Of a stretch of DNA of 41,666 bases, positions 1-41,666 are shown in pieces (the first letter of the stretch is position 1; every line of letters begins with the position of its first letter). Origin of the DNA: Syntrophomonadaceae bacterium. Its GTDB lineage: Bacteria > Bacillota > Syntrophomonadia > Syntrophomonadales > Syntrophomonadaceae. The stretch lies in NCBI GenBank assembly GCA_012729835.1, contig JAAYCK010000101.1:1-41666 (forward strand), read 5' to 3'. The notes under the pieces are model-generated. The model did no database searches. It worked only from the letters and a program-made list of their open reading frames with translations, and was not told the DNA's origin. Both the position numbers and the translations under genes were made by a program.

Positions 1-1202
1 TCGGTTACGACATACATGGTAGTAGTACGGGGGTCAGTGGCGATAGAACCGGGCTGCAGAGTGGGAACAATACGGGATTTGACTGATCCGGCTTTACCGT
101 AAGTGGAAGACAAGCAGATGAAGCTCTTACCGCCCTTGGAATAGTAAGCTCCCATAACGAAATCCAGCTGTCCGCCGGTGCCGCTAATCTGCCTTACTCC
201 GGAGGTTTCGGCACTAATCTGGCCGAAGAGATCGATTTCCACTGCGTTGTTGATAGACATAAAATCGTCGATTTGGCCGATAACCCGCGGGTCATTGGTG
301 TAATCGACCGTGGCAGCCATAATTTCCGGATTATCATGGATGAAATCATAAAGCTTCTGGGTGCCGGCAGCAAAGGCATAAGCCTGGCGGCCTTTATCGA
401 TACTCTTTCTCATGCCGTTGATCTTGCCAGCTGCGGAGATATCTACGAATCCATCAACATACATTTCAGTATGCACACCCAGATCCTTAAGGTCAGACCC
501 GGCAATCAGTGAACCCACCGTATTTGGCATTCCGCCTATACCTAACTGCAAGCAGGCTCCGTTGGGGATTTCTTCCACGATCAACTGAGCCACCTTTTTG
601 TCGACTTCTGTAGGCTCACCACCGGAACCCAACTGAGCAGGCATAGGATTGGGACCCTCTACGACATAATCCACCTGGGAGATATGAATACTAACCTCAC
701 TGCCGCCGTGGACCCGGGGCATGTTTTTATTGACTTCTACTATTACATAATCAGCTTTTTCGAAAGTTGCCGCTTGATGTGACGGCGAGCAGCTGAAGTT
801 AAAGAAGCCATGTTCATCCATGGGTGATACCTGGCATATGGCAACGTTTATCTGATCAACATTTTCTCGATAATAACGGGGAACCTCAGAATAACGTATG
901 GGTATATAGAAACCAAAACCCATATCATTGATTTTACGGTCAACTCCGCTGCAGTGCCAGGAATTCCAGACAAAATGATCACCAGCATTCTCCACTTTGG
1001 CGATAGCCGGCATCCACATGGTTACTCCGCCTCTGATTTTAACATCGGTCAGTTCTTCCGCCCGGGCGGCTATAGCCTGATCGACTGCATAACTGGCACA
1101 TACACACCAGCCGTAGTCTACCCAGTCACCGGATTTAACTAATTTTGCAGCTCCTTCGGCGCTGATTAGTTTGCTCTTATACTGGTCCATGAAGTTTGCC
1201 AT
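1..1202 (-). CDS. Acetyl-CoA hydrolase/CoA-transferase family protein (C-terminus beyond window)
   Basis: I translated this frame by hand; it stays open to the window edge, so the C-terminus is missing (about 400 residues seen; the family is usually 430-450). It begins [11 protein letters not shown] at an ATG preceded by GGAGGG. Family marks are MDEHGFFNF near residue 128, [10 protein letters not shown] near 218 and HTEMYVDG near 244. The Glu of HTEM (about residue 246) aligns with the catalytic Glu of 4-hydroxybutyrate and butyryl-CoA:acetate CoA-transferases. Such enzymes move CoA between short-chain acids and acetyl-CoA in the cytosol. As last gene of a butyrate beta-oxidation operon it probably activates butyrate with acetyl-CoA. 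That substrate is inferred; 4-hydroxybutyrate or propionate CoA-transferase are alternatives. Confidence 0.9.
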
Positions 1203-1250
1203 ATTGAAACCCTCCTTCCCAACAGTAACCCTTACTTCATTTAATATTCT

Positions 1251-1305
1251 GCGCAAACCCTGTACCTGCGTAAGTTTTAGCTGCGAAACGGTACCGGGGT
1301 TGCGC
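1251..1305 (-). promoter_or_regulatory. Long hairpin between thiolase and CoA-transferase genes
   Basis: Arms at 1251-1266 and 1290-1305 pair at 14 of 16 positions (GCGCAA...TTGCGC outer, GGTACC/GGTAC inner) around a 23-nt loop. It lies in the 114-nt gap between the two genes on their mRNA. No T-run follows, so it is more likely an mRNA processing or stability element than a terminator. Confidence 0.5.
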
Positions 1306-1316
1306 AAGAATCATAT

Positions 1317-2501
1317 TTACATTTCTACGATCAGAGCAGTTCCCTGGCCGCCGCCGATGCAGAGGGTGGCCAGACCAGTCTTGGATCCGCGTCTCTTCAT
1401 TTCATAGAGCAGGTCTACCAGGATGCGAGTGCCGGAGGATCCAATCGGATGGCCGATGGCAATGGCGCCGCCGTTGACATTGACTTTATCCATGGTCTTA
1501 TCCCAGCCCAGATCTCTGGCAACAGCGATGGACTGAGCGGCAAATGCTTCGTTGGCTTCGATCAGATCGATGTCATCAACCGTCTTGTTTATTTTGGCCA
1601 GGGCTTTCTTAACCGCCGGTACCGGGCCAATACCCATGATCTTGGGATCTACGCCGCCGGAAGCATAGCTTAAGATTTTGGCCATGGGGGTGATCCCGAG
1701 TTCCTTGGCCTTGTCAGCAGACATGACAACTACTGCAGCAGCGGCATCATTGATACCGGATGCATTGGCAGCGGTTACACTGCCGTCTTTCTTGAAAGCA
1801 GGTTTCAGTTTGGCCATTGCTTCGATGGTGGCATTGTGTTTGATAAATTCATCCTGGTCAAACACCGTGTCGCCCTTCTTGCCAGGGATGACCACCGGTA
1901 CGATTTGGTCCTTGAACTTGCCGGCTTTTTGCGCGGCAGAAGCCAACTGCTGGCTGCGCAGACCAAAGGCATCCTGTTCTTCTCTGGTGATTCCGTACAT
2001 TTCATTAACATTCTCAGCGGTGATACCCATGTGGTAGCCGTTGAAGATGTCGGTCAGGCCGCCGAATACCATTTCATCGATCATGGTGCCGTTGCCCATT
2101 CTGTAGCCATAACGAGCCTTGGGAATAACATAGGGAGCAGCGCTCATGTTCTCAACTCCACCGGCTACGATGACATCGGCATCGCCGGCTTTAATGATCT
2201 GGGCAGCCAGGCTGACTGTTCTTAAGCCAGATCCGCAAACCTTGTTAAGGGTGAAAGCAGTAACTTCTTTGGGAATTCCGGCATCGATCATGCACTGGCG
2301 GGCAATGTTCTGGCCCAGTCCGGCCTGCAGGACGCAACCAAATACGACTTCGTCGACCTGTTCGCCTTTGATCCCGGCTCTCTTCAGAACTTCTTCCATT
2401 ACGATGGCACCTAATTTTCTGGATGGGGTATCTTTTAAGGTTCCGCCAAAACTACCTACTGGGGTACGGCATGCTGCTACTATTACTACTTCTCTTGACA
2501 T
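1317..2501 (-). CDS. thlA: Acetyl-CoA acetyltransferase (thiolase)
   Basis: A 394-residue thiolase of normal length, beginning [16 protein letters not shown] behind an AGGAGG site. The acylated nucleophile is Cys89 in NKVCGSGLR. The C-terminal active-site blocks are [16 protein letters not shown] (His) and [11 protein letters not shown] (second Cys). It cleaves acetoacetyl-CoA with CoA to two acetyl-CoA, the last step of butyrate oxidation; the reaction is reversible. It sits 38 nt after hbd and 114 nt before the CoA-transferase on the same strand, so it belongs to one operon. The biosynthetic direction cannot be excluded from sequence, but the gene set and apparent host favour beta-oxidation. 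Confidence 0.95.
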
Positions 2502-2539
2502 GTGTTCATCCTCCTCTTAGCTGTTATACAGCATCATTT

Positions 2540-3379
2540 TTAGTATTTAAAGAAACCTTCGCCGGTTTTGCGGCCCAGCTTGTTAGCGCGGACCAGTTTA
2601 GCCAGCAAAGGGCAGGGGCGATACTTGGGATCGCCAAATTCTTTGTAAAGGGTGTTCATGATGGCCAGGCAGATATCGAGTCCGATCATATCAGCCAGAG
2701 CCAGGGGGCCCATGGGATGTCCGGCACCGAACTTCATAGAGGTGTCTACATCAGCCGGGCTGGCAACGCCTTCCATTACGCAGTACATACCTTCGTTCAG
2801 CATCGGGATGAGCAGACGATTGACAACAAACCCGGGGGCTTCGTTGATTTCTACCGGAGCCTTGCCCATCTTTTCGCAAATACCTTTTATAGCATCAAAG
2901 GTTTCCTGGCTGGTGTTGGCACCACGGATAACTTCGACCAGTTTCATAGCCGGTACCGGATTGAAGAAATGCATTCCGATAACCTTGTCAGCTCTATTAG
3001 TTGCGGCGGCGATTTCGGTGACGCTCAGTGCGGAAGTGTTGGAGGCTAAGATACAGCTGGGTTTGCAGATGCCGTCCAGTTCTTTGAAGATGCTCTTCTT
3101 GATATCCATTACTTCCAGAGCAGCCTCGATAATGAGATCACAATCGGCGGCAGCAGCCATATCTACCGTGCCGGAGATTCTACCCATTACAGCTGCCTTG
3201 TCTTCAGCACTCATCTTGCCTTTATCGACGTTCTTGCCCAGTAGTTTATCTATGCCGGCAATACCCTTGTCGACAAATTCCTGTTTGATATCGCGTACTA
3301 TTACTTCGAAGCCAGCCTGAGCTGCTGTTTGTACGATTCCTGCTCCCATAGTACCTGCGCCAAGTACCATAATCTTCAT
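2540..3379 (-). CDS. hbd: 3-hydroxybutyryl-CoA dehydrogenase
   Basis: A 279-residue protein, the usual length for this family. The N-terminal Rossmann fold starts with GAGTMGAGI for NAD(H). Catalytic-domain marks are [29 protein letters not shown] (catalytic His and Glu) and [12 protein letters not shown]. It interconverts 3-hydroxybutyryl-CoA and acetoacetyl-CoA in the cytosol. It follows crt by 42 nt and precedes thiolase by 38 nt, with a clear GGAGG site before the ATG. A second hbd occurs at 18112-18975, so the two probably serve different conditions or chain lengths. Confidence 0.95.
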
Positions 3380-3421
3380 AACTAATTACCTCCTACAGCG
3401 TTTAATCAAATTTCCCGAGGA

Positions 3422-4204
3422 TTATTTTCCGGTAAAAGTAGGTTTGCGTTTTTCTAAGAAAGCTGTCATCCCCTCCTTCTGATCATTTGTTGAGAAGCAT
3501 AATCCGAATAAATCTGCTTCTATAGTCATAGCCCGGTCAATATCAGTTTGGGCTCCCTCGTTAGCAGCTACCTTGCTATACCTGACGGCGATCTGCCCAT
3601 TGCTGGCAATCTTGCGGGCGATTTTCTTTACTGTATCCATCAAGTCTTCTGAAGCAACTATCTTGTTCACCAAACCAATTCGCAGGGCTTCGCTAGCATC
3701 AATAACTTCGGCGGTATATAACAATTGTTTGGCCATTCCAGGACCTACTATGCGGGGAAGACGTTGAGTGCCGCCAAACCCAGGAGTGATTCCTAAGCCT
3801 ACTTCGGGTTGGCCAAATCTAGCATTGACTGAAGCGATTCTGAAGTCACAGCACATAGCCAGTTCACAACCGCCACCGAGGGCAAAACCATTAACTGCTG
3901 CAATAGATGGTTTTTCCATAGCCTCGATAAAACGGAATGCAGCCTGTCCTACTGCTCCAAAGATTCTGCCTTCTACTGCTGTCAGATTTTGCATATAGGC
4001 AATATCTGCACCTGCTACAAAGGATTTATCACCTGCCCCGGTGATAATCAGGACATCTACTTCTGGATCTGCTTCTACTTCCATAGCGGCAGCTTTAATT
4101 TCTAATAGGGTATCCTGGTTAAGAGCATTGAGAGCTTTGGGGCGATTGATGATAAGTATTGCGATCCTGCCTTCTTTTTCCAGTAAAATATTTTGATAAG
4201 TCAT
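3422..4204 (-). CDS. crt: Enoyl-CoA hydratase (crotonase)
   Basis: A crotonase-fold protein of 260 residues starting MTYQNILLEKEG. I chose the ATG at 4204 because GGAGAG lies just upstream; an in-frame TTG at 4219 has no site. The oxyanion-hole region is GAGDKSFVAGAD. Both catalytic glutamates are present: GGGCE and GQPE, 20 residues apart. It hydrates crotonyl-CoA to 3-hydroxybutyryl-CoA. It is the first full gene of the operon crt-hbd-thiolase-CoA transferase. Its ATG overlaps the TGA of a short upstream ORF (ATGA), which suggests translational coupling. Confidence 0.93.
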   Translation of the reverse strand: MTYQNILLEKEGRIAILIINRPKALNALNQDTLLEIKAAAMEVEADPEVDVLIITGAGDKSFVAGADIAYMQNLTAVEGRIFGAVGQAAFRFIEAMEKPSIAAVNGFALGGGCELAMCCDFRIASVNARFGQPEVGLGITPGFGGTQRLPRIVGPGMAKQLLYTAEVIDASEALRIGLVNKIVASEDLMDTVKKIARKIASNGQIAVRYSKVAANEGAQTDIDRAMTIEADLFGLCFSTNDQKEGMTAFLEKRKPTFTGK

Positions 4205-4266
4205 TTGCTCTCTCTCCAATCATTGTTTAGTCTGTGTAAGCCTTTTCTTATATATGCTTTAGACAT
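4201..4266 (-). CDS. Short leader ORF coupled to crt (21 codons)
   Basis: A 21-residue reading frame, MSKAYIRKGL to DWRESK, starts at an ATG preceded by TAAGGAGGGTG, the strongest ribosome site in this leader. Its TGA stop shares ATGA with the crt start. The peptide is basic and resembles nothing I know. The likely role is to deliver ribosomes to crt or to act as a leader peptide; that is inference. It could be chance, but a strong site plus an exact ATGA overlap is unusual. Confidence 0.5.
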   Translation of the reverse strand: MSKAYIRKGLHRLNNDWRESK

Positions 4267-4509
4267 CACCCTCCTTATCCCAAAGTGATTAAGAATTACT
4301 ATTAGTTGCCAGCTTACCTGGCGTTAATAAGCCAACCGGAGCAATTAATAGGTAAATATGTAGTAAGTTTTCTAATAACTTCCAGACCAAAATAGAATCC
4401 CCCTGACCTATAGCCCCAGTTGAATGCAAGTGGTGCGAAGTCTGGCGGATTCAATGCGATAATGAAGGGCTGTTATATGTTAACTGTTTTGAATTTAAAA
4501 AGAGGGGAG

Positions 4510-4588
4510 GCTACTATTCATGAGGAAGCAAAATTATTGGGTACTACTAGACTGGAATCACAATCACATCAACCTCATGAATAGTAGC
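4510..4588. repeat. Perfect 16-bp inverted repeat, 47-bp spacer
   Basis: GCTACTATTCATGAGG at 4510-4525 is matched exactly by its reverse complement at 4573-4588. It lies in the 5' leader expected for the sigma-54 transcript of the crt operon and also holds a tiny plus-strand ORF. Confidence 0.8.
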
Positions 4589-4603
4589 AAAATATATAAT
4601 TAA
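4520..4603 (+). CDS. Tiny ORF inside the inverted repeat (27 codons)
   Basis: MRKQNYWVLLDW to SSKIYN, then TAA. GGGGAGG lies nine bases before the ATG. The start codon lies in the left arm of the inverted repeat, so a folded RNA would hide it. No family is recognised. The peptide is not strongly hydrophobic. It may be a regulatory peptide or chance. Confidence 0.25.
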   Translation: MRKQNYWVLLDWNHNHINLMNSSKIYN

Positions 4604-4690
4604 AACATTTAAGGGGGTTACGAAGATAGTGTATTATTAAACCATCAGGGTAGAGTTAAATAGCTTGTTTTATTCCTTGCCAATTACAAC

Positions 4691-4706
4691 TGCAATTAGT
4701 GTGCCA
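4691..4706 (-). promoter_or_regulatory. Sigma-54 promoter for the crt operon
   Basis: On the minus strand the site reads TGGCACACTAATTGCA, an essentially perfect -24/-12 element (GG, ten bases, GC). It points toward the crt operon and implies a leader of about 400 nt. Sigma-54 promoters need an enhancer-binding activator; one is encoded at 19311-20972. Confidence 0.7.
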
Positions 4707-4795
4707 ACATTTCTAATAAATCATAAATTTAATATTCCCATAATATCGGCATTGACATAAAATACCAGCGATTAATAATAGCATTAATTAGCAGG

Positions 4796-4836
4796 TGCGA
4801 TGCAAAATGACATCGCATGATAATGCAATAGAGCAT
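4796..4836. promoter_or_regulatory. Dyads upstream of the sigma-54 promoter (candidate activator sites)
   Basis: TGCGATG-8-CATCGCA at 4796-4817 is a perfect 7-bp dyad, followed by ATGC-6-GCAT at 4823-4836. They lie about 90-130 bp upstream of the -24 box at 4706, the usual distance for enhancer-binding protein sites. The rest of 4607-5070 is AT-rich, with no gene seen. A plus-strand TTGACA-17-ATAATA (4752-4780) is also present there. Confidence 0.4.
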
Positions 4837-5110
4837 CACGAGAAAGGGCGTTTAATCGGCATTTAATAGTCAGAATTTTCAGAATAATGCCAAATAAATA
4901 CTAAGTAATGCGTAGAAGCATTAACGGGGTGGGAAATTAAGACCTAATTCGACAAATAAATTATTAATATTTAATTGTGAAAAGAATATCTTACAGTCTG
5001 AACGGTTAAAAGTGTAAACGTTTTGGTGCAAAAGTTATAGTTTAGTCAAGTATTTTAATTTTTTTCCGATATAATTGGAAGATGAGCGTTTATTTGGAGG
5101 AGAATTTAAG

Positions 5111-6880
5111 TTGGGTTTCATCGATGGATTAAGAGAGAGCATAAGAAAAAATGATTATCTCTGGATGGCTGTGTGGTTGCTGATCGTTATTAACCTCTGG
5201 TTTCTTATTTTTCTTAAAGGAGATCACTTTAGCTTTTTAGTCCTGCTGGGATGTGCCTTGTTAGCTGCTGGCGGATTATGGGGGATAAAGCGTTTTTCGG
5301 TGCAGTCGCTAGTCAATGAAGGCCCGGCTAACGAATATGACTATAAAATACAAGACTTCATACATGATGTCAGGCCTCTTTGTGAAAAGATTTTTGAGGA
5401 AGAGATCACAGAACTTACCCGTCCGATCATAGAAGCCATCAGGAATGATTTCAGTACCAGTTTGGCGTGGTTATGGGAAGAGACTGATGACTATGTGTCT
5501 CAGATCGAAGGGACCGTCACCCGTCTTAAACTGCTCACTACTCCGCTGGATTCTCTTAATGAGACCAGGACTAGCCTGGTAGAGCAGTTGCTGGCTGATT
5601 GCGAGCTTTTAAGCAACAACGTGCGGAATATGCATCATAGTAAAGAGAACAGTTTTATGGACCTGGAAGAATTCCTGGAAAACCAGGTCTTTGTTCTGAA
5701 AAACGAAATGGCCAAGGAAAAGGAAGTCTTCTATGATTATGTCAACCGCATGTTAACGCGTATGGCCAAGAACAAGGATGATATAGACATAGATGAATAT
5801 TTTGATATGGATAAGCTGGCCCAGCAATTTCGCGTTATGCTGGAGAAGGCTTTGCAAGCCTTCCAGATGTCCTTTTATGATTCGGTTATCCGGGAACTGG
5901 AGAATTTCTCCGGAGATATAGTAGGCCAGATGCAAAAAAATGCCAATCATATGTTCAATACCTTCCAGGATATAGTCGAAGTCCTTGAACATATGAAACA
6001 GGAAAACTGGGATGCTACTAATCTGTCACTGAGACAGCTGAATGAGTGTCTGTACCAAAGTGACGGACTACGGGAAAAATCCAGCGAGATCATGCTTACC
6101 CTGGCCTGGCAAGATATCCTGGTAGAAAAGCGCTGGCAGGAAATGAGTGAGCGTTTATTTATTGTCAGAGAACGAGCCAAGGCTAATTTAGAAGAATATG
6201 TGGCAGGTTTTATCAGCAACCGACTCAATGCAGATTATAAGGGTTTCAGCGCCATGGCTGGTAATATAGAAAACTCGGTTCTTTATAAAGCGTTGATCGA
6301 CGCTGAAGTGATATACGAGTTGTATAAAGGCAATAAACTAGACGATATTATAGAAGACGGTATTTATTCGCTACTGCAATTCGTCCGGCCGGTTGAAGCC
6401 GTTGCCGGCAGAAGCGTCAGACTTACTGAAGACGGTATAAGAACTTTAAAAAGTATGAAAAATGATATAAGATCTGGCGAATATCAAGCTTTATTTGATC
6501 GGGTTAAATCAGTTGTGAATGAACAGTGCCCGGAGGCAGCACCTTATCTAAAGGATGTTTACCCGCGTACTTTTTATGCTTATAGTAGCTATCCCTATGT
6601 CAAACAAAAACCGGATAACCTGAATCAGGCAGCCTGGTCAGTATTCCTGGAGATTACCCGCAATGATAATTATGAGGAAGAGATATATCTATTGGTAGGA
6701 TTAATGCTGGCGATTCACTCAATTAGAAATAAGTACATACATCCTCTGAAAAACCTGCCTTTGGGGTTGGAGGATATGGATGATCTGGAGGCAGTTCGCC
6801 TGGCGACCCTGAAAGCAGTTAGCATTATGGTTACCCATGAGTTTCGCGGATTATCCAAACTGAATTTCAAGGGCAAATAA
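5111..6880 (+). CDS. Membrane-anchored coiled-coil protein with HEPN-like C-terminus
   Basis: I do not recognise this 589-residue protein as a named family. I start it at TTG 5111, eight bases after GGAGGAG; an upstream in-frame TTG at 5075 overlaps a likely -10 box (TATAAT, 5070-5075) and has no site. Two hydrophobic segments (about 17-35 and 41-57) anchor it. A long, charged, helical cytoplasmic part follows. LAWQDILVEKR at 331-341 resembles the Gln-Asp helix motif seen in CheZ-like and chemoreceptor-associated proteins. Near the end, IRNKYIHP (Arg539, His544) followed by a helix fits the R-x4-H motif of HEPN domains, often RNases in defence or toxin systems. Both resemblances are inference. 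Confidence 0.85.
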   Translation: MGFIDGLRESIRKNDYLWMAVWLLIVINLWFLIFLKGDHFSFLVLLGCALLAAGGLWGIKRFSVQSLVNEGPANEYDYKIQDFIHDVRPLCEKIFEEEITELTRPIIEAIRNDFSTSLAWLWEETDDYVSQIEGTVTRLKLLTTPLDSLNETRTSLVEQLLADCELLSNNVRNMHHSKENSFMDLEEFLENQVFVLKNEMAKEKEVFYDYVNRMLTRMAKNKDDIDIDEYFDMDKLAQQFRVMLEKALQAFQMSFYDSVIRELENFSGDIVGQMQKNANHMFNTFQDIVEVLEHMKQENWDATNLSLRQLNECLYQSDGLREKSSEIMLTLAWQDILVEKRWQEMSERLFIVRERAKANLEEYVAGFISNRLNADYKGFSAMAGNIENSVLYKALIDAEVIYELYKGNKLDDIIEDGIYSLLQFVRPVEAVAGRSVRLTEDGIRTLKSMKNDIRSGEYQALFDRVKSVVNEQCPEAAPYLKDVYPRTFYAYSSYPYVKQKPDNLNQAAWSVFLEITRNDNYEEEIYLLVGLMLAIHSIRNKYIHPLKNLPLGLEDMDDLEAVRLATLKAVSIMVTHEFRGLSKLNFKGK

Positions 6881-6938
6881 CCCTGCGATGACAAATTCAT
6901 CTGTGAGTATCAGTGGTTAATTTAAAGGAGTTTTCGCT

Positions 6939-7574
6939 ATGATACCACTGCGCGACAGTACCCCGAGCAGATCCTTTCCGATTGTGACTGTGTTGATTAT
7001 CATGCTTAACTTATATATCTTCTATCAGGAGATATTAATGGGCCCCTACCTGGATCTATTCATCAGCTACTATGGCATGATCCCCGCTGACTTCAGGCCT
7101 TTCAATCTGCTGTCTTCCATTTTTCTGCATGGCGGTTGGATGCATGTAATCGGCAACATGTGGGTTTTGTGGTTGTTTGGCGACAACGTAGAGGACCATA
7201 TGGGACATTTCAAATTCCTTATATTCTATCTATTGATGGGCGGCATTGCTGGCACTACCCATTACCTGATGAATCCTGTATCCACCTCTCCTGTAGTTGG
7301 TGCTTCGGGTGCGGTGGCCGGGGTGATGGGAGCTTACTTCTTAATGTTTCGGCAGGCCAGGGTCTTTACCTACATTCCGCCTATCTTCCTGGTGACCATT
7401 CCCGCCTGGGTATACCTGGGTTTTTGGGCTCTTTCCCAACTGTACGGCGGAGCTGGCAGTCTGGCCGGGGCCACCAGCAATATAGCATTTTGGGCTCACA
7501 TCGGCGGTTTCATCGGTGGCATGATTCTCTACAAGCTGTTCCTCGATCGGAATTATGAGGAGAGTTACGAATAG
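6939..7574 (+). CDS. Rhomboid family intramembrane serine protease
   Basis: A 211-residue polytopic membrane protein. The signature blocks are HGGWMHVIGNMWVLWLFG (residues 64-81), GASGAVAG with catalytic Ser123, and AHIGGFIGG with catalytic His187, so the Ser-His dyad is intact. Rhomboids cut substrates within or next to the membrane; the substrate here is unknown. The ATG follows AAAGGAG. It lies 58 nt after the membrane-anchored coiled-coil gene on the same strand, so the two may be co-transcribed. A hairpin at 7655-7687 could end the transcript. Confidence 0.93.
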   Translation: MIPLRDSTPSRSFPIVTVLIIMLNLYIFYQEILMGPYLDLFISYYGMIPADFRPFNLLSSIFLHGGWMHVIGNMWVLWLFGDNVEDHMGHFKFLIFYLLMGGIAGTTHYLMNPVSTSPVVGASGAVAGVMGAYFLMFRQARVFTYIPPIFLVTIPAWVYLGFWALSQLYGGAGSLAGATSNIAFWAHIGGFIGGMILYKLFLDRNYEESYE

Positions 7575-7587
7575 AAGGGGATTAATA

Positions 7588-7795
7588 GACGCAGATTCTC
7601 GCAGATCGATATGATTAACGCAGATATTCTATGAGGAATACAATAAAAGGATTAAATGACCACACTTCAATAGCAGTGCTGGTCATTATTTTCTGTAATT
7701 TTGTATTTACAGTTATTATTAAAAATCTGCGTCTATCATAAATAATCTGCGTAAATCTGCGTCAAAACGGTCCGCGTCCGTCTGCGTCTATTCGT
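7588..7795. repeat. Composite intergenic repeat, ACGCAGATT type (copy 1)
   Basis: The left arm (7588-7631) has tandem GACGCAGATT, CGCAGATCG and AACGCAGAT units. The right arm (7722-7793) has the inverse, AATCTGCGT, several times. The left arm closely matches 38258-38294 (TAATAGACGCAGATT start, ATGATTAACGCA inside). It fills the gap between two convergent genes. Confidence 0.7.
7655..7687. terminator. Hairpin between convergent genes
   Basis: AATGACCA-CACT pairs with AGTG-C-TGGTCATT (12 bp with one bulge), then ATTTTCT. It lies between convergent genes ending at 7574 (+) and 7812 (-), inside the composite repeat, and may end transcription of the rhomboid gene. Confidence 0.45.
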
Positions 7796-7811
7796 TTCCC
7801 CCTTTTTCCTC

Positions 7812-9002
7812 TTACCCCTTGGTTGCGGCTGCTTCCTCATAGGCCTTGCTGCGTTTCAGGAGTTGGTCGACTTGTTCGCCGGCGGCGCGCTGATTGTCGG
7901 TGCCATGCTGCAGGAAGTAGATAGTGTTTTCGATCCGTTCCTGGCTGGCCTTGATCTCTGACCAGCGGGATTCCTCTTCAAAAAGGTTCATGCAGTCCTG
8001 AATGCTGTGACCCCGACCGGTTTCCAGATAGTAGCGGAAGGTGGACAGGGTTTTAGAATCCTGGTAGATAGAATTAACAAATGATTTTACTATTATTGAG
8101 TTATAGATCTGCAGATTGCTCTGGGCTTGCCGCAGTTTTTCCTCTGCGCTGTCGATATCTTCATAGCATAAATCCAGAAATTGCTGATAGAAGGTTCCCC
8201 AGTTCTCCAATACTGCCTTGTATCGGTCGCAGGCCTTTTCATATTCACGGTATCTAATGATGTATACTTTCATTTCGTGGTTGAAGCTTCCTTCACGCTC
8301 ACCGACCTTACGCCTACGATTCAAGAGTCCGCTCAAGGAGATTAGATTGCCCTGTGTTGGCGTATCTGCCTCCTCTTTTCTTGGTTTATCAGGAAGTATA
8401 TCCGGTTCACCGGGTAGAAGCTCTATGGTTTCCACCAGGGCGTAGCGATTTTGCAGGAGTTTGTTCAGATAATTGATATGACGATTGATCTTCTCAATTT
8501 CGCGAAGCGAGGCCAGGCACATATTAATATCTCTGATTAGTTCGGCTTCACTGCGGGCCACCCTTTTACCGTTTTTTCGAGTCTTCTGATAGGATGCCAG
8601 ATCATTATTCAGTGGGTGTTCGGCGTTCAATGTTTGCATGATATCCAGGTCATGAGCGGTAAGGGCTCCGCTCTCACCGATACTGGTCTTAACAAAGTAC
8701 AATCTAGTGTTGGTCAGCGGATAATAGTAGGGCCCGACACCTTCCAGGTATTCATTGTTTTGCAGGGTCTCCAGATCACTTCCGACCTTAAGGTCATCAA
8801 AAAGAAACTCAGACCATTTGCGGATCGGTGCATTAGGATTCATTTCCTCTCCAGCGATTTCCTTTATATCCTGGCAAAGCTCCAGAGGTATCTTAAGATA
8901 CGAGTTGTAGTAATAAAAAATAATCTGTCGGGGCTCATAATTGACCACCAATGATAGATCCGGAAAATGCGGTTCATCTTTTTGCAGAAAACTAAAAAAC
9001 AC
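7812..9002 (-). CDS. Unrecognised helical protein
   Basis: About 396 residues, not recognised. I prefer the GTG at 9002, which has GAGGGGG eight bases upstream, over an in-frame GTG at 9029 without a site. The product starts MFFSFLQKDEPHFPDLSL. The first 110 residues are mixed and aromatic-rich (FYYYNSYLKIP). The rest is mostly charged helix with coiled-coil character, split near residues 200-240 by a Pro/acid-rich linker. There is no signal peptide or membrane span, so it is probably cytosolic. It converges on the rhomboid gene and diverges from ybaK. Confidence 0.8.
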   Translation of the reverse strand: MFFSFLQKDEPHFPDLSLVVNYEPRQIIFYYYNSYLKIPLELCQDIKEIAGEEMNPNAPIRKWSEFLFDDLKVGSDLETLQNNEYLEGVGPYYYPLTNTRLYFVKTSIGESGALTAHDLDIMQTLNAEHPLNNDLASYQKTRKNGKRVARSEAELIRDINMCLASLREIEKINRHINYLNKLLQNRYALVETIELLPGEPDILPDKPRKEEADTPTQGNLISLSGLLNRRRKVGEREGSFNHEMKVYIIRYREYEKACDRYKAVLENWGTFYQQFLDLCYEDIDSAEEKLRQAQSNLQIYNSIIVKSFVNSIYQDSKTLSTFRYYLETGRGHSIQDCMNLFEEESRWSEIKASQERIENTIYFLQHGTDNQRAAGEQVDQLLKRSKAYEEAAATKG

Positions 9003-9127
9003 CGTTTCATCCCCCTCAATATAATACACTTGAATATCTATTTCTATATATTACCAAAAAATCCTGCTAAAAGGAAAAAAATTTATTAATAAGTTGCACC
9101 AAGAAATCCAGCCTGACACTTTTGCGG

Positions 9128-9133
9128 TATAAT
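9128..9133 (+). promoter_or_regulatory. -10 box for ybaK
   Basis: TATAAT 35 nt before the ATG at 9168, within the gap between divergent genes. I see no good -35 at the standard spacing. Confidence 0.4.
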
Positions 9134-9167
9134 TATTACTGAAATATTTTGTTGGGAGCATGAGTCG

Positions 9168-9632
9168 ATGCAAGAGATCCAAAGAGTTCGCGACTATTTA
9201 CAGCTAAGAAATCCTCGCTTACAGATCATTGAACTGGATGCTGATACCAGCACGGCAGCTTTGGCTGCAGCTGCTTTGGGCACCGAGGTAGGGCAGATAG
9301 CGAAATCTATTCTATTTAAAAGCAAGACAGACTATTTCATGATAGTGGCCGCCGGTGACATTAGGATCGACAACAAGGCAGTAAAGGAACTGGCTGGCTC
9401 CAGAGTCCGCATGGCGAATAGCGATGAAGTGCTGACGGTTACTGGCTTCCCGGTGGGGGGTGTATGCCCCTTTGCCCTCCCTCAACCCGTGGCGATCTAT
9501 CTGGATGAGAGCCTGAAACGCTATGATGTGGTCTATGCAGCAGCCGGGGCAGGTAACACCGCGCTGCCGATTACCTATGATGAACTGTATGATATCACCG
9601 GAGGCAGCCCCTGTGACCTGGCCCAGAAGTAG
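9168..9632 (+). CDS. ybaK: YbaK/EbsC-type aminoacyl-tRNA deacylase
   Basis: A 154-residue protein of the YbaK/ProX editing family, which hydrolyses mischarged tRNA (typically Cys- or Ala-tRNA-Pro) in the cytosol. Family features are IAKSILFKSK near residues 42-52, RIDNKAVKEL with the conserved Lys, and GFPVGGVCPFALP. Length is normal. The ATG follows GGGAG. It is flanked downstream by a composite repeat, so it is probably a single-gene transcript. Its exact tRNA substrate cannot be read from sequence. Confidence 0.9.
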   Translation: MQEIQRVRDYLQLRNPRLQIIELDADTSTAALAAAALGTEVGQIAKSILFKSKTDYFMIVAAGDIRIDNKAVKELAGSRVRMANSDEVLTVTGFPVGGVCPFALPQPVAIYLDESLKRYDVVYAAAGAGNTALPITYDELYDITGGSPCDLAQK

Positions 9633-9655
9633 GGGAAAACTGGGGCTTTTTAATT

Positions 9656-9926
9656 AGCCACAGATTAACACAGATGTACACAGATTATTTTAAGTTGTAT
9701 TTATTAAATTGCAGTCAATAAGCAGGCTGTTGTAATTTTGATATTATCTAAATTTTCATTGCGAGCGCAGCGAAGCAATCTTTCCCGCGTCATACATTTA
9801 TAGATTGCCGCGCTACGCTCGCAACGACATACAAAAGCTTGCGTTTCTATGCCGTATATCTGTGTTAATCTGTGATAGTCTGTGGCAAAAATTCGTTACT
9901 CAGTGTCTATCTGTGGTTAATCTACA
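9656..9926. repeat. Composite intergenic repeat, ACACAGATT type, with nested palindrome
   Basis: The left arm (9656-9690) carries CACAGATTAACACAGAT and ACACAGATT. The right arms (9856-9886 and about 9905-9925) carry the inverse AATCTGTG. Nested between them, CATTGCGAGCGCAGCGAAGC (from 9757) pairs with a far arm, AGATTGCCGCGCTACG through GCAACGACA (9802-9829). The gap between ybaK and dnaE holds nothing else apart from the dnaE ribosome site. Confidence 0.75.
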
Positions 9927-9947
9927 AACTTTGTAAGGAGAATTTAG

Positions 9948-12900
9948 ATGCCGGGTTTTGTGCATTTACATAATCACTCGGAATACAGCTTGCTCGATGG
10001 GGCCTGCCGGGTGCGGGATATGGTGAAAAGGGCTGTCGAATTGGACATGCCGGCAGTAGCGATTACCGATCATGGTGTTTTGTACGGGGTAATCGATTTT
10101 TACCGGGAAGCCAAAAAGCAGGGGATCAAACCCATTATCGGCTGTGAGGTATATGTAGCCCCGCGCAGCAGGTTGGACAAGGAAAAGGCTTTTGATGACA
10201 ATCCCTGTCACCTGACTCTGCTTTGCCGGGATCAGCAGGGATACAACAACCTGGTCCAATTAGTCAGCCGGGCTTATCTGGAGGGCTTCTACTATAAGCC
10301 GCGGGTAGATCGGGAACTACTGGAAGAATACAGCGGGGGTCTAATTGCACTGTCAGGCTGTGTAGCCGGTGAATTGCCCCGACTCCTGCTTACCGGCCGT
10401 TATGAACAGGCTCGGGAAACTGCCCGCTATTTCGAAGGCATTTTTGGATCCGGTAATTTCTATATAGAACTGCAGGATCATGGTCTCTCCGAAGAAAAAC
10501 AGGTCATACCCGAGTTGGTAAGAATCAGCCGGGAAACCGGTATACCGTTGGTTGCTACTAATGACCTGCACTACCTGAAGCGTGAGGATTATACCCTGCA
10601 AGACGTTTTGCTTTGCATCCAGACTAGCAGCGCCGTGAGCGATCCTAACCGCATGCGATTTTCCGGCAGTGAATTCTATATGAAGAGTTCCGATGAGATG
10701 GGCCAACTATTTCCCGACTATCCTGAAGCTCTGGAAAACACGCTTTTGATTGCCGAGCGCTGTAATGTTGACTTCACTTTCGGCGAATTCCATCTTCCTC
10801 ACTACGCATTGCCGCCAGGTTACACTGCTGAAAGCTATCTGGAGGAATTGGTCCGGGAGAAATTCAAACTAATGTACCAGGATCCTTCGCCGGAAGTAGT
10901 AGAACGTCTGGATTTCGAGATTAGAATGATAAATGCCATGGGCTTTGCCGCCTATTTTCTCATCGTACAGGACCTGGTCAACTGGTCTAAAGACAATGCT
11001 ATCCCGGTGGGACCGGGCAGAGGCTCGGCGGCCGGCAGCCTGGTTTCTTACGTGCTGGGCATCACCACCATCGATCCGCTGAAATACGATCTACTCTTCG
11101 AACGCTTCCTCAATCCCGAGCGGGTAAGTATGCCCGATATCGACATCGACTTTTGCTTCGAGAAACGCGATCAGGTGATAGAATACATAATTAGAAAATA
11201 TGGCGCAGACCGGGTGGCCCAGATCATTACCTTCGGGACCATGGCCGCCAAGGCCGCTATCCGCGATGTGGGACGGGTCATGGAAATACCCTATGCTGAT
11301 GTAGACCGCATCGCTAAGATGGTACCGGGAGAATTGGGGGTTACCCTGGACCGGGCCTTGGATATTTCGCCGGAATTGATCAGGGTATATGAAAGTGATA
11401 ATACCGCGCATCGTTTAATCGATCTGGCCCGGGGGATCGAGGGAATGCCCCGCCATGCCTCTATCCATGCCGCCGGAGTGGTTATCGGGAAAGAGGCGCT
11501 TTCCACTCTATTGCCGCTGCAGAAGACAGCAGAAGGGCATGTTGTCACTCAGTTCACCAAAGAGACGGTGGAAGATATCGGTCTGCTCAAGATGGATATA
11601 TTAGGGCTGAGGACCCTGACTGTTCTGGACCGGGCGGTGGGTATTATCCGCCGCACCCGGAATATTGAGATAGATCTTAATGCCTTGCCGCTGGATGATG
11701 TTAAGGTATATGAGCTTTTATCATCAGGGAAAACCATTGGGGTGTTCCAACTGGAAAGTGACGGTCTGCGGCGACTGCTTACCGAAATGAAACCCAACCG
11801 ATTTGAAGATCTTATTGCAGTGATCGCGCTCTATCGCCCGGGGCCGCTGGGCAGCGGGATGGTGGAGGATTTCATCAACCGCAAACATGGCCGGCAGGCT
11901 ATGGAATATGTCCACCCCTTACTGGAGGACATACTGAAAGAGACCTACGGAGTTATCTTGTATCAGGAGCAGGTAATGCGTGTGGCCAGTGATCTGGCCG
12001 GGTTTTCCATGGGCGAAGCCGACGTACTTAGACGCGCCATGGGGAAGAAAAAGGTTTCAGAACTTATGGCACAGCGTGATAAATTTGTGAACGGTGCGGC
12101 TATACATCATCAAATAGATGAGAAGGTTTCCGGGCATCTATTTGACCTGATGGAGAGTTTTGCCGGTTATGGTTTTAACAAGAGCCATTCGGCCGCCTAT
12201 GCTATGATATCTTACCAAACCGCTTATTTAAAGACTTTTTACCCGGTCGAATATATGTGTGCCTTCCTTTCCAGCGTGATCGATAACCAGGACCGGGTGG
12301 TCTATTACTTGAAAGAATGCCAGCGCATGGGCATCAGTGTATTGCCGCCTGATATCAATGAGAGTTTTGAAAACTTTACAGTAACCGGCGGCAGTATTCG
12401 TTTTGGGTTAGGGGCCATCAAGAATGTCGGCTTGAACGCGGTAAAGCAGGTAGCGGCAGAGAGGAAAAATGGGAACTATCAATCATTGTTTGAGTTCTGC
12501 CGTCGGATCGATGCCGGGCTGATCAACAAACGAATGCTGGAAAACCTGATTGTGGCCGGTTGTTTCGATTCACTGGGCAAGACCCGCAAGCAGAACCTTT
12601 CCATGATGGAAGAATGCGTGAATTTAGCTATGCAGATCAAGCAGAGTGAGTCCAGCCATCAGATGTCGCTCTTCGGCGATAGCCAGGAAAGCATCGAGGA
12701 ACCGCAACCGCTGTTCAAAGACGAATTTGAACCTAAGGAAAAACTTCGGAGGGAAAAAGAAGTACTGGGTTTCTATGTTTCTTCCAATCCATTAGATGAG
12801 TATAGTCATATTATACCATTTATCAGTACACATCAATTGGCCGATCTAATACACATCAATGAAGATATCTATGTACGGGTGGCGGGGACGGTATTAAATT

Positions 12901-13343
12901 TGCAACGCAAAGTCAGCCGCAAAGGAGACAGCTATGCCCGTTTCGACCTGGAAGATCTCTCCGGACGAATGGAAATCATGGTTTTCCCTTCGGCTTTTCG
13001 CAGCAACTTCGACCGCTTAGGACTTGAGCAGGCGGTCGTGGTGGAAGGATTCTTGGATACCCGCGATGAGCAGCCTAAGATATCGCTGAGGCGGGTGCAA
13101 TCTATACCTTCGAGTTTGCAGGAATTACATATCAGGATTTCTGGAGACAATAACGGCAATGGCGAAACTAAACAGGGCCTACTATCCATTCTGCAGGAGC
13201 ATCCCGGGGATATTGAGGTGTTCTTGCACCTCCCCGATCGGCGGGTTATAGCCCTGCAGCATAACTATATGGTAGCCGCCGATCCAGACTTAAAAGACCG
13301 CTTGGTCGATCTTTGCGGTACAAACAACGTATGGTACAGTTAG
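9948..13343 (+). CDS. dnaE: DNA polymerase III subunit alpha
   Basis: The replicative polymerase catalytic subunit of the DnaE class, 1131 residues. The N-terminal PHP domain starts HLHNHSEYSLLDGACRV and keeps metal-ligand-like motifs (HNH, DHG, TNDLHYL), so it may still bind metal. The polymerase core has GPGRGSAAGSLVSYVLG and the catalytic acidic block MPDIDIDF. The helix-hairpin region includes GYGFNKSHSAAYA. A C-terminal OB-fold region begins near IYVRVAGTVLN. The ATG follows AAGGAG. In Firmicutes dnaE often lies near pfkA-pyk, as here. No frame breaks are seen. Confidence 0.97.
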   Translation: MPGFVHLHNHSEYSLLDGACRVRDMVKRAVELDMPAVAITDHGVLYGVIDFYREAKKQGIKPIIGCEVYVAPRSRLDKEKAFDDNPCHLTLLCRDQQGYNNLVQLVSRAYLEGFYYKPRVDRELLEEYSGGLIALSGCVAGELPRLLLTGRYEQARETARYFEGIFGSGNFYIELQDHGLSEEKQVIPELVRISRETGIPLVATNDLHYLKREDYTLQDVLLCIQTSSAVSDPNRMRFSGSEFYMKSSDEMGQLFPDYPEALENTLLIAERCNVDFTFGEFHLPHYALPPGYTAESYLEELVREKFKLMYQDPSPEVVERLDFEIRMINAMGFAAYFLIVQDLVNWSKDNAIPVGPGRGSAAGSLVSYVLGITTIDPLKYDLLFERFLNPERVSMPDIDIDFCFEKRDQVIEYIIRKYGADRVAQIITFGTMAAKAAIRDVGRVMEIPYADVDRIAKMVPGELGVTLDRALDISPELIRVYESDNTAHRLIDLARGIEGMPRHASIHAAGVVIGKEALSTLLPLQKTAEGHVVTQFTKETVEDIGLLKMDILGLRTLTVLDRAVGIIRRTRNIEIDLNALPLDDVKVYELLSSGKTIGVFQLESDGLRRLLTEMKPNRFEDLIAVIALYRPGPLGSGMVEDFINRKHGRQAMEYVHPLLEDILKETYGVILYQEQVMRVASDLAGFSMGEADVLRRAMGKKKVSELMAQRDKFVNGAAIHHQIDEKVSGHLFDLMESFAGYGFNKSHSAAYAMISYQTAYLKTFYPVEYMCAFLSSVIDNQDRVVYYLKECQRMGISVLPPDINESFENFTVTGGSIRFGLGAIKNVGLNAVKQVAAERKNGNYQSLFEFCRRIDAGLINKRMLENLIVAGCFDSLGKTRKQNLSMMEECVNLAMQIKQSESSHQMSLFGDSQESIEEPQPLFKDEFEPKEKLRREKEVLGFYVSSNPLDEYSHIIPFISTHQLADLIHINEDIYVRVAGTVLNLQRKVSRKGDSYARFDLEDLSGRMEIMVFPSAFRSNFDRLGLEQAVVVEGFLDTRDEQPKISLRRVQSIPSSLQELHIRISGDNNGNGETKQGLLSILQEHPGDIEVFLHLPDRRVIALQHNYMVAADPDLKDRLVDLCGTNNVWYS

Positions 13344-13381
13344 GGGAAGTAACGATCACCACGGATGGACAACGATTTTTT

Positions 13382-13543
13382 ACCACAGATTTACACAGAT
13401 TAGTATTAGGAAAATACTAAGGCATACCCTTGTAGGGGCGGATTCCATATCCGCCCGGATGTCTGACAAACGGGCGGATATGGAATCCGCCCCTACAACA
13501 CCAATGGAAATTTTATCTGTGTCCATCTATGTTAATCTGTGGC
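13382..13543. repeat. Composite intergenic repeat with GTAGGGGCGGATTCC palindrome
   Basis: The left arm ACCACAGATTTACACAGATT (13382-13401) and the right arm (13515-13543; ATCTGTGT...TTAATCTGTGG) face each other. Between them 13431-13497 is a near-perfect palindrome: TGTAGGGGCGGATTCCATAT reads out again as its complement. The same inner palindrome recurs at 35783-35847. Confidence 0.8.
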
Positions 13544-13595
13544 TAAAAAAATCGGTTTCCTTAGTAATTTGGGAATCATAAAGGGGGATTAGTGC

Positions 13596-13832
13596 ATGAA
13601 CGAAGGCTATTCGGGAGATGACTATATTGTGATCAAGGCTCTCGAAAATGGGGTTACTATTATGGGCTTGACCCGAGGCAGAGACACCAAGTTTCACCAC
13701 ACCGAAAAGTTGGACAAAGGTGAAATTATGGTTCTGCAGTTTACCGAGCATACCTCAGCGGTAAAGATCAGGGGCAAGGCCGAGGTGTATAACCGTTATG
13801 GAACGGTGACCAGCGATGGGTCCAGCAAATAG
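13596..13832 (+). CDS. mtrB: Trp RNA-binding attenuation protein (TRAP)
   Basis: A 78-residue protein closely matching Bacillus TRAP over its whole length. It shares GLTRG-x-[21 protein letters not shown] and K-x-RG. The RNA-contacting Lys37, Lys56 and Arg58 of Bacillus correspond here to Lys38, Lys57 and Arg59. The tryptophan-pocket Thr and His residues are also kept. TRAP forms an 11-mer ring that, with tryptophan, binds spaced GAG/UAG triplets in trp leader RNA. GGGGG precedes the ATG. It sits between dnaE and pfkA with no trp gene in view; pfkA follows by 43 nt. Confidence 0.93.
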
Positions 13833-13875
13833 TCTTTTCCAGCTCTGGCCACACAAATAAACAGGGAGGGATCCT

Positions 13876-14832
13876 GTGCACAGTATTGCTGTACTTACCA
13901 GCGGCGGTGATGCGCCTGGCATGAATGCTGCCATTCGTGCTGTGGTCCGGGCCGGCATCTATAATGGATGCAAGGTTTATGGGGTCTATCAGGGTTTCGA
14001 AGGCCTGATCGCGGGCCAGCTGAAGGAGATGTCTCTCGGGTCGGTGGCAGATATTATACATCGAGGCGGCACCATCCTGCGTACCTCACGTTCCCAGGCA
14101 TTTATGACGCCAGAGGGACGGGAAAAAGCCAAGGCCAATCTTGATGCGGCAGGCATAGGCAATCTGGTGATCATCGGCGGCAACGGCAGCCTGAAGGGAG
14201 CACTGGAGATCTCCCGACTGGGCATCAATACGATTGGAATACCCGCTAGCATCGATAACGATGTAGTATATACCCGCTCCATTGGATTTGATTCCGCAGT
14301 AAACACTGCCCTGGATGCTATTAACCGCATTCGGGATACGGCATCCAGTCATGGGCGGGTTTTTATTATCCAGGTCATGGGTCATAGCTGTGGAGAACTG
14401 GCGCTTTTTGCCGGGGTGGCGGGGGGAGCAGAATCCATACTAATCCCAGAGATCGAACCTGATTTTGATCAGATTGCTCTTAAAATAGAGAACGGGCTAA
14501 AAAGAGGAAAGTTGCACAGCATACTGGTAGTGGCCGAGGGGGCCTACCCGGTAATGGAGTTACAAACTATAATCCAAGAGAAGACTGGTCAGGATACCAG
14601 GATAACCATCCTGGGTCATGTACAGCGCGGTGGAACACCGACTGCGGTGGATCGCATCATGGCTTCTTGTATGGGTAAAGCAGCCGTTGATTGTATTCTG
14701 GATGGCAGAGTGAATATGATGATTTCCGGCGTAGAAGAGAAAACCCATGCTATCCCGCTGGGCGAAGTGGTCAAAGGAACCCATACCCCCGAACTCAACA
14801 TCCTTGAAATCGCCAGGATATTATCGACATAG
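13876..14832 (+). CDS. pfkA: 6-phosphofructokinase family protein with altered active-site motifs
   Basis: A 318-residue PFK-fold protein starting at GTG after GGGAGG. The start SGGDAPGMNAAIRAVVR and LGHVQRGGTP are canonical. However, three signature blocks differ from Bacillus/E. coli PFK: GGDGS is GGNGS (Asp103 to Asn103); the conserved PGTIDNDIPGTD loop is PASIDNDVVYTR, one residue shorter; and MGRHAG is MGHSCG (Arg171 to His170). The proton-abstracting Asp127 remains, as do Arg161 and the effector-region residues. Family membership is clear, but normal ATP-dependent activity is uncertain. Pyruvate kinase lies downstream, so a glycolytic role is still the default. Confidence 0.85.
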   Translation: MHSIAVLTSGGDAPGMNAAIRAVVRAGIYNGCKVYGVYQGFEGLIAGQLKEMSLGSVADIIHRGGTILRTSRSQAFMTPEGREKAKANLDAAGIGNLVIIGGNGSLKGALEISRLGINTIGIPASIDNDVVYTRSIGFDSAVNTALDAINRIRDTASSHGRVFIIQVMGHSCGELALFAGVAGGAESILIPEIEPDFDQIALKIENGLKRGKLHSILVVAEGAYPVMELQTIIQEKTGQDTRITILGHVQRGGTPTAVDRIMASCMGKAAVDCILDGRVNMMISGVEEKTHAIPLGEVVKGTHTPELNILEIARILST

Positions 14833-14851
14833 AGATTAGGGGTTACGAATT

Positions 14852-15090
14852 TTACACAGATACACACAGATGCCTGCGGCACACGGATTAACACAGATTT
14901 TATTTTGGGAAACACTAAGGCTATCCTTCAATTCTGCGAAGAGACCCCTCCGGAGTTTTGTTTTTTAGAGGGTTTGATATATTTATGAAACCTGTAATAC
15001 TTCATAATTGCAAGAACGTCGATAGTATGCCTTGAGTTTTGTGGAGCAATCACAGTGAATAATCTGTGTTAATCTGTGTTAATCTGTGGC
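14852..15090. repeat. Composite intergenic repeat, ACACAGATT type
   Basis: The left arm (14852-14900) has ACACAGAT, ACACACAGATG and GGATTAACACAGATT. The right arm (15061-15090) has AATCTGTGTT twice, then AATCTGTGG. The 160-nt middle shows no strong palindrome and no gene. Confidence 0.7.
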
Positions 15091-15138
15091 AAATTATCTA
15101 AAAATATCCCGTGTTCATCACTCCAGAGTGCAACCCAT

Positions 15139-15154
15139 GCACCCTAACGGGTGC
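15139..15154. promoter_or_regulatory. Hairpin upstream of pyk
   Basis: GCACCC-TAAC-GGGTGC, a perfect 6-bp stem with a tetraloop, about 70 nt before the pyk start. It could be an operator or a leader hairpin; no T-run follows. Confidence 0.3.
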
Positions 15155-15220
15155 TATTAATGACGCTGTGTTGATTTCGTTCCCCTGAAGAGGTTATTTT
15201 TTTGAGTAGAGGTGTATGTA

Positions 15221-16969
15221 ATGCGCAGGACCAAGATTATTTGTACCATAGGGCCGGCTAGTGAAGAGGTTCCGGTTCTGATCCGCATGATGGAGGCCGG
15301 CATGAATGTAGCTCGGCTAAACTTTTCCCATGGCAGTCACCAGGAACACCAACACCGGATCAATAATGTGCGGCAGGCGGCAGACCAATTCGGGCAGCCG
15401 GTGGCTATCATGCTGGATACCAAAGGACCGGAGATCAGGACCGGATCGCTGCAGTCCGGCAAGGTGCAACTGAAGGCCGGGCAGAGATTTGTCCTTACCA
15501 GCCGGGCAGTTGCCGGTGATGGAAACGAGGTGCAGATATCATATGAGAACCTGCCCCGGGAGGTTTCGCCGGGAGCACATATACTACTTTCTGATGGTCT
15601 CATTAACTTGTTAGTGGAAAGCACAACGGAAACTGATATAGTTTGTACAGTATTGAATGGCGGCGCCCTGGGCGAGAAAAAGGGCGTAAATGTACCAGGG
15701 GTTCGGATAAATATGCCCTTCTTGAGTGAAAAAGATTGCCAGGATATCGAATTTGGGATTCAGCAGAAGGTGGACTTTATCGCTGCGTCTTTCGTTAGGA
15801 GCTCCGAAGATGTCCTGGAGATCCGGCGTATTCTGGAAAGACATGGTGCAGACATTGATATAATTGCCAAGATAGAGAGTCAAGGCGGAGTTGATAATCT
15901 AGGCGACATCATCAAGGTAGCCAACGGCGTTATGGTTGCCCGCGGGGATCTGGGCGTGGAGATACCAGCGGAAGAGGTGCCTTTGGTACAGAAAAACATA
16001 GTAGAGCAGTGCAGTATGGCTGGAAAGATCGTTATTATTGCCACCCAGATGCTGGACTCCATGATAGTAAATCCGCGGCCTACTCGGGCTGAGGTTTCCG
16101 ATGTGGCCAATGCGATTTTTGAAGGAGCCGATGCCATTATGCTCTCAGGCGAGACTGCCGCTGGCAAGTATCCGGTGGAGGTAGTGGAGACCATGGCCCG
16201 CATTGCCGCGCGTACCGAGGAGGCACTGCCATATGCCGATATACTAAGGCAGCGCCGTCTGCGGGGGACTCTGTCCGTAACCGATGCGATCAGCTATGCC
16301 ACCTGTACTGTGGCGATGAACCTCAAGGCCTCGGCCATTATTAGTGCTACCCGCGGCGGGCATACCGCCCGCATGGTTTCCAAGTATCGGCCCCAGGCCA
16401 CCATAATCGCGTCAACCCGGCACCGGGAGGTTCTCAATAAGCTATGCCTGGTTTGGGGAGTAAAACCGGTTTTAATCAAGGAAACCACTGGCACCGATGA
16501 ACTGCTGGACGAGTCGATCGAACGCAGTCTGGGAGCCGGCTATATCCAGGACGGAGATCTGGTTATACTTACTGCCGGGGTACCCAGTGATGTTGCTGGC
16601 GGGACTAATATGCTGAAGGTACATGTTGTAGGCAAAATTCTGGTTCAGGGCATGGGTATCGGATACAAATCAGTGTCGGGCAAGGCGCGCCTGGTTATCA
16701 ATGCAGCTGATCTGGCAGGGATACAGCCTGGAGATATCGTAGTTACCCCCAGTGCTCATAGTGATCTGGCTCCCTACCTGGATAAGATTGCCGGTCTCAT
16801 AGCCGAAGAGGGAGGGCTGACCTCCAATGCCGCCATCATCGGACTCAATGCCAACATCCCGGTGATCGTTGGTGCTGCCGATGCTACCCGTGAAGTGGAG
16901 AACGACATGATCATTACCATGGACACCCCGCGCGGACGAGTCTATCAGGGAATCGCCCGGGTGATTTGA
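15221..16969 (+). CDS. pyk: Pyruvate kinase with C-terminal PEP-utiliser-like domain
   Basis: A 582-residue pyruvate kinase starting MRRTKIICTIGPAS. I prefer the ATG at 15221 (AGAGGTG upstream) to a GTG nine bases earlier. The active-site blocks are LDTKGPEIRTG, IIAKIESQGGVDNL (catalytic Lys) and MVARGDLGVEIP. Like the Bacillus enzyme it carries an extra C-terminal domain related to the PEP-utiliser mobile domain. There GGLTSHAA reads GGLTSNAA (Asn536 in place of His). It transfers phosphate from PEP to ADP in the cytosol. Confidence 0.96.
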   Translation: MRRTKIICTIGPASEEVPVLIRMMEAGMNVARLNFSHGSHQEHQHRINNVRQAADQFGQPVAIMLDTKGPEIRTGSLQSGKVQLKAGQRFVLTSRAVAGDGNEVQISYENLPREVSPGAHILLSDGLINLLVESTTETDIVCTVLNGGALGEKKGVNVPGVRINMPFLSEKDCQDIEFGIQQKVDFIAASFVRSSEDVLEIRRILERHGADIDIIAKIESQGGVDNLGDIIKVANGVMVARGDLGVEIPAEEVPLVQKNIVEQCSMAGKIVIIATQMLDSMIVNPRPTRAEVSDVANAIFEGADAIMLSGETAAGKYPVEVVETMARIAARTEEALPYADILRQRRLRGTLSVTDAISYATCTVAMNLKASAIISATRGGHTARMVSKYRPQATIIASTRHREVLNKLCLVWGVKPVLIKETTGTDELLDESIERSLGAGYIQDGDLVILTAGVPSDVAGGTNMLKVHVVGKILVQGMGIGYKSVSGKARLVINAADLAGIQPGDIVVTPSAHSDLAPYLDKIAGLIAEEGGLTSNAAIIGLNANIPVIVGAADATREVENDMIITMDTPRGRVYQGIARVI

Positions 16970-17014
16970 TCTCAAGACAGTGAAACAGCTGCTATCGCTA
17001 AATCTGGCAAACCC

Positions 17015-17052
17015 ATCTGTGTACATCTGTTTGAATCTGTGTAAATCAGTGG
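17015..17052. repeat. Single arm of the ACACAGATT repeat
   Basis: ATCTGTGTACATCTG and AATCTGTGTAAATCAGTGG, in the orientation of the right arms elsewhere. No facing arm is seen, so it may be a decayed or half copy. Confidence 0.6.
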
Positions 17053-17073
17053 TTAAACCAATGCCAACACCAA

Positions 17074-17100
17074 GAAAAAACCGGGGGTTTAGCCCCCGGT
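17074..17100 (-). terminator. Rho-independent terminator of the second crt-hbd operon
   Basis: The minus strand reads ACCGGGGG-CTAAA-CCCCCGGT followed by TTTTT. An 8-bp GC-rich stem plus a T-run is a textbook terminator. It lies about 175 nt after the crotonase stop. Confidence 0.85.
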
Positions 17101-17273
17101 GGATTCCGAACTATATCATTTTCCCATCTCACCTTTCCAGCCACCTCGACGGACACTTAACAGTGTAGAACAAAACGGTGTGAGTGGTTTGCTCTCCGTC
17201 ATAGTTTCCGGAAAGAGAAATAGGTTTATGACCATGAAATTGAAAGATCATTTTTCGATAGATTATTTACCTA

Positions 17274-18071
17274 TTATTTTCCTTTGAACTCAGCTTTTCT
17301 GCTCTCCAGGAATGCTCCCATGCCTTCCTTCTGATCTTCAGAAGAGAACAGCATGGACCAGCTGGTTTGTTCAAAACGGCAGCCGGACTTGATATCCATG
17401 TTCATGGAGTTGTTTACAGACTGCTTGGCCGCTCTCAAAGCCAACGGGCCCTTGCGAGACAGCTTTCTTGCCATCTTCTTAGCCTGATCCATAACTTCAT
17501 CAGCAGGAACTACCATGTTAATTAAGCCCATATTAAGAGCGGTATTAGCATCGAAGAAATCGCCAGTGAAGATATACTGCTTGGCCAGGCAGATGGAAGT
17601 ATTGCGCGGCATTCTCTGAGTAGCGCCAGCACCGGGGAAGATGCCCAGACTAATTTCGGGCAGTCCCAGGGTCGCATTATCAGCCACGATGCGAATATCA
17701 CTAGCCAGCACGATTTCTAAACCGCCGCCCAGTGCCAAACCGTTTACGGCAGTTATTACCGGTTTCTGGTTGTCTTCTACGGCGAATATAGCTCTGTGCA
17801 CTTTATCCAGGTAATTGCGGGCCTCGAAAGCATTGAAATTAACAACTGCTTTCAGGTCTGCTCCAGCGGCAAAGGCTTGAGTATTACCGGTGTAAATGAG
17901 GCAACGGACTTCGGGATCTTCTTCCAGGGCTACGGTGATCTCCCAAATCTCGTCCAGGAATGTGTCATTAACCGCATTGAAAGCCTTGGGCCGGTTAAAC
18001 TGAACAATAGCAATACCCGGATCCTCAAAGCTCAAAAGCATAGTCTTATATTCTTTATCTCTATATGACAT
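17274..18071 (-). CDS. Enoyl-CoA hydratase/isomerase family protein (second copy)
   Basis: A 265-residue crotonase-fold protein starting MSYRDKEYKTMLL after GGGAGG. The two catalytic Glu positions are kept in GGGLE and GLPE, 20 residues apart, so hydratase activity is plausible. The oxyanion-hole region is AFAAGADLK. It differs clearly from the crotonase at 3422-4204. It follows the second hbd by 40 nt and shares its sigma-54 promoter. Together they could handle another acyl-CoA or work under other conditions. The exact substrate is unknown. Confidence 0.9.
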   Translation of the reverse strand: MSYRDKEYKTMLLSFEDPGIAIVQFNRPKAFNAVNDTFLDEIWEITVALEEDPEVRCLIYTGNTQAFAAGADLKAVVNFNAFEARNYLDKVHRAIFAVEDNQKPVITAVNGLALGGGLEIVLASDIRIVADNATLGLPEISLGIFPGAGATQRMPRNTSICLAKQYIFTGDFFDANTALNMGLINMVVPADEVMDQAKKMARKLSRKGPLALRAAKQSVNNSMNMDIKSGCRFEQTSWSMLFSSEDQKEGMGAFLESRKAEFKGK

Positions 18072-18111
18072 GAATTAACCTCCCTTAAGCTGTTTTAATT
18101 ATTGAGTAATA

Positions 18112-18975
18112 CTATTTTTTTGCGCTGTAATCGTACCAGCCTCTGCCGGTCTTTCTTCCTAACCAGCCAGCCCGTACGTATTGTTTCAGCACTAATGCGG
18201 GGCGATATTTGCTGTCGCCGGTCTCGCTGTACAGGGTGTTGCATACTTCCAGAGCGATATCAATTCCGACCATATCGCAGAGAGTAAAGGGACCCATCGG
18301 CCAGCCTGCACCCATCTTCATAGCTTTGTCGATATCTTCTACCGTGGCCAGGCCTTCCTGCAGAATGAAAGCAGCCTCGTTCATGCCGGGGAGCAGGATT
18401 CTGTTGACTACGAAGCCAGGACCCTCTTTAACCTTGATCGGTTTTTTGCCAATGGCTTTGGACAGTTCCATAACAACGCCCACGGTCTCCTCAGAGGTCT
18501 GCAGACAGGGGATGACCTCGATCAGAGGCATAACCATTGCCGGATTGAAGAAATGCATACCTACGACCTTTTCAGGTTTCTTGTAGATAGCGGCGATCTC
18601 AGTGATGGAAAGTGAAGAAGTGTTGGTGGCTACGATAACATCGTCGGGAACGATGGCGGACAGTTTGCTATAAACGTCCTTCTTGACCGGCATGCTCTCA
18701 TAAACGGATTCAATAATGAAGTCGCAGTCTTTGATGTCTTCTAAAACAGCGGTGCCAGTGATGTTGCCGGTGACAAAATCTTTGGCGCCAGCAGGAGCCT
18801 GTCCCTTTTCTTCGGCCTTGGCCAGACCTTTGCCGATTCTGGCGATGGTCTTGTCAACGATTTCCTGCTTCAGATCGTAAAGAACGACCTTTTTGCCTGC
18901 TCCGGCTACTGCCCAAGCAATGCCCATTCCCATGGTGCCTGCACCCAGGACAGCAATTTTGTTGATTTCTGCCAT
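18112..18975 (-). CDS. hbd: 3-hydroxyacyl-CoA dehydrogenase (second hbd)
   Basis: A 287-residue NAD-dependent dehydrogenase starting [20 protein letters not shown]. The catalytic region is GMHFFNPAMVMPLIEVIP, with the expected His and Glu, and GPGFVVNRILLPGMNEA follows. It oxidises a 3-hydroxyacyl-CoA, probably a short-chain one. It is the first gene of a two-gene unit with the crotonase at 17274-18071. The sigma-54 promoter at 19111-19126 implies a leader of about 120 nt. AAGGGGG precedes the ATG at somewhat long spacing. Confidence 0.93.
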   Translation of the reverse strand: MAEINKIAVLGAGTMGMGIAWAVAGAGKKVVLYDLKQEIVDKTIARIGKGLAKAEEKGQAPAGAKDFVTGNITGTAVLEDIKDCDFIIESVYESMPVKKDVYSKLSAIVPDDVIVATNTSSLSITEIAAIYKKPEKVVGMHFFNPAMVMPLIEVIPCLQTSEETVGVVMELSKAIGKKPIKVKEGPGFVVNRILLPGMNEAAFILQEGLATVEDIDKAMKMGAGWPMGPFTLCDMVGIDIALEVCNTLYSETGDSKYRPALVLKQYVRAGWLGRKTGRGWYDYSAKK

Positions 18976-19110
18976 TAAAAATAAACCCCCTTATATCTTT
19001 TAATTATCTTTTTGTATCTGTACTTGATCAACATAGGTTAAACCTTAAGACTTCTCGCAACCACCCCCTTGTATTAATTAATGATCACTCTGACTCTTGC
19101 ATAGGATTTA

Positions 19111-19126
19111 TGCAATAACTGTACCA
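19111..19126 (-). promoter_or_regulatory. Sigma-54 promoter for the second hbd-crt unit
   Basis: The minus strand reads TGGTACAGTTATTGCA, with GG-10-GC spacing and a TTGCA -12 box. The only core difference from TGGCAC is T for C. A TTGCATA-5-TATGCAA dyad (19097-19115) overlaps the -12 side. Confidence 0.65.
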
Positions 19127-19215
19127 CCTCGCATAAAACCAGCCAGAGCTTAAGCAAGTCCCTCATTTCTATGCGGATTGCCACTGGCATACTGATTTTC
19201 TGTTACGCCTCTCGT

Positions 19216-19280
19216 TTGTATCGCTAGAGAGACACCAACTAAGAGAATGCCAGAAAACCGAATTCCCGATGGTGATACAA
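19216..19280. promoter_or_regulatory. Candidate upstream activator dyad
   Basis: TTGTATCGC at 19216-19224 and GTGATACAA at 19272-19280 are inverted copies (8 of 9 match), 90-155 bp upstream of the -24 box. The rest of the 335-nt gap shows no gene. Confidence 0.3.
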
Positions 19281-19310
19281 TAGAGCTACAGTGTTGCAAA
19301 AATGAGACAA

Positions 19311-20972
19311 CTAATTGGAGCTTATTTTGTATTTATTCATTTTTCGATAAAGTACCGAACGATGTATGTTGAGTGTCTCGGCGGTTTTTGTCCGATTGCC
19401 GCCGCATTTTTCCAAAGCCTTGACAATGACTTCTTTCTCGTGTGCCTCCAGCAGATTCTCCAGGAACCCTCCTGGTGAGTGCAGGGGCGGGGCAGAAGCT
19501 AAGGATATGATATGTTCCGGAATATTCGCCAGGGCTATGGTATTCCCGTCACAAAAGTTAATAGCCCGCTCGATGGTATTCTCTAATTCGCGGATATTGC
19601 CCGGCCAAGTGTAATTGCCAAAATGGGTCAGTACTTCGGGACTGATGGTGTTTACCCTGGTTCCCAGTTGGGTGTTGAGCCTCTGCAGCAGCGTCTTGCT
19701 TATCAATGGTATGTCATCAAGCCGCTCCCGCAGCGGGGGGATCTCCATTATTATTACATTCAAGCGATAATAAAGATCTTCCCGGAACTTGTTCTCCTGG
19801 GCTAGTTTGAAAAGGTCCTGATTGGTGGCGGCAATGACCCGGACATCGACCTTGGTGGTGCTGACACCACCGACCCTCTCAACTTCCTTTTCCTGCAGGA
19901 CCCTGAGCAGCTTGGCCTGCATAGAAAGAGACATGTCCCCGATCTCATCAAGAAAAATTGTTCCATGGTTAGCTAATTCAAACTTGCCAGGCTTGCCGTC
20001 CTTACGAGCACCGGTAAAAGCTCCTTCAGCATAGCCGAATAATTCTGATTCCAAAAGGGTTTCTGGTACTGCCGCGCAGTTTACCTTGATAAAGGGTCCC
20101 CGCCGCCGCGGACTAACATTATGAATAGCATGGGCGAAGATCTCTTTGCCAGTTCCGCTTTCGCCCTTAAGCAACACGGTGGAGACAGTACGAGCGGCCC
20201 TCGACGACAACTCTTTTAACTGCACCATTTTCGGGTCATTGCCTACAATATGATCGAAAGAGTAACTAGCTGTTCCCAGGTTATACTGGTCCACCAGTTC
20301 TCCCCAGGAAGGTTCCGGGCGAAACACAGGAACCGTCTTGGCGATTATACCGACCGCTCGACCTTGTCTTATGACTGGCAAATAAAGCACTTCGAGCATC
20401 TGCCCTCGGATAGAAACCATTTGGCCAGCCATAGGCTTGCCGCGATTTAGCGAATCCTCCAGGTTGGACCTGGCCACGATCGGATTCAATTCATTGATAA
20501 GTTCGTCTTTGGTTTTACATTTTAAAAAGCGATAACATACATCATTGGCGAAAACCGGGTAGAGGTTAAGGTCGAAGATAACGATACCTTCATAAGGACT
20601 TTGCAGAAACGAACTCAACTGGTAATCCTCCAGCCGATCGTCCTGCTGCAGTATCGCATAACAGGCAAATTGACCAGGAGCCAGTTCCAAAAGCCCTTTA
20701 GTAATGTTTATTTGTTTTCCGTTAATAAATTCCTTATCTTCGATCAGCCTTTGCCGATTATTGATCATCTGTGAGAAGTAGAGACGTGGCTTAATGTTAT
20801 CAATATGTTTGCCGATGACACTGGCTGCGGTCAATCCATATATGTCCTCGGCTCTCTCATTAAAAAATACGGTGGTATGAGAGGTATCAGTCAGGATAAT
20901 GCCCTCATTGATGTTGCGAAGAATGGGATACAATAAAAGTTCCTTGGCATACAAATCCATATTCAAGGACAT
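19311..20972 (-). CDS. PAS-domain sigma-54-dependent transcriptional activator
   Basis: A 553-residue enhancer-binding protein. Residues 1-215 hold two PAS-like sensor regions (INEGIILTDTSHTTVFFNER; YEGIVIFDLNLYPVFAND). The AAA+ domain has Walker A GESGTGKE (about 270-277), the sigma-54 contact loop GAFTGA, Walker B FLDEIGD and arginine-finger region REDLYYRLNV. A Fis-type helix-turn-helix ends the protein (NRTKTAETLNIHRSVLYRK). No receiver domain is present, so it probably senses a ligand or redox cue through PAS. It lies directly upstream of a sigma-54 promoter driving hbd-crt, its most likely target; the promoter at 4691-4706 may be another. Confidence 0.93.
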   Translation of the reverse strand: MSLNMDLYAKELLLYPILRNINEGIILTDTSHTTVFFNERAEDIYGLTAASVIGKHIDNIKPRLYFSQMINNRQRLIEDKEFINGKQINITKGLLELAPGQFACYAILQQDDRLEDYQLSSFLQSPYEGIVIFDLNLYPVFANDVCYRFLKCKTKDELINELNPIVARSNLEDSLNRGKPMAGQMVSIRGQMLEVLYLPVIRQGRAVGIIAKTVPVFRPEPSWGELVDQYNLGTASYSFDHIVGNDPKMVQLKELSSRAARTVSTVLLKGESGTGKEIFAHAIHNVSPRRRGPFIKVNCAAVPETLLESELFGYAEGAFTGARKDGKPGKFELANHGTIFLDEIGDMSLSMQAKLLRVLQEKEVERVGGVSTTKVDVRVIAATNQDLFKLAQENKFREDLYYRLNVIIMEIPPLRERLDDIPLISKTLLQRLNTQLGTRVNTISPEVLTHFGNYTWPGNIRELENTIERAINFCDGNTIALANIPEHIISLASAPPLHSPGGFLENLLEAHEKEVIVKALEKCGGNRTKTAETLNIHRSVLYRKMNKYKISSN

Positions 20973-21078
20973 CCTTACCTGTCACCTCTTATGTTTAATA
21001 ATAACATATAGCTGCCGGTATATGGGATAGATTTTTATGCCACTTATTGATGATTATAATAGTAAGGGTTAGAATACA

Positions 21079-21103
21079 AAGGCCTCTTATGCAAAGAGGC
21101 CTT
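21079..21103 (-). terminator. Terminator after the peptidoglycan-binding-like gene
   Basis: AAGGCCTCTT pairs perfectly with AAGAGGCCTT around a five-base loop; on the minus strand TTGTATTCT follows. It sits just after the stop at 21126. Confidence 0.65.
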
Positions 21104-21125
21104 GATAGTGAATGCGGTTTTCTTA

Positions 21126-21596
21126 CTATTGTTGTCTAGCTTTTTGCTCGGTGGTCTTGTTGATGATGACTCTCAGAGTACAGGAATCCAAGCTTCCTGT
21201 AGCCGGGAGGTTCTGTCGCTGCTGAAAGTCCTTAATGAATTGGTTATAGTCTCCGCCCTGCGGCATACCTAATTGATGAAGCATTTCTGTGATTTGCGCC
21301 TTCTCTTCAGCGGTGACCACCATAATGTCACTGGTAGTACTATAGTTTATACTCCCCGTCGAAGCTCCGGAAACAGCGACAGCTTGGGCCTGATTTTCAG
21401 CCGGAGCCTTCTCGGTGGCCGCCGTGTCTGCTTCTTCAGCCTCAGCCAGCGCCTTATTATGGAGCTCGACTTCTGAATTCATCACATTTATCCGATCAAC
21501 GATTACATCGAAACTGCTTACAATACCCATAGTGGCACCGGCGATCACCGCTGCCATAAGCACCATGATGAGGAAAAACATATTTTCCTTCTTCAT
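21126..21596 (-). CDS. Membrane-anchored protein with peptidoglycan-binding-like domain
   Basis: A 156-residue protein. One N-terminal hydrophobic segment (residues 6-26, FFLIMVLMAAVIAGATMGIV) has no lipobox, so it is probably a membrane anchor. A short charged helix and an Ala/Glu-rich linker follow. The C-terminal 50 residues (YNQFIKDFQQRQNLPATGSL) look like the PG_binding_1 fold, where helix-QRQ-LPATG-L is typical. It probably faces the cell wall. The family call for the C-terminal part is moderate. Its own terminator follows at 21079-21103. Confidence 0.75.
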   Translation of the reverse strand: MKKENMFFLIMVLMAAVIAGATMGIVSSFDVIVDRINVMNSEVELHNKALAEAEEADTAATEKAPAENQAQAVAVSGASTGSINYSTTSDIMVVTAEEKAQITEMLHQLGMPQGGDYNQFIKDFQQRQNLPATGSLDSCTLRVIINKTTEQKARQQ

Positions 21597-21695
21597 CGGC
21601 TATTCCCCCCTCAACCACTTACTCTAATATTAGAATATTACCAGCCATTTATCAATAATTTGCGAAAAATCGAACCAATATCGCCAGATTTTTCT

Positions 21696-21932
21696 TTAGA
21701 CACCGTAATCGCGCCGCGGGTGTTTAGTATCCTTGATCAAGGTGACATCGGTTGAATTAAACATGGTAAAGACCTCATCGCCTTCATGCAGATTCATATC
21801 TCTAGCTGCGCCCTGACTGACGGTAGCAGTAACTGCAAAGTCTCCGATATCGACAATGACCTCTACCATATCGTGACCCGAATCGATTTTCATTATCTTG
21901 CCTATCAGTTTGTTAGCTTCACTTATCCGCAT
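21696..21932 (-). CDS. Molbindin-like Mop domain protein (molybdate/tungstate binding)
   Basis: A 78-residue protein made of one Mop/TOBE domain: MRISEANKLIGKI-, then a VEVIVDIGDFAVTATVS strand pair and LHEGDEVFTMFNSTDVTLIKD. Such small proteins form hexamers that store or buffer molybdate or tungstate in the cytosol. This suits a syntroph that relies on Mo/W formate dehydrogenases (inference). A strong GAGGAGG site precedes the ATG. The roughly 260-nt upstream leader has a possible -10 (TATAAT, plus coordinates about 22085-22090) and alternative hairpins. Confidence 0.85.
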   Translation of the reverse strand: MRISEANKLIGKIMKIDSGHDMVEVIVDIGDFAVTATVSQGAARDMNLHEGDEVFTMFNSTDVTLIKDTKHPRRDYGV

Positions 21933-22098
21933 AAAAATGCCTCCTCATTTTTTCTTTAGCTTGTTCAGAAGAGGCGGGCTTTATTTAGCGAATATGGAAT
22001 AAACCATTAAGTTCGCGCAGTTCGTTTCATCGGGCAAACTCAGTATCCTTCATTATATGAACAACGCAATAATTTGTTTTACTATTATAAATTAGTCT

Positions 22099-22165
22099 GG
22101 AATGCTCTTATACTACTGATCTGATTAAAGCATTCCGCGATGAAGATGAAAGACTGCGGGGAATG
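22099..22165. promoter_or_regulatory. Three mutually pairing arms upstream of the Mop gene
   Basis: GGAATGCT (22099-22106) pairs with AGCATTCC (22129-22136), and the latter can instead pair with GGAATG (22160-22165). Two exclusive hairpins are thus possible. The rest of the 446-nt gap holds the sao promoter and AT-rich sequence. Confidence 0.3.
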
Positions 22166-22264
22166 ATAATGTGGCGCATTTATTCCTGTTTATTATGTTT
22201 TTATCATAATATATTTATATCCCAACTCTTCTCATATATTATTACATAATTCCCCACAATTGCA

Positions 22265-22292
22265 TTGACGCATTTTCCAAGTGAATTATAAT
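22265..22292 (+). promoter_or_regulatory. Sigma-A promoter of the sao-like operon
   Basis: TTGACG, 16 bases, TATAAT. The start would be near 22299, leaving about 80 nt of leader before saoT. TATAATGT repeats 25 bases downstream (22312). No clear MerR- or ArsR-type operator is seen. Confidence 0.7.
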
Positions 22293-22378
22293 GTTATATG
22301 GGAATACAAAGTATAATGTATTTAAATAAGCATGAGACCCGGGTGTTTAGAAGGAGAGCGATCGGGAGGGAAGTGAGC

Positions 22379-22642
22379 ATGGAAAAGGTGAAGGTGGAAT
22401 TTATTAATACTTGTTCCTGTTGTGATGGTTATGGGGATGTATTAAGAGAACTAGCTGCCAGACATCCCCAGCAGATAGATCTGAAGATATACTACATGGG
22501 CAAGGATTTTGATTATCTTTCGAAATATGGGGTAATCAACCGCGGGACTTTAATCATCAATGAAAAAAACCGGTTTGATGACTTAAGCAGAAGGGTAATT
22601 GAAAAGGCCGTTAAGACAGCCCTGGACGAAGTCAATGATTAA
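22379..22642 (+). CDS. saoT: Thioredoxin-like small protein, SaoT-like
   Basis: An 87-residue protein starting MEKVKVEFINTCSCCDGYGD. I chose the ATG at 22379, with GGGAGGG upstream; an ATG at 22298 would sit at the transcription start. The motif Cys12-Ser-Cys-Cys15 sits where a thioredoxin fold has its redox site, after the first strand. It has no signal peptide, so it is cytosolic. Family knowledge: thioredoxin-like (seleno)protein SaoT, from memory of NCBI family names; here cysteine replaces any selenocysteine. It overlaps the permease gene by 8 nt. It could relay thiols or metal to the permease (inference). Confidence 0.8.
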   Translation: MEKVKVEFINTCSCCDGYGDVLRELAARHPQQIDLKIYYMGKDFDYLSKYGVINRGTLIINEKNRFDDLSRRVIEKAVKTALDEVND

Positions 22643-23738
22643 TGACTTTCTGGCATCATTTTGGCAGTTATTAAATATCAGTGGTTTCTGGCTGGTAGTA
22701 AGCTATTTGCTCTGCAGTGTATTACATATCGTATTGCGACCTGAATTCCTACAAAGAAATTTGGGTAATACCAGGCTGTCCTCTCTAGTGAAGGCTACTA
22801 TATCAGGGATGCTTTTGCCCATTTGCAGCTGCGGAGTTGTCCCGTTGGCTTTAAGCCTTTATCATTCGGGCGCTTTTCTGGGTCCTACTCTGGCATTCCT
22901 GGTGGCTACACCCATAATAAATCCGGCGGCGGTCATACTGGCCTTCGTTCTTTTGGGACCGCAGCTAACGGCGATATATATTATCACCGGATTCCTGCTG
23001 CCGATGATAATTGGGGTACTGGGTAATAAATTTGGAAAAGACGAACTCATATCACCAGTAGCAGTAGCTATGGCCAATGCTGCTGCTGGCTCTGCCCCTA
23101 TTAACTCCGCTGCTGTTAAGATTCCCTGGAGTAAAAAAATTGCCGGGGGCCTGGATTGGGGAGTGCGCAGCCTGGGGCTGCAGGTGAGCCGCTATGTATT
23201 GGTGGGGTTGGTGCTGGCGGCGCTGTTGCTCACCATTATCCCGGTATCTTTTATTCAGGATTATCTCAGCCGGCCGGATATGATTTCTCTTTTAGGTATT
23301 GCTGCGCTGGGAGCTATTATGTATGTCTGCGCAGTGGGGCACATTCCCTTTATTGCTGCGCTCGTTGCCGCGGGTGCCGCTCCGGGTGCAGCCATAGCCT
23401 TTCTCTTAACCGGGACTGCTACCAATTTACCGGAGTTATTCAGCATTTTAAAACTGATTGGCAAGCGAACTATTGTAATATACACCGGCACAGTAGTATT
23501 CTGCAGCTTCGTGATCGGCTATATTACGAGTTATTTGCTTATGCCTGGATTTACGCCGGTCTTTGATTTAAGCGGCACTCAGAACAGTATTGCTTTGGCG
23601 AACAAACTGTCTCTGACGATGCCCGTTGGGGTGGAGTATATTTGTTCGGTCATTATACTGGCGATGGGCATTATTGCCTGGCGGCCTGTAGTCAAGGAAT
23701 GGTTTATGAAACTGGGACGGAGAACGGTAAATGCTTAG
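22635..23738 (+). CDS. saoE: Permease of the ArsP/DUF318 family, SaoE-like
   Basis: A 367-residue polytopic membrane protein starting MINDFLASFW, with its ATG inside the end of saoT. The family signature is LPICSCGVVPLALSLYHSG (Cys64 and Cys66), then FLVATPIINPAAVILAF. A second repeat has YVCAVGHIPFIAALVAAGAAPGAA and GTATNLPELFSI. Members of PF03773 include ArsP, which exports methylarsenite, so an organometal or soft-metal efflux substrate is plausible. It matches what NCBI annotation calls efflux transporter SaoE. It overlaps the next gene by 8 nt. Substrate is unproven. Confidence 0.85.
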   Translation: MINDFLASFWQLLNISGFWLVVSYLLCSVLHIVLRPEFLQRNLGNTRLSSLVKATISGMLLPICSCGVVPLALSLYHSGAFLGPTLAFLVATPIINPAAVILAFVLLGPQLTAIYIITGFLLPMIIGVLGNKFGKDELISPVAVAMANAAAGSAPINSAAVKIPWSKKIAGGLDWGVRSLGLQVSRYVLVGLVLAALLLTIIPVSFIQDYLSRPDMISLLGIAALGAIMYVCAVGHIPFIAALVAAGAAPGAAIAFLLTGTATNLPELFSILKLIGKRTIVIYTGTVVFCSFVIGYITSYLLMPGFTPVFDLSGTQNSIALANKLSLTMPVGVEYICSVIILAMGIIAWRPVVKEWFMKLGRRTVNA

Positions 23739-24207
23739 GAATAAAAGTGCAGCCATATTTTTACTGTTTCTTTTTCTTACTGGCTGCAGCGGAGGTGCTC
23801 CGAAGGAAGCGACTGCTCCAGGCGAGGAAGAACCTGTTGCCATGGCCACAGATCATAGGCTATATAAGCATTTTCTGGCGGCCTATGGTGAAAAAACGCC
23901 GCTGCTGACCGGAGTTAATGACATTAATGACGACGGGCAGGAGGATCTAATTGTTATCTATCAGGATACTCCTGACACCAACAAGATGATCGCCATCTGG
24001 GAACAGAATGGGGAAATGATTGTTTCCAAACCTACTCCTGCTCCGGTAGAGAATTATCGTATTGAATGGCGGGATATAGATAATAAAGCACCGATTGAAT
24101 TAGTAGTGTCGGGTTCTAAGGGGGTGAATATTGGATACGCCATATATCGCTGGGAGAACGGGAATCTGATCAATCTCTTCGGGGAAGGTATGGAAAAGTG
24201 CTGCTAG
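23731..24207 (+). CDS. saoC: Lipoprotein ending in Cys-Cys, SaoC-like
   Basis: A 158-residue protein with a lipoprotein signal (FLLFLFLTGCSGG). It has a Ca-binding-like loop NDINDDGQEDL, then beta-rich sequence, and ends EKCC-stop: the two final residues are cysteines (TGC TGC TAG). That terminus is the hallmark of the family named Cys-Cys-COOH (seleno)protein SaoC. In some relatives one Cys is selenocysteine; here both are ordinary. It would sit on the outer face of the membrane, where the free C-terminal thiol pair could bind a metal. It overlaps saoE by 8 nt. Confidence 0.8.
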   Translation: MLRNKSAAIFLLFLFLTGCSGGAPKEATAPGEEEPVAMATDHRLYKHFLAAYGEKTPLLTGVNDINDDGQEDLIVIYQDTPDTNKMIAIWEQNGEMIVSKPTPAPVENYRIEWRDIDNKAPIELVVSGSKGVNIGYAIYRWENGNLINLFGEGMEKCC

Positions 24208-24252
24208 TGTAAGTGACAAGCCAAAAAAGCTGTAGAGAGGGAGTTGGAGAAA

Positions 24253-25422
24253 ATGAAAAAGAGCAAGCTAAACGTTCTGCTGGTTGTTTTGATGTTAGGG
24301 ATATTGGTTTTATCCGGCTGCAGCGGGCAGAAAACACAGGAGTCTGAGCAGACCGGGGGTGATTTAGCGGCTCAGTTGGCCGATGAATACAAGCTGGAAG
24401 CCTTAAGTGCCGAAGATGCTAATTACACGATCAATATGGGCTATTATAACTGTGATCATATGACAGCGGCGTGTATCGCTAAGGATACCGGCATTTTTGA
24501 TGCCTTAGGGCTAAAAGTAAACCTGACCGGCAACGGTAATGTACCGGAAGCCATGTCAGCGGGGAAAATGGATGTGGGTTATGCCGGTTGGACTACTACC
24601 CTGAGAGCGGTTCCGAAAGGAACACCATTGTTTATAGCTGGTCAGAACCATACCGGAGGAGCGGAATACCTGGTAGCCAGTAAAGAGATCAAAAGCGCAG
24701 CAGATTTGGTCGGGAAAAGAGTCTCTTTCGGCACTGATCCTGAAGAGAACAGCATCAATTGGGCGGAATGGGCTGATCAGCTGGGAATTTCCGCTGATAT
24801 CACTCTCTATGAGAATTTCAATATGTCCGATCAGGACGAGTATTTTGCCCTAAAAGCAGGGAAGCTGGATGCTTATATTTGCTGTGATCCCTGGGGATCA
24901 ATGGCTGAATACGAGGACACCGGCTGGGTAGTTATACGCCAGAATACTGAGCGGAATGGCTTCCAGGGTACCTGCTGCAAGATAGCTATGCACACTGATT
25001 TTGCCCAAGCTCACCCCAGATTAGCCGAGCGGGTTTTACTGGCCCATACCTTGGCGGTTCAGTATATGTATAATCATCCCTATAAAGCTGCTGAAGTATT
25101 TGCCAAGAACTACAGTGTGCCTCTGGATGTAGGCTTAATGACTATGTGGAAAAAGACCAATGAAGAAGGCCGCACTATTTCCTGGGATCTAATAATGGAG
25201 GAAATGGAAAACCAACTGGCCACTATGAGAAAGTACGGCGTGCAGAACGACATCAATAATGTTAACCTGGCAGACTATGTTGATACCACCTATATGGATA
25301 AGTGCGGCGCCAAGGACTTCCAGACCTTCATCAAAAATGAAGTAGACCCGGTATTTCCTCTGGGAATGAGCTATGAGGACTGGAAAACCAAAGCTATGGA
25401 AGTGGACAATATTGAAGCGTAA
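24253..25422 (+). CDS. ABC transporter substrate-binding lipoprotein of the sao-like operon
   Basis: A 389-residue NMT1/THI5/SsuA-like binding protein. I start it at ATG 24253 (GGGAG nine bases upstream), not at an in-frame TTG at 24244. Lipobox LSGC at Cys23. It has the NitT/TauT-type pattern (MSAGKMDVGYAGW, DLVGKRVSFGTDPEENSI). Unusual for the family, it has close cysteines: Cys67 and Cys74, Cys210-Cys211 (YICCDPW) and Cys241-Cys242 (GTCCKIA). These fit a thiol-rich site for a soft metal. I believe NCBI names this family SaoX, but am unsure, so no symbol is given. It is followed 32 nt later by a second binding protein. Confidence 0.85.
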   Translation: MKKSKLNVLLVVLMLGILVLSGCSGQKTQESEQTGGDLAAQLADEYKLEALSAEDANYTINMGYYNCDHMTAACIAKDTGIFDALGLKVNLTGNGNVPEAMSAGKMDVGYAGWTTTLRAVPKGTPLFIAGQNHTGGAEYLVASKEIKSAADLVGKRVSFGTDPEENSINWAEWADQLGISADITLYENFNMSDQDEYFALKAGKLDAYICCDPWGSMAEYEDTGWVVIRQNTERNGFQGTCCKIAMHTDFAQAHPRLAERVLLAHTLAVQYMYNHPYKAAEVFAKNYSVPLDVGLMTMWKKTNEEGRTISWDLIMEEMENQLATMRKYGVQNDINNVNLADYVDTTYMDKCGAKDFQTFIKNEVDPVFPLGMSYEDWKTKAMEVDNIEA

Positions 25423-25454
25423 AACAAACCCTAGTATAAGCAGAAGGCTGAACA

Positions 25455-26249
25455 ATGAAAAACAAAAGCCGGCTGTATGAAGGAATTATAGGTGCGGCGA
25501 TAATCATTCTGGCCCTGACCGTCTGGCTGAGTTCCGGGAAAGAAATGAGCGGCTTGAGAGTGGCCTGCAATGATGACGCGGCCGGTTTGCTGATCACTTA
25601 TCTAGCCAGCCGGGACAGCGGAGCTCTGGAGGTTGTGAATATGAGCTACCAGCAATTACAGGATTGCTGCAGCAGCCAAACAGAGCTCGCCTTGGCCGCA
25701 GGAAATTTTGATCTGGCAGTACTTTGTCCGGACGGTGCGGACAAGCTGGTAGCCAGCGGGCAGCCTTATGTAGTTTTGGGTGAGGTAGTCGACAACGCTC
25801 TGATACTGGTCACTACTCAGGATAAGTTGCCGCAAACAGTCGGCTATATGAACGGCCGGGAGATTCAGAAAGAACTGGTGTGGTCCAACCTGGACAGCAG
25901 CATCGAAATGCAGCCTATGCTGCCGGCTGGCCTGCCCTATGCCCTGGAAAGAAAAGCTGTGGATGGGGTTGTTCTGGATATTTTGGGGGCGCTGAAAATA
26001 GAAGGTTACCGCACGGCCTTACCGGCGGATTATCCTACTTCCGTCCTGGCAGTACATAAAGATCTGCTTGGCACTCCAGAGTTGGCAATTTTTATAAAAG
26101 CCTATAACCAAGCAGTGACAGAAATGAATAGTACCGGGGTTCTGACCAGGGAACTGGCCGGTAAATTAGAACTAGAAAACAGCAGTGCAGAGGTAAAAGT
26201 ATGGAAAGACATGGGAGTACAATACCGGATGTTGGCAATGCCAGATTAA
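25455..26249 (+). CDS. saoB: ABC transporter substrate-binding (seleno)protein, SaoB-like
   Basis: A 264-residue protein with an uncleaved-looking N-terminal hydrophobic segment (EGIIGAAIIILALTVWLSS) and no lipobox, followed by a periplasmic-binding-protein-like fold (LRVACNDDAAGLLITYLAS, AVLCPDGADKLVASGQPYVV). Cys71-Cys72 in LQDCCSSQ is a vicinal pair. Relatives called SaoB carry cysteine or selenocysteine at such a site (recalled from family names). It overlaps the permease gene by 49 nt. It is shorter than the preceding binding protein, so two non-identical receptors may serve one transporter. Confidence 0.78.
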   Translation: MKNKSRLYEGIIGAAIIILALTVWLSSGKEMSGLRVACNDDAAGLLITYLASRDSGALEVVNMSYQQLQDCCSSQTELALAAGNFDLAVLCPDGADKLVASGQPYVVLGEVVDNALILVTTQDKLPQTVGYMNGREIQKELVWSNLDSSIEMQPMLPAGLPYALERKAVDGVVLDILGALKIEGYRTALPADYPTSVLAVHKDLLGTPELAIFIKAYNQAVTEMNSTGVLTRELAGKLELENSSAEVKVWKDMGVQYRMLAMPD

Positions 26250-27034
26250 GCCTGGGGGATGCTTTTGATAAATATCGAGGCAGTTTCTATACCCTGATCG
26301 TGTTGGTTATCCTGATGATCATCTGGAACTTAGCCGCCAATAAAATACAGAACACTTTGCTGCTGCCCTATTTTTCGGAAACAGCTATGGAGTTTATAAC
26401 CGCCTGGGGTGATCCCGTCATCATGTTCAATTTGGGGTTGACCTTAAAAAGGGTATTTACCGGTTTTTTATACGCTTTTATCATTGGCGTTCCCCTGGGA
26501 CTTCTCATGGGTTATTCGGCAACTGCCATGCAGTCACTGGCTCCTTTAATGAATTCCATTCGCCAGGTGCCGATTATGGCCTGGGTGCCCCTGTCCATCA
26601 TTTGGTTTGGATTAGGAGATGGGCCGACGGTTTTTTTGATTGCCATGAGCGCGGTCTTCCCTTTGGCCATTAATACCATTGCCGGCGTGGAGGGAATCGA
26701 CTCCAACTACTATAATGCTGCCCGCAGCATGGGTGCTTCCAGAAGAGACCTTGTCCGCGATATTGTGGTACCGGGCGCGATGCCCAATATTTTAACGGGC
26801 TGCCGCCTGGCCATGGGAGCCGGGTGGATGTCGGTTATCTGTGCCGAGTTTATTGCTACCAGTGCCGGTTTTGGCTTTCTAATGGTAGAGGCCCAGGTGC
26901 GCCTGGAAACTGCCCAGCTTTATGCCCTGATGGTCATGTCAGGATTAGTGGGTTATGCCATTGATAAAGTCTTTGTCGCCTTTGAGAGAAAAATGACTTC
27001 ATGGAGATTTAAAGATGGCTTTGTTGGAAGTTAA
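26201..27034 (+). CDS. saoP: ABC transporter permease, SaoP-like
   Basis: A 277-residue BPD-type permease of the SsuC/TauC/NitT group with about six membrane spans. The EAA loop is NAARSMGASRRDLVRDIVVPGAMPNIL, given here in two pieces: NAARSMGASRR and IVVPGAMPNIL. The ATG at 26201 lies in the end of saoB, with AGAGGT upstream; I see no other good start. It pairs with the binding proteins and the ATPase to form an importer. NCBI family naming would be ABC transporter permease SaoP. Its 3' end overlaps the ATPase gene by 20 nt. Confidence 0.85.
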   Translation: MERHGSTIPDVGNARLSLGDAFDKYRGSFYTLIVLVILMIIWNLAANKIQNTLLLPYFSETAMEFITAWGDPVIMFNLGLTLKRVFTGFLYAFIIGVPLGLLMGYSATAMQSLAPLMNSIRQVPIMAWVPLSIIWFGLGDGPTVFLIAMSAVFPLAINTIAGVEGIDSNYYNAARSMGASRRDLVRDIVVPGAMPNILTGCRLAMGAGWMSVICAEFIATSAGFGFLMVEAQVRLETAQLYALMVMSGLVGYAIDKVFVAFERKMTSWRFKDGFVGS

Positions 27035-27902
27035 GGATATAAGAAAAACCTTTACCCAGAAGAGGAAACCTCCTCACATCGTATTGGAGAACTTGTCCTT
27101 TAGTGTGGAACGGGGGCAGTATGTTTCACTGCTGGGGCCTTCCGGGTGCGGCAAAACTACACTTTTAACTATGCTGGGAGGCTTCATGTCGGCTGATACG
27201 GGTCAGATATACCTGGCTGGCAAAAAGGTGGAGGGCCCAGGTCCGGACCGGGGATTCGTCTTTCAGAATTATGCCCTCTTTCCCTGGATGACGGTGCAGG
27301 AGAATATTCTTTATTCTCTTAAAGTGCAGAACTTCAACAAAAGGGAAAGGGAAAAACGTTTACAGGAGTTGCTGGATATATCTCATTTACACGGCAGCGA
27401 GAACAAATACCCCATCCAGCTTTCCGGTGGTATGCAGCAAAGGGTAGCAGTGGTAAGAGCGTTAGCCAGCCGACCGGAAATACTGCTCCTGGATGAGCCC
27501 CTGGGAGCCATAGATTTTCAAATGCGCGAGCTTTTACAGGAAGAATTGGCCGCATTGGTGGAAGAAGCCCAAACTACTGTGGTGATGGTTACCCATGATG
27601 TCAATGAATCAGTTTATTTAAGTGACCGCGTCATCGTCATGTCGGCCAACAAAGGACGGATTATCAAAGATATGTATATCGATCTTCCCCGGCCTCGTTC
27701 GCGCCAAAGCCAGGCTTTTAAGGAATATGTTTCCGAACTGACCGAGCTGGTACGCCAGGCTTTCCGGGAAGGAGGAAGTTACCGGCAGGCCGATATACCG
27801 GCAAGGGATAGGGGCGTTGATAATAACTTTGTTGCTTCTTATAACCGGATGCACAGCAGGTATACCAATGTTGCCAATGGCAGAAGCAGAGCTGTCAAAT
27901 AA
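27015..27902 (+). CDS. saoA: ABC transporter ATP-binding protein, SaoA-like
   Basis: A 295-residue ATPase of the SsuB/TauB type. Walker A is GPSGCGKTT, the Q-loop region [12 protein letters not shown], the signature LSGGMQQR, Walker [13 protein letters not shown] and the H-loop VTHDV. A C-terminal extension of about 45 residues after the normal end is basic and probably disordered ([15 protein letters not shown]). It powers the SaoP permease. Translation is probably coupled to saoP by the 20-nt overlap. saoD follows after 24 nt. Confidence 0.88.
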
Positions 27903-27926
27903 ATAATTATAAAGGAGAGGGATAGA

Positions 27927-28259
27927 ATGAGAGTGGCTTACATTTTTTCCACCAACAATGCGCAAAGGATACTGGACAAAATGATCATTCCCCAGATGCT
28001 GGAGGAAAGGCACGGAGTGGAGGTAGCAGGAATGATGTTCTTTTTCGATAATACCTTCCTGCTTACCGAAGGCAGCAGTACCGGTGACAAATTGCAGGAG
28101 ATCTACGAAAAATACGGTACCATTCTGATGGGCTGCGATATGTGCACCATTGAAAGAGGCATTGACGACAAACTGATCAAGGGCGCGGCTATAGGCTGCT
28201 TCCCGAACCTTTACGCTGTTTTGGGCAGTGCCAATATTGATCAAGTAATTACATTGTAA
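27927..28259 (+). CDS. saoD: DsrE-related protein, SaoD-like
   Basis: A 110-residue single-domain protein of the DsrE/DsrF-like fold: a start strand (MRVAYIFSTNN), GVEVAGMMFFFDNTFLL and YEKYGTILMGCDMCTIERG. Cys70-x-x-Cys73, plus Cys91 in AIGCFPNLY, make a likely thiol site. DsrE proteins carry sulfur or related atoms on cysteine. NCBI naming has DsrE-related protein SaoD. It has a GGAGAGGG site and is the last gene of the unit; three hairpins follow. It is cytosolic and could receive the imported ligand (inference). Confidence 0.8.
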   Translation: MRVAYIFSTNNAQRILDKMIIPQMLEERHGVEVAGMMFFFDNTFLLTEGSSTGDKLQEIYEKYGTILMGCDMCTIERGIDDKLIKGAAIGCFPNLYAVLGSANIDQVITL

Positions 28260-28286
28260 ATATCCAATAAAAGAACATTTATTAAA

Positions 28287-28323
28287 CAATAGCAACCTCC
28301 TTATCAAAGCGAGGTTGCTATTG
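28287..28323. terminator. 13-bp hairpin after saoD
   Basis: CAATAGCAACCTC and GAGGTTGCTATTG pair perfectly around 11 bases, 28 nt after the saoD stop. The T-run is poor, so termination is likely but not certain. Confidence 0.55.
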
Positions 28324-28340
28324 TATGGTACGAACAATTC

Positions 28341-28367
28341 CCCTCCTGGTGCCTGGCACCAGGAGGG
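28341..28367. repeat. 27-bp perfect palindrome
   Basis: CCCTCCTGGTGCC-T-GGCACCAGGAGGG: two 13-bp arms with a single central base. It is probably a dispersed extragenic palindrome. Confidence 0.8.
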
Positions 28368-28409
28368 CAGTAATTTAGAAGCGGGCCAAATTCATAGTCA
28401 CATATAAAA

Positions 28410-28436
28410 AAGCCTCTGCTTTCTCAGCAAAGGCTT
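28410..28436. terminator. Bidirectional terminator-like hairpin
   Basis: AAGCCT-C-TGCT, loop TTCTC, AGCA-A-AGGCTT, with an A-run before and AATCATTTCTT after. It is the third hairpin in the 334-nt gap after saoD. Confidence 0.5.
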
Positions 28437-28531
28437 AATCATTTCTTATGGTGCGGCGGGACTAACGCTGACTTAACCAAACCAGTTTGTTTGGTTAAAG
28501 TGAGTAAAGTAGCATTTTCCGAGAGAACTGA

Positions 28532-28575
28532 TTGCTCGTGTAGCAGGAAATGAATATAATATGATTAGAATATTA
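28532..28575 (+). promoter_or_regulatory. Promoter and operator-like dyad of the toxin-antitoxin pair
   Basis: TTGCTC (28532-28537), 17 bases, TATAAT (28555-28560). TAATAT-7-ATATTA (28557-28575) overlaps the -10, the usual place for an antitoxin operator. Confidence 0.6.
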
Positions 28576-28593
28576 CTATAAGGAGTTAATTCC

Positions 28594-28884
28594 GTGCAGA
28601 TTAAACCGTCAGCAAGCATCAGACAGAATTACAATGAAATTGCGGCTTTATGTAAATCCTCTGGTGAGCCAGTTTATCTTACCAAAAACGGCGAGGGCGA
28701 TCTGGTGGTAATGGATATTGAAGCGTTTACCCGCCGGGAGAAAATGCTCAAGCTGCGAGAGGAGCTGTTGGCCGTCGAGGAAGATCGTCTGGCTGGTCGC
28801 TCCGGAGTGACACCGGATGAGTTGGACAGCTATTTGGACAGCATAATCGACGAGGTGGAACATGGAAAAAAAACCTCAGTATAA
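28594..28884 (+). CDS. Type II antitoxin, Phd/YefM family
   Basis: A 96-residue protein starting at GTG after AAGGAG. The N-terminal part (IKPSASIRQNYNEIAALCKS to EPVYLTKNGEGDLVVMDIEA) is the Phd/YefM DNA-binding fold. The rest is an acidic helix that would wrap the toxin. It overlaps the toxin gene by 23 nt, so the two are translated together. It should repress its own promoter by binding the dyad at the -10. The pair lies just downstream of the sao-like operon, but I see no functional link. Confidence 0.88.
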   Translation: MQIKPSASIRQNYNEIAALCKSSGEPVYLTKNGEGDLVVMDIEAFTRREKMLKLREELLAVEEDRLAGRSGVTPDELDSYLDSIIDEVEHGKKTSV

Positions 28885-29179
28885 GGTGATGGTCTCTGAC
28901 CGTGCCCGTCAAATGTTGGCGAGTCATATTCGATTTCTCGCACAGATTAATCCTGTTGCCGCCCGTCGGACTAAGAACGAGTTGATAGACGCTATCCGTT
29001 CCCTTGCCATTATGCCTGAACGCTTTCCATTTCTAAATGCTCAATTCATACCACTGAACAAATATCATAAGATGTTTGTCGAAAAACGCTATCTAATTCT
29101 TTATCAGATCAAGGATCAGACGGTTTTCGTTGACTATATCGTGGATTGTAGACAGGATTATGGCTGGCTGGTGCAATAG
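28862..29179 (+). CDS. Type II toxin, RelE/ParE family
   Basis: A 105-residue basic protein with the RelE/ParE layout: an early helix (SDRARQMLASHIRFLAQIN), a second helix (AARRTKNELIDAIRSL), then MPERFPFLNAQF and strands KRYLILYQIKDQTVFVDYIVD. It would cleave mRNA at the ribosome (RelE-like) or poison gyrase (ParE-like); the sequence alone does not decide. The start ATG lies within the antitoxin gene. Confidence 0.85.
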   Translation: MEKKPQYKVMVSDRARQMLASHIRFLAQINPVAARRTKNELIDAIRSLAIMPERFPFLNAQFIPLNKYHKMFVEKRYLILYQIKDQTVFVDYIVDCRQDYGWLVQ

Positions 29180-29525
29180 GGCATAGTGGTAGTTTTATAT
29201 TTCTGAGGGCTATAAATTACGAATCGAAGGGAATCCGGACATCAACAGCATTATAGCTACTAGATAAACCACGCCTGTTTCGCCAATGGATAGTCTTTTC
29301 CCTGGGGATAGTAAAGGCACTTGACGGGTCCCCCCGATTCATTTTTCATTATTTTAAAAATCAGTAGTTCTATATGCACAGGCCTCTCATATCGGTGCAG
29401 GAAAAGAGAGGACTAATATAAAATAGCAATAAATAATCGTGGTAATTTATGGTTAGATACATACAGTTCGATTTATATACAACATTTTCCGCCCATTTCA
29501 GTTAGCTATTTCACATTATTCTACC

Positions 29526-29586
29526 AATCGGCTGCTTAATATGGTATTGAATGCGTTTAGAAGCTAAACACTCATACCAGCCGATT
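29526..29586. repeat. Nested inverted repeat before a doubtful ORF
   Basis: AATCGGCTG (29526-29534) and CAGCCGATT (29578-29586) enclose GTTTAG-AAG-CTAAAC (29555-29569). The preceding stretch 29180-29525 has no gene I can support; it is AT-rich and includes a CCTCTC/GAGAGG pair near 29385-29415. Confidence 0.5.
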
Positions 29587-29639
29587 TAATGGTGACTGCT
29601 TATAAAGTAATGAAGGCTTGTTCGTTTATTAGGAGATAT

Positions 29640-29918
29640 ATGGTTAGAAATGTGAGCTATTTATTAGATGGCGAGTTAACAGTCGGGTGTTATTCTCAGG
29701 ATGAGCGAATTATTAAAGGGCTGAGATCCAGGTGCTACAAGTTATCAGCATCTGTCGGATATGCCTTCGTACCTGGTTTCGACAGGGCGGGAGACTCTGG
29801 GGACGAGGAGCCTCCCGTTTCATCCAATCAGAATGAGTGGCTTCATTGGTTGTTTGAAAACCAAACGGCAGTAAAATTGGCAGTAAATTTATCGAAACTG
29901 AATATCAGAAAAAACTAA
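29640..29918 (+). CDS. Doubtful small ORF
   Basis: At most 92 residues from an ATG four bases after AGGAG (an ATG at 29589 has no site). It starts MVRNVSYLLDGELTVGC and ends with a basic tail (KLNIRKN). No family is recognised. Its middle is GC-rich and forms CGGGAG/CTCCCG, more like non-coding repeat DNA. The terminator right after the stop shows that transcripts end here, so either this gene or a non-coding RNA is possible. Confidence 0.3.
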   Translation: MVRNVSYLLDGELTVGCYSQDERIIKGLRSRCYKLSASVGYAFVPGFDRAGDSGDEEPPVSSNQNEWLHWLFENQTAVKLAVNLSKLNIRKN

Positions 29919-29943
29919 AGGGGCTTTGCAGCCCCTATTTTTC
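29919..29943. terminator. Bidirectional terminator
   Basis: AGGGGCT-TTGC-AGCCCCT then ATTTTTC on the plus strand. On the minus strand the same stem is followed by TTAGTTTTTT, so it also serves the tRNA-Leu gene. Confidence 0.85.
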
Positions 29944-29946
29944 GTA

Positions 29947-30031
29947 TGGTGCCAGAGGTGGGACTCGAACCCACACGCCTCGCGGCACACGATTTTGAGT
30001 CGCGCTCGTCTGCCAATTCCGACACTCTGGC
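29947..30031 (-). tRNA. tRNA-Leu (anticodon CAA)
   Basis: An 85-nt class II tRNA with encoded CCA. Acceptor GCCAGAG pairs with CTCTGGC; the anticodon loop CTCAAAA gives CAA; a long variable arm and T-loop GGTTCGAGTCC are present. It reads UUG codons. Confidence 0.95.
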
Positions 30032-30107
30032 TCGCTCTTTCAAGCAGAATTAATTATAAATTGACCACAGGCAAATGTCAATAATCCTCCAGTATTTCGG
30101 CGAATGT

Positions 30108-30142
30108 AAAAGCGACCGGTCGGATCTTGTCCAACCGGTCGC
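30108..30142 (-). terminator. Terminator of the SDR gene
   Basis: On the minus strand GCGACCGGT and ACCGGTCGC pair (9 bp), followed by TTTT. It lies 54 nt after the SDR stop. Confidence 0.8.
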
Positions 30143-30195
30143 AGTAAATTGTCCCCTTGTTATATAACTATCTTTATCTAATAATGAGTTCTAAC

Positions 30196-30963
30196 TTATT
30201 TGATGCCCATGCGGATTGCACCGTCGAGACGGATTGCCTGTGCGTTCAGATAAGCGTTTTCTACGATAGCGCATACCAGTTGAGCAAATTCCGGGGGATC
30301 GCCCATGCGCTTCGGGAAGGGAACCTGTGCACCCAGGGAATCGCGAGCTGCCTGCGGCAGAAGCTGCATCATCGGGGTGTCGAAGATACCAGGAGCGATA
30401 GTGTTGCAGCGGATGCCGTCTCTGGAAAGGTCGCGAGCGATCGGGAGGGTCATGGATACTACGCCACCTTTGGATGCGGCATAGGCAGCCTGGCCCATCT
30501 GGCCTTCAAATGCGGCTACGGATGCAACATTGATCAAACAGCCTTTTTCGCCCTTTTCATTGGGTGTGTTCTTGGACATCTGCCATGCGGCGAGTCTCAT
30601 AACGTCAAATCCGCCAACCAGGTTGATGTCTACAACCATCTTGAACCATTCCAGGGGAGTGGGGCCGTCCTTGCCGATAATCTTAGAAGCGCTGCCGATG
30701 CCGGCTGCATTTACCAGGATATCCAGCTTGCCGAACTTTTCAACAGCAGCTGCTACTACTGCTTCGTTCTCGGCGGTAACCGTTACGTTACACTTTACAA
30801 ATGCTGCTTTGTCACCAAATTTGGCGGCAAATTCCTTACCCTTTTCTTCGTTCATGTCGGCAATGATTACTTTTGCTCCTTTGTCTACCAGCATTTCGAC
30901 TGCTGCGGCGCCCAGTCCGGATGCGCCACCGGTCACGACTGCTACTGCACCTTTAATGTCCAT
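30196..30963 (-). CDS. SDR family 3-hydroxyacyl-CoA dehydrogenase (type II-like)
   Basis: A 255-residue short-chain dehydrogenase. NAD-binding VTGGASGLGAAA, NAAG at the fourth strand, catalytic Ser in INVASVAAFEGQ and the YAASK Tyr-Lys pair are all intact. The close fit of the whole chain (APGIFDTPMM near the end) to human HSD17B10-type enzymes suggests oxidation of 3-hydroxyacyl-CoA with NAD. It would add a third, unrelated hydroxyacyl-CoA dehydrogenase to the two hbd genes here. GAGGAGG precedes the ATG. It is a single gene with its own promoter and terminator. Confidence 0.88.
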   Translation of the reverse strand: MDIKGAVAVVTGGASGLGAAAVEMLVDKGAKVIIADMNEEKGKEFAAKFGDKAAFVKCNVTVTAENEAVVAAAVEKFGKLDILVNAAGIGSASKIIGKDGPTPLEWFKMVVDINLVGGFDVMRLAAWQMSKNTPNEKGEKGCLINVASVAAFEGQMGQAAYAASKGGVVSMTLPIARDLSRDGIRCNTIAPGIFDTPMMQLLPQAARDSLGAQVPFPKRMGDPPEFAQLVCAIVENAYLNAQAIRLDGAIRMGIK

Positions 30964-31000
30964 CAGAATTCCTCCTCTAAATAATTTTGTGTATGATTGG

Positions 31001-31029
31001 ATTATAACAGGGAATACAGCAACTGTTAA
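31001..31029 (-). promoter_or_regulatory. Sigma-A promoter of the SDR gene
   Basis: The minus strand reads TTAACA, 17 bases, TATAAT, about 40 nt before the ATG at 30963. Confidence 0.7.
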
Positions 31030-31165
31030 GAGACTTGGGAATAAATAAACTATACTGAATATTCAGACAATTATTCGAAAAACATCTGCAACCTGGTTGT
31101 AACCGGCCAACAGAGGAAAGGATAGCATTATATGAAATAACTAGGACTTTCGTATTTAAAGGATT

Positions 31166-31194
31166 TTGGGTTATTCTATTGAATGAGTTATATA
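31166..31194 (+). promoter_or_regulatory. Promoter of the ECF sigma operon
   Basis: TTGGGT, 17 bases, TATATA, about 37 nt before the start. I found no clear ECF-type autoregulatory promoter. Confidence 0.5.
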
Positions 31195-31230
31195 GTATTA
31201 TTTTGAACTTCCTGGCAAAGGAGTGATCCG

Positions 31231-31812
31231 ATGCAAAGCGAGGAACAGCTCTTGCAAAAGAGCCTGTCTGGAGATACCCGAGCCTTTGAGGAGTTGGTAG
31301 CCCAGTATCAGGGGAAGGTTTACGCTTTAGCCTTCAGATATATGGGCAGCGAAGAAGATGCCAGCGACATGGCTCAAGAAGCTCTTTTAAAAGCATACAA
31401 GTCGCTAAGATTATTTAAAGGAAACTCCAGTTTTGGAACCTGGCTTTACCGCATAACTACCAACGTATGTTTGGATGAGCTGAGAAAACGAAAGCGACGA
31501 ATTAGCCCACTATCACTGGATGAGCCGCTGGCCATGCAGGATGGGGAGGAGGTAGATAAGGAAATAGCGGACCAATCTCCCGGCGCCGACATATTATATG
31601 AACAGAAAGAGTTTTCCGATTACATACAAACCCTTTTAGACGAACTAAGACCTGAACATAAAACAGCTATTGTCCTTCGCGATGTTATGGAACTGAGTTA
31701 TGAAGAGATAGCGCAGACGCTTGATTGCTCTCTGGGTACGGTAAAATCGCGGATTAGCCGGGCCCGGGATATGCTCAGAAAAAAGTTGGTTGACCGGGAA
31801 CTTATACCCTGA
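31231..31812 (+). CDS. ECF-type RNA polymerase sigma factor (SigW-like)
   Basis: A 193-residue sigma-70 family factor with only regions 2 and 4. Region 2 includes EEDASDMAQEALLKAYKSL and GTWLYRITTNVCLDELRKR. Region 4 includes LSYEEIAQTLDCSLGTVKSR, a helix-turn-helix for the -35. AAGGAG precedes the ATG. It is followed 32 nt later by its likely membrane anti-sigma factor. The signal and regulon are unknown; SigW-type factors often answer envelope stress. Confidence 0.93.
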   Translation: MQSEEQLLQKSLSGDTRAFEELVAQYQGKVYALAFRYMGSEEDASDMAQEALLKAYKSLRLFKGNSSFGTWLYRITTNVCLDELRKRKRRISPLSLDEPLAMQDGEEVDKEIADQSPGADILYEQKEFSDYIQTLLDELRPEHKTAIVLRDVMELSYEEIAQTLDCSLGTVKSRISRARDMLRKKLVDRELIP

Positions 31813-31844
31813 AGCCTCGTCTAAGTAATCAGGAGGAACTAGTC

Positions 31845-32903
31845 ATGAGATGCGAAGCGTGCAGGGAGTTGCTGTCACCCTATTTAGATAAGGTGTGCAG
31901 CGAAAAAGAGAATAAAATGATCCAGGCTCACCTGAAGGCATGTCCCGGTTGCCGCGAACAGCTGGGAGAAATGCAACGAATGGTTGAGTTTTTGCATCAT
32001 ATGCCTCTGCCGTCACTGCCGGAGGGCTTCGCTGAATCTTTGCACCGAAGACTCGATGCAGAGAATCTGATTATTTTTACTCCGCAACAATACAAGATAC
32101 CTAAAAAACAGAGCTGGATCGCAGCTGCCATTGCCGGTGTGGCTCTGGTCGGTGGCGTATATGCCAGCACTGTTTTGCCGCTGGGATCAATGATCGCCTC
32201 CTGGCAGGAGAACAGACAGGAAGCTGGTAAACCCAGGGTGGCAATTAATGAGATTCTAAAAGAATTTACTTATGATAAGACTGTGGTTACTGATAAGAAT
32301 CCTGGTGGGCAGGTGGTCCAAAAGTCTGCTGGTACAATAAGCAAACCCGAACAGGTCAAAACCGCTGACAATGACAAGGAAGCTGCGCCAGCCATTGATA
32401 ATAATAATGCTCCTTCCAACACACAAGTTGGTCCGCGTTTTGCGGATGCGGAAGCAGTCAGACTGACGGTGGCGAATGCCACTGAAACTCGCAAACAAGT
32501 AATTCAGATCGCGGCTGCCAACGGGCTGCCGTATAGTTACAACAATAACGGGTGTGTAGAAGCGCTTTCCGGTCCGACTGCTCAGGGGGTCACCCTGAAG
32601 GTAGCACCCCAGGATGTTGATAAGGTTATGGGGCAGTTGACCGCTTTGGGTCAGGCCGCTAAACCGAGCCAGAGCAGCATAGATATGACCGAACAATTCC
32701 AAGATGTCCAGAATCAAATGGATCAGGTGCAGGACCAGAGAAATAAACTGGTGGCCAAAGCAGTACTCTCTGCCCAGGAATTAAGGCAGCTTGATGAATT
32801 AAATGCTGAGATAGAGACCTTAACTGACAAACAGGCTCGGCTGGAAAAAGAGGCTAGTCTGGTAACGATCAACGTATACTTTATTGAAACCGTAAATCCA
32901 TAA
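31845..32903 (+). CDS. Zinc-finger anti-sigma factor with DUF4349-like extracellular part
   Basis: A 352-residue membrane protein. The cytoplasmic N-terminus has the ZAS zinc motif (His29-x3-Cys33-x2-Cys36, with Cys3 and Cys6), which holds the sigma factor. One membrane span lies near residues 90-110 (WIAAAIAGVALVGGVYAS). The outer part has a linker, then a domain with a strongly helical end (QNQMDQVQDQRNKL, LNAEIETLTDKQARLEKEAS) and VTINVYFIE, resembling DUF4349. It follows the ECF sigma gene by 32 nt and should keep that factor inactive until a signal acts on the outer domain. Confidence 0.88.
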   Translation: MRCEACRELLSPYLDKVCSEKENKMIQAHLKACPGCREQLGEMQRMVEFLHHMPLPSLPEGFAESLHRRLDAENLIIFTPQQYKIPKKQSWIAAAIAGVALVGGVYASTVLPLGSMIASWQENRQEAGKPRVAINEILKEFTYDKTVVTDKNPGGQVVQKSAGTISKPEQVKTADNDKEAAPAIDNNNAPSNTQVGPRFADAEAVRLTVANATETRKQVIQIAAANGLPYSYNNNGCVEALSGPTAQGVTLKVAPQDVDKVMGQLTALGQAAKPSQSSIDMTEQFQDVQNQMDQVQDQRNKLVAKAVLSAQELRQLDELNAEIETLTDKQARLEKEASLVTINVYFIETVNP

Positions 32904-32933
32904 AGCCATATCCTTAAGTGAATACGACAACAA

Positions 32934-32963
32934 TAGGGAAAGCATGGTGCTCTCCCTTTTTTG
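32934..32963 (+). terminator. Terminator of the sigma/anti-sigma operon
   Basis: AGGGA-A-AGCA, TGG loop, TGCT-C-TCCCT, then TTTTTTG, 30 nt after the stop. Confidence 0.8.
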
Positions 32964-32989
32964 TTTAATTATCCTCAAATTGATATAAT
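32961..32989 (+). promoter_or_regulatory. Promoter of polA
   Basis: TTGTTT, 17 bases, TATAAT. The -35 overlaps the tail of the preceding terminator; the ATG lies 33 nt after the -10. Confidence 0.65.
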
Positions 32990-33021
32990 GGGCTAAAGCT
33001 TGCGATATTGAGGGTGGATTA

Positions 33022-35658
33022 ATGACAAAACAAAACAAACTGATGTTGATAGACGGTAACAGTTTACTATACCGGGCTTTCTATGCCCTGCCGTTGCTGC
33101 AGAACAGCCAGGGACTGTATACCAACGGGGTCTACGGTTTCCTGACTATGTTTAATCGAGTGGTGGCCGAACAGAAGCCTACCCACATCGTGGTGGCCTT
33201 TGACATGGGGCGCATCACCTTCCGCAATGAAGTATATAGCGACTATAAGGCGCACCGGCAGGAGCCCCCGGATGAGCTGACTCCTCAGTTTTCAATGCTG
33301 CGGGAAGTGCTGACCGCCCGCAACGTGGACTATGTGGAATTGGCAGGTTATGAAGCGGATGATCTGATCGGGACCCTCAGCCGCATGGCGGAAGAAGCGG
33401 AAATGCCTACAGTCATCCTGACCGGAGACGGCGACAGCCTGCAGCTGGTTTCCGACCTGACTCATGTCTTGATGACTAAAAAAGGAATTACCCAGCTCGA
33501 GCTGTACGATCCGGTTGGAGTGAAACAGAAGTGGGAAGTCGAACCGGACAAGATGATTGAGATAAAAGCCTTAATGGGTGATGCATCCGATAATATTCCC
33601 GGAGTTCCAGGCATCGGGGCCAAGACTGCCGTTAAGCTCATCAAGGAATACGGCATTCTGGAAAATCTATATGAGCACCTGGACGAGATCTCCGGAAAAA
33701 AACTGGTGGAAAAGCTTAGTGAAAACCGCGACCTGGCTTTTACCAGCCGTTACCTGGCCACTATTGTTCGGGATATCGAGCTGGATTATCAGCTGGACGA
33801 CTTTGCGGTCAAGGAACCGGAGTGGGAACGCCTGCTGGAAACCTACCGGCGCCTGGGCTTCAACAGCCTGATCAGTGCTCTGCAGATACCACCTACCCGA
33901 GCAGAACAGCCTTCTTCCTCGGAAATCCGCCTGGTTGAACTGCAGGATCGGCATCAAGCTGATAGGTTCATAGCCGAGCTGACCCCGGGCGAACCCCTGG
34001 CCATCTATATCCAGGCAGATTACCACCACCCTATGTGGGCGAATCTACTGGGAATCTACCTGGCGAAAGGCGCAGAGGTCTTCCACCTGGCGCTGGCGGA
34101 AGATGTCGAGCAGCGCCTGGGTTGGTTGAGGCCAGTCTTGGAAGCAGAGAAATACACCAAGTATTTGCATAATGCCAAATTTGTAGAGGTACTGCTGCTG
34201 CGCCAGGGGATTAGACTGGAAGGAGTGGCGGGCGATACCCTTTTGGCGGCCTATATAGATGATCCTTCTTTCGACGGGGATGAACTTCCGGCTCTGTTCC
34301 TGCGCTATCTCAACATGGCAGTAAGCAAAGATAGTTATCCTATCCTGGTTTCCCATATCCATGAGATCTTCAAGCTGATCCTGGAACGTCTGGATGACCA
34401 GCAGTGTTCTTTGCTGCAAAAGGTAGAGATGCCGCTTTCAAGAGTATTGGCGGCTATGGAGTTTGCTGGCATCCAGGTAGATGCCGCTACCCTGGCAGTG
34501 ATCGGACAAGAATTGGAAGCGGGAATTGAACGTGACCAGACGCGAATATACGAACTGGCCGGCGGCGAATTTAACATCAATTCACCGCGCCAGTTGGGCC
34601 AGGTTCTCTTTGAGCAACTGGGCCTCCGGACGGTAAAAAAGACCAAGACCGGTTACGGTACCGGAGCCGAGGTATTGGAAGAACTGTATGATGAACATGA
34701 GATCATTCCCTTCATTCTGGATTATCGACAGATAACCAAGCTAAAATCCACCTATGTGGACGCGCTGCAGGGGCTGATCCAGCCCCAGACCGGACGGGTA
34801 CATACCATTTTTAAACAGGCGCAGACGGCTACCGGGCGCTTGTCCAGCGTCGAGCCCAATCTGCAGAATATTCCTATGCGCCTGGAGGAAGGGCGCAGGA
34901 TCAGGCGCGCCTTTACCTCCGATCATGGGCGTGTCCTATTATCCGCAGACTATTCGCAGATAGACCTGAGGTCCCTGGCTCACATCAGCGGCGACGAGAT
35001 ACTTATCGAAAGCTTCCGGCAGAATGTGGATATCCATACCCGCACGGCAGCGGAGATCTTTGATCTGCCCATTGATAAGATCAGCGGGGAACTGAGGAGA
35101 CGGGCCAAGGCGGTTAATTTCGGAATTATTTATGGCATCAGCGACTTTGGCCTGGCCCGCGACACTGGTGTCAGCCGCAAGGAGGCGCGCGTCTATATTG
35201 ACAATTACCTGGACGGGTTCCCCGGTGTTAAGCAGTACATGGAAGACATCGTTGCCTTCGGTCAGAAGCACGGCTATGTCGAGACTATCCTGGGGCGTCG
35301 GCGCTATCTGCCAGACCTCAATGCCAAGAACAAAATGGTGCAGTCCTTGGCCCGCCGTATGGCATTGAACACGCCTATACAGGGTACTTCGGCTGATATC
35401 ATTAAGCTGGCGATGATAAAGATATATGAAGAGCTGCAACGGCGACACTTAAAGGCCAGATTACTCCTGCAGGTCCATGATGATGTGGTCCTGGAGCTGC
35501 CGCGGGAGGAACTGGATATGGTGGCCGAGCTGGTTCGTCAGTGCATGGAAAATGCCTATGACCTCAAGGTGCCGCTGGTGGCTTCGCTCAAGGTGGGCGA
35601 TGATTGGTATGATATGCGAGAACATAAAGTAGCCAAACAAGGGGTGCTGGAATTCTAG
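33022..35658 (+). CDS. polA: DNA polymerase I
   Basis: An 878-residue family A polymerase. The N-terminal 5'-nuclease domain (about 1-290) has LMLIDGNSLLYRAFYALP and GDASDNIPGVPGIGAKTA. The middle domain lacks the acidic residues of a proofreading exonuclease, as in Bacillus. The polymerase domain has TGRLSSVEPNLQNIP, motif A LLSADYSQIDLRSLAH and motif B RRAKAVNFGIIYG. Two usually invariant glutamates are Asp here: Asp648 in motif A (normally DYSQIELR) and Asp821 in motif C (VHDDVVLE; normally VHDEL). It fills gaps and removes RNA primers. mutM, ytaF and coaE downstream repeat the Bacillus order. Confidence 0.97.
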   Translation: MTKQNKLMLIDGNSLLYRAFYALPLLQNSQGLYTNGVYGFLTMFNRVVAEQKPTHIVVAFDMGRITFRNEVYSDYKAHRQEPPDELTPQFSMLREVLTARNVDYVELAGYEADDLIGTLSRMAEEAEMPTVILTGDGDSLQLVSDLTHVLMTKKGITQLELYDPVGVKQKWEVEPDKMIEIKALMGDASDNIPGVPGIGAKTAVKLIKEYGILENLYEHLDEISGKKLVEKLSENRDLAFTSRYLATIVRDIELDYQLDDFAVKEPEWERLLETYRRLGFNSLISALQIPPTRAEQPSSSEIRLVELQDRHQADRFIAELTPGEPLAIYIQADYHHPMWANLLGIYLAKGAEVFHLALAEDVEQRLGWLRPVLEAEKYTKYLHNAKFVEVLLLRQGIRLEGVAGDTLLAAYIDDPSFDGDELPALFLRYLNMAVSKDSYPILVSHIHEIFKLILERLDDQQCSLLQKVEMPLSRVLAAMEFAGIQVDAATLAVIGQELEAGIERDQTRIYELAGGEFNINSPRQLGQVLFEQLGLRTVKKTKTGYGTGAEVLEELYDEHEIIPFILDYRQITKLKSTYVDALQGLIQPQTGRVHTIFKQAQTATGRLSSVEPNLQNIPMRLEEGRRIRRAFTSDHGRVLLSADYSQIDLRSLAHISGDEILIESFRQNVDIHTRTAAEIFDLPIDKISGELRRRAKAVNFGIIYGISDFGLARDTGVSRKEARVYIDNYLDGFPGVKQYMEDIVAFGQKHGYVETILGRRRYLPDLNAKNKMVQSLARRMALNTPIQGTSADIIKLAMIKIYEELQRRHLKARLLLQVHDDVVLELPREELDMVAELVRQCMENAYDLKVPLVASLKVGDDWYDMREHKVAKQGVLEF

Positions 35659-35685
35659 GCTGGGGTTACGGGGGTTACCAGAATT

Positions 35686-35847
35686 AGCCACAGATTAACA
35701 CAGATGGACACAGATTTTATACCATAGTGTAAGGCTAAGAATCCCTTTTCTAAAAAGAAATTATCAGGCCAATCTCTGGTACTGTAGGGGCGGATTCCAT
35801 ATCCGTCCGCATGATACCGACCGGGAGGATATAGAATCCGCCCCTAC
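35686..35847. repeat. Composite repeat, left arm plus GTAGGGGCGGATTCC palindrome
   Basis: The arm 35686-35717 reads AGCCACAGATTAACACAGAT with GGACACAGATT following. The palindrome at 35783-35847 matches the one at 13431-13497 but its right half has drifted (ATAGAATCCGCCCCTAC). No facing arm is clear. Confidence 0.7.
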
Positions 35848-35901
35848 GCTAAGTAAAACCTTACAGCGTTTTCTGTGATTTATAGAATGGGGGGTATCGC
35901 G

Positions 35902-36060
35902 ATGACTTCGAAATGTGCTGATTGCAAGATGCGACTGGAAGCCGAGAAAAATCCCAACAGTTTTAAGGCTAAATTCTGGAGGTGGCATACCAAATGGTGC
36001 CCGGGCTGGAAAGCCTACCAGAAGGAACTGGCCGCCCAAGAAGCAAAACAGGAGGTTTAG
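35902..36060 (+). CDS. Small Cys/Trp-rich protein upstream of mutM
   Basis: A 52-residue protein starting MTSKCADCKMRLEAE; the ATG follows GGGGGG. It has Cys-x-x-Cys at positions 5 and 8, then RWHTKWCPGWKAY with His and Cys that could complete a zinc site. Its stop is three bases before the mutM GTG, so the two are almost certainly co-translated. I do not recognise the family. A zinc-ribbon helper of DNA repair is one guess without direct support. Confidence 0.7.
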   Translation: MTSKCADCKMRLEAEKNPNSFKAKFWRWHTKWCPGWKAYQKELAAQEAKQEV

Positions 36061-36063
36061 TTT

Positions 36064-36870
36064 GTGCCCGAATTGCCGGAAGTAGAGACCATCAGCCGAA
36101 GTATAGCTTCAAATATCGGGGCTAAGATCGACCGCTTAGAGTTTCGCCGAACAGATATCATACGGGTGGAGGATTTCCCTCCCGATATTATTGCCGGAAA
36201 GGCTATCAAGAACATATACCGCCGCGGGAAGTTTTTGGTCATGGTCTTACCCCGCCTTCATCATCTGGTGGTTCACCTGGGGATGAGCGGACGCTTCTAT
36301 ATGCTGGATAAGAATGAAGAAGCCGCAGATAAACACGTCCATCTGGTCATCCATATGAGTAACGGTCGCAAACTAGTTTATCAAGATGCCCGTCGCTTTG
36401 GCGGAGTATGGCTGGTGAATGATATCGAGGCCTTCTTCTGCCGCATGGGGCCAGAGCCGCTGGGGGATGAATTTACTTCGGACTATCTGGAGCAGGTACT
36501 TAAAGGGCGTCATACTGCCGTGAAAAACCTGTTGCTGGATCAGAATCTTATAGCTGGTATCGGGAATATTTACGCCGATGAGGCCTTATTTGCCGCCGGT
36601 ATCAGACCAGACCGGCCGGCCGACTCCCTCTCACGGCAGGAGGTGGTCAAACTATGGCAAGCCATACGGGAGGTTCTAGCCAAAAGCATAGCAGCCCGCG
36701 GTACTACCTTCCGGGATTACCGGGATGGCTATAACCAGTCCGGAGGCTTCCAGCACCAGCTCAAGGTTTACGGCAAAGAACAGCAACCCTGTTCCTGTTG
36801 CGGCGGGACCATTCAGAAGGGACGCATAGGCGGCCGGGGCACCCATTACTGCGAGAAATGCCAGGAGTAA
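36064..36870 (+). CDS. mutM: Formamidopyrimidine-DNA glycosylase
   Basis: A 268-residue Fpg with a GTG start after GGAGG. After Met removal, Pro2 is the nucleophile and Glu3 the partner (PELPEVETI). HLGMSGRF and the Lys of RRGKF belong to the catalytic domain. The helix-two-turn-helix has NLLLDQNLIAGIGNIYADEA. The C-terminal zinc finger is CSCCGG with HYCEKC. It removes 8-oxoguanine and other oxidised purines and nicks the site. It follows the small Cys-rich gene by three bases. Confidence 0.96.
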   Translation: MPELPEVETISRSIASNIGAKIDRLEFRRTDIIRVEDFPPDIIAGKAIKNIYRRGKFLVMVLPRLHHLVVHLGMSGRFYMLDKNEEAADKHVHLVIHMSNGRKLVYQDARRFGGVWLVNDIEAFFCRMGPEPLGDEFTSDYLEQVLKGRHTAVKNLLLDQNLIAGIGNIYADEALFAAGIRPDRPADSLSRQEVVKLWQAIREVLAKSIAARGTTFRDYRDGYNQSGGFQHQLKVYGKEQQPCSCCGGTIQKGRIGGRGTHYCEKCQE

Positions 36871-36942
36871 CACTTCCCAACCCCTATCCATATAGTAGCT
36901 ATAAAGCTCAAAATGTGTTTGGAATGGATAGGAGTGACGGAG

Positions 36943-37578
36943 TTGGAGTTCCTGGCTGTTCTATTTTTTGCTCTGGCTGTGAGCATGGATGGATTCCTGG
37001 CTGGTCTGGCTTATGGAGTAAAAAGGATCAAGATCCCCCTGGCTTCACTTTTACTGATCGCCTTCGCTTCGGCCTTGGCGGTCAGTGTTTCCATGATATG
37101 CGGCAAAGGATTGGCCGTCATGTTGCCCCCGGCCTTAACGGGCAAAATCGGCGCTTTCTTTATCTTCCTGATCGCCGTCTACTTCCTGATGCAGTCCTGC
37201 CGGTCCCGGCTGGAGGTGATGGAGGGAGATGAACAGGAGCCCCTGGTGGCTTTTTCTATTAAACCGCTGGGTATCATCATCCAAATCCTGCGCGAGCCCT
37301 CCAGCGCTGACTTTGATTGCTCCGGCGAGATAAGTTTATCTGAGGCATTTTTTCTTGGCTTTGCCCTGGCGGTCGATGCCCTGGGGGCCGGATTAGGAAT
37401 GGCTATGGCCGGATATGATATTTTTTATACTGCCATAATGGTCGCTGTGTTAAAATTAATACTGGTTAGCGGGGGGATGACGCTGGGAAAATACGCCGCG
37501 CAAAAGATCTGGCAAACCTGGCTCGCCTGGCTTCCCGGCATTATTCTCCTGGTAATAGCAGCCAGAGAATTCTTCTAA
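36943..37578 (+). CDS. ytaF: YtaF-type (MntP-like) sporulation membrane protein
   Basis: About 211 residues with six likely membrane spans. Marks are FFALAVSMDGFLAGLAYGVK, LREPSSADFDCSGEISLSEA and FLGFALAVDALGAGLGMAMA, as in Bacillus YtaF. I prefer the TTG at 36943, eight bases after AGGAG, over the ATG at 36913, which has no site. The internal acidic SADxDxSGxI loop and repeated AVDA/SMD Asp residues are family traits. Its role in Bacillus is linked to sporulation but the transported ion is unknown. polA-mutM-ytaF-coaE is a conserved Firmicute order. Confidence 0.88.
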   Translation: MEFLAVLFFALAVSMDGFLAGLAYGVKRIKIPLASLLLIAFASALAVSVSMICGKGLAVMLPPALTGKIGAFFIFLIAVYFLMQSCRSRLEVMEGDEQEPLVAFSIKPLGIIIQILREPSSADFDCSGEISLSEAFFLGFALAVDALGAGLGMAMAGYDIFYTAIMVAVLKLILVSGGMTLGKYAAQKIWQTWLAWLPGIILLVIAAREFF

Positions 37579-37609
37579 TATCCCACAAACACAAAGGCGG
37601 TGGCCGGAT

Positions 37610-38218
37610 ATGTATATCATTGGACTAACAGGCGGTATCGCCAGCGGCAAGAGTACAGTCTCCCGGACTCTGGCCAAACTCGGCGCCAGGATCATCGATA
37701 CCGATGAGATATCCCACCAGATAATAGAACCAGGCCAACCCGCCTGGCATGATATAGTTGAGTATTTTGGAAATGAAGTAGTCAATCCCGACAATTCCAT
37801 AAACCGGGTCAAGCTGGGGGCAATCGTGTTTAATGATCCTGACAGCCTGAAGAAACTCAACAGCTTCACGCATCCTCGGGTGATGGACAGGCTGCGTGCC
37901 GATCTAAAAGCCATCGAAGATGAGCAGGCGAATGCTATCGTTTTCATGGAAGTGCCGCTGCTATATGAGACCCATATGGAAAAGCTCTGCCGGGAGGTAT
38001 GGGTGGTTTGGGTCGACAGCGAGACTCAGATTATCCGCTTGATGGCCCGCGATGCCATTGACCGGGAATATGCTCTTCGGCGTATTGCTTCCCAGATGCC
38101 TCTGGAGGAAAAGGCAGCAAGAGCCGATCGAATTATTGACAACTCCGGATCAGTCGAAGAAACCATCGAGATTACCACCAGAATTTTCAACGAAATATTA
38201 CAGAATAACGTCGTATAA
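37610..38218 (+). CDS. coaE: Dephospho-CoA kinase
   Basis: A 202-residue P-loop kinase of normal length. Walker A is GLTGGIASGKST. IDTDEISHQIIEPGQPAW and VVFMEVPLLYE-like (here AIVFMEVPLLYET) blocks and the lid ARDAIDREYALRRIASQM are all present. It phosphorylates dephospho-CoA to make CoA in the cytosol. It lies 31 nt after ytaF with a GGCGGTGG site. CoA supply suits an organism living on acyl-CoA chemistry. Confidence 0.95.
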   Translation: MYIIGLTGGIASGKSTVSRTLAKLGARIIDTDEISHQIIEPGQPAWHDIVEYFGNEVVNPDNSINRVKLGAIVFNDPDSLKKLNSFTHPRVMDRLRADLKAIEDEQANAIVFMEVPLLYETHMEKLCREVWVVWVDSETQIIRLMARDAIDREYALRRIASQMPLEEKAARADRIIDNSGSVEETIEITTRIFNEILQNNVV

Positions 38219-38257
38219 ATAGTAGTAGTCGATTGGAGAGCGAATAGGACGAGTCTA

Positions 38258-38465
38258 ATAGACGCAGATTTACGCAGATTATTATGATTAACGCAAGATT
38301 CTTTTGTTGATATTAGCATTCCAGAGATTGGCGAAATGCATAAACCATACATGATTTAAACCTTAATCAATATTCAACCCGAAAACTACTGGGAACCCAG
38401 CTCATAAATCTGCGTTCTCTGCGCCCGGAGGGTCAGCGTACGGCGTTAGCCGTCTGTGTCTATTA
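38258..38465. repeat. Composite intergenic repeat, ACGCAGATT type (copy 2)
   Basis: The left arm (38258-38294) has TAATAGACGCAGATTTACGC and ATGATTAACGCA. The right arm (about 38406-38465) has AAATCTGCGTT, CTCTGCGCCC and GTCTGTGTCTATTAA. It pairs with the copy at 7588-7795. The right end runs up to the ribosome site of the transglycosylase gene. Confidence 0.7.
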
Positions 38466-38488
38466 AATCCCAAATGGAGGATTTTCAT

Positions 38489-39055
38489 TTGAAGGCGAAA
38501 AAACCATCGCGATTCCCCAGTTTTTTATGGATAATGATCCTGCTCTTCGTTGTCGTGATCGTCACCTTCCCGCGCTGGATAAGTGTCTTTTATCCGCAGC
38601 CTAATCGCGACCTGGTGTTTTCGGCTGCTTATGAATACAACATCGATCCCTATTTGGTTTTTGCTGTCATGCGGGCCGAGAGCAAATTCGAGACCAGTGC
38701 ACGTTCGGCCAAGGGGGCTAGGGGACTAATGCAGATCATGCCCGAAACCGGCCAATGGATCGCATCGCAGCAGGGCATATCCAATTTTGATCCGGATATG
38801 CTGCACGACCCCGAGACCAATATACGTTTTGGCTGCTGGTATCTGGCCAACCTGAGCCATGAATTTGATGACCGCACACCACTGGTAGCGGCCGCCTACA
38901 ATGCCGGCCGAGGCAAGACCCGGCAGTGGGTATTGGAAGGTAAATGGGACGGCGATCCAGGATCATTGGATAAGATACCCTTCCCGGAGACCCGTGCCTA
39001 TGTAGGCAACGTTCTGGCTAATTATCGCGCTTACCGGGCTATTTATGCTCGCTGA
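38489..39055 (+). CDS. Lytic transglycosylase, SLT domain
   Basis: A 188-residue wall-cleaving enzyme. I start it at TTG 38489, eight bases after GGAGG; an upstream GTG at 38456 lies in the repeat and has no site. An N-terminal membrane anchor (WIMILLFVVVIVTFP) exports it. The SLT domain has FAVMRAESKFETSARSAKGA with catalytic Glu in RAES, GLMQIMPETG, and VAAAYNAGRGKTRQW. It cuts peptidoglycan glycan strands, for wall turnover or sporulation. Confidence 0.92.
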   Translation: MKAKKPSRFPSFLWIMILLFVVVIVTFPRWISVFYPQPNRDLVFSAAYEYNIDPYLVFAVMRAESKFETSARSAKGARGLMQIMPETGQWIASQQGISNFDPDMLHDPETNIRFGCWYLANLSHEFDDRTPLVAAAYNAGRGKTRQWVLEGKWDGDPGSLDKIPFPETRAYVGNVLANYRAYRAIYAR

Positions 39056-39180
39056 TTTCATATCCTGCCTCTGCCGGCTCACCTGCGCTTTCTATCATTT
39101 TGACCTGTATCTGGGGTAATAAATACTTCGTCTGTTTCATATATTGTCCTCAAGCGACTAACCTGGAGGGGGACATACAT

Positions 39181-40833
39181 ATGCAGTTGAGACCAAGGCG
39201 TTTGGGCCTGCTGTCAGCGGTACTAGCTATATTGATTCTCAGTGGTGTTTTTATCTATCATCATCGTCTGGCGGTCTATACCGCCAGCCTTTCCTCCCGG
39301 CCTTTTAATATCGGCTTGGTAGGTAATATAGTTGCGCTGGAGCCTGGTGAAGTGGGTAATCACGAAGAAATCTTGCTGGCTTCTGCTGCATATGAAGGCT
39401 TGGTCCGCTATGATGAAAAAAGCGGTAAGATCAAACCCCTACTGGCCCGCAAATGGAAGTATTCCAAGGACAAGAAGACCCTGACCCTGGTCCTGGATAC
39501 TGGTATTCGCTTTTCCAACGGGAAGAAGCTATCCGCTGCGGATGTTAAGGCTTCCTGGGAGGCAAACTTCGCCCAAGGTAAAGACTGGTCCAGCCTGGCC
39601 AATCTATTTTTGCCAGTCCGCGGGGGATTTGAGCGTATTGAAGGCCACACTCAAGACATTTCCGGTATTCAGATCATCGATAACCATACCATCAAGATCA
39701 GTTTTGAACAGCCCAATACTACTTTCTTATATATGCTGACCAACCCGGTGTTTTGGGTCTACGATACCGCAGCCGATCCGGCCAAGGGGGCGGTGCCCGG
39801 AACCGGTCCCTTTATGATCAAAGAGAACAAGGACAATAAACAGATTATTATGGTGCCCAACGCGACCTACCATGGCGAGAAACCTCGTCTGTATGCCCTA
39901 AGTGCCCGGATCTATGATGACGCTGACACGGCTTTGGCTGATTACCGGCAGGGCAAGCTCGATTATCTGGACCAGATACCGGAAGGTGAGATCAAGGCTA
40001 TTCGCCAAGACCCCGTACTGAAAAAGCGATTCATCTATAAACCGTTGCTATATACTTACAATCTGGGCTTCAATATATCCCGGGCGCCGTATGACAACAA
40101 CTATTCATTACGGCGCGCTCTTAACTATGCTATTGACCGAAAAGCTATCACAGAAAAGCTGTTGGGAGGATCTTATCGGCCCTTAAAGGGTGTGCTCCCA
40201 GCCGGTATCAATGGCTTCGACTCCAATATGCGCGGTTATTCACTGGACCTGGAAAAGGCCCGGCAATTGATGGAGGAGGCGGGGTATCCTGAAGGAAAGG
40301 GACTAGGGCCGCTGGTTATAGCTTATGATAACAATCCGGGGAATCAGGCGGTAATGGAAGCACTATCGGATCAACTCGGGCAGATTGGGGTTAGAATACA
40401 GTTGCAGCCAATGGATTGGGATTATTACCGAAAACAGGTCGGACGTATGGAAATGAGCTGCTTTCGTATAGGATGGCAGGCTGACTACCCTGATGCCGAT
40501 TCCTTTCTCTATAACATGTACCATTCCGAGCGCATCGGGATCAGCAACTACCATTCCTACAACAATCCACAGCTGGACAGTGTTTTGAGTGCTATCCGGC
40601 GCAAAGATACCGACAGTGAAGAGAGAATACAGCTATTGCGACGCGCGGAGAACATCCTGGTGGACGATGCGCCGGCCCTCTTCCTCTTTCAAAAGATGGC
40701 TGCCAAATTGGTTGGCGAAGGGGTAAACAATCTTAACGTCGACAGTATGGAGATGATCGACTGGACTCGGATAGAACTCTTCAAACCGGCGCAGCAGACT
40801 ATGGAGAATACCAAGACAGCCAGTAATAAATGA
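39181..40833 (+). CDS. Oligopeptide-type ABC substrate-binding protein (SBP_bac_5)
   Basis: A 550-residue binding protein of the DppA/OppA family. I start it at ATG 39181 after GGAGGGGG. An N-terminal hydrophobic stretch (GLLSAVLAILILSGVFIYHH) has no lipobox Cys, unusual for a Gram-positive binding protein, so it may be membrane-anchored. Family blocks are LLARKWKYSKDKKTLTLVLD, IRFSNGKKLSAADVKASWE, RRALNYAIDRKAI and GWQADYPDADSFLYNMYHS. It probably binds peptides. No permease or ATPase genes are next to it, so its partner transporter is elsewhere. Confidence 0.92.
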   Translation: MQLRPRRLGLLSAVLAILILSGVFIYHHRLAVYTASLSSRPFNIGLVGNIVALEPGEVGNHEEILLASAAYEGLVRYDEKSGKIKPLLARKWKYSKDKKTLTLVLDTGIRFSNGKKLSAADVKASWEANFAQGKDWSSLANLFLPVRGGFERIEGHTQDISGIQIIDNHTIKISFEQPNTTFLYMLTNPVFWVYDTAADPAKGAVPGTGPFMIKENKDNKQIIMVPNATYHGEKPRLYALSARIYDDADTALADYRQGKLDYLDQIPEGEIKAIRQDPVLKKRFIYKPLLYTYNLGFNISRAPYDNNYSLRRALNYAIDRKAITEKLLGGSYRPLKGVLPAGINGFDSNMRGYSLDLEKARQLMEEAGYPEGKGLGPLVIAYDNNPGNQAVMEALSDQLGQIGVRIQLQPMDWDYYRKQVGRMEMSCFRIGWQADYPDADSFLYNMYHSERIGISNYHSYNNPQLDSVLSAIRRKDTDSEERIQLLRRAENILVDDAPALFLFQKMAAKLVGEGVNNLNVDSMEMIDWTRIELFKPAQQTMENTKTASNK

Positions 40834-40883
40834 AGCGCCACCAGAATGATCTTCGCGCTTAGCGCCAAGCAAGCCTCGATTCA

Positions 40884-40912
40884 TTGACGATGCCTGCAGA
40901 TTATTGTATAAT
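40884..40912 (+). promoter_or_regulatory. Promoter of tRNA-Leu
   Basis: TTGACG, 17 bases, TATAAT, 41 nt before the tRNA: a near-consensus sigma-A promoter. Confidence 0.85.
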
Positions 40913-40953
40913 AGCACACGTTGGGAGCCTGACAGCAGGCAAACCACCTTTGT

Positions 40954-41038
40954 GCGGCGGTGGTGGAATGGGCAGACACGTACGTTTGAGGGGCGTATCC
41001 TGCGAGGGGTGCGGGTTCAAGTCCCGCCCGCCGCACCA
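40954..41038 (+). tRNA. tRNA-Leu (anticodon GAG)
   Basis: An 85-nt class II tRNA with encoded CCA. Acceptor GCGGCGG pairs with CCGCCGC; the anticodon loop TTGAGGG gives GAG; the T-loop GGTTCAAGTCC is present. It reads CUU/CUC. Confidence 0.95.
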
Positions 41039-41060
41039 TAAAAGAAATTAATCTTACAAT

Positions 41061-41087
41061 AGAAAGTCCAGTATTGCTGGGCTTTCT
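41061..41087 (+). terminator. Terminator of tRNA-Leu
   Basis: AGAAAGTCCAG pairs with CTGGGCTTTCT (one G-T pair), followed by GTGTTTTCT, 23 nt after the tRNA. Confidence 0.8.
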
Positions 41088-41340
41088 GTGTTTTCTGGGG
41101 TAGTTCAAAGATGCTTAAAGCACCATTTTAAGCCCCTTTTTCGTACAGGTGCACACCCTTGGTGCATTCTTTTTCAAGGGGGTACACTTTTTGGCGAATG
41201 CTTTTGGTGTCACATCTTTAACCGCTTAGTAGCTGGTGGCTATCTGGTAACCAGGTCCAGCTAGCCTAAGTCTTTCAAGCAGGCTCATGTAAGTTGCTTC
41301 TTGTCACAATAATATATAGGAAAATAGAATAGTAATCAGA

Positions 41341-41371
41341 GCCCTCACCATTCATTAGTTGAGGGTTTTTG
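41341..41371 (+). terminator. Orphan terminator-like hairpin
   Basis: CCCTCA and TGAGGG flank a 12-base loop and TTTTT follows. No gene is seen just upstream (41088-41340), so a short RNA or decayed gene may precede it. Confidence 0.5.
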
Positions 41372-41397
41372 TATGGTGACATACTAATGTCACCATA
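41372..41397. repeat. Perfect 11-bp hairpin with tetraloop
   Basis: TATGGTGACAT-ACTA-ATGTCACCATA, directly after the orphan terminator. Confidence 0.75.
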
Positions 41398-41666
41398 AGT
41401 CGTTTTATACGTCCATTCCAATAATCCAGCATTATGGGCAGATATTAATGAAAATTATGTCGAATTTGGTCAGAAGGAAAAGAGTCTATATTATCCGAAA
41501 TATATAATAATTTGCCATTTGGGGGTAGTCCTTATGAATAGAGACTTTTGCATAATTCAAAAATAACGCTTTAAAAAGGGTAACCAAATCTATCTACCGC
41601 AAATAGCAATACAGTTATTACCATATTAGCACAGTCGTAATGGTCAAATTATGATGGTTGCTAAAA
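41398..41666. other. Gene-poor end of window
   Basis: No convincing gene. One plus-strand frame is open from 41399 to a TAA at 41566 (includes ALWADINENYVEFGQKEKS) but has no start codon with a ribosome site. It may be a gene remnant. GAGACTTTTGCATAATTC near 41540 resembles ends of some insertion elements, but no second end or transposase is seen. Confidence 0.3.

Follow-up and report, generated by a model that had tools for sequence, protein, structure and literature searches.

Does a compact run of eight genes in a Syntrophomonas-related anaerobe, with cysteine at every site where selenocysteine (Sec) would be expected and without an adjoining lyase, belong to the SAO system, and what could such a version of the system do? 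The window, that is, the whole stretch of 41,666 nucleotides analysed here, comes from an assembly of 3.13 Mb in 186 contigs that is 99.2% complete. The SAO (selenocysteine-assisted organometal) system is present in Clostridioides difficile and many other anaerobes, and its organometal function is, as the earlier note on this DNA had said, a computational proposal (Haft and Gwadz 2023, as cited in PMC13188914 and PMC10418091). No substrate assay for any SAO system was found in the literature searched.

Gene content and organization of the operon

The eight sao genes are tightly packed on the plus strand and span positions 22379-28259, as verified against the open reading frames of the window sequence (Table 1). 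Four pairs of neighbours overlap, namely, saoT/saoE and saoE/saoC (8 nt each), saoB/saoP (49 nt) and saoP/saoA (20 nt), and the others are separated by gaps of 24-45 nt, in agreement with the earlier description of eight overlapping or closely spaced genes. The single promoter proposed to serve them corresponds to the best promoter-like match of the region, and the relative L024 has a similar -35/-10 pair (TTGACT/TATAAT) upstream of saoT; the total number of promoter-like matches in the region, 15, is not above the chance expectation of 11.6 +/- 4.1. The hairpin downstream of saoD has a perfect 10-bp stem, with 28290-28299 pairing with 28311-28320, and a weak T tract; it is absent from the pattern-scan list, for which the loop limit was set at 8. 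The eight genes qualify as one operon, given their close spacing (no gap exceeds 45 nt), the good promoter ahead of them and the terminal hairpin. Upstream of it lie genes for a 3-hydroxyacyl-CoA dehydrogenase and a sigma-54 activator.

Table 1. Coordinates of the sao operon features in the window (profile scores and cut-offs in bits)
Feature	Position	Strand	Basis
Probable sigma-70 promoter, TTGACG-16-TATAAT	22265..22292	+	11/12 match, top promoter-like match of region
saoT, thioredoxin-like	22379..22642	+	NF040730 130.5, cut-off 65
saoE, ArsP/SO_0444-type permease, putative exporter	22635..23738	+	NF040736 475.9, cut-off 325; PF03773 179.4
saoC, lipoprotein (lipobox C19)	23731..24207	+	NF040734 160.9, cut-off 80
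saoX, lipoprotein substrate-binding protein, SsuA/TauA fold	24253..25422	+	NF040735 486.6, cut-off 300
saoB, second substrate-binding protein	25455..26249	+	NF040727 234.7, cut-off 140
saoP, ABC permease	26201..27034	+	NF040733 378.5, cut-off 295
saoA, ABC ATPase	27015..27902	+	NF040729 382.2, cut-off 360
saoD, DsrE-related	27927..28259	+	NF040732 179.2, cut-off 169
Hairpin after saoD, possible terminator	28290..28320	+	read directly from sequence

All eight proteins pass the NCBIfam equivalog cut-offs of the families to which they had been provisionally assigned (SaoT, E, C, X, B, P, A and D), SaoD and SaoA narrowly and the other six by wide margins; SaoB has no Pfam match. The NCBIfam models for sulfonate, taurine and nitrate transport remained well under cut-off (SsuA_fam, 93.2 against 163.5; TauC, 148.2 against 342; ntrB, 127.1 against 209; ntrCD, 234.4 against 291.8), as did NF033936, the SO_0444 Cu/Zn exporter model (183.8 against 300). 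Almost every relative with a long enough contig has the same gene set around SaoX. The outcome that the earlier note had named as contrary to its reading, namely, that these genes would turn out to be a sulfonate, nitrate or thiamine-precursor uptake system without the CC-COOH protein, thus did not occur. Judging from the sequences, the operon is almost certainly a member of the SAO system, complete for the eight core genes.

A scan for SaoB in 398 genomes of the phylum identified nine over the cut-off, including that of the window, and the others with enough contig encode the same eight genes. A pattern search of named genomes yielded 80 SAO loci, which were mapped for the eight families, SaoL, the double-cubane-cluster reductase, its activase and molybdopterin oxidoreductase, with TGA read as a residue. 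The gene set is conserved across several phyla, among them Bacillota, Synergistota, Fusobacteriota, Thermodesulfobacteriota, Actinomycetota and Chloroflexota. The closest operons found are those of Syntrophomonas, with SaoX 89% identical. Across the Syntrophomonas and related operons (L021-L027), SaoX is 71-89% identical to that of the window, the core likewise lacks Sec, and the order is mostly T-E-C-X-B-P-A-D as in the window. Unlike the window, however, L026 encodes a Cys-type SaoL, a double-cubane protein and an activase, L027 begins with saoD, and saoT of L021 is reduced to its 3' part. Operons of the C. difficile type (for example, L080) match the window in all eight core families, the CC-COOH protein and the Cys/Sec positions, but have Sec in SaoT, SaoB, SaoP and SaoL where the window has Cys throughout; in C. 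difficile, SaoL adjoins the operon, and saoD precedes saoT, whereas the window is without SaoL and saoD is the last gene.

Conserved thiols and selenocysteine sites

Leaving aside the lipobox and Walker A cysteines, 19 Cys/Sec positions in seven of the eight proteins (SaoT, 2; SaoE, 4; SaoC, 2; SaoX, 4; SaoB, 3; SaoP, 1; SaoD, 3) are 96-100% conserved across the loci aligned, as would be expected for a thiophilic cargo. In the SaoT motif C12-S-C14-C15, C12 and C15 are Cys or Sec in 71/71 loci, with Sec found in relatives at C12 (14/71) and at the less conserved C14 slot (10/71). SaoE retains C64 and C66 of the PICSCG motif, C232 and C337, along with H236, in the numbering from the ATG at 22635; the alignment, in which the reading starts at 22638, gives numbers one lower. 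SaoC ends with Glu-Lys-Cys157-Cys158-stop, and the terminal Cys-Cys pair, already singled out in the earlier note, is present in 74/74 loci. The TGA that follows this pair in some loci was considered as a Sec codon and rejected, being the stop codon. The conserved residues of SaoX are C67-D-H69, C211, C241 and C242; those of SaoB are C71-C72 and C91, with Sec in place of C72 in 18/77 relatives; and those of SaoD are C70-x-x-C73 and C91, with H29 also listed. C214 of SaoP is Cys or Sec in 76/76 loci and Sec in 45/76; in five paralogous permeases from the same loci, this site is occupied by S, V, F, S and F-type residues, without any Cys.

SaoT C12, SaoB C72 and SaoP C214, each Cys or Sec in every aligned locus, are all Cys here, as is the C14 slot of SaoT, and the eight sao genes of the window contain no in-frame TGA. 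The earlier note was therefore right that Cys occupies each site that is Sec in some relatives. The genome search that the earlier note proposed detected selA, selB and tRNA-Sec; hence, the host is able to make selenoproteins, yet the operon is all Cys, and the explanation that Sec is missing because the host cannot make it was rejected. Among the 68 loci readable for all three proteins, 25 (the window and 24 others) have Cys at all the Sec sites of SaoT, SaoB and SaoP. Sec was detected nowhere in 15 of these 25, and the other 10 combine the Cys core with a Sec-type SaoL (seven Brachyspira loci, L035, L061 and L083). SaoL is over the cut-off in 24/50 SAO genomes and undetected in 21/50. Both features of the window, the Cys-only core and the missing SaoL, are therefore ordinary within SAO, itself an already known system.

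As a marker of a bond between SAO and the Sec trait, selB was set aside: it is present in 9/9 SAO genomes but is too common overall (263/398) to be telling. SelB gave no match at E 1e-60 in 5/50 SAO genomes, several of which are metagenome assemblies and may be incomplete. An all-Cys core from a Sec-capable host can be produced in an ordinary laboratory E. coli strain with no need for Sec decoding, and binding and transport assays thereby become practical.

Cargo and direction of transport

Among the possible functions of the operon, the best-supported reading, to which we give about an even chance on the strength of the protein families and conserved residues, is uptake of a thiophilic organometal or organometalloid, similar to organomercury or organoarsenic compounds, by SaoX/B/P/A, followed by thiol handover and export through SaoE. 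Under this scheme, SaoX, SaoB and the CC-COOH lipoprotein SaoC would capture the cargo outside the membrane via paired thiols, SaoP and SaoA would import it past the conserved thiol of the permease, SaoT and the CxxC protein SaoD would act on it in the cytoplasm by exchange or reduction, and SaoE, the ArsP-type permease, would expel the cargo, either unchanged or as a product. SaoT/SaoD or an unlinked reductase might perform the cleavage in this host, or there might be none at all. The chain of conserved thiols that we infer, from the lipoprotein through the permease and the cytoplasmic CxxC proteins to the ArsP-type exporter, fits a thiophilic cargo.

Mer operons rely on thiol handover, and those with MerB resemble in this respect what is proposed for SAO. 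The window differs from them in combining ABC import with ArsP-type export and in having no lyase beside these genes: not only does the window lack SaoL, as noted earlier, but no match to SaoL or a MerB-like lyase was found across the 99%-complete assembly. MerA, MerT and MerP were not recognised near the operon, nor were mer or ars resistance genes among the scanned neighbours. No sign of a tie between SAO and mercury methylation was seen in the sample: HgcA is over the cut-off in 29/398 genomes of the phylum and in 0/9 SAO genomes, although the expected number is small and the comparison uninformative.

The structural models raise the alternative of nutritional uptake of organosulfur or organoselenium compounds (sulfonate-like, or methylated selenide), with the thiols and selenols serving as carriers in redox or chalcogen chemistry instead of binding a metal. 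The model of SaoX (pLDDT 90.6) has its best PDB matches in SsuA/TauA, and that of SaoB (pLDDT 92.0) is SsuA-like with an N-terminal helix that is probably a membrane anchor, so that both are predicted with high confidence to be binding proteins of the SsuA/TauA type. Given the resemblance of these folds to sulfonate or taurine binders, an organosulfur or organoselenium cargo may fit; the ABC components are of the sulfonate/taurine/nitrate class, SaoD is related to DsrE, a sulfur-relay family, and PMC10418091 assigns both Sao and double-cubane genes to putative selenium metabolism. Nevertheless, we consider this alternative unlikely. The presence in SAO operons of genes for the CC-COOH lipoprotein, the ArsP-type permease and the MerB relative favours soft metal(loid)s; the scores are far under the Ssu/Tau and nitrate cut-offs; and the recurrent neighbours include no recognisable desulfonation gene. 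Compared with the Ssu/Tau transporters, whose transporter class and binding-protein fold it shares, the window operon encodes two binding proteins with invariant Cys and, in addition, an exporter, a lipoprotein, and thioredoxin-like and DsrE-like proteins.

SaoE and the lack of a lyase in the window could also suggest standing efflux or detoxification, in which the ABC part would capture cargo for handover to the exporter without import for metabolism. The retention of CxC, C232, H236 and C337 of this ArsP-type component in nearly all loci is consistent with such a role, but SaoX/B/P/A, an ABC set of the importer type that includes two binding proteins, would not be needed for efflux alone, and we regard pure efflux as rather improbable.

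Enzymes linked to SAO operons

Gene neighbourhoods were counted at the 49 loci for which the sequence extends 3 kb or more to either side. SaoL is encoded no farther than 3 kb from the operon at 34/49 loci, and the corresponding figures are 24/49 for a double-cubane-cluster reductase and 5/49 for a molybdopterin oxidoreductase. The SaoL proteins beside the operons are distant relatives of MerB, mostly with Sec. All three enzymes are missing from the stretch examined only in the window, L021, L037 and L095. The nine SAO genomes, of 2-3.5 Mb, contain 15 double-cubane genes over the cut-off, about 1.7 per genome; from this density, one would be estimated to lie this close to the operon by chance at about 1% of loci.

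These counts give some weight to the possibility that the SAO core provides transport and thiol handover as a module for exchangeable cytoplasmic enzymes, be it the MerB-like SaoL, the double-cubane-cluster reductase together with an ATP-driven activase, or the molybdopterin oxidoreductase, and that the partner in this host is encoded elsewhere. We take this possibility seriously while holding it to be short of an even chance. The double-cubane family is over the cut-off in 9/9 SAO genomes compared with 117/398 overall (hypergeometric probability, about 1e-5), but this comparison ignores kinship, and nearly all members of the family to which the host belongs have a double-cubane protein. The host has two copies, both on another contig than the window, and one of these, G000:C97:7070-8269, is a candidate unlinked partner that groups with the SAO-linked proteins of L058 and L064. 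However, its gene shares a cluster with those for a corrinoid protein and an MtaA-like methyltransferase and may in truth belong to their pathway, and the SAO-linked reductases do not form one clade; a single SAO-specific clade of double-cubane proteins was sought and not found.

A more specific version, which we put forward tentatively and hold to be somewhat unlikely, is that SAO is a Cys/Sec handover module for import and export rather than an organomercury-lyase pathway as such. Its partners would chiefly be SaoL or the ATP-activated double-cubane-cluster reductase. The reductase would break carbon-metal(loid) or carbon-chalcogen bonds by reduction, and the operon in the window would represent a stripped form that lost its linked partner.

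According to PMC10418091, some Mlp clusters contain both Sao and double-cubane genes, which it counts as putative selenium genes; a tie between SAO and Mlp methyl-transfer clusters was rejected here, homologues being present near only 1/80 loci (L071). The frequent double-cubane neighbour offers another hypothesis on SAO chemistry that can be put to the test.

Double-cubane reductase genes in the host and in sao operons

On host contig C97 (stretch L141), the row formed by a methyltransferase, a corrinoid protein and a double-cubane reductase resembles the type I Mlp clusters, methyl-transfer gene clusters described in PMC10418091. In four SAO loci of other genomes (L054, L063, L064 and L082), sao core genes flank the double-cubane reductase gene, which lies within the operon itself.

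Features downstream of saoD and on host contig C97
Feature	Location	Strand	Context
Phd/YefM antitoxin and ParE toxin pair	window 28594-29179		directly 3' of the sao operon
ORF without Pfam match	window 29589-29918
tRNA	window 29950-30031	-	between the two ORFs without Pfam match
ORF without Pfam match	window 30157-30984
MtaA/CmuA-like methyltransferase, corrinoid protein, double-cubane reductase	G000:C97:5227-8269		consecutive
Second double-cubane gene with activase	G000:C97:12930-15049

Variation among sao operons

In Syntrophomonas sp. DTU018 (locus L021), a close relative, saoT is reduced to its 3' end upstream of saoE (~8300-8400). Because other sequence replaces the 5' part of saoT and the promoter, the operon start may have been rearranged there, or else this may be an assembly join. 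The saoX gene is present twice per locus in L051, L066, L076 and L093, with an in-frame TGA in one of the two copies of L093.
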